Shown here in pieces: positions 1 to 45,822 of a stretch of DNA of 45,822 nt. The position numbers were made by a program, and so were the translations under genes. Origin of the DNA: a virus. How positions within the stretch are numbered: the first letter of the stretch is position 1; each line of letters begins with the position of its first letter. Where the stretch lies: positions 1-45,822 of the IMG/VR virus record IMGVR_UViG_3300047388_000181; one strand, given 5' to 3'. The notes beneath the pieces are model-generated. The model searched no databases. It saw only the letters and a program-made list of their open reading frames with translations, and had not been told where the DNA came from.

Positions 1-15
1 AGCAGGGACGCGTCA

Positions 16-2313
16 ATGGCAGATCAACTCGGGCAGGCGGGGGTATTGCAGGTTATCCCGCCGGCGCAGCTTGAAGCGCAGCTACAACAGCGCGCACAGG
101 ACCAAGCCACGGCGGCCCAACCGCCGCGGGGCGAGAGCCAGTACACCGAACTTGCGGGATATGTGAAGTCCCAGTTCGAGATTTTCCGGAACCACCGCAA
201 CACCAATGCGGGGTGGTCTAACCGCATGCTCTCAGCACTGCGCACGTTCAACGGCCAGTACGACCCGACCAAGCTCATCGAGATCACCAAGTACGGCGGC
301 TCCACGGTATACGCGCGGATCACCGCTCAGAAGTGCCGTGCCGCCTCCTCGCTATTGCGCGACATCTACCTGGGACCCGATACCCCGTGGGCGCTAGAAG
401 CGCCAGAGAACCCCGACGTCCCGCAGCAGATACTCGACAGCATCGAGAAACTGGCTGCGTCCGAAGCGCAGATGGTAGCGCAGCAGCTCGGACAACCGCC
501 GGACCCACAGAAGGTGAACGACCGCAAGACCGCACTCATCGAAGAGGCGGAAGAGGCAGCGAAGAAGAAGGCGGCAAAGCAGGCGCGCGTCGCCGGCGAG
601 AAGATTGAGGACATGCTCCGCGACGGTGGCTTCTACCACGCGCTCGCCGAGTTCCTCGTCGATCTGCCGATCTTCCCATTCGCTGTCATCAAGGGACCGG
701 TGGTCAAGATCATCCCGAAGGTGGTGTGGCCGCAGGGCGGCGCCGGCGGCATGCCGACGACCAAGCAGATACCGACGCTCACCTGGAACCGGGTGAGCCC
801 GTTCGACGTCTGGTTTACGCCCGGCGTAGCCGACATCGCCAACGCCAACGTCATCGAGAAGTTGCGTGTGACGCGCGCTGAACTCAACGATCTCCTCGAT
901 CTGCCCGGATACGACACCGCCGCTATCCGTGCCGTGCTCGAAGACTACGGCCGCGGCGGCCTCTACGACAACTGGGATACGACAGACGCTGAGCGCAGCG
1001 TGCTGGAAAGTCGCGAAAACCCGGCCTGGAACAGGTCCGGGATGATCTCAATGATGGAGTTCAACGGCAATGTTCAGGGACGAGTACTTCAAGATTACGG
1101 CCTCGCTGTTCCAGATGAACTACGCGATTATCATGTCAATGTTTGGGTGGTCGGCAGTCATGTCATCAAGTGCCACCTCAGCCCCTCGCCAAGACAACGT
1201 CATCCATATTTCGTCACGTCGTTCGAAAAAATCCCCGGAACGCCGGTAGGCAACGGCCTCACCGACATGCTTTCTGATCTTCAGGAAGCCGCCAACGCGT
1301 CGCTCCGCGCCCTCATCAACAACATCTCGATCGCCTCCGGTCCCCAGGTGGTGGTCAATGATGACATGCTCGCGCCGGAAGAAAACGGAGAAGACCTCTA
1401 CCCATGGAAACGATGGCACGTACGCAACGATCCGCTCGGCGGCTCGCGCCAGCCGATCAGCTTCTTCATGCCGGCGAACAACTCGCAGGCGATGATCCAA
1501 TGCTATCAGGAGTTTGTGAGCATTGCGGACGACGTGTCAGCTATTCCGAAGTACGTGGGTGGGCAAGCCGGTGGCGGTGCTGGTCGGACTGCCAGCGGCC
1601 TAGCGATGCTGATGGGCAACGCGTCCAAAATCCTACAGACGGTGTCCGCTAACGTCGACCGCGATGTGGTCGAGGAGAGCTTGCTCCAGCTGTACGATCT
1701 GCTGATGCTCACTGACAAGTCCGGGATGCTCACGGGCCTGGAGAAGATATCGGTGCAGGGCGTCTCGGTCGCGATCCAACGTGACACGCAGCGCCAGCGT
1801 CAGATCGAGTTCCTCACTGCGACCAACAACCCGACCGACCAGAAGATCATGGGCATGCATGGGCGCGCCGCAGTACTGCGCAGCGTGTCGCAGGATATCG
1901 GCATGCCGGGCGAGGAAGTGGTCCCGTCGGAAGACGCGATCGAGAAGATGGAGCAGGAGCATAAGCAGCAGGCGGCAAATGGCGGCAACATCGATGAGCT
2001 GATCCAGCAGGCTGTGAACAAGGGTGTCGAGGCCGGCGTCAAGCGTATCAGCACTGAGCTGACAGCGGGTGTCCTCGCAACTCACGCCCATATGCCGGAA
2101 GGCGCGCCGACACATATCGGTACACCGGGCTCTATGGATGGGGGTGATCCGAGCGTCGATCTCGGCCATCCGCAGAACCAACCTCAAGGTCAGCCGCCGC
2201 AAGGCGCGCCGGGCAACCAACCGCCGGCGCCGTCGCAGTCTATGGGACCGCAGACGCATCTGGTCGGAACGGGGCAACCCATGCCGGGTAAACCTATGGG
2301 AGGCATGCATTGA
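16..2313 (+). CDS. Portal (head-tail connector) protein
   Basis: This 765-residue protein looks like a podovirus-type portal, the dodecameric ring at the capsid vertex through which DNA is packaged and ejected. The N-terminal third (about residues 40-120) has the usual portal features, a helical region followed by an FNGQYDP loop and a segment reading STVYARITAQKCRAASS. The middle region has the mixed wing and stem character of large portals. The last 80 residues are Gln/Pro/Gly-rich and probably disordered. A purine-rich ribosome site (GCAGGGA, 2-8) precedes the ATG. The stop overlaps the TTG start of the next gene. Position ahead of the scaffold and capsid genes agrees with the call. A terminase gene would be expected just upstream, outside the window. 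The assignment rests on recalled family resemblance and gene order. Confidence 0.85.
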   Translation: MADQLGQAGVLQVIPPAQLEAQLQQRAQDQATAAQPPRGESQYTELAGYVKSQFEIFRNHRNTNAGWSNRMLSALRTFNGQYDPTKLIEITKYGGSTVYARITAQKCRAASSLLRDIYLGPDTPWALEAPENPDVPQQILDSIEKLAASEAQMVAQQLGQPPDPQKVNDRKTALIEEAEEAAKKKAAKQARVAGEKIEDMLRDGGFYHALAEFLVDLPIFPFAVIKGPVVKIIPKVVWPQGGAGGMPTTKQIPTLTWNRVSPFDVWFTPGVADIANANVIEKLRVTRAELNDLLDLPGYDTAAIRAVLEDYGRGGLYDNWDTTDAERSVLESRENPAWNRSGMISMMEFNGNVQGRVLQDYGLAVPDELRDYHVNVWVVGSHVIKCHLSPSPRQRHPYFVTSFEKIPGTPVGNGLTDMLSDLQEAANASLRALINNISIASGPQVVVNDDMLAPEENGEDLYPWKRWHVRNDPLGGSRQPISFFMPANNSQAMIQCYQEFVSIADDVSAIPKYVGGQAGGGAGRTASGLAMLMGNASKILQTVSANVDRDVVEESLLQLYDLLMLTDKSGMLTGLEKISVQGVSVAIQRDTQRQRQIEFLTATNNPTDQKIMGMHGRAAVLRSVSQDIGMPGEEVVPSEDAIEKMEQEHKQQAANGGNIDELIQQAVNKGVEAGVKRISTELTAGVLATHAHMPEGAPTHIGTPGSMDGGDPSVDLGHPQNQPQGQPPQGAPGNQPPAPSQSMGPQTHLVGTGQPMPGKPMGGMH

Positions 2314-3179
2314 GCAAGACAGTTCGTGTCGTAGGGCCAACGGGTGCTAACGGCACCCTTGAACAGGTCTACGTCCTCTCTCAGTTCGCCGGCCCGACTG
2401 GTTTGTTCCCAGTTTGGGTACAGGCCGCAACAGGTGCGACCGGGTTCAAGAATGTCATCGGGGCAGCGCGTCTCGCTATCGACAGTGGGTTCACCGTTCT
2501 CGACCAAACGGACGTCATTCCCGGTGTGCTCTTCGGCGGGGTTACGGCTTACAAAATCCAGGGAACAGCAGCGGCGATTAGCGCGACCCTGACGCGTCCC
2601 GTCCCGCAGAGCGCTACTAAGAATTGCGCCTCTGCGATCGTAAGCTTCAAATCCGCCGCAGCGTGGAAATTGGTGTCTCACGTGGGTGGCGGGGGCGCAT
2701 TCGCACCTGGAGGGACTGATGCCCCCTCGCTCGATACTACTACTGCCGACCTCATCGTGGTCGTTATGACGGGTGGGAGTTTTGTAACCCCCGTCGACAG
2801 TAACGGCAATACTTGGACGCTAGCCAAGCACCAGTCCAGCGGCGGCAACGCCGGTGAGGTATCTATTTGGTATTGCCTAAATCCAACGGTTGGAGCGGGT
2901 CACACATTCACGCTCACCCCGAGTTTCAACACGCACGCCATCTCGGCTTGGAGTGGCTCAGCACCGGGCGGGTTCGACCAACAGAACGGCACGTCTCTAA
3001 TACCGTCTGACGGCGTCACGCTTACGCAGTCGACTGGAAGCATCACTCCGACAGCGGACAACGAGTTGCTCATTGCCGCCTTCGGCCTCAACGATCCGTC
3101 GAATAATCTCACAGGACCTACCGGTCCGAACAGTGAAATCAAAACCGTAATCATCAGCGGCTACTCGGGGCCACGTTAA
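2310..3179 (+). CDS. Virion structural protein, beta-sandwich type
   Basis: This 289-residue protein starts at TTG 2310, overlapping the portal stop (TTGA), with a good ribosome site (GGGAGG, 2298-2303). The alternative is an unlikely later start. It carries short GPTGANG and GPTGPN collagen-like triplets at its two ends. Its central part (about residues 140-235) alternates hydrophobic strands with SNGNTWTLAK, WYCLNP and HTFTLTPSF. That pattern is seen in many phage tail and capsid accessory proteins of unknown role. I infer a beta-sandwich surface or decoration protein. No enzymatic motif is visible. Confidence 0.6.
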   Translation: MSKTVRVVGPTGANGTLEQVYVLSQFAGPTGLFPVWVQAATGATGFKNVIGAARLAIDSGFTVLDQTDVIPGVLFGGVTAYKIQGTAAAISATLTRPVPQSATKNCASAIVSFKSAAAWKLVSHVGGGGAFAPGGTDAPSLDTTTADLIVVVMTGGSFVTPVDSNGNTWTLAKHQSSGGNAGEVSIWYCLNPTVGAGHTFTLTPSFNTHAISAWSGSAPGGFDQQNGTSLIPSDGVTLTQSTGSITPTADNELLIAAFGLNDPSNNLTGPTGPNSEIKTVIISGYSGPR

Positions 3180-3236
3180 CGAACGCGTAACGCTTCGGAC
3201 TTGTAACCAACACAACACATCAGGGGAATTTGAACC

Positions 3237-3752
3237 ATGACGATCCTGTCCTCTAAAAACTACGACCGCAACATGCTCGGCAACGTGCTGAAGCAGGTTG
3301 TCGATGCGGTCAACGCCGGCGGTATCGGCGGCCCGACTGGCGTCACTGGCGCCGCGGGTGCAACTGGTCCGCAGGGTGCGGGCACGGGTCCGACTGGTCC
3401 GACCGGCGCAACTGGCCCGACCGGTGCAACTGGTCCCGCCATTGGTCTTCCTGGTCCGCAGGGACCGAACGGTGCGCAGGGTTCGACCGGCGCAACTGGC
3501 CCGACTGGCATTGGCGCAACTGGCCCCGCTGGTCCGTTCGGTAACACCGGCCCCGCTGGTGGACCGACTGGCGTCACCGGCCCGACGGGCACTGGCATCA
3601 CTGGTCCGACTGGTTCGAGCTTCACCGGTCCGACGGGCAACACTGGTCCGACGGGTACTGTCGCGATCGTTGTGATCCCGCCGACGTCCGACCCGCATGT
3701 CAACGGTCAGGTCTGGAGCAACGCGGGCGTCCTCACTGTCTCGGCCGGCTAG
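3237..3752 (+). CDS. Collagen-like fibre protein 1
   Basis: This 171-residue protein has a short N-terminal head ([18 protein letters not shown]) typical of trimerising adaptor helices. About 110 residues of Gly-X-Y triplets follow (from about residue 30 to 140), dominated by GPT, GAT and GNT, then a short C-terminal segment with [24 protein letters not shown]. Collagen-like phage proteins form thin trimeric rods on heads or tails. Threonine in the Y position is the usual bacterial substitute for hydroxyproline and can be O-glycosylated in bacterial collagens. The ribosome site is AGGGG at 3222-3226. The neighbouring gene has the same head-rod-tail layout, so the pair probably arose by duplication. 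Confidence 0.8.
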
Positions 3753-3764
3753 TAGGAGAGATGC

Positions 3765-4364
3765 ATGTCTAATCCTCCTCTCGGCAGTCCGTTCGACAGC
3801 CACGCGATACTCGACCCGAAGTTGCCTGGGACCTACGACGACAACACGATCCCTGTCGTATTGAAGGCGGTCGTCGATCTGATCAACGACAAGGACATCG
3901 TCGGCGTTGCCGGTCCCACGGGCGCAGTAGGCGCTACGGGTGCCGCTAGCGGTGTCGCTGGTGTCACGGGTTTCACTGGCTACGGCACGCGTACCGGACC
4001 TACCGGTGTGGCGTACTGGGGCAACGGCGCAACCGGCTACACCGGCTACACCGGCTTGCAGGGACCGACCGGAAACACCGGAACGCTCGGCGCAACCGGC
4101 CGCACTGGCGACACTGGCCCGACCGGCCCGTTCACAGGCACGGCGGGTATGACCGGTGCGAACTCCGCGACTGGCGACACTGGCCCGACCGGCGCGTTTC
4201 GCTGGACCGACGATGCCGGCGCGACTGGCCCGCAGGGTTCTGCTGGTCCGACGCGTACCAACAAGTGGGCCCCACCGACCACCGACCCGTATATCGCGGG
4301 CGCGGTTTGGAACCCCGGTGGAGCTACTGGCGTCGGAGCGCTTCGAATTTCTACTGGTAAGTAA
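3765..4364 (+). CDS. Collagen-like fibre protein 2
   Basis: This 199-residue protein lies 12 bp after the previous collagen-like gene, with AGGAGA as ribosome site. The N-terminal head ([20 protein letters not shown]) matches the head of the preceding protein ([16 protein letters not shown]). The C-terminal segment [30 protein letters not shown] matches its tail ([15 protein letters not shown]). The Gly-X-Y region is more degenerate, with GYT and GNT triplets and interruptions. The two are therefore paralogues and may form separate or mixed trimers. It directly precedes the glycan cassette, separated by 43 bp. Confidence 0.8.
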
Positions 4365-4407
4365 CAACTTGCCGGCCACCTGATCCCCCCAACTCAGGAA
4401 GTTTAAA

Positions 4408-6378
4408 ATGCTCTGTTTGAATATGATCGTGAAGAACGAGTGTATGCGTATTCTACGTGCGCTTGAAAGTGCTCGCCCTTACATCTCTACGTTTGCTATC
4501 TTCGACACCGGGTCTACCGACGGCACCGATGAAATCATCCGGGAGTGGGGCGAGAAGAACGGTATCCCTGGCATCGTCGCGCACGGCACGTTCATTGACT
4601 TCTCCCAGGCGCGCAACCAAGCGCTCGAACTCGCGCGCAGCTGGCATAAGAACCCCACAGCCGATGTGCCGCCCTTCAGCTACATCCTGCTGATGGACGC
4701 TGACATGGAGCTTGTCGTCGAGGGTAAGCACATGATCGTCGATGGCGCCGGCGAGATGTATGAGATGATCCAGAAGGCTGGAGCGGTCTCATACCACAAC
4801 CCGCGTCTGCTCTCAGTGCACTCCACGGCGACCTACATTGGGGTAACCCATGAATTTCTCAACGTGCCACCCGCCGGTGTCGTATCTGGTGCCCACTTCA
4901 GAGATCACGCCGATGGATCAAATCGCGTGGAGAAGTATGACCGGGACGTTAAGCTCCTGCTCAAGGACTTGGAGACAGACCCGCACAACCCGCGTTCTTG
5001 GTTCTATCTCGGCAACAGTTACCGTGATGGTAACAAGCCCGAGGATGCGATCGACGCTTACCTGATGCGGCTGTCTATTGGCGGCTGGGATGAAGAGGAC
5101 TTCATTACGCGTTGCAACATAGCATGTTGCTACAAGGACCTGAATAATCAGGCGGAGTTCATCCACTGGGCGCTTCTCGCCTATGAGCACCGCCCCACCC
5201 GTGCCGAGAGCCTCTACGATTTGGCGCACTACTTCCGCGAGAAAGGCCGCAACGAACTTGCCGCTGTCTTCGCGGAGATGGGCATCAACATCCCGAAGCC
5301 GAACGACAAGCTGTTCGTCAACGACTACGTCTATGACCACGGCTTCCGCGAGGAGCTGTCGATCGCTGGTTGGTACACCGATCGCCGCGAGAAGGCGTTC
5401 CGCGTCGCCAATGGACTGGCGCTCGACCCCACTGCGCCAGCACATCTACGCCACCAGTCGCGCACCAATATGGTGCACTACCTGCGGCCGCTGAAGCATT
5501 TCTGCCCGACGACCACGATGGTCAAAGTCGACATCCCTACCAGCACCGGCTTTGTCGCGATGAACCCATCGATCGCCAATACGTCGGACGGCGGCATGGA
5601 GATGATCGTACGTACGGTCAACTACAAGATCGACGAGCACGGCCGGTACATGATCGGTGAAAAGGGTTGCGGTGACGCGCCGATTGCCACCGAGAACTGG
5701 CTGATGAAGGTGGACGCCTATCTCGACACCAAATCCCCGCAAGTGATTGTCTGGGATCGCCCCCTGCCGAAGTTCGAGCTGGTGATCGGCCTCGAAGACA
5801 TGCGCCTGTTCTGGCGCGCCGGTCGGCGTCGGTTCAGCGCCTGCGTACGTGAGCAGAGCGACCGCGGCGAGTGCGAGCAGTGGCAAGGTACACTGGATCG
5901 CCGTGACACGCATGTAGTGGTCACCGACGACAAGCGGATCAGCGACGGTACATGTACCGAGAAGAACTGGGCGCCATACGGATACACGGACAAGTACGTC
6001 CACCGCTTGGGCACGCTCATCAGCGAGACCGGCGAGCGCTTCCCCATCCCTTGCCCTTATGCCGCAGAGAACATCAGTGGTTCTAGTCAATGGGTACCCT
6101 TCAGCGGTGGGTATCTCTCGATCGTACACGAGGCGGTCTACCACCCCAACCATGGCAAGCGCGTCTACCAGCACCGGTTTGCGTTCTACGATCTCACGCT
6201 GACGAAGCTAACGCTCTCCCTGCCGTTCGTATTCCAGGATGTGCAGATCGAGTTCTGCGCGGGCCTCGCGTCGATCGGTGGAGACCTCGTCGCCTCGTTT
6301 GGCGTCCGCGACTGTGAGGCGTGGCTGGCCAGGGTCTCTATGCGGGACGTCGCCGCCATGCTGTGGGGGACGAAGTGA
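4408..6378 (+). CDS. GT2 glycosyltransferase - TPR - GH130-like propeller fusion
   Basis: This 656-residue protein has three parts. Residues 1-150 are a family 2 glycosyltransferase (GT-A fold): MIVKNE at 6-11, DTGSTDGT at 33-40 and the metal-binding DAD at 97-99. Residues about 178-330 contain TPR-like helices (SWFYLGNSYRDGNKPEDAI). Residues about 365-650 resemble the five-bladed propeller of GH130 mannoside phosphorylases, with GLEDMRLF where EDPR is usual, plus EKNWAPY and a late FCAGLA/VASFGVRD segment. It presumably transfers a sugar from a nucleotide donor in the cytoplasm. The stop overlaps the next start (TGATG), and AGGAAG is the ribosome site. It is the first gene of a coupled three-gene cassette next to collagen-like genes. 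The propeller may bind glycan rather than cleave it, because the EDPR motif is altered. Confidence 0.8.
   Translation: MLCLNMIVKNECMRILRALESARPYISTFAIFDTGSTDGTDEIIREWGEKNGIPGIVAHGTFIDFSQARNQALELARSWHKNPTADVPPFSYILLMDADMELVVEGKHMIVDGAGEMYEMIQKAGAVSYHNPRLLSVHSTATYIGVTHEFLNVPPAGVVSGAHFRDHADGSNRVEKYDRDVKLLLKDLETDPHNPRSWFYLGNSYRDGNKPEDAIDAYLMRLSIGGWDEEDFITRCNIACCYKDLNNQAEFIHWALLAYEHRPTRAESLYDLAHYFREKGRNELAAVFAEMGINIPKPNDKLFVNDYVYDHGFREELSIAGWYTDRREKAFRVANGLALDPTAPAHLRHQSRTNMVHYLRPLKHFCPTTTMVKVDIPTSTGFVAMNPSIANTSDGGMEMIVRTVNYKIDEHGRYMIGEKGCGDAPIATENWLMKVDAYLDTKSPQVIVWDRPLPKFELVIGLEDMRLFWRAGRRRFSACVREQSDRGECEQWQGTLDRRDTHVVVTDDKRISDGTCTEKNWAPYGYTDKYVHRLGTLISETGERFPIPCPYAAENISGSSQWVPFSGGYLSIVHEAVYHPNHGKRVYQHRFAFYDLTLTKLTLSLPFVFQDVQIEFCAGLASIGGDLVASFGVRDCEAWLARVSMRDVAAMLWGTK
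5019..5033. promoter_or_regulatory. Dispersed palindrome variant (one mismatch)
   Basis: TTACCGTGATGGTAA, inside the GT2-TPR gene, read in the YRDGN frame. One mismatch in the right arm. Confidence 0.4.
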
Positions 6379-7055
6379 TGCGCGCGCGACTAGTAACGGG
6401 CTACATCCCCATCGAAGGCCACCCGCGTACACCCGAAATGTACGGCGCGCTCGGCGAGAAGCTCGGCGGCGTACCGGTACCCAAGGCGGCGTTCTACCAG
6501 CGCGTTGAAGAGACGTGGCTGCGCAAATACGCCAGCTCTCTGCTGTTCCCGCCGAAGATATCGGAGGGTGACAACCCGGCGAAGAACACTCTCGCATATC
6601 ACTGTACCAATCACCAGAAGACCGAATGGCTGTTGAACGCGGTCGAGAAGTATCCGGATGAAGATTGGTATGTATGGGTCGATTACGGGATTTTTTCTCA
6701 GCCGGGCATTTCCAACCAGATCATCTACGAAATGTTCGAACGGCTAATTCAAACGCCGCCGGACAAAATTTATATCCCAGGATGTTGGGACAAGTCGTCG
6801 ATTATCGAGAGCGCTACGCCGTGTTGGCGCTTCTGCGGTTCTATGTTTGCCGTGCCAAAGAAATTTGTCCCGATGCTCCATTACGCCTGCGTAAAGACAG
6901 CGTTCAAGCACGTCCGCGCTACGAACAACATCGAGTGGGAAATTAATACATTAGCCAGGATAGAGAAGCATGAGCGACTGCCATTCCATTGGTACCGAGC
7001 CGACCACAACGGAACACAATTTACCAACTTCCCAACCCTGAAGGAAGTCGCATGA
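6378..7055 (+). CDS. YibB/HtrL-like putative glycosyltransferase
   Basis: I place the start at ATG 6378, overlapping the upstream stop, giving 225 residues; an in-frame upstream start at 6321 would overlap the glycosyltransferase too far. The sequence has the layout of the HtrL/YibB family: an N-terminal YIPIEGHPR segment, a central WYVWVDYGIFSQPG block in the place of the family's W-D motif, a short GSMFAVPKKFV strand-loop and a late WEINTLARIEK segment. YibB-type proteins sit in lipopolysaccharide and capsule loci and are thought to be glycosyltransferases. Lying between a GT2 protein and a methyltransferase, it probably adds a further sugar. It overlaps the next gene by ATGA. The family call is from memory and moderately secure. 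Confidence 0.55.
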   Translation: MRARLVTGYIPIEGHPRTPEMYGALGEKLGGVPVPKAAFYQRVEETWLRKYASSLLFPPKISEGDNPAKNTLAYHCTNHQKTEWLLNAVEKYPDEDWYVWVDYGIFSQPGISNQIIYEMFERLIQTPPDKIYIPGCWDKSSIIESATPCWRFCGSMFAVPKKFVPMLHYACVKTAFKHVRATNNIEWEINTLARIEKHERLPFHWYRADHNGTQFTNFPTLKEVA

Positions 7056-7630
7056 GCCAGCTAGAACAATTCTTCACCCAGTACGGTACCGACAAGGGCA
7101 TCTGGGGCTACACGCCCGCGTACGAGACGCATCTCGGGCCAATCCGTAACGTCACTACCCGCGTGCTGGAGATCGGCATCTGCGGCCACAGGGACATCCC
7201 GAACAACGTCGTCGGCGCGTCGCTGTTCGCGTGGCGCGACTACTTCCCGTTCGCGGAGATATACGGCGTCGACAATGACAGCCGCTTCGTCTTCAACGAC
7301 AAGCCGCGCATCCATACCGCGTTGTGTGACGCATATAGTCAGGTCGAGCTAGGTGGGGCGCTACATACGTGGGGCACGAAGTTCGACTTCATCTGCGACG
7401 ATGCGGTGCACGACCCCGGCCCGCAGATCGAGCTGTGCACGATGCTGTGGCCGTGGCTCAACCCCGGCGGCGTTTACGCCATCGAGGAGGCGTGCCCATA
7501 CAAGTGTCCGAACAACGACCTCTACTCCGTGTGCCGTGCTCTGATGGTGGCGTGCCCCACGTTGGAGAATATCACCGAGTACCAGACACACAAAGATGAG
7601 CGTTTACTCGTATTGACCAAGGCGAAGTGA
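7052..7630 (+). CDS. Class I SAM-dependent methyltransferase
   Basis: This 192-residue protein starts at ATG 7052, overlapping the upstream stop. It begins with YGTDKG, a signature of sugar- and antibiotic-type O-methyltransferases of the class I fold. The SAM-binding glycine motif is VLEIGICG (about residues 33-40), followed by IYGVDND for the ribose-binding acidic residue and FDFICDDAVHDPGPQ, where many family members have DDGSH. The likely reaction is O-methylation of a sugar or similar small acceptor. Position at the end of a coupled glycosyltransferase pair suggests that it caps the glycan. The next structural gene begins 1 bp after its stop, so all four are probably cotranslated. Confidence 0.75.
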   Translation: MSQLEQFFTQYGTDKGIWGYTPAYETHLGPIRNVTTRVLEIGICGHRDIPNNVVGASLFAWRDYFPFAEIYGVDNDSRFVFNDKPRIHTALCDAYSQVELGGALHTWGTKFDFICDDAVHDPGPQIELCTMLWPWLNPGGVYAIEEACPYKCPNNDLYSVCRALMVACPTLENITEYQTHKDERLLVLTKAK

Positions 7631-7631
7631 G

Positions 7632-8774
7632 ATGTCCACCGACGATCCGTATTCGCTTGACTTCTTCCAGACGATCAAGAATGTCCATTTCGGCGGTATC
7701 GCGGCTGAGTATTCGTCCGCTAGCTGTATATCTCTGGGAACGGGCATCCCGAATTTCTCCAAGGCGATTATCTCGTTTTGGTTCCGCGTCCCGTCGGCAT
7801 CGCTAGATGCGGCCGACGCCGACGCCGACGCCAGAGCAGACACCCCTGATCTTAAGTTTGTCGGTATTATCCCGCTCGTATCATTTGGTGCGATGGGGAC
7901 GTACACTACCTACAATGTAGGCGGTGATCCAAATTTGAATTTTACTACTGATGTGGGACCGAGCTACATCGGCATCCATTGCGGTCCAAAAGATGGTCCA
8001 GATTTCAGTGCCCCTGTCGGACATACGCTTTACACCCGTATTCAGTACGATAACGGCGGCGGCTGGTTTAGATTGCCCGATCCTCTCGATTACGCTGCCA
8101 ACACAAACCAGCCGGATTTTTTTGAGACGGGGTCATCCGGTACCGGTAGCTTCCACTTAGAAGGGCCCGAACGAGACATTAATTACATCGATGTAGACCC
8201 CGACATATGGCACCACGTTCTGGTGTCGTTCGACGTGAGCGATGGTTCGAGCGCGGTCACCGTAGACGGTGGCGGTGATGTAACGTTTGGAGCCCTCAGT
8301 AAAATCTGGATAGCGTTCGACGACGTGAACTATGACGGCCCGTTCTTGCAGCCCTGTGGCGCCGCCAGCTACCAGCCGTTTGGCGCCGATCCGAACGCCA
8401 TCGCGTCGATGTTCAGTCTAACGACAGAAATCGGTCTACCCCCCACATCAGTCCCTACAGGCGGAAAACCTATTGGCATCCCCACATCGAAGGATAACGC
8501 TGATCCCTTCTCGTATCACGTTGAGATCGCGTTGCCGCAGATGTGGACCGGTATCACGCTGGATACCAGCGACACCGTCAAGCGCCGACTGTTCATCGAC
8601 GATGACGGCAAGCCGGTCCCAGTGGAGGTAGCAGAAGACGCTCTAGGTACGCCGCTCATCCGGTTTACGAGCAGCCGCTCGCTGATCAAGGGGACCAACT
8701 CAGGCTCGGGTAAAAACTTCTCCCCGACTGGCAAGATCAAGTCGTACAAGCCGGACCCTGAACTCGGGGCGTAA
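7632..8774 (+). CDS. LamG/concanavalin-like virion protein
   Basis: This 380-residue protein has a jelly-roll, lectin-like core. Evidence is KAIISFWFRVPSAS near residue 38, the DIWHHVLVSFDVSDG motif typical of LamG domains (about residues 195-209), a following SKIWIAFDDVNYDG strand, and a late WTGITLDTSDTVKRRLFIDDDGKPV segment. Such domains in phages bind glycans or serve as structural surface proteins. A short Ala/Asp run (about residues 57-66) is encoded by GCCGAC repeats and may be unstable. It directly follows the glycan cassette with a 1-bp gap, so it may be made together with those enzymes. Its target is unknown. Confidence 0.65.
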   Translation: MSTDDPYSLDFFQTIKNVHFGGIAAEYSSASCISLGTGIPNFSKAIISFWFRVPSASLDAADADADARADTPDLKFVGIIPLVSFGAMGTYTTYNVGGDPNLNFTTDVGPSYIGIHCGPKDGPDFSAPVGHTLYTRIQYDNGGGWFRLPDPLDYAANTNQPDFFETGSSGTGSFHLEGPERDINYIDVDPDIWHHVLVSFDVSDGSSAVTVDGGGDVTFGALSKIWIAFDDVNYDGPFLQPCGAASYQPFGADPNAIASMFSLTTEIGLPPTSVPTGGKPIGIPTSKDNADPFSYHVEIALPQMWTGITLDTSDTVKRRLFIDDDGKPVPVEVAEDALGTPLIRFTSSRSLIKGTNSGSGKNFSPTGKIKSYKPDPELGA

Positions 8775-8839
8775 AGAAATCAGTAACGACTGCGGTCTCT
8801 ACCAAGGTGACAAGATCAAAGTTCACCAGGGAGGGCCTA

Positions 8840-9061
8840 ATGGCCAACTTCACGAAGAAGACCGAGAAGAACGCTGAGTTCGCCAAGGGTGGCAACACCC
8901 ACATGTTCGGCCCGCAGAAGGCTGGCGAGCAGGCCGATGACACCACGGCGCATGACGTCGAGAGCGGCGGCGGAGACAAGTTCGCCAGCGGCGGCAAAGG
9001 CAAGATGTTCGGCTACTCGGGCGCGCTGCCCGCGACGGCCGGCAAGACGAGCGCTCGGTGA
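8840..9061 (+). CDS. Small structural protein with duplicated FAxGG...MFG motif
   Basis: This 73-residue protein is read from ATG 8840, preceded by AGGGAGG (8828-8834), rather than from an in-frame upstream ATG at 8807 that lacks a site. It is basic at the start and low in complexity. Two copies of a motif are visible: FAKGGNTHMFG near the N-terminus and FASGGKGKMFG near residue 55. Small proteins of this kind commonly sit between portal and scaffold genes in podovirus-like phages, but I know no function. The stop overlaps the GTG start of the next gene. Confidence 0.65.
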   Translation: MANFTKKTEKNAEFAKGGNTHMFGPQKAGEQADDTTAHDVESGGGDKFASGGKGKMFGYSGALPATAGKTSAR

Positions 9062-9261
9062 ACAACCAGAAAGTAGCTTCTTCACCGAAAGGTGCGGCAC
9101 CGAAGAAGTTGCTCAATGTGCCCATGCCAGGAGTAGCGCCGCCGCTCGGCGCCGCCCCCAAACGGCTGCGCTCTAGTGGTCCGCTGACGCCCGGTCCCGC
9201 GAGCACGCGCGACTACGGCAAGGCGCCGCCGGCACCACTGCCCGGCTACGGAGACATGTAA
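9058..9261 (+). CDS. Small proline-rich basic protein
   Basis: This 67-residue protein starts at GTG 9058, overlapping the preceding stop (GTGA). It is rich in Pro, Lys, Ala and Gly (PKKLLNVPMPG, PPAPLPGYGDM) and is probably disordered. It lies in a chain of four overlapping small genes between the LamG-like protein and the scaffold, which supports that it is translated. I do not recognise a family. A role in head assembly or as a minor virion component is inference from position only. Confidence 0.55.
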   Translation: MNNQKVASSPKGAAPKKLLNVPMPGVAPPLGAAPKRLRSSGPLTPGPASTRDYGKAPPAPLPGYGDM

Positions 9262-9485
9262 TGTTCAAGAAGCATATGACGCCTCTGCAGCCGCACACGA
9301 AGAAGGGCTCGCTGCAGAGCAGCCCGAACAAGGGTTCAGATCAACGCGACCTCGCCGATGCGGCGGGTGGCGGCGCTCCGAATATGCAGTCCTATGGCAA
9401 AGCTACCCCCATGGCCCAGCCCTCTCCCGATGATGCGGGTCAGGGTATCGGCTTCGGGGGTTTTCCCGGAAATGCGATTGGATGA
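9261..9485 (+). CDS. Small low-complexity protein
   Basis: This 74-residue protein starts at ATG 9261, sharing one base with the upstream TAA, and ends overlapping the next ATG (ATGA). The N-terminus is basic (MFKKHMTPLQPHTKKG). The remainder is Gly/Ser/Pro-rich with the segment NMQSYGKATPM, which resembles RDYGKAPPAP in the preceding protein. The two may share a short motif. Function is unknown. Tight coupling with neighbours is the main evidence that it is real. Confidence 0.55.
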   Translation: MFKKHMTPLQPHTKKGSLQSSPNKGSDQRDLADAAGGGAPNMQSYGKATPMAQPSPDDAGQGIGFGGFPGNAIG

Positions 9486-9739
9486 ACCAGCCAAAGCCCC
9501 CGGCTACGTCTGACATGGTCAAAGAGTTCGCGAGGCGCTTGCGCTCCGCGGACCCTGAGAACTTTCAGTTGTTCGTCGACGCGTTCGACGCGTACACGAC
9601 TGAGGTTACCATCGCGGTAACCGAAGCGGCGTCTGATCAAGTCCTCAACATGCAGGGTCGCGCACGCCAGTGCCGCGCGGTCTTGCGCCTACTCCAAGAG
9701 TGCCACATCCAACGTCCAACCACGAAGGATACTGCGTAA
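9482..9739 (+). CDS. Conserved-type small helical phage protein
   Basis: This 85-residue protein starts at ATG 9482, overlapping the previous stop. It is mostly alpha-helical in character (MVKEFARRLRSADPENFQLFVDAFDAYTTEV, then an amphipathic segment to LLQECHIQ). Proteins with this layout are frequent just upstream of scaffold genes in podovirus-like genomes, with no assigned role that I can name. Its stop is followed by a C-rich run and two 33-bp repeats that are open in the +1 frame (see the repeat entry). One copy of the dispersed palindrome, with a mismatch, lies in this gene at 9606. Confidence 0.6.
   Translation: MNQPKPPATSDMVKEFARRLRSADPENFQLFVDAFDAYTTEVTIAVTEAASDQVLNMQGRARQCRAVLRLLQECHIQRPTTKDTA
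9606..9620. promoter_or_regulatory. Dispersed palindrome variant (one mismatch)
   Basis: TTACCATCGCGGTAA, with extended outer arms GGTTACC/GGTAACC, inside the 85-residue gene. Confidence 0.5.
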
Positions 9740-9745
9740 ACTACC

Positions 9746-9811
9746 CCCCACGAAGGCCCCTCATAAGAAGGCGCCAACCCCCACGAAGGCCCCTCATAAG
9801 AAGGCGCCAAC
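9746..9811 (+). repeat. Tandem 33-bp repeat, two identical copies
   Basis: Two identical 33-bp units lie at 9746-9778 and 9779-9811, between a small helical gene and the scaffold gene. Each unit is 11 codons long and, in the frame starting at 9747, reads PTKAPHKKAPT twice. This frame is open from the end of the upstream gene (+1 relative to it) to about 9900, but I see no normal start codon in it. It could be a frameshifted tail of the upstream protein or the remnant of a basic repeat protein. Confidence 0.85.
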
Positions 9812-9832
9812 AAAAACGGAAAGACCAAACCA

Positions 9833-10924
9833 ATGGCCACCACTGAAACGCTTCATGCTGTCACGCCCCAATCCGACCATGCCCCCTCCGACCCCAACGT
9901 AACCATCCCGAAACACGTACGAGACGCCGCCGCGGCCGCGGATGCCTTCTACAAGCAAGCGTATCAGGCCGAGGAAGCGCCGGAGCCTGTCGTCGAGGCG
10001 CAGCCCGCTCCCGTCGACGCGCCGCCGCCCGCCGTCGAAGCTCCCCCCGTGCAGCACGAAGCGCCGCACCAGGACTACTCACAGCCGGCCACGCCCGCTG
10101 AAGTAAAGAGCGACGATTGGGCGTCACGCTACAACTCGATGTACGGCCGCTGGACTGCGTCGCAACGTCAGGTCGGCGTCATGCAGCAGCAGATGAACGA
10201 TCTCGCTGCCGAGCTTCAGCGCACGCAGGAGCTGCTCACGCGCGGCTCAGCGGGCCAAGAAAATCCGCAAGCACACAAACAGTTGATCACCGATCAGGAC
10301 CGTGAGCAGTACGGCGATGACTTGATTGACGTCGCGCGACGCGCGGCGATGGAGGCTGTAAGCCCCGAGCTAGAGCAACTCCGTGCCGCGAACAGCGATC
10401 TGAAAAAGCAAGTGACTACAACGGCTCAGGCGGAAGTACGGCAGATGCTTGCTGCACAAATTCCGAACTGGGTTGCGATCAATCGTAGCGAGGATTTCAA
10501 GAACCGCTGGCTTCATTTACGGAATATTTACACTGGCGAAGCTAGAGGCAAGACGTTGAACGCGGCCTACGCAGCAGCAGACGCTCCGAGGGTGATCGCG
10601 ATCTTCAACGACTATATCAACGAGGTGAAGGCCACGGGCGGAGAGCTTCCCGGAACCGCAAGGCAAGAGCAGCAACAGGTCGTACAGCCTACCGCTCCTC
10701 GCGCGCCAGCGATCCAATTGGAAACTCTTGCAGCTCCTGGCCGGGCAAGGCCGGCAGGTGGCGACACCAATATGCCCGCGGATAAGCCAACCTACACCCG
10801 GCAGCAAATCGCAAACTTCTATGCTGACGTCCGTCGTAACGCTTTTGCAGGTCGCGAGGCCGACAAGAGCCGCATCGAGCAGGACATCTACATGGCGCAG
10901 CGCGAAGGGCGTGTCCGGGCTTAG
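9833..10924 (+). CDS. Capsid scaffolding protein
   Basis: This 363-residue protein directly precedes the major capsid gene and has scaffold character. It has an acidic, Pro/Ala/Glu-rich disordered N-terminus (residues about 30-90, EAPEPVVEAQPAP), a long coiled-coil-like stretch (RWTASQRQVGVMQQQMNDLAAELQRTQELL, about 105-135), a second helical region, and a basic C-terminus (RQQIANFYADVRRNAFAGREADKSRIEQDI) such as binds coat protein. Scaffolds of this type direct procapsid assembly and then leave. A hairpin lies 40 bp after the stop, so the level of capsid transcript may be set separately. Confidence 0.8.
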   Translation: MATTETLHAVTPQSDHAPSDPNVTIPKHVRDAAAAADAFYKQAYQAEEAPEPVVEAQPAPVDAPPPAVEAPPVQHEAPHQDYSQPATPAEVKSDDWASRYNSMYGRWTASQRQVGVMQQQMNDLAAELQRTQELLTRGSAGQENPQAHKQLITDQDREQYGDDLIDVARRAAMEAVSPELEQLRAANSDLKKQVTTTAQAEVRQMLAAQIPNWVAINRSEDFKNRWLHLRNIYTGEARGKTLNAAYAAADAPRVIAIFNDYINEVKATGGELPGTARQEQQQVVQPTAPRAPAIQLETLAAPGRARPAGGDTNMPADKPTYTRQQIANFYADVRRNAFAGREADKSRIEQDIYMAQREGRVRA

Positions 10925-10963
10925 CCGGGGGCCGTCCGCAACAAAGTAAATAAGCAAAACGCG

Positions 10964-10993
10964 AGAGCCCCCAACACGAAACCTGGGGGCTCT
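10964..10993 (+). terminator. Hairpin between scaffold and capsid genes
   Basis: A perfect 10-bp stem (AGAGCCCCCA at 10964-10973 with TGGGGGCTCT at 10984-10993) encloses a 10-nt loop. No T-run follows, so it may be a weak or bidirectional terminator or an RNA-stabilising hairpin. It sits 55 bp upstream of the chosen capsid start. Confidence 0.6.
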
Positions 10994-11049
10994 TCCGCGT
11001 AACAACAGTCAAGAACTGGCGGGTGCCCCTAACCCTATGGGGCACCACG

Positions 11050-12060
11050 ATGTCAATTCCTGCCGCAGGCTATCCGGGCGCAACGTCCGGCTCTACCCCA
11101 GCAATCTATCCGGTTGGTAGCGCTGGCAACTCCCTCCAGTCGACGGGCTTCATCCCGGAGATTTGGTCGGGCAAGCTGGTCGAGAAGTTCTACGCTTCGA
11201 CCGTTCTCGCCGCGATCTCGAACACCGACTACGAAGGTGAGATCAAGAACAAGGGCGACCGCGTCAAGATCAGGACCAAGCCGACCATCACCATCCACGA
11301 CTACAAGTCCGACGGCCTGCTCGGCCTGGACCGCCCGACCGGCGGCACCGTTGAGCTGTACATCGGCAACGGCAAGTACTTCTCGCTGATCCTCGACGAC
11401 GTCATGGAAATCCAGAGCGACCTCAACGTCCTCTCCATGTGGTCAGACGATGCGGCTCAGCAGCTGAAGATCACCGTCGACACGGACGTGTTGGACGGTA
11501 TCGTTGGCCAGATGGCTGCCGCGAACAAGGGCACTTCGGCTGGTGTCATCACCGGCAACGTCAACCTCGGTGTCAAGGGTACGCCCCTCTCGGTCGTGTC
11601 CAAGAACCCCGGTTCGGGTGACGTGGAGCTGCTCGACGTGCTGATGCGTATGGGTCAGGTCCTCGACGAGCAGAACATTCCGGAAATCGGCCGCTGGGTC
11701 GTTATGCCGGCGTGGGCTGGTCGTATGATCAAGCAGTCGGAACTCCGTCAGGCTTACCTGTCGGGCGACAGCGTCTCGATGCTGCGCAACGGCCGTTTGG
11801 GCATGATCGATCGTTTCACGATCTACATCTCCAACCTCCTGCCGAACAACAGCTCGGACAGCACGAACTTCGCTTCTGGCGAATGGCCGATCTTCGCTGG
11901 CCACGCGCATGGACTGACGTTCGCTTCGCAGATCAGCAAGGTGGAAACCCTTCGCTCGGAACTGACCTTCGGTCAGATTTTGCGCGGACTGCAGGTCTAC
12001 GGATATCAGGTCGTCGACGGCAAGGCGCTGGTTCAGGCGCAGGTTACGCCGAACTCGTAA
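11050..12060 (+). CDS. Major capsid protein
   Basis: I prefer ATG 11050 (336 residues); an in-frame GTG at 11023 would add nine residues. The segment FIPEIWSGKLVEKFYASTVLAAISNTDYEGEIKNKGDRVKIRTKP has the hallmarks of HK97-fold coat proteins of podovirus-like phages: an N-arm, then a strand-rich E-loop-like region. The body continues through MEIQSDLNVLSMWSDDAAQQLKITVDTDVLDGI (spine helix region) and ends with a short VDGKALVQAQVTPNS tail. Codon use in this gene looks unusually biased (many GGC, ATC, AAC, CTC), as expected for the most abundant protein. It has its own flanking hairpins, which fits high expression. Confidence 0.9.
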   Translation: MSIPAAGYPGATSGSTPAIYPVGSAGNSLQSTGFIPEIWSGKLVEKFYASTVLAAISNTDYEGEIKNKGDRVKIRTKPTITIHDYKSDGLLGLDRPTGGTVELYIGNGKYFSLILDDVMEIQSDLNVLSMWSDDAAQQLKITVDTDVLDGIVGQMAAANKGTSAGVITGNVNLGVKGTPLSVVSKNPGSGDVELLDVLMRMGQVLDEQNIPEIGRWVVMPAWAGRMIKQSELRQAYLSGDSVSMLRNGRLGMIDRFTIYISNLLPNNSSDSTNFASGEWPIFAGHAHGLTFASQISKVETLRSELTFGQILRGLQVYGYQVVDGKALVQAQVTPNS

Positions 12061-12064
12061 CCGT

Positions 12065-12090
12065 TATACTAGTTCCGCGGAGCTAGTATA
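12065..12090 (+). other. Hairpin after capsid gene
   Basis: An 8-bp perfect stem (TATACTAG, 12065-12072, with CTAGTATA, 12083-12090) starts four bases after the capsid stop. It lacks a T-run and is followed 16 bp later by a second, terminator-like hairpin. It may protect the 3' end of the capsid mRNA. Confidence 0.6.
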
Positions 12091-12105
12091 AACGAACGCT
12101 TAAGG

Positions 12106-12140
12106 ACCCCGGGGGCTTCGTGCTCTCGGGGTTTTCTTTT
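12106..12140 (+). terminator. Rho-independent terminator after capsid gene
   Basis: The stem ACCCCG (12106-12111) pairs with CGGGGT (12127-12132), extended inside by weaker pairs around a CTTCGTG loop. A T-rich run TTTCTTTT (12133-12140) follows. Placement directly after the major capsid gene and before the neck genes is typical. Confidence 0.8.
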
Positions 12141-12151
12141 GCGGGGCACTT

Positions 12152-12547
12152 ATGCAGCTCAACACGACATTGGAGACGGTCGCTGATTATATCGCCGACG
12201 CGCGAGTTCTTTTGCTCGATGGCGTGGCGCCGTATCGCTACGACGATAGCAGCCTCCTCACCGCGCTGAACGTCGCCCTTCTGGAAGGTCGCAGGCTACG
12301 AGCTGATTTGTTCGTATTCAGCGACCGCCACGGCGGCGCTGTGCCGGCTTATACCTCCAACGATACCACTCTCGTTCCGATAGAAGCGCAGTTCCGGCTG
12401 GCGTTCCTGCACGGTGTTGTGGGTCACGCGATCGAGCGTGACGAGGAATACATCCAGGACAAGAGGGCCGTCGCGTTCCTGAACATCATGTCGAACATCC
12501 TCATCGGGAAGAACATGATCAATCCCCCCGGCGCTGGAGCTGGCTAA
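12152..12547 (+). CDS. Phage adaptor / head-tail connection protein
   Basis: This 131-residue protein matches my memory of a phage adaptor family (DUF6682-like). It opens with TVADYIADARVLLLDGVAPYRYDDSSLLTALNVALLEGRRLRADLF, a helical block with the conserved P-Y-R-Y-x-D-x-x-L pattern. It then has a short beta part and a C-terminal helix with YIQDKRAVAFLNIMSNIL. Such proteins sit under the portal and connect it to the tail tube, like T7 gp11 in position. The ATG follows the terminator directly. The stop overlaps the next start (TAATG), coupling it with the second neck protein. Confidence 0.75.
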   Translation: MQLNTTLETVADYIADARVLLLDGVAPYRYDDSSLLTALNVALLEGRRLRADLFVFSDRHGGAVPAYTSNDTTLVPIEAQFRLAFLHGVVGHAIERDEEYIQDKRAVAFLNIMSNILIGKNMINPPGAGAG

Positions 12548-13185
12548 TGTTGAACCCAAACGACCTCAATGTCGTCATGAACCAATGCCGGATCGAGTTG
12601 ACCGGTGTGTCGGATGCTATGCTCAAAGCGCAGATGTTCGAGGTTTTGGACGAGTTCTTCCGGGATACGTCCTCATGGCGTTCGCAAGTGACGTTCAATG
12701 CGACGTCGGACACGAACCTGTACGACGTCATCGTCGATGAGGGACAGATCATCCGCCTCGACAAGGTGACAGATAGCGCGGGCAATTTCGCCCCGGCGCT
12801 GATGGCGGACATCCCGACCCTCTCGCTGCAGAGCGCACCGAACAGCGCCCAGACGTATACCGCCACGGTAATTCAGACGGTCTCGCTGCCGCTAGGCAGC
12901 AAGGGCTTTCCGGTCGCGCCGGAGTGGGTGCTCCAGAAGTGGCACCTCGCTATCAAGCACGGCATCATCGGCGAGATCAAATCCCAGAACGGCAAGAGCT
13001 ACAGCGACGCCCCCGGCGCCGTTTATCACCTCAAGAAGTTCCGACAGATGATCGGCAACGTGCGTAGCGCTGTGCTGCGCGCGAACACTTCTGGTGCGCA
13101 GGCGTGGCGCTTCCCGCAGTCATTCCGGTCAGACAGTCAGCGCGGCGGCGTGCCGCCCCTCAGCGGTAGCGAGAGGACGTTCTAA
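12547..13185 (+). CDS. Neck / tail tubular-type protein
   Basis: This 212-residue protein is coupled to the adaptor gene upstream and to the next gene by one-base overlaps. Residues 1-50 form helices (DLNVVMNQCRIELTGVSDAMLKAQMFEVLDEFFRDTSSWRSQVTF) of the type seen in small tail tubular or neck proteins, and the middle is beta-rich (LYDVIVDEGQIIRLDKV). The C-terminal half has a helix (EWVLQKWHLAIKHGIIGEIK) and a disordered, basic end. By position and layout it probably completes the connector. One palindrome variant lies in it (12857). Confidence 0.65.
   Translation: MLNPNDLNVVMNQCRIELTGVSDAMLKAQMFEVLDEFFRDTSSWRSQVTFNATSDTNLYDVIVDEGQIIRLDKVTDSAGNFAPALMADIPTLSLQSAPNSAQTYTATVIQTVSLPLGSKGFPVAPEWVLQKWHLAIKHGIIGEIKSQNGKSYSDAPGAVYHLKKFRQMIGNVRSAVLRANTSGAQAWRFPQSFRSDSQRGGVPPLSGSERTF
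12857..12871. promoter_or_regulatory. Dispersed palindrome variant (one mismatch)
   Basis: ATACCGCCACGGTAA, in the neck protein gene, encoding part of YTATVI. Confidence 0.45.
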
Positions 13186-13592
13186 TGGCACTCACAGCTT
13201 CACGCCAAGACCTACAGTATTTGGACAGCGGCGATTTATACGACGCATTCCAGTTCGGGACACTGGGCGACACCTCATGGGATTTCAACAACAAGACGTT
13301 CCATATGGACGTCAAAGGCAGCACCGACGATGCCAGTCCGTTGCTGTCGTTGACGACGACTAACAACCGCATCGTTGTCGTCGATGCTAGCCAGCGCGTC
13401 CTTCTCCTCGATATGTCGTTGGCGGCGATCCCGTCCCTGGGGCCCCCAGGGCCCCCCGTGGGGGAGCTAGTAGCTGTCATCGTGCCGGGTTGCTACGTTT
13501 ACGATCTGATCATGATTGACGGCATAACGACGGTTCGCACGCCATTGATGTACGGCAAGCTAGAAATCAAACACGGGGCGACACAAGAATGA
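13185..13592 (+). CDS. Small beta-rich structural protein
   Basis: This 135-residue protein is read from ATG 13185, overlapping the preceding stop. It begins with a strand-rich domain ([29 protein letters not shown]) resembling small tail-fibre adaptor or baseplate domains that have a TWDF-type strand. A short GPPGPPVGE insertion is encoded by a very GC-rich palindromic stretch (13434-13467). The C-terminus reads [20 protein letters not shown]. It lies just before the collagen-like fibre genes and may anchor them. Function is inferred. Confidence 0.5.
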
Positions 13593-14113
13593 CCGTCGTA
13601 GACACATCCCCAGCGCCGGTTATGGCGCGCCCCGTTCTCGTGATCGGTGGCCCGACTGGTCCTGCTGGCTCGCCCGGTGGACCGACTGGTCCGACCGGCG
13701 TCATCGGCCCCACCGGAGTAACAGGTTATACAGGACCCGGCGGCTTCACGGGGGTTACCGGGTATACCGGTCCCACAGGCACTGCTGGCGGCACTGGGGC
13801 GACTGGGCTGACCGGCCCCGCTGGCTCGGGATCGACGGGCGCTACTGGCATTACCGGTCCTACCGGTCCCACAGCTAGCTCGTTCTCGACGACCGTTACC
13901 GCGGTGAACGGGACGGCTAACACCGCCGGCGGTGTGCAATCGTTCTTGATGGGATCGTCCGGGATCGCGATCTGCTGGGGCTCCGGCGTGCCTACGCTCT
14001 CTGCGCCTAAAGGATCGCTCTATTTGCGTACGGACGGTAGTTCATCGTCAACGCGCGCGTACATCAACTCCGACGGAGGTACGACATGGACCGCCATCAC
14101 CACCGCGAGCTAA
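13589..14113 (+). CDS. Collagen-like fibre protein 3
   Basis: This 174-residue protein starts at ATG 13589, overlapping the preceding stop. Residues about 20-95 are Gly-X-Y triplets ([12 protein letters not shown]). The C-terminal domain (about 97-174) ends with [30 protein letters not shown] recognise this as a beta domain recurring at the end of phage fibre proteins, where it nucleates the trimer or binds a ligand. A small gene (14086-14235) starts inside its last codons. Confidence 0.75.
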
Positions 14114-14235
14114 TCGTGCCCACGACACAGGGCATGATCCCTATGGAGCCCATGCAGGAATTCATCGTGCCGTCGGACGACGAGATAATCGACGTCCTTG
14201 AAGAAGACCGCGATATCGACGTTGAGAGGGTGTAA
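14086..14235 (+). CDS. Small acidic protein overlapping two fibre genes
   Basis: This 49-residue reading frame starts at ATG 14086 within the last codons of the upstream collagen-like gene. A strong Shine-Dalgarno GGAGG (14075-14079) lies six bases before it. It ends with TAA overlapping the ATG of the next collagen-like gene (TAATG). It begins [17 protein letters not shown] and ends in the acidic tail [18 protein letters not shown]. The fit between two coupled junctions and the strong ribosome site support that it is real. I recognise no family. It could be a small chaperone or regulator of the fibre genes. Confidence 0.65.
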
Positions 14236-15353
14236 TGGCAACAGGTACTCAGGTTTTTCAGGTAGCTGGTTTGGGAGAGCTGATGCTCTCCATCCTCGGC
14301 GCGACTGGCCCCACCGGCCCGGCGGGCGGTAACTCTGCTGACGGTCACGATGGTGCGACCGGCCCCACTGGCCCTAGCCTCGGATCGACTGGTCCGACTG
14401 GCAATACTGGTCCGACCGGCTTTAACGGCACGACAGGCGTGACGGGGTACACCGGCGTAACTGGCCCGACTGGCGCGAGCGTAACTGGCCCGACTGGTAA
14501 CACTGGCGCAACTGGCCCGTTAGGTACCGGTCCCACCGGTCCCGCCGGCACTGCATCTTCTACTGGCGCGACTGGTCCCGCAGGTAATGGTCCCACCGGC
14601 AACACTGGTCCGGCCGGCTCTGCTGCCGCTACTGGCGCTACTGGCAACACTGGTCCAACTGGTTCTACCGGTGTGACGGGTTCGACCGGTACGCAGGGCG
14701 TGCAAGGCGTCACGGGGCCGACAGGCGCGATAGGACCGACTGGCCAGCGCGGTAACGACGGCAACCAGGGGTTTACGGGACCGACAGGCAACACCGGCCC
14801 TACAGGCAACACCGGCCCGACTGGTAAAACCGGCCCGACTGGTAGCACGGGTACGATCGGTATTATCGGCGTTACCGGGCCGACTGGCCCAGCTTTAGGT
14901 CCGACTGGCAATACTGGCCCGACCGGCTTTAACGGCACGACGGGCGGTACCGGTCCGACTGGTCCGCTAGGTGGTCCAACTGGCCCCACTGGTCCGACGG
15001 GCGCTACTGGTCCGACGGGCGCTACTGGTCCTACCGGTGTGACTGGTGCCACCGGCGTGCAGGGTATTATCGGCCCCACTGGTCCGGGCTTCAGCGGCGC
15101 GACGGTGCTGATCGCAAACTTCACCGCCGATTTCGGTACGGTGACTGCGCAGAACGGCAACGCAGCAACGTTCACTATATCCGGGCTGTTGACCACAGAC
15201 CAAGTTCACATCGAGTGCGTTAGCCCGCCGCCGATTGGATACCAACCGCCTAACACGTACGTCACTGCGGCCAATACCCTTAGCCTCTATTTCAACACGT
15301 CGAGAGCATGCACGCTCGGCAGTTTAAACTGGCGACTGACGGTGACCCGATGA
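14235..15353 (+). CDS. Collagen-like fibre protein 4
   Basis: This 372-residue protein has a short N-terminal head ([18 protein letters not shown]), a long Gly-X-Y region of about 260 residues dominated by GPT, GNT and GAT, and a C-terminal domain of about 85 residues (NFTADFGTV through [12 protein letters not shown]). The head and the C-terminal domain both have close paralogues in the next gene ([27 protein letters not shown] through [12 protein letters not shown]). The domain is probably a small beta-sandwich that registers the trimer. The TGA overlaps the next ATG. The DNA is highly repetitive, so rod length may vary by recombination. Confidence 0.8.
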
Positions 15354-18022
15354 CAGATGTTATTCAAGTAGCAGGTTTCAGCGACCTGATGCTCCAAATC
15401 CTTGGTGCAACCGGGCCGACAGGCTCGCAGAGCGCACCTCCCCTCGATGGGCGTGATGGACCGACTGGTCCCACCGGGTCCGGATCAACTGGTCCGACCG
15501 GCGCGACCGGCGCGACCGGCTACGCTGGCACGACAGGCGGTACCGGGCCAACCGGCGCGGCTGGAAACGTAGGCGCCACCGGTAGCACCGGCGCCACCGG
15601 TAGCACCGGCGCGACTGGCCCGGTAGGCATCGGCGCGACGGGTAACACCGGCGCCGCGGCACCCACTGGTGCGACTGGCCCGACTGGCGGCGGCCCGACT
15701 GGTGCGACTGGTCCCGCTGGACCAGCGGCCGCGACTGGTGCGACTGGTGCGACTGGCAAAACCGGTCCCGTGGGATCTACAGGCGCGACTGGCCCGCAAG
15801 GCGTGCAAGGTGCAATCGGCCCGCAAGGCGTGCAAGGCGTGACGGGACAACCCGGCGGCAACGGCATCCAAGGGCTTACAGGTCTGACTGGCAATTTGGG
15901 CGCGACCGGTAGCACTGGAGCCACCGGTATCACTGGCGCGGCTGGCGTGCAGGGCGCCCAGGGTACACAAGGCGTAACCGGATCGACCGGCCCGAACGGC
16001 AGCGGTCCGACCGGTGCGACTGGCCCAACTGGCTTCAATGGCTCGGTAGGCAGTACAGGTCCGACTGGCCCCGGTACTGGTGCGACTGGCCGTACTGGTG
16101 CAGCCGGCCCCCAGGGTAACCCTGGTGTAACTGGTCCGACTGGCGCGACTGGTCATCAAGGCATACCGGGCCTAACGGGACCGGTCGGTCCCGGCCAGAA
16201 CGGAGTTACTGTCACGGTAACGAATTTCACTGCGAACTTCGGCACGGTCACACCGGGGGATGGCAACGCGACGACGCTCTCGGTGCCGGGTCTCTTGGTA
16301 AGCGATCAGGTACACGTTGAATGTCTGAGCCCGCCACCGCCTGGGTATCAGCCGCCTAACGCGCGCGTCAGCGCCGCAGATACGTTGAGCCTGTATTTCA
16401 ATACGGCCAACACGTGTGTGCTTGGTAGTTTGAATTGGCGGCTCACTCAAATACGGGCTACATCTACCTTCAATAATCCGGAGACTGTCGCACTAGCGTC
16501 GAACATCACGCCTGCTCCGGCTATCTCGTGGTTGACAGCTGTCGACACCGCGATCACCAACTTGAAGGCAGCGGGTATCTGGCAGACGTTTGACTTATTC
16601 TACGGCTTTTCTGCCGTGGGTGCTAACGCACGTACATATAACTGGGTCGACATAACCACTGGACGCTTAACCGCGAACGGCACCCTGAACTACGTCGACA
16701 ACGGCTATGCTGCCAGCGATGGTACGACCGGCTGGTTCTCTTCGTCCTTTAATGTCAACTCTGGCAAGGCCACTGATGGCAACGCTGAGTTCGGATACTT
16801 CTGCTTGAGCGAGGCTCTGACAGAGAGCGTCTGCCCGTTCGGGACCAGCGGCGGTAAATCCTCCTTCAGCATGCAAGCAACTTCTACCGCGGTTGCTAAT
16901 CTGTCGGCCAAGCTTAACACGTCGTCAGCCGCCTCCTTCTCGTCTAAGTGGGGTTCTACAGTCGGCCACTTCGTCTTGCAGCAGAACACTACTACGCAAC
17001 TTGAAGCCTACCTTGACGGCACCTCGCTCGGGACGAGCACGCAGACGCATAGCGCCGACACCGGCACCGTGCAGATTTTCAAGAACTCGGCGAGCGCGTT
17101 CACATCGCGGCAAACGGCATTCGTGCACTACGGCTCGAAGCTGACAGCGCCGCAGCACCTCACGCTTTCCAAGGTACTCTATACGTTCCTGACAACGGTG
17201 GCTGTTAGGCCGGAGGCGGGTGGTCTCGGATCGAGCACTGGCCCGACGAATATCGCTCCGTACAAACACATCCCGACAGGCACAGGTAACGGCATCACCG
17301 TGCCCCTTTCGCCCAGCTTCCCTTCCGGTAACTTCCAGGGAGGCAGCAGCGCCTATCCTTATGCCGCCATTCTGGTTAATGATCCGAATTACACTTCACT
17401 TCTTAGATTGGAGGTTCACCCCGGTGACCGCGCCCCGTTCGATAGTAGCGGGATTACGCGCTCACAATTTAATACCGCTGGTGGAACTAGCATCCCATAT
17501 GCCACAACCTGCGATATTGCCTACTCATTCTATATCGAGCCCGGCTCTGTTGCCGATGCTAACAGCTGGAATGATATTATCGATCTGCACGACCAAAGCA
17601 GCGTGGGCCCGAACTGCGGCCCAACTCACGCTATCGCCACGTCAACTCCAAACTCACCATACAAATTTTTCGTATGGGGAATCGTGAATAAGACGACATT
17701 CAAGAATTCCAACGCGGCCACCTACATTACATTGGCGGCCGGCCAGTGGCATCATGTCAGAACGACGTTCCGGTGCGACGATAGTCCGAATGGGTTCTGT
17801 CAGTCGTGGGTCAACGGCGTTCAGGTCCTGAACGTAACTGGCGAGCAATGGGGGGCCGGTTCGGTTAACGCCCCAATGTGGTGGAATATCGCCCTATATC
17901 GCGGCAACAGCAATGCCCCACCATTCGCGATTTGGTACGCCAATCTCGAGTTCGATAAAACTGGTGCCGCGCCATATGCCTCTCGTATCACCAGCCCGCT
18001 ACCAGTCCCACCACTGACTTGA
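15350..18022 (+). CDS. Collagen-like tail fibre / receptor-binding protein 5
   Basis: I take ATG 15350 (890 residues), overlapping the upstream stop; the frame extends upstream but only into the previous gene. Order: head (1-20), Gly-X-Y rod (about 20-285), the beta domain shared with the preceding fibre, a middle domain ending near [25 protein letters not shown] that is common in phage tail proteins, and a C-terminal jelly roll. The last has features of heparin-lyase/LamG-type domains, such as the [12 protein letters not shown] strand and [17 protein letters not shown]. It probably binds, and perhaps cleaves, host polysaccharide. I see no clear catalytic triad. It is the longest fibre in the window and the best candidate for the host-range protein. 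Confidence 0.75.
16206..16220. promoter_or_regulatory. Dispersed palindrome variant (one mismatch)
   Basis: TTACTGTCACGGTAA, in the large collagen-like fibre gene, encoding part of VTVTVT. Confidence 0.45.
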
Positions 18023-18029
18023 GGATGTA

Positions 18030-18923
18030 ATGGCCGTACTTGGTAAGTTCAAACAATTGGTCGGTAGTCGAACGCTCATCCCGGTCGACTACTCCGACTG
18101 GCTTGTGGCCGGCGAGAAGATCACTGGCATCGTATGCCTCGTTGACTTGGGGTCAGCGACGGTCGACACGATTACCATTTTGCCTGATTGCAGGCATGCT
18201 ACGTTTATCGTTGACGGTGGTACGCTTGGTGACGTGTTCAACGTTATCGTTGAGGTGAACACCAACCACGGACAGCGGCGTTTCGACCATGTTGAGATCA
18301 TGGTTGAGACGAACGGCGGCCCGACTTTCAATGCCGGGACTGAACAAGCGCTTCTCTCGGTCATCGGCCCAGCCGGTCCGGCAGGCGTACCCGGTCCTAC
18401 TGGTCCAGCCGGCTCGATCGCTGGGTTCACTGGTCCTACGGGCGTGACGGGCGACACCGGCGCAACCGGTCCGCTGGGTGCCCCCACCGGCCCTACTGGT
18501 GTGAGCGGCCCGACGGGCGCTACAGGTGCAGGCACAGTTGGGTCGACCGGCCCTACCGGACCGGCGAACGGGCCGACGGGCAACACGGGTCCGACGGGAT
18601 CGCAGGGTACGCAGGGCGTAGCTGGTGCAACCGGCAACACTGGACCGACCGGTTTCACAGGAGCCGCAGGGACACCCGCTAGTGCAGGCGCGACTGGACC
18701 GACGGGCAACACCGGACCGACTGGTGCGGCGTCTACAGTCGTTGGTCCGACCGGCAATACCGGCAACACTGGTCCGACCGGCGCAGCATCTACGGTTGCT
18801 GGCCCTACTGGCGCAACCGGAAACACCGGACCCACAGGATCGACGGGTCCTACAGGTCCAGCGTCTCAATTCGTTATCGCGATGGCGGCTGAAACCGCCC
18901 TATTCTTTCCTGGAGCACTCTGA
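18030..18923 (+). CDS. Collagen-like fibre protein 6 with tail-adaptor head
   Basis: This 297-residue protein has an N-terminal beta domain of about 105 residues ([28 protein letters not shown] through [13 protein letters not shown]). It resembles phage fibre-tail adaptor domains and is distantly like the 94-residue protein at 20897. Residues about 112-280 are Gly-X-Y triplets with repeated GPTGAASTV segments. A short hydrophobic end ([14 protein letters not shown]) follows. It is a plausible fibre that attaches to the tail through its head domain. The TGA stop overlaps the next ATG (TGATG). Confidence 0.75.
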
Positions 18924-19348
18924 TGGCAGTTACAGCAAATTCCATTATCACCGCGCAAGCCGCCAACCGCGGCCACGTGCAGATCGCCAACGCCGACGCG
19001 CAGGCCCAGAAGACGGTCTACACCGCTGGCGCAAACGGCAGTCTGCTTCGCGGCCTCCTCCTGCAGTCGACCGATACATCCGGTCGCGACGTGCAGATAT
19101 CGATCACGAACAGCGGCACGTCGTATCCCCTCGGGACCGTAACTGTGCCGGCCGGCGCGGGCAACTCGGGATCAGTCCCGTCCGTGAACGCATTGAATTC
19201 GGCGCAGCTACCCGGCTTGCCGCTCGACACCAACGGAAACCCGACGCTCTTCCTTGTCAGTGGCGACACACTGACGGTTAGCGCGTTATCGACGGTGACA
19301 GCAGCTAAGCTCATCACAGCGTCGGCGATCGAGGCGGGTGATCTATAA
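18923..19348 (+). CDS. Small beta-structured virion protein
   Basis: This 141-residue protein belongs to a type I recognise from many phages: it begins with a strand [20 protein letters not shown], continues [36 protein letters not shown] and ends [23 protein letters not shown]. The conserved TAGANGS and LPLDTNGNP features suggest a jelly-roll decoration or fibre-associated protein. It lies between collagen-like genes and overlaps both neighbours by one base. The exact position in the virion is unknown. Confidence 0.6.
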
Positions 19349-19866
19349 TGTTCGCAATTCCTGGAGATCGAGTAGGCGGGAGAGGATCGACCGGACCCAC
19401 TGGTCCGCTCGGACCTACTGGCATGACCGGGCCAACGGGCGCCGCGGGCGCCGCGGGCACTACTGGCCCAACCGGTCCGACTGGTTTCACTGGAAACACC
19501 GGCCCAACCGGTAATACTGGTTCTACCGGTGCCGTGAACGGCGTGATCACGCAAAACTCAAAGAGCGCAGCGTACACCACGGTGCTTTCGGATGCCGGAC
19601 TTGCGATCTATCACCCTGCAGCTGATACGACGGCACGTACGTGGACCATCGATAGCAACGCCAACGTTGCATACGCCGTCGGCACGTGCATCACGTTCGT
19701 GAACGAGCACGGCGCTGGCGTTATTACAATCGCAATCGCATCGGATACGATGCGCCTAGCAGGTACTGGTACGACCGGTAGCCGCACACTTGCCGCAGAC
19801 GGTATCGCTACCGCGTATAAAATGACGTCGACCTCGTGGTTGATCTCCGGAACGGGATTGACCTGA
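19348..19866 (+). CDS. Collagen-like fibre protein 7
   Basis: This 172-residue protein has a short head, about 50 residues of Gly-X-Y triplets (including a GAAGAAGTT interruption), and a C-terminal beta domain of about 105 residues ([39 protein letters not shown] through [16 protein letters not shown]). This end domain is frequent in phage tail fibres and is thought to be a trimerising or binding tip. The TGA overlaps the next ATG. Confidence 0.75.
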
Positions 19867-20888
19867 TGACGGCCCCCGTCCAGCAACTCCTATTGTCCTA
19901 TCACCCTGGCGTCGCATTAGGAGGCGGGACTTTCTTTCTGACCAGCGGCACGACGTGGGTGGTGCCGTCGGATTGGAACAACGCCAACAACAAGATTGAG
20001 TGTATCGGTGGCGGTGGCGGTGCCGGTTCGGGCGCTCCTGCGCTATCGAGCGGTGGTGGCGGTGGCGGCGGCGCTTACGCGACGATCTCCAACATCACAC
20101 TTACACCGGGTGGGACCGTGAATATCACGATCGGTCAGGGCGGTGCGGGCGCGACAACTGTCAACGCGTCCGGTACTGACGGCACCGATACGAATTTCAA
20201 TAGCGGTCAAGTTATCGCTAAGGGCGGAGTACATGGCTTTGCTACCAGTTCCGGCGGCGGTGGCGCAGGCGGCACAGCGGCATCCTGTACGCCGACAACG
20301 GGAGCCCATAGTGGTGGCAGCGGCGGTAACGCGGCGGGTTCTGGTTCTGGCGGTGGCGGCGGCGGAGCAGGTGGCCCTAACGGGGCCGGCCTCGTCGGTG
20401 CCGCGGCTACCACGGGTAATACTTGGTCTGGCAGTGGTGGTGGCGCCGCCGATGGTTCATCAGGGACAGCAGCGCAACAGTCCGGGGCGAACGGCGGCAA
20501 CGGCGGGCAGGCACGGGACAACACGGCGGGCGGCGCGGGGGGAACGGGTAGCACCACCGGTTCGCAAACCGCCGGCGGAAACGGTTCACATGGTTCTGGT
20601 GGCGGAGGCGGCGGCGGTACTTTCTCTGCGAATAACAACGCTATGGCGGGCGGCGCGGGTGGCGCCGGTATCGGCTGGACGCAGACTTCCAATAGCGCAG
20701 TAGCCGGCGCAGGTGGCGGTGGCGGTGGCGGTGCGGGCTCGAACAGCGCGAATGCCAGCAACGGCGGCAATGCCGGTAACTACGGCGGCGGTGGCGGCGG
20801 TGGCGGCGCGTATGCTTCCGGATCACATACCAACGGCAACGGCGGCAATGGTGCCAACGGCATTATCGTTATCACTTACACACCGTAG
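19866..20888 (+). CDS. Glycine-rich adhesin-like tail protein
   Basis: The start is ATG 19866 (340 residues), overlapping the previous stop; an upstream in-frame start would lie in the preceding gene. After a short beta segment (TTWVVPSDWNNANNKIECIGGGG) almost the whole protein is made of polyglycine stretches alternating with Ser, Ala, Asn and Thr (many GGGGGG runs), ending with GANGIIVITYTP. This matches glycine-rich phage proteins, in which polyglycine-II helices pack side by side, as known for the T-even-type gp38 adhesins at fibre tips. It probably sits at the end of a fibre and contacts the host surface. Confidence 0.7.
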   Translation: MTAPVQQLLLSYHPGVALGGGTFFLTSGTTWVVPSDWNNANNKIECIGGGGGAGSGAPALSSGGGGGGGAYATISNITLTPGGTVNITIGQGGAGATTVNASGTDGTDTNFNSGQVIAKGGVHGFATSSGGGGAGGTAASCTPTTGAHSGGSGGNAAGSGSGGGGGGAGGPNGAGLVGAAATTGNTWSGSGGGAADGSSGTAAQQSGANGGNGGQARDNTAGGAGGTGSTTGSQTAGGNGSHGSGGGGGGGTFSANNNAMAGGAGGAGIGWTQTSNSAVAGAGGGGGGGAGSNSANASNGGNAGNYGGGGGGGGAYASGSHTNGNGGNGANGIIVITYTP

Positions 20889-20896
20889 GGCACACC

Positions 20897-21181
20897 ATGC
20901 TGTCGAAGAACAAGGTATATCACGCCGTAGGCGATATCCGGAACGGTACATTGAATTACGCACCCTGGCTGCTGCCGGGCGAAGTGCTCTCTGACGCCGC
21001 GGTCGTATCCTCGTCGGCTACCTTACTGATCACCAACGTGGTGGTCTTCCAGGGCAAACGCGTGACATTCACGCGCTCCGGCGGCGTTGCCGGCGAGACG
21101 GCCACGATTACCGCCACGGTAAACACCAGCAAGACCGAACGGAAGATCGAGCACTTCCAAGTGCTCGTCAGCGCACCATAA
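20897..21181 (+). CDS. Small tail-fibre adaptor-type protein
   Basis: This 94-residue protein is almost entirely beta strands: NKVYHAVGDIRNGTLNYAPWLLPGEVLSDAAVV, then SSATLLITNVVVFQGKRVTF and a C-terminal ERKIEHFQVLVSAP. It resembles the N-terminal domain of the collagen-like protein at 18030 ([10 protein letters not shown]..., then FDHVEIMVE). I infer a stand-alone copy of that adaptor domain. A palindrome with perfect arms (21108) lies near its end. A hairpin follows the stop. Confidence 0.55.
   Translation: MLSKNKVYHAVGDIRNGTLNYAPWLLPGEVLSDAAVVSSSATLLITNVVVFQGKRVTFTRSGGVAGETATITATVNTSKTERKIEHFQVLVSAP
21108..21122. promoter_or_regulatory. Dispersed palindrome, perfect arms
   Basis: TTACCGCCACGGTAA near the end of the 94-residue gene, encoding part of ITATVN. 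Confidence 0.65.
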
Positions 21182-21186
21182 AGCCT

Positions 21187-21213
21187 TTTAGGTGCCCGTT
21201 AACGCACCCTAAA
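21187..21213 (+). terminator. Hairpin after structural block
   Basis: TTTAGGTGC (21187-21195) pairs with GCACCCTAAA (21204-21213), with one bulged base and an 8-nt loop. No T-run follows. It separates the fibre genes from the lysis genes. Confidence 0.4.
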
Positions 21214-21259
21214 CGGATGCGGGCGACCACAGGAAACATCGTATCTACGAGGTTTTCCT

Positions 21260-21925
21260 ATGGTCCCAGCATCCATCCGCTACAAGAACCCCGGCGCAAT
21301 GTGGGGCAACGCCCTGGCGATCAAGTGGGGCGCCGAGAGGAAAGCTGTCGTGCTTAACGACGGCCTCGGGCAGCACAACAACATCGCGGTATTCCCGACC
21401 TACGTGCAGGGTATCTGCGCGCAGCTCGACCTGTGGCGTTCGTCCCCCAACTACCGGAACAAGAGCTTCGCCAGCGCTATCGCGATCTGGTGCGGCCACA
21501 ACAGCATCGAGAGCTACATCGCCTTCGTCACGGCGCGCGTACCGGGTTTGACCCGCGGCACGATCATGAATGATGCGTTCTGGCGCGGCCCGATGGCTAT
21601 CCCATTCCTCAAGGCGCAGGCGTGGCACGAAGCGGGCATGCAGTATCCAGCCCCTGAAGCAGATTGGGTCGCAGCGCGTAAGCGCGTGCTCTCCGGCAAG
21701 CCGACCGCAGGCACCGTGAAGAAGGCTGGGGGTTCCGCTGGCTCTTTGCTGCCGACGACCATCGCCCTCCACCAGCTCGGACTGTCTTTCCCTGTCGCCC
21801 TCGGCGCCGGCGTCGCTATCGCGATCGCGATCTTCCTCGCATGGAAGTTCTGGCCGACGAAGGCAGCTGCGCTTCCCGATACTCCACACCCGGCCGCCAC
21901 GCCAGTAGCAGGACAACCGAAATGA
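21260..21925 (+). CDS. Putative endolysin with C-terminal membrane segment
   Basis: This 221-residue protein begins VPASIRYKNPGAMWG, a segment typical of a group of phage and alphaproteobacterial peptidoglycan-degrading (lysozyme-like) domains, continuing through VFPTYVQGICAQLDLW and IAIWCGHNSIESYIAFVTARV. The presumed enzymatic part spans about residues 1-145. Unusually, residues about 170-190 (FPVALGAGVAIAIAIFLAWKFW) form a membrane helix followed by a Pro/Ala tail. It is the first gene of a lysis group with two membrane proteins. It could instead be a virion-associated muralytic protein. ACGAGG lies before the ATG. The next gene overlaps by ATGA. Confidence 0.6.
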   Translation: MVPASIRYKNPGAMWGNALAIKWGAERKAVVLNDGLGQHNNIAVFPTYVQGICAQLDLWRSSPNYRNKSFASAIAIWCGHNSIESYIAFVTARVPGLTRGTIMNDAFWRGPMAIPFLKAQAWHEAGMQYPAPEADWVAARKRVLSGKPTAGTVKKAGGSAGSLLPTTIALHQLGLSFPVALGAGVAIAIAIFLAWKFWPTKAAALPDTPHPAATPVAGQPK

Positions 21926-22281
21926 TTTTGATCGCGCTCATCCTTCCTGGCCTTACGATCGCGTACGCATTCTGGGTGCGCCCGATGCTGCGCGCGCTAC
22001 CGCAGTTCAAGGCCTTCTACGCAGAAGCCGATGGCTTCTGGGCGCGCGTCTGGGCGCTCTGTGGCAAGTCCGCCACGTTCGCGTTCGCTGGCTTTGTGCA
22101 GCTGGTCGGCTGGTCGCTTCAATCGATCGATCCGCTGGCCAAGGCACTCGGCGACCCAGACATGCAGGCACAGATCACAGCGCACCTGCAGGCTAACCCG
22201 AAAGTGCTCGGCTACGTGATGATCGCAATCTCGATTATCACTGTCATGGCGCGCCTTCGTACGTACGCGAAGGACATTTGA
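21922..22281 (+). CDS. Membrane protein of lysis module (holin candidate)
   Basis: This protein of 119 residues starts at ATG 21922, overlapping the endolysin stop. It has an N-terminal membrane helix (ILIALILPGLTIAYAFWV), a middle amphipathic region with another hydrophobic stretch (TFAFAGFVQLVGWSL) and a C-terminal helix (VLGYVMIAISIITVMARL). Three hydrophobic segments and location make it a holin candidate. The next membrane protein competes for that role. The last base of its TGA is the first base of the next ATG. Confidence 0.55.
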   Translation: MILIALILPGLTIAYAFWVRPMLRALPQFKAFYAEADGFWARVWALCGKSATFAFAGFVQLVGWSLQSIDPLAKALGDPDMQAQITAHLQANPKVLGYVMIAISIITVMARLRTYAKDI

Positions 22282-22718
22282 TGCTCACCGCGATCCTCGC
22301 CTTCTTCCAGGTGATCCCCGCGATCACTGGTGGCATCAACAACTGGGTCTCCAAATACTACGACGCCAAGGTGCAAATCACCGCGGCGCGTATCGGCGGG
22401 GACGTGGACGTTGCGAAGGCGTTGGTATCTGGCGTTGTCGCCGAAGGGACGACGCGTGTTCAGTTCTTGCAGACGGTCAGCCAGAGTAGGTTCTTGATGG
22501 CCCTCGTTGGCGGCTTCGCCTTCCCGTGGATGATCTACCAAGGGAAGGTTGTTCTCTGGGACAACATCCTCTGCATATGGTTCCTCGGTGAGTATGGGTT
22601 CACGCCGCCGATCGGCGGGACCGTGGGCGCTTGGGCCGGCATTATCATCGCAGGAATTTTCGGTAGCGGTACCGTAATGGGTATCGGCCAGATGTTCTTC
22701 AACCGCAAAAACCAATAG
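22281..22718 (+). CDS. Membrane protein, 3-TM holin-like
   Basis: This 145-residue protein has an N-terminal hydrophobic segment (MLTAILAFFQVIPAITGG), a charged helix (DAKVQITAARIGGDVDVAKAL), then two further hydrophobic segments (FLMALVGGFAFPWMIYQG and GAWAGIIIAGIFGSGTVMGI). Layout is like the 3-TM holins of phages and gene transfer agents: long soluble helix plus C-terminal helices. It probably forms the membrane lesion that releases the endolysin. Its start shares one base with the previous stop. Confidence 0.6.
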   Translation: MLTAILAFFQVIPAITGGINNWVSKYYDAKVQITAARIGGDVDVAKALVSGVVAEGTTRVQFLQTVSQSRFLMALVGGFAFPWMIYQGKVVLWDNILCIWFLGEYGFTPPIGGTVGAWAGIIIAGIFGSGTVMGIGQMFFNRKNQ

Positions 22719-22726
22719 GACCTCCA

Positions 22727-23011
22727 ATGTTCAAGATCGTAGCACTGGTCTACCTCATCGTTGCCGGCCAGCCGTTCGCTGAGCCGCTCAAGGTCACGCA
22801 CAACAAGCAGTTCGTCGGGCTGGACGGCGAGAAGGAGTGCATGGCGTATCTGGCATCAGACGCGTTCGCCAAGCAGCGCGGGCAACTCAATCTCGCCCTA
22901 TCGCAGACCCTTGCCGAGAAAGTAGCAGAGGAAGCGGAGAAGAACAAAGAAGCTCCCCCGTCGACCGATGTCGCCATCACGGTGTCCTGTGAAGAAGATC
23001 ACAGCCTGTGA
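22727..23011 (+). CDS. Small exported protein of lysis module
   Basis: This 94-residue protein has a hydrophobic N-terminus (MFKIVALVYLIVAGQPFAEP) consistent with a signal peptide, then a mature part with two cysteines (KECMAYL and VSCEED) that could form a disulphide. A charged helix (AEKVAEEAEKNKEAPP) lies between them. Short exported proteins next to holin and endolysin genes can be spanin-like, but there is no lipobox. AGGACC precedes the ATG. Function unknown. Confidence 0.5.
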   Translation: MFKIVALVYLIVAGQPFAEPLKVTHNKQFVGLDGEKECMAYLASDAFAKQRGQLNLALSQTLAEKVAEEAEKNKEAPPSTDVAITVSCEEDHSL

Positions 23012-23161
23012 AGTCTAAACCCCCATCAGGTAATACCCCCTTCACAGGGGGACGTTCCCAGCGCGCAGATCACGGTGCGCTGCGTGCCGCATCAGGCGGT
23101 ACAGAGAAGGCCTATGCAGGAGAAGTACGTGCGGAAGAAAAAACCCCATCAGGAGAAGAAA
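23012..23161 (+). other. Intergenic leader before 23162 gene
   Basis: These 150 bases hold no supported gene. A short hairpin (CCCCC TTCACA GGGGG, 23036-23051) and three AGAAG/AGGAG-type ribosome sites in a row are visible. The reading frame of the next gene is open through part of this stretch (an earlier ATG lies at 23114). Confidence 0.35.
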
Positions 23162-23650
23162 ATGCCAATCCCCAAGCCGAATGAAGACGACCTCGATGCG
23201 AAAATCAGCCAGCAGCTAGCTGAAAAGGATACGAGCGCACGCGAAGCTGCCGCGCTCGAAGAGAAGATGCAGGTCGCGAAGCTCGCCGCTATCGATGCAG
23301 CGAACAAGCAGGCCAAGCAAGCCGAAGAAGAACCTCTGGTATCCGTTGCCGCCCGCGGCCGCGAGTACCTGATGGAGAAGATGCGTGAGCATGCCGAGAA
23401 GGCAAAGAAGGCGGAATACGTGCCGCCCCCGATGACTGACAGGATGCGAGCGAACATCAACGCCGAGATGGAAGCCGGACGCCGGGCGCAAGCCAAGCAC
23501 GAGGCCCAACAGGCGTCACGGCCCGTCCCGGTGAAAGAGAAGTGGGACGGCAGCAACACGAAGGTATTTCGGCCGGGTGATGTCGTACCCGATCCGATGG
23601 CAAGCGGTGCGAACCAGTTCGCTGGAGTGCCACCAACGTACGACAAGTGA
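23162..23650 (+). CDS. Charged coiled-coil protein of unknown function
   Basis: I chose ATG 23162 (162 residues) because AGGAG (23151-23155) lies seven bases before it; ATG 23114 is an alternative. Residues about 8-100 are highly charged and helical (KISQQLAEKDTSAREAAALEEKMQ, then REYLMEKMREHAEKAKKAE), suggesting a long coiled coil. The C-terminal 40 residues are disordered (VPVKEKWDGSNTKVFRPGD). I recognise no family. It sits between the lysis genes and the endonuclease VII/tail genes and may be a virion protein. Confidence 0.55.
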   Translation: MPIPKPNEDDLDAKISQQLAEKDTSAREAAALEEKMQVAKLAAIDAANKQAKQAEEEPLVSVAARGREYLMEKMREHAEKAKKAEYVPPPMTDRMRANINAEMEAGRRAQAKHEAQQASRPVPVKEKWDGSNTKVFRPGDVVPDPMASGANQFAGVPPTYDK

Positions 23651-23651
23651 C

Positions 23652-24092
23652 ATGACTGAAGACGAGCGTACATACCAACGAGAATACGCGCGCACCGAGA
23701 AACGGAAAGCGGTGCGCCGTAGATACAATCAGTCGGAAAAGGGCAAAGCAAACAACAACGCCCAATGCAAACGGTGGCGCGAGCAGAATAGAGACAAGTA
23801 CCTCGCGTCGCTAAAAAAGGCTGATCTGAAGCGCCACTATGGGCTGACCCAAGAACAGTGGAATAAACTGTTTACGGATCAGGGGTCTAAATGCGCTGCC
23901 TGCAGGTCTACGGACCCAAAGGTGAAAACCGGTAAGTGGTCGACTGATCACTGCCACACGACAGGTAAAGTCCGAGGCATTCTCTGCAACGGATGCAACA
24001 CGGCGCTGGGGCATGCAGAAGATAAGCCTGCTACCCTGCGGGCACTGGCGAGCTATCTAGAGGGGGGGTTAACTTGGGATCGTTCAAGTTAG
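23652..24092 (+). CDS. Recombination endonuclease VII-like nuclease
   Basis: This 146-residue protein starts at ATG 23652 just after the previous stop. The N-terminal 60 residues are basic and helical (YARTEKRKAVRRRYNQSEKGK). The core carries the zinc and catalytic features of the endonuclease VII/HNH (beta-beta-alpha metal) family: CAAC at 81-84, DHCH at 99-102 and CNGC at 112-115, preceded by HYGLTQEQWNKLF. T4 endonuclease VII resolves branched DNA before packaging; free-standing relatives often behave as mobile (homing) genes. Here it interrupts the virion gene order and overlaps the apparent start of the large tail gene, so mobility is plausible. Confidence 0.85.
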   Translation: MTEDERTYQREYARTEKRKAVRRRYNQSEKGKANNNAQCKRWREQNRDKYLASLKKADLKRHYGLTQEQWNKLFTDQGSKCAACRSTDPKVKTGKWSTDHCHTTGKVRGILCNGCNTALGHAEDKPATLRALASYLEGGLTWDRSS

Positions 24093-26753
24093 AGCAATTT
24101 CGGCGGTAGTTTACCTGCCTGGGACGCTCATCTATTACCTGCGGGGCAGGCTTCGGACGCGCTGAACACGTACCTCTTTTCGGGTGCGATGATCGGTTGG
24201 CGCGTGCCGAAGCTGCTGCGCACGTTGCTGAACTCGGCTGCGAAGAAGGTCTATCGCGTCCCGACCATCACCCAAAGCGTCGCGGTAGCGTACTTCCTAT
24301 TCAAGCTCAACCCGATCGAGGGCGACACTGTCCGCATTGGCGAGGAGACCTACGAGTTTACCGCCACGGTAACGGACGCATATGACGTGTTGCTGGGCGG
24401 TAACGCAACTACGACAGCGGACAACTTTTTCAAAGCGCTGACCACGACCGGCACGAACGGAGTGACCTATGGTGTTGGTACTGTCGCCAACCCGGCGATC
24501 GACACGACCGATAGCGCGCGCAATACAGCGACTATTGGCGCTACGACCTATCAAGCGATCAAGACGTTGGCGCCGGACTTCGGTGCGGTATATAATACGA
24601 CTAAAGTCGCTGAGAGCACGGGTAACGTACGCACGACATGGCTATTTGACCCGTCGTCCCTAGCGAACACCACGACCACGTTCACTGGTGGCACCAACCA
24701 GTCGTTCGATAATCGGATCACCGGTATTGCGACATGGCTGGAGTTCGAGGATCAGTTCACCGACATCATGCGCTCGCCCGTGGTCGACGACCAGTTCGGG
24801 CGCTACTATTTCGCCAGTCCCTCACTGTCGCCGCAGTACAACACCTACGATCGCATCGTGGCGGGTCAGGCCCCCTGGTTGCTTGGCGTGCCCGCACCGG
24901 GCTGTAACCCCGGTGTCATCGTTACCGGAGGCGGTAATCTCGCGCAGATAGGCAACGTAACCGCCGCGGCGGGGGCCGGCGCCAGCACACCGGGCGGCAA
25001 TACCATCGCCCTGATCAAGATCACCCCAACAGGGGCGATGACGCTCAACGACATCACTTTCGTGCCGCGGTCTACGGTCCCAACCGCGAATTTCACTGCG
25101 GTGCTCTACGACGACAACGTCGGTTCGCCGTTCGAGATAGTCAACGAGGGGGTACAGATCACTGGCTGTGTCGCCGGTTCGGCGGTCACGAGCGGGTTCA
25201 CCAATCCAACCGGCTTGCTGGCCAATGTGCCGTACTGGATCGGCTTCATGATGGATACCCCCGTCGCGTTCCAGTTGGCCGATGCCACACTGCCGGGTGT
25301 CGTGGTGTCCAACACGTATAGCAACGGACCACCGCCGTTTATCAGTAGCGCTACCGGCGGACAGCCGAATTGGCAGATATTCGGCAACCTCACTACGTCG
25401 AGCATCATCGAGGCGCGCTCCTACACCTACACCTGGGTGAGCGCGTACGGCGAGGAGGGTGCACCCGCTCCACCCACGCTCGTGAACGGGTGGTCTAACG
25501 GGACATGGACGATCAGCATGTTCACGCCGGCGCTCGACGATCTGGGCATCGAACGGAACATCAAGACTGTGCGGATATATCGTACCGTCCCCGACACCTC
25601 GGGCGGCGCGTCGTATTACTTCGTTGCCGAGCAGGACGTCAACCTCGCTACCTACGTCGACAACATCTCTGACGATGTCGTCGCGCTTAATATTCTACTC
25701 CCCAGCGGAGCGTGGTTTCCCCCTCCTGCGGGGTTGCAAGCGATGCTCTCGATGCCGAATGGTATGGCAGTGGGCTTCAAGGGCAACGAGCTGTGGTTCG
25801 CCGAGCCGTATCATCCGCACGCGTGGCCGCCCGGCTACGTGCTGACGACGGAATTCCCCATCGTCGGTATCGGTGTCAGTGGCAACTCGGTGATCGCGGC
25901 GACATCAGGCACGCCCTACATCGCCAGCGGCGTTGCGCCCGGCTCGATGGTGCTGACGAAAGCGATCAGCCCGGAGCCGTGCAACTCGCGCGGGTCAGTG
26001 CTCGCGACGGACTACGGTGTGTTCTACGTCTCCCCGAATGGCTTGGTGATGGTATCGCCCTCCACTGGCGCAGCCGAGAACGTGACCGGGTCCTGGGTGA
26101 CACGCGAGAAGTGGCAGGCCCTCGTGCCGCAGTCCAACCTCACCGCTATTCAGCTGGCAGCGACTTACTTCGCCTTCCAGACGGATGCGCAGACCGGCTT
26201 CACGGTTGAACTCGCCAACGACAGCGAGAGCTTCACGATCTGGCCTCAGCCCGGCGGCCATCGCATCGGCTTCAACCGCATGTCATCGCCGCTTCTGACC
26301 GACGTGGACAACATCCAGACCGACCCGTGGACCGGCATCGGGATGATGATCGCTAACGGGAACGTCTATTACTACGACTTCTCGGATCAGGCGCCGACTA
26401 TCCAGCCGTGCACGTGGCGCTCCAAAATACTTCAGCAGAGCGAGAAGAAGAACTTCGAGGCCATCAAAGTCTACTTCACCGTGCCGCCTAACACGCCGGC
26501 GCAGAACGCTGTCCGCAACACGGCGGACACCCTGGACCCCAGCTGGAATACGCTGGATACAGGGCAGTACGGCATCCTCCGGGTGTACGCCGATGGTGTG
26601 CTGGTGACCACGCGCGAGATCGTCAAGAGCGGCGAGTTGCTACGCGTGCTGTCAGGGTTCATGGCGGAGGAGTGGCAGTTCGAGATCACCACGCGCGTCC
26701 TGATATCGAACATACAAGTCGGCACGAGTGTGAAGGAGCTGGCCAGTGTCTAA
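24074..26753 (+). CDS. Large tail (tubular/nozzle-type) protein, apparent +1 frameshift near start
   Basis: From the in-frame ATG 24189 this gene gives 854 residues. However, the same frame is already open from 24093 and encodes FGGSLPAWDAHLLPAGQASDALNTYLFSGA, which is the expected N-terminal block of these tail proteins and has no start codon. The missing first residues (GSFKLEQF) lie in the overlapping frame from TTG 24074, behind an A-G7 ribosome site (24061-24068). The two parts join by a +1 shift at TTT_CGG (24098-24103), giving about 892 residues. The body is beta-rich, with YTYTWVSAYGEEGAPAP and GNELWFAEPYHPHAWPPGY typical of podovirus tail-tube or hub proteins. A 1-nt sequencing error in the TTT run would also explain it. 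Confidence 0.75.
24358..24372. promoter_or_regulatory. Dispersed palindrome, perfect arms
   Basis: TTACCGCCACGGTAA in the large tail gene, encoding part of FTATVT. A related copy with a 4-base spacer (TTACCGGAGGCGGTAA) lies at 24922. Confidence 0.65.
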
Positions 26754-27201
26754 CGCACCCGTCTGTCATATCCCGACCAACCAGTCGATCACGGACCAAC
26801 CGCGCGCAGCGCGGTTCCCACCCATCCCTCCGGTGGTCGACCTCAAGAGCGCGATAGTGGCGATCAACTCGATACACATGATCATCCAACAGATCACCGG
26901 GCAAATACCTCCGTCCGGGGCGCAGGGGGCTGCGGGCAGTATCGGGTCGCGCGGGGCGCAGGGTGCGAACGGCGGCGGTTCACAGGGTGAGCAGGGTTCG
27001 CCCGGTAAAGCCGGTACACCGGGTGCGAGCGGCAAATCGCCAAAAAAGGGTCGGTTTGTCGAGACCCAGCGCACCACGAGCAACGTCAAAATCTATCAGG
27101 ATAATGACAGCACCAGCGACAACTGGGTCGAGATCGAGCGGATCAACAAGGTGGTGTGGACAGACCAAGTCACCGGCGAGCTGATCGTCTGGTCCAGATA
27201 A
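26746..27201 (+). CDS. Collagen-like protein 8 (short, atypical)
   Basis: This 151-residue protein starts at GTG 26746, overlapping the tail gene by 8 bp. The N-terminal part (PPVVDLKSAIVAINSIHMIIQQITG) is a helical head, followed by about 45 residues of triplets that differ from the other fibres (GAQ, GEQ, GSP, GKA rather than GPT). The C-terminal domain is a short beta part (KGRFVETQRTTSNVKIYQDND through VTGELIVWSR). It may be a distal tail spike or plug. The different triplet composition suggests a separate origin. Confidence 0.7.
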   Translation: MSNAPVCHIPTNQSITDQPRAARFPPIPPVVDLKSAIVAINSIHMIIQQITGQIPPSGAQGAAGSIGSRGAQGANGGGSQGEQGSPGKAGTPGASGKSPKKGRFVETQRTTSNVKIYQDNDSTSDNWVEIERINKVVWTDQVTGELIVWSR

Positions 27202-27261
27202 TAACGGATCGTTTACGTCTACAGGGCCTACCAATAGGGCTAATCAAGGGGTCAGGCCATC

Positions 27262-28716
27262 ATGGCGAGCAGCAGCTCTAATTCTTCCAGTAATCAATCG
27301 AGTTCATCCTCGTTTATTCCGAATTACCCGCAGTCCTCACTACTGCAGTCGATCGCGCAGTACGCGAGCAACTTGGGTGACGCGACTTATAACTGGGGTC
27401 AGCAGCAGTACGCCAAGACGTCCGCCATCTCTGACCAGAACATCAACAGCTACCTGACGACATCCGCGCAGGCGCTGGCGAACTCGCAGAACGACGAGCA
27501 GCGCTACCGGACGCTGTTCCAGCCTCAAGAAAACAGCCTCGTTCAGGACGCGAATAGCTACAACTCGAACGCTCGTCAGCAGTATGAGATGGGCCGTGCG
27601 GAGAGCCAGACTGGCGAGGCGATGGACGCCGCGCGTAAGAACCATGCTCAGAACCTGCAGGCGTACGGTATTGACCCGTCTTCGGGTCGCTACGACGAGC
27701 TTGATCGGGCGGATCAGCTCGCCAAGTCGGCGGCACAAGCCGGCGCAGGGCAGCAGGCATATCAGAACACAGCAGCTACCGGCCGTCAGTTGCGTGCAGA
27801 CGCTATCCAAGTCGGCGCACGCTATCCCGGTCAGATCACCAACGAGCAAAACACGGCCCTCCAGGGCTATGCGGGCGCGGAGAACTCCAACCTCGCCAAC
27901 GCGAATACTGGTGTCGCCCTCAACCAAGCGGCGAACCCGTATCTGACGACAGCGTCGAGCCTGAAGTATCCCCCGCTTGGGTCTACCAGTCAATCCTCTG
28001 GTCAGAGCGCTGGCGGCAGCTCAAGCACTGATCCTGCGCAGCAGCCGAAAGACCAGTCGCAGGGGAAAGACCAGTCGCAACCTTCTGGTGGCGGCGGTAG
28101 TGGTAGCGGCTACGGCGGTGGCGGTTCGGGTACCGGTGCCAGCGTTAGCGGGGCTGGCCCCGCAGAAGAAGGTGGCGGTAGTGGTGGCGACGGGAGCGTA
28201 TTCGATACTGGCTCGGGCACTGACTACACTGGCGCTGACAGCTATCCGTTCTCGGACGCGTCCGGTAGCGGTGATCCGTCCGGCAATAACGGTGACCTCG
28301 GAGCTTACAGCGACAGCAGTTACGCCCCAAGCGACGGTAGCGTCTTCGATACTGGGTCGGGCAGCGATTACACCAATGCTGGTAGCGGCGGCTACGGCGG
28401 CTTCGATTATGGTGGCTCCGCTGGTGGCGATGGTACCTTCGATGGCGGTGGCGACAGCGGCGGGGACTACGCACAGGGCGGTTCGGTCCATGTTCTGAAC
28501 CGCCAAGCAGGCGGACAGGTCCCCGCGGGCGCGTCCCCTTCTGGCGGACAGCAGACCGATGACATCCACGCCAATCTGAACGCCAACGAGTTCGTCATTC
28601 CGAAAGACGTCGCGCTGTGGAAGGGACAGGAGTTCTTCCAAAAGCTGATCTCCGACGCGCGCAAGAACAACGCCATGGCTGCGGCCAAGCCGGCCATGCA
28701 TAGGGGTCAACAATGA
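27262..28716 (+). CDS. Internal/ejection-type virion protein A, Gly/Ser-rich
   Basis: This 484-residue protein has a Ser/Asn-rich start, a long helical region rich in Gln, Ala and Asn (about residues 30-230), a Gly/Ser/Asp-rich disordered region (about 240-405) with a repeated DGSVFDTGSG(T/S)DYT unit, and a conserved-looking C-terminal domain. The last has RQAGGQVPAGASPSGGQQTDDIHANLNANEFVIPKDVALWKGQEFFQKLI, a pattern I recall from the C-termini of phage structural or ejection proteins. It precedes two larger proteins of the same class and is coupled to the next gene by ATGA. Role is inferred from position. Confidence 0.6.
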   Translation: MASSSSNSSSNQSSSSSFIPNYPQSSLLQSIAQYASNLGDATYNWGQQQYAKTSAISDQNINSYLTTSAQALANSQNDEQRYRTLFQPQENSLVQDANSYNSNARQQYEMGRAESQTGEAMDAARKNHAQNLQAYGIDPSSGRYDELDRADQLAKSAAQAGAGQQAYQNTAATGRQLRADAIQVGARYPGQITNEQNTALQGYAGAENSNLANANTGVALNQAANPYLTTASSLKYPPLGSTSQSSGQSAGGSSSTDPAQQPKDQSQGKDQSQPSGGGGSGSGYGGGGSGTGASVSGAGPAEEGGGSGGDGSVFDTGSGTDYTGADSYPFSDASGSGDPSGNNGDLGAYSDSSYAPSDGSVFDTGSGSDYTNAGSGGYGGFDYGGSAGGDGTFDGGGDSGGDYAQGGSVHVLNRQAGGQVPAGASPSGGQQTDDIHANLNANEFVIPKDVALWKGQEFFQKLISDARKNNAMAAAKPAMHRGQQ

Positions 28717-30989
28717 AGGACGACGATTTCCGACACGAGGAAGGCGCCATCGATGACCGCCGTGATGACACCCCCGCGCGCGGCGCCGCGCGCGGCCTAG
28801 CCGAAGGTATCCGCACGCAAGCATCGCATGCATGGGAAGGTGACGACGACTACAGGAACGGCCCCGAAGTCCCAGGGTCCGATCTAGGTAATCAAGCCGG
28901 GCTGAGCAATCTACCCAAACCCAAGAAGAGCTACGCAGCAGGTGGCACCGTGACCCCAGACCAGATACTACTTGGCGCGCCGACGACGCAGCGCGACAAT
29001 ATGGGCAACGCGGTTAACCCGATGATGTCGGCCGAGAGCGGCGGGACACAGTCGGGCAACGCGTCGCCTTTCTCCAGCAGCATGTCCCTTGCCGAGGGCG
29101 GGGCGATCCCGGATGGAGATGGCGATGACGATGGTGATAGCAGCGGTAGCGGTGATACTGACAGCGATAGCGGCGGTCTGGGCGGAGAGACGCCGGACCA
29201 GGGCGCGCCCAACGGCACCGAACAAGATAGCACGACGCAGGCGTTCTCTACGGCGCTGAAGGCGGTCAATGCTGGCCTGATGTATGGCCGGCAGAAGCAT
29301 GGCTTGCCGACCGGTAATGACCAGAGCCAAGGCCAGGACAAGAGCGGCGCTATCCCCGACGATAACACCGACGATAGCGGCGATGAGAGCGACGCAGCGC
29401 CGGCCTTCGCCGAAGGTGGCGCGGTACCAGACGACAACGACGTCGTCGAGCGCACCCCAGAGACCGGTGAGAATTCCGGTGGCGCGGACCAGGGCGAGGC
29501 TTGGAGCCCGAACGCTCCGGATAATTCCGGTGCGGCGCCCGTCGACGCGGCGCCGCAGGCTGGCGCCATTCCGGATGACAACTCCGGCGCAGCGCCCGTC
29601 GACGCCGCCGATCCCCAGGAACAGAATAAGGCGCAGCAGACCCCGCTCGCGTACCTCATGGGTGCCGACGGTGTCGCGCCGCAAGTGTTGGACCACTACA
29701 AGTCCGACACGAACGGGACCGAGGCAGACCGCAATCTTCAGGCCGTCGACAAGGCTTATCAGGACGGCGGCGACCAGGGCGCGTTTGGCGTGATCCAGGC
29801 GCTGCGGCAGAAGTTCGACCGGTTCATGAACCACGGGCGCGCCGCGCTCAATCAGGGCGACATGGCGAACGCGGCGAAGAGCGCCACGCAGGCGATGGAC
29901 AACTTGCCCGATGGTAAGAACGTTGTATTCCAGCCAACCAAGGATGGACTGGTGGCTAGGATACACGGCGGCAGCGAGCAGCCGAACACGGTACCACTTT
30001 CGGCTGCCGCTGCCGATGCCTTCATGAACACCGGCAAGTTGGGGCAGTTCGACGGTCTCTTGGAGAACGGCGTCAATACCGCCATGAAGGCAGCGACCAG
30101 CACGCCAGCCGCGCCCGCGGCGCCACAACTTCAGACCGGCACCGGTTACATGGGGAAGAACGGCCTCGACAAGGTGCGAGGACTGAACAACGCCGCGTCT
30201 CAAGTCAACGCAGTCGGTCGGTCGGGTGGGCAGGGTGCAGCGCAAGCCCCGCAACCGGGAGGTGCGGGTCCTAACTCAGAAGCAGATCGTTCCGTCAAGA
30301 TGGGTCACGACGTCACGCTCCTTCGTGCGTCAGACAAATACAAGCGGCTACATCCAAACAGCGACACGCCCGAGAACCTCAACGCGCAGGTTCGCGTGAT
30401 GTCCCCGAACGACCGGGTCAGGACGTTCCAGAACGGTAACAAGATCAGCGACACCGGCGAGGACGTCATCAACGGCAAGAAGGGGCGCGGTAGCAGCGGC
30501 AGCGGGCAAGCCGGTATCGAGCGTGAGAAGCTGAAGCAGGACGCATTGAACGAGCGCGAGAAGATGCGCTTCGAGCATAACACCACCCGCGACACGGCGC
30601 GTAATAGTGCACGGACTACCCTGGAGCAGCAGAAGGCGATGGCCGCCATTGACAGGCTGTCGCGCGGTAGCGACGACAAGCGCATGCAAGAGCTGGCGAA
30701 GACGGCGCGTACTGTGATCTCCAATCCGAACTTCGGCATGCAGACCGATGAGCAGCGGAACGCGATCTACAAGCAGTTCGGCATCGACAAGATGATGCAA
30801 CAGGGTACTGGGCCGTCCCAGCAGCAAGCACCACAACAGCGAGCGCCACAGCAGGCACCGGCGCAGCAACAGCCAGCGCAGCAGCAAGCACCACAACAGC
30901 GTCCTGCGAACGTCCCCCAAGGGGCGAAGCAGTACAACGGTAAATGGTATACTCGCGGACCGAACGGTGAAGCGGTACCGGTACAATAA
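28713..30989 (+). CDS. Internal/ejection-type virion protein B
   Basis: This 758-residue protein begins with charged sequence (MKDDDFRHEEGAIDDRRDD). It then has long acidic low-complexity stretches with repeated GAIPDDNSGAAPVDAA-like units and YAAGG/LAEGG/FAEGG motifs. A helical middle (about 330-480), a charged coiled coil (about 600-690) and a Gln/Ala/Pro-rich region with direct DNA repeats (30819-30902) follow, ending QYNGKWYTRGPNGEAVPVQ. It is coupled to the gene before and lies just before the 1896-residue protein, as internal core proteins do in podoviruses. No enzymatic motif is seen. Confidence 0.55.
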   Translation: MKDDDFRHEEGAIDDRRDDTPARGAARGLAEGIRTQASHAWEGDDDYRNGPEVPGSDLGNQAGLSNLPKPKKSYAAGGTVTPDQILLGAPTTQRDNMGNAVNPMMSAESGGTQSGNASPFSSSMSLAEGGAIPDGDGDDDGDSSGSGDTDSDSGGLGGETPDQGAPNGTEQDSTTQAFSTALKAVNAGLMYGRQKHGLPTGNDQSQGQDKSGAIPDDNTDDSGDESDAAPAFAEGGAVPDDNDVVERTPETGENSGGADQGEAWSPNAPDNSGAAPVDAAPQAGAIPDDNSGAAPVDAADPQEQNKAQQTPLAYLMGADGVAPQVLDHYKSDTNGTEADRNLQAVDKAYQDGGDQGAFGVIQALRQKFDRFMNHGRAALNQGDMANAAKSATQAMDNLPDGKNVVFQPTKDGLVARIHGGSEQPNTVPLSAAAADAFMNTGKLGQFDGLLENGVNTAMKAATSTPAAPAAPQLQTGTGYMGKNGLDKVRGLNNAASQVNAVGRSGGQGAAQAPQPGGAGPNSEADRSVKMGHDVTLLRASDKYKRLHPNSDTPENLNAQVRVMSPNDRVRTFQNGNKISDTGEDVINGKKGRGSSGSGQAGIEREKLKQDALNEREKMRFEHNTTRDTARNSARTTLEQQKAMAAIDRLSRGSDDKRMQELAKTARTVISNPNFGMQTDEQRNAIYKQFGIDKMMQQGTGPSQQQAPQQRAPQQAPAQQQPAQQQAPQQRPANVPQGAKQYNGKWYTRGPNGEAVPVQ

Positions 30990-31000
30990 GAAGAGCCAAA

Positions 31001-34000
31001 ATGGCCGACGAGACCGACGCACCGCTCATGTTCGACGATATCCCGTCGTTCGACGACATGCCCGACGCCCCGACGCAACCACAGGCGTCGGGTGCTTCGT
31101 CGAGCCCGTTGATGTTCGACGACATTCCGTCGTTCGACGACATGAAGGACGAGAACCGCCCACAAGCCGAAGGGCAGGTGGGTACGTTCGCACGTGAGGC
31201 GGCGCACGCCGCTCTCCCCGCTGCCGGCGGTATGCTGGCAGCTGGTGCAGCTGGTGCCCTTGGCGGCGCAGCGCTTGGTCCTGTCGGCGCTATCGCTGGT
31301 GGCATCGGCGGCATGATCATCGGCTCGATGGCGACGGACAAGGCGCAGCAGTGGTCGCTCGAACAACTCGGGATGGACGACAGCGCGCAGCGCGCAGCTA
31401 ACGCAGAAGAGAACCCATATACAGCGTTCGCCGGTGGGCTCGCCCCCGCCGTCGCCACCATGAGCCCGGTGAAAGGCCTTCAAGCCGCTCAACGCGGCAT
31501 CGGTGCCGGCATGATGGGCGGCTTCGAAGCCGGTCAGGAGTATCTGCAAGAAGGCAAGGTCGACCCGCTCAAAGTCGCGGGTGCGGCCACGGTCGGCGCC
31601 GTGCTACCGCAAGCGAACCGCGCGGGTGAAGCGCTCATGGGCGCAGGCGCGCGCGTCGCAGGACGTCCCAACGCTCATGCGAACCCCGCTGCCGAACCCG
31701 TTCAGGATGAAGCTGCGTCCTCGCAGCAGCCCACCGTCACCGGTGACAACTCGCTTGCGCAGCCCGCGCCGAGCAACGACGGCGACACGATAGGTAACCC
31801 GCAGTCGCGATCGACGACGGGCGACATCGGGCGCGACCAGACCAAGGGCAAGTCCGCGCCGGACGCAGAGGGTAACTCGCTCACTCAGGGTGAGACGGAC
31901 CCGACTATCCGCACGGCTATGGAGAGCTGGCTAGGCGAGGAGCCGGGCGGTGGCAAGCCAGAGCCCCAGATCACGGCATCGGAGCCTGACCTGCCGATCC
32001 ATACGGGTATCGAGGAGGCGCATCAGCAGGCTGTAGCCGCCGCGGCGCCGCAAGAACGCATACACACGGGCATCGAGGGAGCAGCCGCTTCGCAAGCACC
32101 CCAGGCGGCCGCCCCGACCACCGTGGGCGAGTTCAAGACATCGAAGGGCTCGCAGTACCAGCTTCACGAAGACGGCTCTACGACCCGTAACAAGTCCGTG
32201 CACCCCGAACACCCAGGCGACGAAGGCCCCAAACCGAAATCGGAGAAGACCTACTACCTTACAGGGGAGCAAGCACGTGCATTGGCACCGCCGCAGGGCA
32301 AATTCCGTATCATCGATCACGGCAATGGCACGCTGTCCACTGCTACGCCGTCTAGCGGCGATCGTTGGGGCATTGCGTCTAGCCAACGCGGCGTTGGTCC
32401 TGTCGAGACGCAGCCGCAACACGGCCTCCACCCGCTCGAACTCTGGGCCGGGTCCGTCAGCAAGCAAGGCGACCGCGGCTACAACGCCGCCCACTTCGGT
32501 AACGAAGTCACCGAGATCAATGGAAGAGCTAGAGAAGAAGCTGTACCGGGCGGAGAAAGCCGCCCTCAAGAAGAAGTAGCGCCCGCTCCCGTCGCGGAAC
32601 ACGTGCCGGCGTTCGATGCGATCCCCGAGACCGCCACCGAGGGCGTGAAGCCGACCCGAGCAACTGATGCGATAGTTGGCTATCACGGCTCTCGTGACGT
32701 TATGGACAAGTTCGATCCGTCGAAGACGCGTCTGGACAGAGGCGTGTTCTTCGCTGAGCACCCAGAGGTAGCATCCAAGTTCGCTGAAGGGCGTGCCGTC
32801 GATGGCGACCCTGCTCGTATTTATGGTGACGACACGCCGCAAGAGATTGTGCGGTGGGTGGAGGAGCACGCTGGCGCTTCAGAGGCCAAGCGCATCAAGG
32901 CACTCATTGACGAGGCTGAGCGCCTTGACTGGGACAAGAACAACGACAAAAAGAGCGCTCTGTCCGAGACCATCAATGCTGAGCTGACTAAGCTGACTGG
33001 CCTCGATCAGTCGTTTGGCGACAGCAGCCCTAACGTAACGATGGCTCGCATCAACCTTGGCAAAAACCACAAGGTTGATATGGGGGGCAAGTTCGACTGG
33101 GGTAAAGAGGGAGAAGCCCTCGCTCATGCCCGCCGGAACGGGTTCGACAGTGTCACGTTCACAAACACAGGTGAGAAGGGTAACTACCACTCGATCCTGA
33201 ACCGGGACAACATACACCCGTATTACGACGCCAACACGACAATCCCCGAGACCGCCACCGAGGGCGTCAAACCGGAGCCGAAGGTCGTTACCGCGGCGGT
33301 AACGAAAATGCGCGAGAACGGCGTCCCCGAGGACGCCATAGCGAAGTTCAACGCACTCGACCCGTCCGCAAAGATCGCCGAGGCATCAAAATACGTCAAC
33401 GGCCGGAAGAACCCCGGCGAGATGGCGCGCCCGGATCGCATCCGCAGCGGGGCGCCCGTAGTCGAGGGCATCAAGACCGACGAGGGCAAGCCGGTCACCG
33501 CACGGGATAAGGCCGACGCAGCGCGCAAGAGCGCCGACGTCAAGACGATGAACGACGCCCACGAGGCACTCGGCAAGATCGAGGTACCGACCACACCCGA
33601 GGAGAAGGCAGCCCTGAAGGCGCGCCTGCAGACGTTCCTCGATGCCACCAAGGGGGTGACTTACAAGCCCGCCCTGAAGCACGAGCCCTACGTGATCCAG
33701 CGCGCCGCTAAGAAGCTCCTTACGGCGAAGAACCCGAGCGAGAAGAGCTGGAACACGTTTGTGTCCGACGCCCTCGTGGGGGATGAGGCGCGCGCCACGC
33801 AGCGCATCGAGGCTGACATCGGCCGCAACAAGCGCTCTGGCGACGAAGCGATCACCGGCGCCGAGGCGAAGCTCGCAGAACACAACGACGTCGAGGACGT
33901 CGCGATCGAGAACGTGAACCTTGAGCGCGCCACACGGGCCATCAAGGAGCTGGATCAATACTTCCGCGGCGACAGAGAGCGTGAGGACCTGTCCGCGAAG

Positions 34001-36691
34001 GCGCAGAAGACCCTCAGCGCCATGCCGCCGGAAATCCGCAAGGGCGCGTTCGACGCCGAGCCAGATAGCCCCGAGGCGACCAAGGTCGCAGGCTGGCTGC
34101 GCAACCACTTTACTGAGCCGCAGGAGACACCGGTCAAGACGGCGCGGGACATCAAGCGCATCGAGCCGGCGGCCCACATCGACGCCACCACACCGGAAGG
34201 TCAGAAGGCGCTAGATAAGGTCCTGTCCAAGGCGCCAGAGGAGCCGAAGGCCAGCGAAGTACGCAAGATCAAGCCAGACGCCAAGATGCTCGCAGATATC
34301 CTGGAGCGGTCGAAGCAGGCTGACGCGAAGAACAAGGCCAAGGCCCCGGAGAGCGAAGCGCCGCCGCAGGTGAAGACGAAGGCTGCCCGCGATCTGTTCG
34401 ACGTGTTCTCCAAGGATGAGGGCGGCAAACTCGATTTCGACGGGATCATGGCGGACGTCACCGCGGCCCTCAAGAAGACTGGCTACGCCGCGAAGAAGAA
34501 CTTCTGGCAGCCGAAGGGCAAGGACAGCTACATCGCGCGCACGCCGAAGAGCCCGCAGGAGGAGTACGCTCGCTCGCTGTCGGACGATCTGCAGAAGGTG
34601 CGTCAGGGCGACATCGATCACAAGCTGGGCCTGATGCAGCTGGTCGACCGTCTGCCGAAGGCATTGAACAACCCGAAAGCGCTCGAACAGATTTACCTCG
34701 CACGTGAGAGCGGGAAAATCTCCTCGCTGCCGCCCTTCCTGCAGCGGCTCTACGAACAGCACTTGGAGCCGATCTTCAAGCAGAACGACACGCTGTTTGA
34801 CAACATTCAGAAGCTGGCCCCCGATCGTATCGGACCAGAGGTGAAGGATCACGTCTATCGTATCCTGAAAGGTGACACGAGCGAGAACAACATCCTCAAG
34901 ACCGGCGAGAGCACCGACCCGATCGAGGGCGTCAACGCTATCTCGACGGCGCAGCGCGGCCCGGCGCTCAACCGGCGCTTCGTCGCGTTGGAGCGTCAGG
35001 ATGGCAAGCGCTTCGTCATCGCGCTCAACGACAACGGCTTTACGATCTGGAAGAACGGTAGCCCACAGCGTATCGTTGACCCAACGTTCAACTACAAAGC
35101 GGGCGACAAGCTCACGGTAGGCAAGAACACCTTCACCATGAAGGAAGCGATGACGCCTGAGATCGAGGCGCACGCCAAGATGGACGGTGGCAAGAGCGCT
35201 GAGTACTACCACAACGCGGCGCTCAGCGCGACCGCGGCCAACGCGTATCTCGGCTCGATGGCGCGCCATCTGCAGTACCTTGAGACCCTCAAGAAGGACC
35301 CGGCGTTCACCCGCTACGCTGCCGCACCGGGCAGCAAAGCGCCGTCCGACTGGGTCACGACGTCCCTTCCTAACTTCAAAGACTGGAAGATGGACCCCCA
35401 GCTGTCGCACGTGATGAACGACTACGCGCAGCCAGGGTTCAACGAGGCCAACCTCAACTTCATGCGGCGTCTCAGCCAAGCAGTCACCAAGACGATCTTC
35501 TGGCTGCCGACGGCACACATCAACAACGTCGGCGGCCACTGGTTCGTCGGTCGTGGATGGGACTGGATCACGCCGAAGGGATATCAGGGGCTCGTCGTTG
35601 ACGGCGCCAAGGCGATCAAGTCGGTCATATCGCAAGATGCATTCCAGTCTCAGATGCGTGAGCATGGCGCTGGCTCGATCTACGGCGGCGTGCTCACCCA
35701 GAACTTCATGGAGAAACTCGGTAAGGCAGCCGGTGAAGACATCAAGCGTAACCCGTCGAAGTGGGACCCGATCGCCAAGACGCTTGGGGTAGGACCGAGC
35801 GATCTCGCCCGCGCCATCTATAACGGCTCTTCCAAGATGATGTGGGCCGCGAACGATATGTTCCTGACGCACACGGTGATGGAGAACATGCGTAAGGGGA
35901 TGGATATGTCCGAGGCTATCCAGCACGCCGAGCGCCACATCCCGAATTACCGCGTGCCGACGACTGTCCTCAATGGCGGCCGCAGCGGTCGTATCATGTC
36001 CCAGATCATGCAGGACCCACTGGTCACCTCGTTCGGGCGCTATCACTACGGCGTGTACAACTCTTATGCGCACATGGTGAAAGACCTTGTGCAGGGTGAT
36101 GGGCACCGCAAGCTGGAGGCTGTCGGCAACCTGATGGCTCTCGGTATCATGGCGTTCGCAGTCAAGCCCCTGTTCGATACAGGTGCGAAATACCTAACCG
36201 GGAACGATAAGGCTGAGGTCCAATCCCGCGGTCCGCTGGGGCCGCTGCACCACGTCGTACGGAGCGGCGAGGCTTTGTCGGACCCCATGCAGTTCGCTCG
36301 GTCTACCGTCACGATACCCCCGCTGACGTCGACTATCCTGGAGACGCTTTTCAATAAGGATTGGCGCGGCAAGTCGATCATCGAGCCAGGCACCTTTAGT
36401 AAAGCCGCCCACGGTTCGGTCAAGGACATGGGTAGGGTCGCTGTACAGGAAGGTGAGCACGCCCTCCGCGGGCTAGTAAGCCCTGTGGGCACGGCAGAGA
36501 GCGTAGCCGCCAAGGACATAACTCCGGCCGGCGGCCTGCGTGATCAGGCCCTGGATATCCGCAACCCCAGCGCGGCACAGAAGAAGTACGAGGCGAATAT
36601 CGCCAAAACCAGCGCGAAGGCCGTGAAGTCCCGGTTTAAGAAGCCGCCGGGGCAGCTCGAAAAGGCTTACAACAAGACGTTCGGCTACTGA
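31001..36691 (+). CDS. Giant internal virion (polyvalent) protein with ADP-ribosyltransferase-like domain
   Basis: This 1896-residue protein is probably ejected with the DNA. Residues 9-20 and 37-48 repeat LMFDDIPSFDDM. Residues about 70-112 are a glycine-zipper-like hydrophobic segment able to enter membranes. Residues about 378-490 form a separate module (YQLHEDGSTTRNKS...). Residues about 555-745 resemble ART-PolyVal domains: YHGS with H562, GVFFAEHPEVA (581-591), then NGFDSVTF and GNYHSILNRDNIHPYY. That part lies between perfect direct repeats. Residues about 770-1190 are charged helices. The C-terminal third (FWLPTAHINNVGGHW, YRVPTTVLNGG, TSFGRYHYG) resembles the last part of other phage ejection proteins. 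The ADP-ribosyltransferase could modify host proteins early, as T4 Alt does; that is inference. Confidence 0.7.
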   Translation: MADETDAPLMFDDIPSFDDMPDAPTQPQASGASSSPLMFDDIPSFDDMKDENRPQAEGQVGTFAREAAHAALPAAGGMLAAGAAGALGGAALGPVGAIAGGIGGMIIGSMATDKAQQWSLEQLGMDDSAQRAANAEENPYTAFAGGLAPAVATMSPVKGLQAAQRGIGAGMMGGFEAGQEYLQEGKVDPLKVAGAATVGAVLPQANRAGEALMGAGARVAGRPNAHANPAAEPVQDEAASSQQPTVTGDNSLAQPAPSNDGDTIGNPQSRSTTGDIGRDQTKGKSAPDAEGNSLTQGETDPTIRTAMESWLGEEPGGGKPEPQITASEPDLPIHTGIEEAHQQAVAAAAPQERIHTGIEGAAASQAPQAAAPTTVGEFKTSKGSQYQLHEDGSTTRNKSVHPEHPGDEGPKPKSEKTYYLTGEQARALAPPQGKFRIIDHGNGTLSTATPSSGDRWGIASSQRGVGPVETQPQHGLHPLELWAGSVSKQGDRGYNAAHFGNEVTEINGRAREEAVPGGESRPQEEVAPAPVAEHVPAFDAIPETATEGVKPTRATDAIVGYHGSRDVMDKFDPSKTRLDRGVFFAEHPEVASKFAEGRAVDGDPARIYGDDTPQEIVRWVEEHAGASEAKRIKALIDEAERLDWDKNNDKKSALSETINAELTKLTGLDQSFGDSSPNVTMARINLGKNHKVDMGGKFDWGKEGEALAHARRNGFDSVTFTNTGEKGNYHSILNRDNIHPYYDANTTIPETATEGVKPEPKVVTAAVTKMRENGVPEDAIAKFNALDPSAKIAEASKYVNGRKNPGEMARPDRIRSGAPVVEGIKTDEGKPVTARDKADAARKSADVKTMNDAHEALGKIEVPTTPEEKAALKARLQTFLDATKGVTYKPALKHEPYVIQRAAKKLLTAKNPSEKSWNTFVSDALVGDEARATQRIEADIGRNKRSGDEAITGAEAKLAEHNDVEDVAIENVNLERATRAIKELDQYFRGDREREDLSAKAQKTLSAMPPEIRKGAFDAEPDSPEATKVAGWLRNHFTEPQETPVKTARDIKRIEPAAHIDATTPEGQKALDKVLSKAPEEPKASEVRKIKPDAKMLADILERSKQADAKNKAKAPESEAPPQVKTKAARDLFDVFSKDEGGKLDFDGIMADVTAALKKTGYAAKKNFWQPKGKDSYIARTPKSPQEEYARSLSDDLQKVRQGDIDHKLGLMQLVDRLPKALNNPKALEQIYLARESGKISSLPPFLQRLYEQHLEPIFKQNDTLFDNIQKLAPDRIGPEVKDHVYRILKGDTSENNILKTGESTDPIEGVNAISTAQRGPALNRRFVALERQDGKRFVIALNDNGFTIWKNGSPQRIVDPTFNYKAGDKLTVGKNTFTMKEAMTPEIEAHAKMDGGKSAEYYHNAALSATAANAYLGSMARHLQYLETLKKDPAFTRYAAAPGSKAPSDWVTTSLPNFKDWKMDPQLSHVMNDYAQPGFNEANLNFMRRLSQAVTKTIFWLPTAHINNVGGHWFVGRGWDWITPKGYQGLVVDGAKAIKSVISQDAFQSQMREHGAGSIYGGVLTQNFMEKLGKAAGEDIKRNPSKWDPIAKTLGVGPSDLARAIYNGSSKMMWAANDMFLTHTVMENMRKGMDMSEAIQHAERHIPNYRVPTTVLNGGRSGRIMSQIMQDPLVTSFGRYHYGVYNSYAHMVKDLVQGDGHRKLEAVGNLMALGIMAFAVKPLFDTGAKYLTGNDKAEVQSRGPLGPLHHVVRSGEALSDPMQFARSTVTIPPLTSTILETLFNKDWRGKSIIEPGTFSKAAHGSVKDMGRVAVQEGEHALRGLVSPVGTAESVAAKDITPAGGLRDQALDIRNPSAAQKKYEANIAKTSAKAVKSRFKKPPGQLEKAYNKTFGY
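32621..32646 (+). repeat. 26-bp direct repeat, left copy, flanking ART-like domain
   Basis: This copy encodes IPETATEGV in the 1896-residue protein and is identical over 26 bp to 33242-33267. The two copies are 621 bp (207 codons) apart in the same frame. Confidence 0.9.
33242..33267 (+). repeat. 26-bp direct repeat, right copy
   Basis: Identical to 32621-32646. It immediately follows the ART-like segment and lies 20 bp before a perfect-arm copy of the dispersed palindrome (33288). Confidence 0.9.
33288..33302. promoter_or_regulatory. Dispersed palindrome, perfect arms
   Basis: TTACCGCGGCGGTAA in the giant virion protein gene, encoding part of VTAAVT, 20 bp after the right 26-bp repeat. Confidence 0.65.
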
Positions 36692-36703
36692 GATCGTTAA
36701 CGG

Positions 36704-36925
36704 ATGAAGGCGAAGCATATGCCATTCAAGAAGGTAGGAACTGACGACTATACCAGCCCCTCGGGGCGTCATTTCAACGGAGCCCAGGTCCGGCTCTATC
36801 ACGCAAACGGGGACAAGTTCCCCGGCCAAAAAAAGTCGGAGAAACCGAATGTCGGAATACGCAAAGGGCGAGAAGCCGAGAAATCTGGACGCGGCGTGCG
36901 GCGGCCCAACTCTGGAACGCGTTAG
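36704..36925 (+). CDS. Small conserved-type phage protein
   Basis: This 73-residue protein contains MPFKKVGTDDYTSPSGRHFNGAQVRLYHANGDKFPGQ, a pattern I recall from small proteins at the end of phage structural operons. Translation could begin at ATG 36704 or at ATG 36719 (MPFKK). The last 25 residues are basic and overlap the next gene in another frame, so the conserved part probably ends near KFPGQKK. Function unknown. Confidence 0.6.
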   Translation: MKAKHMPFKKVGTDDYTSPSGRHFNGAQVRLYHANGDKFPGQKKSEKPNVGIRKGREAEKSGRGVRRPNSGTR

Positions 36926-37052
36926 GAGCTTCCTGAAGGACGAAAAGTGCGGGATGCTCGGACCGCCGAACGACCAGGATTACTCGTCCAAGGGATCGCC
37001 GGCGAAGCGCACGGGCGACAAGTCCCTGCCGGACATCAAGCCGAAAAAATAA
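36849..37052 (+). CDS. Small hydrophilic phage protein
   Basis: This 67-residue frame (MSEYAKGEKPRNLDAACGGPTLERVRSFLKDEKCG...) overlaps the preceding gene by 77 bp. Its pattern, a GGPTLERV-x-FLK segment and a Lys-rich end (DKSLPDIKPKK), resembles small proteins I recall from other phages in the same place. An SD-like GGAGAAA lies before the ATG. A perfect palindrome begins directly after its TAA. Function unknown. Confidence 0.5.
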   Translation: MSEYAKGEKPRNLDAACGGPTLERVRSFLKDEKCGMLGPPNDQDYSSKGSPAKRTGDKSLPDIKPKK

Positions 37053-37067
37053 TTACCGTCACGGTAA
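37053..37067. promoter_or_regulatory. Dispersed palindrome, perfect arms, intergenic
   Basis: TTACCGTCACGGTAA directly after a stop codon and 15 bp before the ATG of the zinc-ribbon-like gene. Confidence 0.7.
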
Positions 37068-37082
37068 CGCGGGGCGGCGGCG

Positions 37083-37289
37083 ATGGCATCCAAATCTGAC
37101 TACTACCAAGTGATCGATGGGGAGTGGATATCGCTCCCCATGCGTAACTACAAAGAGCAGTGCTGCGATTGCGGGCTGGTCCACCGCATCAACTTTCGTA
37201 TCAAAGATGGGGTACTCCAGGCTCAAACGTACCGGGATGGCCCTGCCACCGGCGGCGCGCGGCGCCGCACTACCCGTCTTAAAAAGTGA
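37083..37289 (+). CDS. Small zinc-ribbon-like protein
   Basis: This 68-residue protein reads DYYQVIDGEWISLPMRNYKEQCCDCGLVHRINFRIKDGVL and ends with a basic tail (GGARRRTTRLKK). The CCDCGLVH segment is a half zinc-ribbon seen in small phage proteins; only three cysteines and one histidine are available. It could bind nucleic acid. A perfect palindrome lies 15 bp upstream of its ATG (37053-37067), where it would cover promoter or leader sequence. Confidence 0.6.
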   Translation: MASKSDYYQVIDGEWISLPMRNYKEQCCDCGLVHRINFRIKDGVLQAQTYRDGPATGGARRRTTRLKK

Positions 37290-37301
37290 GGGAACGATCC
37301 A

Positions 37302-37529
37302 GTGAGCTGGTGGTTTACCCTTGCCATCGTGTTTGTGCTCGACGTCGTCTGGGCACGATACACGCTGTCCCTGGCATTTGACCGCCCCATAGCTGCCGGA
37401 CGGAACGCCGGCCTCATCTACGTTCTGAGCGGTATCGCAACCATCAACTTTGTGGGGGACCCATGGCTACTAATTCCAGGCGCAATAGGAGCGTTCATCG
37501 GCACCATCGTTGGGATGATGAAGCGATGA
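37302..37529 (+). CDS. Small membrane protein
   Basis: This 75-residue protein starts at GTG 37302. It is mainly hydrophobic, with a first helix WWFTLAIVFVLDVVWARYTL and one or two more (GLIYVLSGIATINFVG and LLIPGAIGAFIGTIVGMM). I recall similar small membrane proteins in other phages, possibly for superinfection exclusion or lysis timing, but no function is known. The stop overlaps the next tiny gene (ATGA). Confidence 0.55.
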   Translation: MSWWFTLAIVFVLDVVWARYTLSLAFDRPIAAGRNAGLIYVLSGIATINFVGDPWLLIPGAIGAFIGTIVGMMKR

Positions 37530-37588
37530 CATACATCGCTCCACTTCTCCTGTTGTACGCCCTAGTCTTTGCCGGGTTGTGGCATTGA
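37526..37588 (+). CDS. Tiny single-helix membrane peptide
   Basis: A 20-residue frame starts at ATG 37526, overlapping the previous stop. It reads MTYIAPLLLLYALVFAGLWH, a single membrane helix, and ends at TGA 37586. Coupling to the upstream membrane protein is the only support. It is the last gene of the rightward block. Confidence 0.4.
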   Translation: MTYIAPLLLLYALVFAGLWH

Positions 37589-37599
37589 GGCTCATACTG

Positions 37600-37652
37600 C
37601 CAATAGGTGTCTGGTTTCGTTCACAATTTCTGCTTATTGGACACCTTATTGG
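37600..37652. terminator. Hairpin in convergent gap, possible bidirectional terminator
   Basis: CCAATAGGTGTC (37600-37611) can pair with GACACCTTATTGG (37640-37652) with one bulged base, enclosing a 28-nt loop. It lies between the rightward and leftward blocks and next to the tRNA-like piece. It may stop transcription from both sides, or the inverted copies could be protein-binding arms. Confidence 0.45.
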
Positions 37653-37659
37653 CCGTCTT

Positions 37660-37708
37660 TGGCGCTCCCTAGCGGAATCGAACCGCTCTCTCCACCGTGA
37701 AAGGGTGG
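37660..37708 (-). other. Partial tRNA-Glu(UUC) 3' segment, putative attP core
   Basis: On the minus strand these 49 bases fold as the 3' part of a tRNA. There is an anticodon stem CCACC/GGTGG with loop CTTTCAC (anticodon TTC, Glu), a 4-nt variable region, and a T-arm AGCGG-TTCGATT-CCGCT. The 3' acceptor strand AGGGAGC, a G discriminator base and an encoded CCA complete it. The matching 5' acceptor strand and the D-arm are absent; instead the sequence upstream is the end of the primase gene and its flank. Such fragments are typical of attP sites of phages that integrate into tRNA genes and restore the 3' end. No integrase gene is in the window. Confidence 0.75.
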
Positions 37709-37726
37709 CAAAACACACGTGAAAGC

Positions 37727-40700
37727 TCACTCCGCAGCTTGCGCGTGTATTTCTTCATCGGGCGTAACGATGCCCGTATCGATTGGGTTCCCCATACCGG
37801 CCACAGTACCCAAGTCGCCGTTGTCCACCCGTGACAACATCTCGCACAGCTCGGGATGGTTCGTCGCGTCGATAATGAGCACGCGTTCCTGGCCCCCGCC
37901 AAGCCCTGTCCCCGCGGCGATTGATGCTCTGCCACGTGTCATCCCGTAGGTCTTGACAAAGCTCTGCTCCACTGCCGAAGCGCTGATCTCTTCCCTAGCA
38001 CACCACTCGCGGAATTTGCGGGTCGACATCGTAATCGTCTTCTTGTTGTCGTCGAACCGCACCGAGACACCGTTCGGTAATGGGGCGTTCGGGAACAGCC
38101 GGCGCCATGGGATATACCCATTTGACCCGACACCAGTTTGCGAACGCTCGCACCAGATGCTGGTCATACCATGGTCCTGCAGAAACGCAGTCAGTTGATC
38201 TTCCGAGAAGTGCGCGCCGTTCGGGGAGACAGTCGCAGCGACGCGCTCGTTGTGGTTTTTCGCGTAAACGTCTAGCAAGAAAGCCTCCAGTGAGGTGACG
38301 TCGAAGCCGACGTTCAGTTTGTTGGCGAGTTCAGCGCCAACCAAGATCGCCGCGATGATACCAATCCAGAACCGATCTTCCTCGCTCGGGTTCAAGCGGG
38401 TGTCCAGATCGATTAGTACTTCGGTTACGCGCTTCTGCACCGCGAGATGCTGCGTACCTAGTATCTTGGCGTATTCAAGGCCCACGTTGCCATAGTTGCG
38501 GTGTAGCTCGATCAACGCCTGTGCCGCGGTGCTCGCTGGTACCTGCCCCTGCGGGTTTTCCAGCTTCTCTACCTGATATTCCAGCACGCGGTTGAGGCCG
38601 GCCGTGTGGGTAAGCTGCTTCGCTGCGATGAACTCTTTAAAGCAGAGGTTCGAGTTGATGCTGATGAGGGTACACCACGTCCCCTTCTCACGCTGGTTCC
38701 TATTCTGGTCGAGCTTGCCGCCACCCACGCCGGCGTTGACCAGCATGAGCACCTCAAGCGCGTGCCCCTGTGTTTTCTTGTCGTGGATTTCGTCCCAATA
38801 CACCGGCAGGTTCACCGTCGCGGAGAGGCGCTTTTCGAGCGACTTATCTGAAGTCTTCTGCGTCTCTTTGCTCTCTTTCGGATGACCCCACACCGCAGCG
38901 CCGACTTCAAGCGCGTAGCTCTTGCCGGCTCCCGACGCGCCGTACGCCGACAGCATAGCGCCGACGACGCCGGTCATCTCCATCAGAGGCGCGGCGAACG
39001 ACAGCGCAATAATGGCGTCCAGCTCGGGGCGCTTCTGCATCAGCATATAGTTACAGGCCGTGTGCCACGGACCTAGCTGTCCGGTGGGACGAAACCGCCT
39101 CTGCGTCTCGTGGTCGGTCATACCCGCTTGCGGGTTTGTCCCGTCATCCTTGAAGATGAAGCCGCCATAGGCAAAGCCCCTGCGAATACCTGCTTCGTTG
39201 TACCAGCCGAACGCCTGCGCGATCTGTGCCACAGCAGCTTCGTGCATCTGCGCCATCCATGAATTCATAAAACCCTCCAAAAACCCTTTGTTCTCGCTAA
39301 CGTAATTCACCTTCGCTGCAGCGAACTTCTTCTCGAAGCCCGAGCCGCACCAGTCCTCGCGCTTCATCGACGTCTGAAGCGTGTTACCTTTGTCGTAGCT
39401 CACGCGGAAATGGATGACGTCCGGGTCTTTTTGGACCCACGGCGTATCGATGCGCGAGTGAAACAGAGGATGCCAAGTCTCCTGGATGTCGCCGTCACGT
39501 GTGCGCTTCTCGACGATCTTGCAGATCACGCCGTTACCATTGAGGTCGTATCCAGGCGGTAGCTGGAGTGCCTTAGCGCCTTTTGGTGGCGCCGCCGGAC
39601 CTGAGTTTACCGTGGCGGTAACCGCCGGCCTTATATTGAGCGGTGACTTCCCTTTCGAGAAGAGCGGGCACGTCGCGCAAGATTTGCAGCCAGCGCCTGC
39701 AATGGTCCCGCAGCTCGGGTATCCGATATTGCGGTCCACTCGGTCAGCCACCTTGCGATCGTAGAGCGCCTGTGTACTAGCCTCGGAGTATTTCTCATGG
39801 AGTTTCGATATCTCGTGGGCGAGTGCATTGCCGTCCTCCATAAATGTTGTGCAGAGCACGGACAAATTCCACTGCGGATTGTCGAGGTCTTTACCGCCGG
39901 TGTCCTTCGCTTGCCGTAAGAAGCCGCACTGCTCAAAGATCGGGTTTGGGTCGAGTGGCTTGCTCTCTTTGGCGGCGACACCCGTGCCCAGTTGATCCGC
40001 TTGCGGGCTAAGAGCCGCGAATGCTGCGTTGGGGGCGGTAGCGAAACTCGGGTCAAGTTCCTCGATTTCAACCTGCGCCACAGCGGGAGCAACTTGCTGT
40101 AGAAAGGCGAGGTCCTGCCCGAAGTCATAATCCTCACCGAGATGTTTGAGTTCGACCTTCCGCGGCGGGTCGTACTTGTGGTTCAGCGTTCCCGGTACGC
40201 GCAACAGACGAACGCTATCGCTGGTGACGCCGTAGTCGCACTTGACGTCTTCAGCCAGCAGCAGCTGTTTCAGACCTTCAGCGTAGGGACGCCAATCCGC
40301 TGGCGACAACGGGACATGGCTGATCCAATAGATGTGCAGGCCACCACCGGAGTTCACCACTGCGCTAGGGTCAGGCAGTCCTACCTTCTTCTGGAAGGCA
40401 CGAAACGCTACCCACGCCTCATTTATGGACGTATAGCCGGTGTCCTTGATGTCTATGTCAACCCAGATCGCCTTGAGCCAGGACGCGTTCTTATGCAGGC
40501 GCTTCGCCTTCGGCTTGCCGGCACGGTTCTCGGCGATCTCGTTCTGCTGGGAGGTGCAATACCAGACGTCATAAAAGCTATTGTTGGTGGTCTCCAGCCA
40601 CTGCGCGTAGCTGATGAATTTGCCAACGTCTTTAAAAGGCCAGCCGACAACCCAGTCCTTGCCGCCGTTCTTGGAGGGGTCCTGGTTCTCCGAGTGGCAA

Positions 40701-40777
40701 TGTAAGTTGATCCAGCCGGGACCTTGAGGTCCCGGCCAGACTACAACACGCTCTAGAAATTTACGGTCGTCAGACAT
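37727..40777 (-). CDS. Primase-polymerase (AEP) with DUF927-type helicase domain
   Basis: This 1016-residue protein combines priming and unwinding. Residues about 60-215 are an archaeo-eukaryotic-type primase, with the metal-binding DID at 107-109, NSGGGLHIY at 142-150 and SVRLLRVPGTLNH at 188-200. A cysteine cluster (C356, C364, C367, C370, followed by P) may bind zinc or an Fe-S cluster. Residues about 400-800 form a DUF927-like superfamily ATPase with Walker A GASGAGKS (613-620) and Walker B-like LPVYWDEI (657-664). The linker carries PNAAFAALSPQADQL (249-263), which recurs in the next protein. It probably starts and drives phage replication. It is the last gene of the leftward operon. One palindrome lies at 39607. 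Confidence 0.85.
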   Translation of the reverse strand: MSDDRKFLERVVVWPGPQGPGWINLHCHSENQDPSKNGGKDWVVGWPFKDVGKFISYAQWLETTNNSFYDVWYCTSQQNEIAENRAGKPKAKRLHKNASWLKAIWVDIDIKDTGYTSINEAWVAFRAFQKKVGLPDPSAVVNSGGGLHIYWISHVPLSPADWRPYAEGLKQLLLAEDVKCDYGVTSDSVRLLRVPGTLNHKYDPPRKVELKHLGEDYDFGQDLAFLQQVAPAVAQVEIEELDPSFATAPNAAFAALSPQADQLGTGVAAKESKPLDPNPIFEQCGFLRQAKDTGGKDLDNPQWNLSVLCTTFMEDGNALAHEISKLHEKYSEASTQALYDRKVADRVDRNIGYPSCGTIAGAGCKSCATCPLFSKGKSPLNIRPAVTATVNSGPAAPPKGAKALQLPPGYDLNGNGVICKIVEKRTRDGDIQETWHPLFHSRIDTPWVQKDPDVIHFRVSYDKGNTLQTSMKREDWCGSGFEKKFAAAKVNYVSENKGFLEGFMNSWMAQMHEAAVAQIAQAFGWYNEAGIRRGFAYGGFIFKDDGTNPQAGMTDHETQRRFRPTGQLGPWHTACNYMLMQKRPELDAIIALSFAAPLMEMTGVVGAMLSAYGASGAGKSYALEVGAAVWGHPKESKETQKTSDKSLEKRLSATVNLPVYWDEIHDKKTQGHALEVLMLVNAGVGGGKLDQNRNQREKGTWCTLISINSNLCFKEFIAAKQLTHTAGLNRVLEYQVEKLENPQGQVPASTAAQALIELHRNYGNVGLEYAKILGTQHLAVQKRVTEVLIDLDTRLNPSEEDRFWIGIIAAILVGAELANKLNVGFDVTSLEAFLLDVYAKNHNERVAATVSPNGAHFSEDQLTAFLQDHGMTSIWCERSQTGVGSNGYIPWRRLFPNAPLPNGVSVRFDDNKKTITMSTRKFREWCAREEISASAVEQSFVKTYGMTRGRASIAAGTGLGGGQERVLIIDATNHPELCEMLSRVDNGDLGTVAGMGNPIDTGIVTPDEEIHAQAAE
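39607..39621. promoter_or_regulatory. Dispersed palindrome, perfect arms
   Basis: TTACCGTGGCGGTAA in the primase gene (minus strand), encoding part of VTATVN. Confidence 0.65.
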
Positions 40778-40788
40778 GTGTTTCGTTC

Positions 40789-41973
40789 TTATTTGAAGAT
40801 GCCGGCCACACGCGCATCGAGGTCAAGATCGGCTTCCTCTGCCGGTCCGGTATCCTCTTCGGATGGCACCGTAGAAGGTGCCACATCGATGATCGGCTGA
40901 CTGTCACCCAGTCCAACATCACCGAACCCGGTGCTGATCGGCTTGGTCTCTTCGGCTTCCGCCTTGGCCTTTGCTTCGGCTGCTGCTTTGGCTTTCTTGG
41001 CCTTCGCAGCTGCGAGCTGCTTCATCAACGCTGCTTCCTCGTCGTCCTCACCAGAAACTATAGGGGCTGACGTCGGGGTAGATGAAGTCGGGCTTGTAAC
41101 CGGGGCCGAAGGCTTTATAGCCGAGGAGATAGTGGCGGCCTTGACCGACGAACTCGGCTGCGAGGAGACTTCCGATGTCAGCTGTGAATGCCTCGCCGTG
41201 CGCATCAAAGCCGCCTGGGGCTTTCCCACTTCGCTCTCTCCCGTGATGCGGAGAGCCTGCGCTTCTCCACGCATCGGCATAACGATCGGCGCTTCCTTCT
41301 CGGTCAACGCCTGCAGAGCGCGGAACGTCATCTGCGGGTGGGGCTTATTGAGCACAAACCCGATACGGGTGATGTACGTCGAGTAATGGAAGCCCTTCTT
41401 GGCCATCGCGTCGCCCAAGATCGCCAAGTCGTTCAGCGACGCAGCCGGAATGCGGAGGAACACCGGCTCCAGGAGCGGTTCACCCAAGAGCTGCTTGCTC
41501 TGTGAGGGCACGATCAACACTGCGAGACGCTTGTAATCGGCGCAGTCACGACCCTTGCGATCGCCAACCATCTTCCACTCGTTGCGCGGGCAGAGGGCGC
41601 ATGCCGATGCCTGCGGCTGTTGTGCGTCAGCGTCCGGGGTGATCCCGTTGAGTGAGGAGCAAGTGGGGCGTCCACCCTTGCTGCTCTCGTCGTTGAAACT
41701 GTCCTTCGGGTAGAAGCTCTTCGACTTGCTCGGTGCAGCCCGCAGGATGATCACATCCAAGAACGGCGCCTGTGTACCATCGTCGGGACGCGTAAATGTA
41801 TGTGTCTCGCCGCGCAGACGCAGCGTCCACACTTTACCTTTGTATCCGATGATACCGTAGGAGCTGCCGATACCATCGGCGAGGCTTTCAGCTTCGGGGT
41901 TTAGCGCAGCAAACGCCGAGTTGGGGCGGGCATTCTCGAACGCGTCGACGTTCATGAGGTCGGTCGAGGTCAT
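40789..41973 (-). CDS. Replication-associated protein of unknown function
   Basis: This 394-residue protein lies immediately upstream of the primase gene on the same strand. It begins with a segment (PNSAFAALNPEAESL, 17-31) that matches the primase linker. A beta-rich region with cysteines follows (CSSLNGITP..., CALCPRNEW, then GRDC), which may bind a metal. Its end is an Ala/Lys-rich helix (KAKKAKAAAEAKAKAEAEE) followed by an acidic tail (EEDTGPAEEADLDLDARVAGIFK) like those of single-stranded-DNA-binding proteins. I infer an ssDNA-binding or primase-accessory role. A perfect-arm palindrome (41997) sits 23 bp upstream of its ATG. Confidence 0.5.
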   Translation of the reverse strand: MTSTDLMNVDAFENARPNSAFAALNPEAESLADGIGSSYGIIGYKGKVWTLRLRGETHTFTRPDDGTQAPFLDVIILRAAPSKSKSFYPKDSFNDESSKGGRPTCSSLNGITPDADAQQPQASACALCPRNEWKMVGDRKGRDCADYKRLAVLIVPSQSKQLLGEPLLEPVFLRIPAASLNDLAILGDAMAKKGFHYSTYITRIGFVLNKPHPQMTFRALQALTEKEAPIVMPMRGEAQALRITGESEVGKPQAALMRTARHSQLTSEVSSQPSSSVKAATISSAIKPSAPVTSPTSSTPTSAPIVSGEDDEEAALMKQLAAAKAKKAKAAAEAKAKAEAEETKPISTGFGDVGLGDSQPIIDVAPSTVPSEEDTGPAEEADLDLDARVAGIFK

Positions 41974-41996
41974 AGTCTTTCTTTCCTTCGTTAAAT

Positions 41997-42011
41997 TTAC
42001 CGTGGCGGTAA
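41997..42011. promoter_or_regulatory. Dispersed palindrome, perfect arms, intergenic
   Basis: TTACCGTGGCGGTAA in the 40-bp gap between two leftward genes, 23 bp before the ATG of the 394-residue protein. It is well placed to act as an operator. Confidence 0.7.
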
Positions 42012-42013
42012 GG

Positions 42014-42439
42014 TTACTTGGTGGGGCGACGGACGCCGACAGTGCGAACCGCGTTAAGGTTCACTCCGGGCGGTGGTGCTTTATGCGTCTCGATAAACTC
42101 GCGAATTGCCGTGGAGTTGGCTTTGCGGTCCATCAAGTCGAACGCTTGATTTTCAATCACGTAGTCCATGAATGCCTGTGGGTCGGGGAGTGAGGCGGTA
42201 TATCTTACGGAGGCGTAGGCTGTCCCTTGTTTGGTCTTGACGCTCTCGGCGCCGGACGCCTCCAGGAAATCCTGAAGCCAAGTCGTTAATAGATTTCGCG
42301 TCTCGACAAGCGGGGCGAGTTCTTCCTTGTGCCGCTCTTCGATCTCTTTGATCTTGTCGCGTACCGCTACGAACTGCTCGATGCGTTTTTCGAGCAGCTG
42401 GGAAGACGTCGCTTTAGCCGTGGTAGTATCTTCAGACAC
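42014..42439 (-). CDS. Coiled-coil phage protein, Gam/Gp157-like
   Basis: This 141-residue protein starts at GTG 42439 behind AGGAG. Residues about 12-62 are a charged coiled coil (LEKRIEQFVAVRDKIKEIEERHKEEL, then NLLTTWLQDFLEASGAESVKTKQGTAYAS). The second half holds a short fold with VRYTASLPDPQAFMDYVIENQAFDLM and ends PPPGVNLNAVRTVGVRRP. The layout is that of host-nuclease-inhibitor (Gam) or Sipho Gp157-like proteins that bind DNA ends. It sits between a helicase and the replication genes, which fits. Confidence 0.6.
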   Translation of the reverse strand: MSEDTTTAKATSSQLLEKRIEQFVAVRDKIKEIEERHKEELAPLVETRNLLTTWLQDFLEASGAESVKTKQGTAYASVRYTASLPDPQAFMDYVIENQAFDLMDRKANSTAIREFIETHKAPPPGVNLNAVRTVGVRRPTK

Positions 42440-42491
42440 GTGGGGCTCCTATGGGTTGGGGGTTTCGATTAAATAGCCGCGTCGGGGCCTC

Positions 42492-44051
42492 TCATAAGGC
42501 TTCCTTAGTGGCGTTAGAGAGCATCTCTAAAAGCGCATCCTGCACGCGCTGCTTCGCACGCAGCATTGTGTATATCCGGCGTTCAACCGGCGTACTTTGC
42601 AGATGGATAATCTGTTGTTTGCTCTTCTGTCCGATGCGGGTGATGCGTGCGTTCGCCTGATCGTAAATATCAAGCGACGTCGTGGGCATGTACCAGACCG
42701 CCATGTTCGCGATAGTCAACGTCAGGCCGTGCGCCAAGCACATCGGATGCGCCAGTAGAACTTTGTACTTGCTGGTATTCTGGAACAAATTGAAGATTTT
42801 GCCGCGGTCGCCTTGGGACGTGTTACCGGACACGACCGCGTGTTCGATCTTGGCGTCCGTTAGCACTTTGGCGACGCCGTCGAGCGCGTGGATGTACGGC
42901 ACGAACACCAGTACCTTCTTGTCGTTCTCCTCGATCAGGTCGACCAGCATCTCGTGCCGGGGCTTCGCGTCGGTCTCAATGACTTTTTTATCGCCGGCGT
43001 AGACCCAGCCGCCGCCCACTTGCAGCAGTTTGCCCATAGCTACCGCGGCGTTGACCGCGGTGACGGTGTGCCCTGCTACTTCAGCTTGGAACATCTTTGC
43101 GAGCTTGTCATAGATGCCCTCTTGCGTCTTGGTCATCGGCACGTCGATCGTACGATACGAAACCTCGGGTAACTCGATGACATCGTCGAGGGAATATCTC
43201 ACATTCGGCTGAAGCATCCGGAACGCAGTTTCAATAGCGTCCGCCTTGGGCGTCCACTTGAACTGGTTGATCCGGTTCATCAGTTGCTCTTGCGCTTGCC
43301 GGAAGAACTTCGGGACAGTGTGGGGCGTTACGATTTTCGCTTGCGACCAGACGTCGGTTGGTTCGTTTGGCATGGGGCGTCCGGTGAGGCCCCATACGAT
43401 CTTAAATCGCTCAGCAAACTTTCGCATAGCTTTGGATCGTCCAGAATTGTTTCGATAGACCGCGAGTTCATCCAGGGCGAGTACGTCGATATCAGTGCGT
43501 AGAGATAACTCCGCTTCGATAGTTTTAAGGCCGTCGTGGTTGATGACATAAATGTCCGCATCGGAAGCGAGCCGTTCGAGGCGCTTTGCTTTTGAGCCAT
43601 GGAGTATTGCTACCTTTCTGTTGGGGAGAGTGGCGAACACCTCTGCGGCCCAGACGAAATCGAGCGTAGAGAGCGTGGCCACAATGAGAAGCTTGCCGCA
43701 GAGATTGTTGCTGTGGAGATAGTCCCACGACCACAACGTCGCCTTGGTTTTGCCGGTGCCCATCGAGTTGAGCACGTAGGCCCGCGGGGACGTGGTCATA
43801 AGATCGCAAGTTGCACGCTGCACGGCGAACGGTTTCCCGCCGCGCCAATCGTACTGGGTCAACATCGGATTCGGCGTCTCGTATCCGAGCGCTCGCAGAC
43901 ATATCGCGGTACGCAGATCGTGCCGTACGACTATCCGAGCTTCCCCGTTCACGTCGATAGACGGCGCGTCAGGAAAGAGCGTAGTAGTCTGTCCCGTCGC
44001 CGGAACGATCAGCGCTCGATTAGCTCTCGATAATATCAGGCGATTGCTCAC
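42492..44051 (-). CDS. SNF2-type superfamily 2 DNA helicase
   Basis: This 519-residue protein starts at GTG 44051. It has the SF2 motifs in order: NSMGTGKT (Walker A, 95-102), LIVATLSTL (motif Ia), VLALDEL in place of DEAH (motif II), WGLTGRPMPN (motif III), and, in the second lobe, KVLVFVPYIHAL, HAVVSGNTSQGDRGK, LLAHPMCLAHGLTLT and QANARITRIGQKSKQQIIHL (motif VI). Phage SNF2-type proteins remodel or unwind DNA in replication and recombination. It overlaps the upstream zinc-finger gene by 32 bp. An accessory nuclease or recombination role is likely from neighbours. Confidence 0.85.
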   Translation of the reverse strand: MSNRLILSRANRALIVPATGQTTTLFPDAPSIDVNGEARIVVRHDLRTAICLRALGYETPNPMLTQYDWRGGKPFAVQRATCDLMTTSPRAYVLNSMGTGKTKATLWSWDYLHSNNLCGKLLIVATLSTLDFVWAAEVFATLPNRKVAILHGSKAKRLERLASDADIYVINHDGLKTIEAELSLRTDIDVLALDELAVYRNNSGRSKAMRKFAERFKIVWGLTGRPMPNEPTDVWSQAKIVTPHTVPKFFRQAQEQLMNRINQFKWTPKADAIETAFRMLQPNVRYSLDDVIELPEVSYRTIDVPMTKTQEGIYDKLAKMFQAEVAGHTVTAVNAAVAMGKLLQVGGGWVYAGDKKVIETDAKPRHEMLVDLIEENDKKVLVFVPYIHALDGVAKVLTDAKIEHAVVSGNTSQGDRGKIFNLFQNTSKYKVLLAHPMCLAHGLTLTIANMAVWYMPTTSLDIYDQANARITRIGQKSKQQIIHLQSTPVERRIYTMLRAKQRVQDALLEMLSNATKEAL

Positions 44052-44292
44052 GTCGCTTACCCTCGTATTGGATTTTCTGTCGCTCTAAACATTGCCGGCG
44101 ACGTTCAGGCTTATAGCGATACCGCAGTTTGTCGTGTTCGCTTTGGCAGACGCGGCATCGGCGGACGACCCTTCCATCCGGGTATACTTTCATCTGCGTG
44201 GTTTTTTTAGTGAAGCGGTGTCCGTTGATGCAATGCGTCTTGGTGCCTTGCCACAACTCGCGGCACCGCCACGGGTCGATGTTGCTCTCCAT
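44020..44292 (-). CDS. Small zinc-finger (HNH-type) protein
   Basis: This 90-residue protein has CINGHRFTKKTTQMKVYPDGRVVRRCRVCQ, a C-x2-GH...C-x2-C zinc-finger pattern like that of HNH-associated phage proteins, followed by a strongly basic helix (RYRYKPERRRQCLERQKIQYEGKRR). It probably binds DNA or RNA. A complete HNH catalytic set is not visible. It starts one base after the small 44294-44374 frame and overlaps the helicase gene. Confidence 0.6.
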   Translation of the reverse strand: MESNIDPWRCRELWQGTKTHCINGHRFTKKTTQMKVYPDGRVVRRCRVCQSEHDKLRYRYKPERRRQCLERQKIQYEGKRREQSPDIIES

Positions 44293-44293
44293 G

Positions 44294-44374
44294 TCAGGCC
44301 CCGAGTTCGGACCTAATCTTGGATATCCGCATCTGTGAGAGCACGTCTTTTGGATGCTTTTCGAGGTGCGCCAT
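44294..44374 (-). CDS. Microprotein with strong ribosome site
   Basis: A 26-residue frame (MAHLEKHPKDVLSQM...) starts at ATG 44374 with GGAGG five bases upstream. It overlaps the end of the VRR-NUC gene and ends one base before the start of the zinc-finger gene. An upstream in-frame ATG (44386) has no good site. The HL-x-KHP-x-D-x-x-S pattern vaguely recalls ribosomal protein S15. It may be a small regulator, or only a device for coupling translation. Confidence 0.4.
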   Translation of the reverse strand: MAHLEKHPKDVLSQMRISKIRSELGA

Positions 44375-44789
44375 GATCCCCTCCATCTGCCGGGTCAGGC
44401 GTCTCTCCTTGCTCGAAGGCGCGCAGGTGTTCTTCGTAGCGCCACTGCGCTTCGCGGTTGAGCGCTGGAGAGAGGGGTTGTCCCGCGAGGTACCGGTAGG
44501 TAATGCCACTTAAAATCTCCATCATCATTGCTACGTCGTGTTCGCTCTTAACCACCAACACGATCGCCCCAGCCCGTAGCATTGCTGAGCGCGTCGTCAG
44601 TTGGAGGGAGGTTAGCTTGCCGCCCGGCTTCTTCGTCTCGATGTACACAGCGAGGCCGCGCACACAAAGATGGTAGTCCAGCCCCACTGACCCGAAGCCA
44701 GTTTGCACCGGCTTGAAGCAGTGGCAGTCATCGCCGAGCTTCTCCAGCGCGGCATTGACCTTTGCTTTAACTCGACCTTCGGGTGTCAC
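44313..44789 (-). CDS. VRR-NUC domain nuclease
   Basis: I take GTG 44789 as start (158 residues), overlapping the previous stop (GTGA). The frame is open further upstream, but that part overlaps another gene and is Arg-rich shadow sequence. The protein shows the VRR-NUC version of the PD-(D/E)XK fold: TPEGRVKAKVNAAL, then GFGSVGLDYHLCV with D38, YIETKKPGG with E51 and K53, and Q63 in LTSLQL. Phage VRR-NUC proteins cut branched or flap DNA during recombination and replication. Confidence 0.8.
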   Translation of the reverse strand: MTPEGRVKAKVNAALEKLGDDCHCFKPVQTGFGSVGLDYHLCVRGLAVYIETKKPGGKLTSLQLTTRSAMLRAGAIVLVVKSEHDVAMMMEILSGITYRYLAGQPLSPALNREAQWRYEEHLRAFEQGETPDPADGGDHGAPRKASKRRALTDADIQD

Positions 44790-45022
44790 GGCGCCGTCCA
44801 ATCCGTCGGAAGGACGTCGTCGACGCTCTTTACCGTCGCGGTAACGTCGTCGGGGTCCGGTTTTATTACGGACTTCGACACCGTAGTTTTTATCAGGTGG
44901 TTCAACTTCCGGGTCACTTCTTCTTTTTCTTTGGTCACGTTGAAGCCCGCACGCTCGGCCGCACGCAAACGGCAAAGTTCGTGCTCGTACCAGAAGCGCA
45001 GATTGTCATCGTCCTTGGTCAT
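44786..45022 (-). CDS. Small helical protein of unknown function
   Basis: I take ATG 45022 as start (78 residues): MTKDDDNLRFWYEHELCRLRAAERAGFN, a charged helical stretch, then KEEVTRKLNHLIKTTVSKSV and an acidic end. Longer versions of this frame are shadow sequence upstream. It overlaps both neighbours (GTGA at its end). A perfect-arm palindrome lies at 44830 and encodes VTATV. No family recognised. Confidence 0.5.
   Translation of the reverse strand: MTKDDDNLRFWYEHELCRLRAAERAGFNVTKEKEEVTRKLNHLIKTTVSKSVIKPDPDDVTATVKSVDDVLPTDWTAP
44830..44844. promoter_or_regulatory. Dispersed palindrome, perfect arms
   Basis: TTACCGTCGCGGTAA in the 78-residue gene (minus strand), encoding part of VTATVK. 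Confidence 0.65.
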
Positions 45023-45257
45023 ACATCTTCTCCAATGCTTCCCGTGCGAGCAGCTGGGGTTTGCCGTACCGCCAACCCATCGCTGCATTCCACGCGTAAC
45101 GCCTCTGACCACCCATGGTGACAGGTGATCCCCACTCAAAATAATCTCGGCGTCGCATGCTGTACCCACACCAACGCCGCCAATGCCACAACGGTGTTGT
45201 CTCCCACGGCGGAGGGTTCGAGCTAAGCGGCGCATACGGCTCTGATACTATTCTCAC
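45006..45257 (-). CDS. Small Trp/Arg-rich protein (paralogue 1)
   Basis: I take GTG 45257 as start, overlapping the previous stop (83 residues). It contains PPPWETTPLWHWRRWCGYSMRRRDYF and ends with AREALEKMYDQGR. The neighbouring gene has the same pattern (IPWFSVPRWHWRYWLGYPFRRRYRYY and YEALEAQYGARG), so they are tandem paralogues. Trp- and Arg-rich short proteins may bind nucleic acid or another protein. Function unknown. Confidence 0.5.
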   Translation of the reverse strand: MRIVSEPYAPLSSNPPPWETTPLWHWRRWCGYSMRRRDYFEWGSPVTMGGQRRYAWNAAMGWRYGKPQLLAREALEKMYDQGR

Positions 45258-45481
45258 CCGCGTGCTCCATACTGCGCTTCCAGCGCTTCGTACGCGACGC
45301 GTCGGGGCGTTGCGTATTCCCAAATCGGCGTTCCATTGACGTGGTAGTAGCGGTAACGCCGGCGGAACGGGTACCCAAGCCAATAGCGCCAGTGCCATCG
45401 CGGTACAGAGAACCACGGTATGCCCGCGGGCATGGGGTTAGGTAGGCGAGGAGCGGCCTGTACGCGCCAGTGCGGCGTCAT
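45254..45481 (-). CDS. Small Trp/Arg-rich protein (paralogue 2)
   Basis: This 75-residue protein starts at ATG 45481, overlapping the previous stop, with GGAG seven bases upstream. It has the shared WHWR-x-W-x-GY-x-x-RRR block, then HVNGTPIWEYATPRRVAYEALEAQYGARG. It is the better-formed member of the tandem pair. Function unknown. Confidence 0.5.
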   Translation of the reverse strand: MTPHWRVQAAPRLPNPMPAGIPWFSVPRWHWRYWLGYPFRRRYRYYHVNGTPIWEYATPRRVAYEALEAQYGARG

Positions 45482-45822
45482 CCTCGTGCTCCCTTGCCGA
45501 AAAACGGGCACGACGTGACGACGCAATACTTCTTGCAGAGGCCGCCCGGCTTAGGCGGGTACGTCAACGACTTGCTCGCCGCCTCCAGCTTGGAGATACG
45601 CGGCAACAAGTCCGTCCAGTGCTCGATGAGGGTGTCACCCGTCGCCTTCACCTTGTCGTTCCGCTTGAACACCTCGGGGGTGGTGCACTCTTCCTTGAGC
45701 CACACGTACTCAGAGCGTACGACCATGACCTCGGGGTAATGCGAGAAGATGCACTGCGCCATCAATGCCAATTGGACCGGGTCCTCTAGGACTTTGCCGG
45801 TTTTCCAATCGAGTATGAGGGC
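45478..45822 (-). CDS. Cas4/RecB-like PD-(D/E)XK nuclease, C-terminal part
   Basis: The frame runs off the right edge of the window, so only the last 114 residues are seen. They open with ALILDWKTGKVLEDPVQLAL, which includes the D-x-K catalytic motif and the Q motif of RecB/Cas4-type nucleases. The C-terminus has three cysteines (CKKYCVVTSCPFF), like the C-terminal Fe-S cysteines of Cas4 and AddB. The fourth would lie upstream, beyond the window. Such proteins are 5'-3' exonucleases acting in recombination. The TGA overlaps the ATG of the next gene. Confidence 0.75.
   Translation of the reverse strand, partial: ALILDWKTGKVLEDPVQLALMAQCIFSHYPEVMVVRSEYVWLKEECTTPEVFKRNDKVKATGDTLIEHWTDLLPRISKLEAASKSLTYPPKPGGLCKKYCVVTSCPFFGKGARG

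Follow-up and report, generated by a model that had tools for sequence, protein, structure and literature searches.

The window, that is, the whole stretch of DNA analyzed here, comprises the 45,822 bases of an IMG/VR virus record and derives from a tailed phage, a distant relative of the Bcep22-like Burkholderia phages. Its large tail gene is preceded by a gene encoding an endonuclease VII-like HNH protein of 146 residues (23652..24092; Pfam Endonuclease_7, E 6.6e-24; PHROG 2914/2633), and all features of this locus lie on the plus strand. The HNH gene is inserted between an upstream gene, which ends at 23650, and the tail gene, with which it shares a 19-nt overlap at its 3′ end. Most relatives have no HNH gene at the 5′ side of the tail gene, and the protein encoded in the window is probably a free-standing homing endonuclease. 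The body of the tail protein, which begins GGSLPAWD, occupies 24102..26753 and was assigned to PHROG 511 over 24189-26753. The profile of the relatives of this protein matched 8jov_A (E 2.5e-72), chain A in the phage GP4 portal-tail complex, and a fold search with the predicted structure, a moderate model with a pLDDT of 70, gave matches that included the tail proteins of P22, Sf6, and T7, suggesting that the protein is probably the tail nozzle.

The 5′ part of the tail gene (24074..24100) lies in a different frame from the body. It starts at TTG 24074, 5 nt downstream of a G-run at 24062..24068 that is presumed to be the ribosome binding site, and encodes (M)GSFKLEQF, which matches the MPAFKLEQF and MGAIKLEQF of relatives. 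Read in a single frame, the gene runs TTG (24074) GGA TCG TTC AAG TTA GAG CAA TTT (24098-24100) CGG CGG and then stops at TAG (24107). The body frame, which reads GGSLPAWDAHLLPAGQ from GGC 24102, is limited upstream by the TAG at 24090-24092 and contains no ATG, GTG, or TTG before ATG 24189..24191. This first in-frame start is absent from most relatives, and a tail protein that began there would lose 38 conserved N-terminal residues. A single extra base at TTTC divides the GSFKLEQF frame from the GGSLPAWD frame; when TTTC is taken as one step, the joined product is LGSFKLEQFGGSLPAWD. The seam, UUU CGG CGG UAG (24098..24109), where relatives have one base fewer, is the proposed site of a +1 shift from UUU to UUC, and the 2.6 kb of the gene beyond it show no other damage. 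A previous sequence-only reading had placed the N terminus and body in different frames, with a +1 step needed at UUU_C (24098-24101) and a start at TTG 24074 behind a G-rich site, and the sequence, the frames, and the shared N terminus of relatives bear this out. The TAG that it noted ahead of the startless body frame proves to be the stop codon of the endonuclease VII gene, which it had left unnamed. The one-base frame break is confirmed as a real feature of the sequence. Within the window, TTT_CGN occurs in frame four times, against approximately three expected from codon use; one of the four, a TTT_CGG, lies in the gene just upstream and is read normally. No stimulator of the stem-loop or Shine-Dalgarno kind was found at the seam of the window, where predicted folds gave z scores of 0.1 and 0.3 and no Shine-Dalgarno-like sequence lies 3 nt 5′ of UUU.

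Tail-gene loci were gathered by scanning IMG/VR and their 5′ ends were read, which yielded 94 distinct 5′ ends. In nearly all of these relatives, the first codons of the tail gene are unbroken, mostly with TTC or TTT followed by GGN GGN, and in a more distant subfamily, which was scanned as well, every tail gene returned was uninterrupted and lacked an HNH gene. Isolated phages with this N terminus were matched as single pieces, and in Rhizobium phage RHph_TM3_14A, the one inspected closely, it lies inside one uninterrupted annotated gene; no isolate with a lesion of this kind was found in the phage collection, and no relatives were found in the bacterial genomes of GTDB. Among uninterrupted copies, the segment that begins at GG and closes with LLPxGQ is constant in length and holds no sense inserts; in this count, three deviant rows are due to another GG within the peptide, and three others were uncountable by the script. 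The sequence-only reading had proposed a programmed shift and named uninterrupted relatives as evidence against it; by that standard, the approximately 80 relatives that are uninterrupted here (TTY GGN GGN or equivalent) refute a shift programmed across the family. The putative UUU_CGG site does not characterize the family as a whole and is common to two phages only: CAR TTT CGG CGG recurs letter for letter in one relative, L192, and is absent elsewhere. A zero-frame stop two codons past the seam, also noted previously, holds for the window but not for L192, in which the stop lies ∼20 codons on.

Seven lineages are broken within the first ∼20 codons of the tail gene. In all seven, the tail body remains open for 731-1131 codons. 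The residues that flank the lesions on both sides are those of the family consensus. L192 carries CAG TTT CGG CGG and, like the window, needs a +1 step; its HNH gene is 48% identical to that of the window and its tail body approximately half identical, and both halves of the tail gene around the seam are conserved. Four other lesions are in-frame 6-nt inserts, and all four contain TAG. The stop codon lies between identical codons in L016 (GGC ATG TTG TAG TTG CCC; UUG-UAG-UUG) and L137 (GGG ATG CTT TAG CTT CCC; CUU-UAG-CUU) and between synonymous codons in L013 (GAC CCG TAG CCA CAA; CCG-UAG-CCA), whereas in L184 (CAT TAG CTC) there is no matched landing codon. The probability that at least three of four stops would lie between synonymous codons by chance is ∼0.001. 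In terms of layout, a predicted hop over the stop in L016, L137, and L013 would give a product of the same length as the uninterrupted protein, and the exact fixed segment length would likewise be regained by a +1 step in the window and L192. The seventh lesion, in L189, is a 44-nt insert before FGG with a 13-bp hairpin and a GUAA loop (−21.8 kcal/mol, z −4.8); the start codon of this gene is altered too. L184 is a sister of L189 (81% identical in the tail body) and has no HNH gene, but it keeps a stretch that resembles the 3′ end of the HNH gene of L013, and none of 1000 shuffles was as similar.

Lesions in the first ∼20 codons were present in 6 of the 12 5′ ends that bear an HNH gene, one of these genes being truncated, and in 1 of the 82 that do not (Fisher p = 7.5e-6, in a test that counts related phages as independent). 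The sole lesion without an HNH gene is that of L184, with its HNH relic; when L184 is moved to the HNH group, the counts become 7/13 and 0/81 (1.7e-7, from our own count of combinations). The break in the tail gene is not random and goes together with an HNH gene or with what remains of one. The adjoining homing endonuclease, missed in the sequence-only reading, gives a reason for the position of the break. Six HNH-bearing relatives have an intact tail gene; among them is L156, which carries the HNH gene most similar to that of the window (59-65%). In L198, the HNH gene ahead of an intact tail gene is truncated (∼2850-3000), which is likely a stage of endonuclease loss. Pairwise identity among the HNH genes at this locus is 33-59%. 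In L016 and L134, the tail bodies are 94% identical and the HNH genes differ (41%). Because the HNH genes have diverged and nearly identical tail genes are accompanied by different ones, the arrivals of these genes were largely independent.

Breaks in conserved genes were sought in the window and 15 relatives (16 contigs, ∼0.97 Mb) with non-overlapping ORFs as queries. The screen requires aligned residues on both sides of a break, and the frame-shifting lesions close to the start codon in the window, L192, and L189 were found by reading. The tail-gene lesions of L016, L013, L137, and L184 were each backed by nine or more other genomes. Only two other events had the support of at least five genomes, which sets the seven breaks in the tail gene above chance. 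One is a frame break, with five genomes in support, in a conserved 678-residue protein of contig G011 (∼51,940, minus strand; piece L225), in which the only HNH match found lies ∼20 kb away. The other, likewise backed by nine or more genomes, is an insert in the major capsid gene of G016; this gene is interrupted in both G016 and G003 (L244 3582-6085 and L247 7994-10387), with Rfam matches to group I introns, two in L244 and one in L247, and in G016 it holds an additional short insert that places a TGA in frame behind EIW. No group I intron was matched in Rfam at the tail seam of the window or of L013, L016, L137, L184, L189, and L192, and no upstream 5′ exon is present. The screen of conserved genes flagged no disruption beside the other HNH genes of these contigs; the 64-kb contig of L016 (G006) has six endonuclease VII-like genes. 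A contig generally rich in indels can be dismissed for the window, in which the screen was negative save for a small gene near 36.84 kb. This gene (36719-37050), a single frame in four relatives, is divided in the window into two overlapping frames close to seven consecutive A; in G005 its second half is found by itself, with a separate start. Elsewhere in the window, 6321-7630 holds two genes that are also separate in several relatives and form a single fused frame in G007.

Taken together, these observations suggest that ribosomal recoding probably operates at the tail gene of the window. The likely setting is one in which homing endonucleases arrived independently and a small insert, located within or close to the presumed cleavage site, is neutralized by recoding, as in the mobA/gene 60 pair of phage T4. 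In the proposed sequence of events, a free-standing HNH homing endonuclease gene of the endonuclease VII type would enter directly ahead of the essential tail nozzle gene, accompanied by one inserted base in codon 9 of the tail gene, probably in or near the recognition site. By analogy with T4, an insert in the cleavage site would shield the genome that carries the HNH gene, so that the endonuclease gene persists. Peptidyl-tRNA-Phe would then move from UUU to UUC (+1) and translation would continue through GGC GGU AGU. Other phages of the group would have followed the same course independently with other inserts, namely those of 6 nt that place UAG between a pair of synonymous codons in a stop-hop layout and, in one case, the hairpin insert of 44 nt. 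The message would be repaired by ribosomes at some cost, and modest recoding efficiency might be enough given that few nozzle copies are expected per virion.

The main rival to recoding is a defective or N-terminally truncated tail protein. In one form of this explanation, which we consider unlikely, the lesions are scars of endonuclease action without recoding, and the tail protein starts downstream, or is made as two pieces (a short N-terminal peptide and a re-initiated body), and works without its first 9-38 residues. Several lesions offer a place for such a start, namely the TTG closely behind the TAG in L016 and L184, the ATG after the seam in L192, and ATG 24189 in the window, and the 3-nt duplication around the stop could come from the repair of a staggered break alone. 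However, simple restarting fails for the window, L137, and L013, because no start codon lies close behind the lesion, and no second copy of the tail N terminus was found in the contigs screened. The family-consensus residues on both sides of the lesions and the constant segment length among uninterrupted copies also speak against this explanation. Functionless inserts should often be sense codons, and scars alone would not predict the finding of TAG in all four 6-nt inserts, with no sense insert seen. A loss-of-function mutation that arose recently in a defective genome, with no tie to recoding, would account for the single inserted base of the window. Its seam is repeated in L192, however, five further lineages are broken at the same place, all with an HNH gene or relic, and the remainder of the gene is undamaged, which makes this explanation improbable.

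An error of sequencing or assembly at 24098-24101 is suggested by a difference of just one base but is highly improbable: a run of three T is an atypical error site, hardly any other breaks in conserved genes emerged from the screen, and the seam recurs in the unrelated sample that yielded L192. Decoding of TAG as an amino acid can be all but dismissed. This reading draws on the presence of TAG in four lesions but leaves those of the window, L192, and L189 unexplained, and it would lengthen the fixed-length segment by two residues. Neither in the window nor in the contigs of L013, L016, L137, L184, L189, and L192 did ARAGORN report a tRNA with a CUA anticodon, and genome-wide recoding of TAG is discounted by its use as the terminator of 7 of the 39 genes of the window. 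G006 has two tandem odd tRNA genes, to which ARAGORN assigned no anticodon and which look like tRNA-Glu.

In its most general form, the recoding interpretation holds that endonuclease VII-type homing endonucleases repeatedly settle at the tail gene together with tiny recoding inserts (a +1 site, a UAG stop-hop, or a hairpin bypass), that recoding serves as immunity toward a mobile element, and that the set includes the first natural in-frame stop-hops. This generalization could equally well prove right or wrong. Relative to the sequence-only reading, the finding is stronger as a repeated pattern linked to endonucleases and weaker as a UUU_CGG site. If the interpretation is true, the locus would allow a direct test of whether recoding inserts protect mobile endonucleases and would offer a set of short sites for comparison of efficiency. 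It would also carry a warning that annotation of such genes begins at the wrong codon.

For decades, T4 gene 60 has stood nearly alone among phages as a gene with a bypassed insert beside a homing endonuclease, and seven phage lineages with several kinds of insert at one spot would turn this oddity into a repeated evolutionary experiment. The primary paper on the T4 cassette is reportedly that of Bonocora and colleagues from 2011. In T4, a 50-nt insert beside the HNH gene mobA is bypassed and may serve as protection from the nuclease (PMC5009743, PMC3014915). The present locus resembles that pair in that an HNH gene directly adjoins a conserved gene, a small insert lies near the 5′ end of that gene, the insert of L189 forms a hairpin, and the insert is missing where the endonuclease is missing, save in one of the 82 HNH-minus relatives (L184, with its HNH relic). 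It differs in the endonuclease VII type of the HNH protein, the tail nozzle gene as the target, the several origins, and the size of the inserts, most of which have 1 or 6 nt instead of 50, and recoding here is predicted from sequence.

The putative shift site of the window has two parallels. Influenza PA-X shares UUU followed by CGN (UUU_CGU) and the +1 direction, but it involves a eukaryotic ribosome, very low efficiency, and an extra product, whereas in the window the main product would depend on the shift and reading in the zero frame would yield a dead-end peptide. A +1 shift at UUU also occurs in fseA of rhizobial ICEs (PMC5009743), homologues of which are found across proteobacteria (PMC10359603). 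The likeness lies in a +1 shift at UUU in proteobacteria; the programmed site of FseA is conserved across thousands of homologues, in contrast to that of the window, which occurs in two phages only. As of 2016, no natural in-frame stop-hop was known (PMC5009743). Synthetic stop-hops in Escherichia coli, in which matched codons surround a stop and 9 nt are read as one residue (PMC5009743), have the layout of L016, L137, and, with synonymous codons, L013. These three differ from the synthetic constructs in being natural sequences, in which the hop is predicted.
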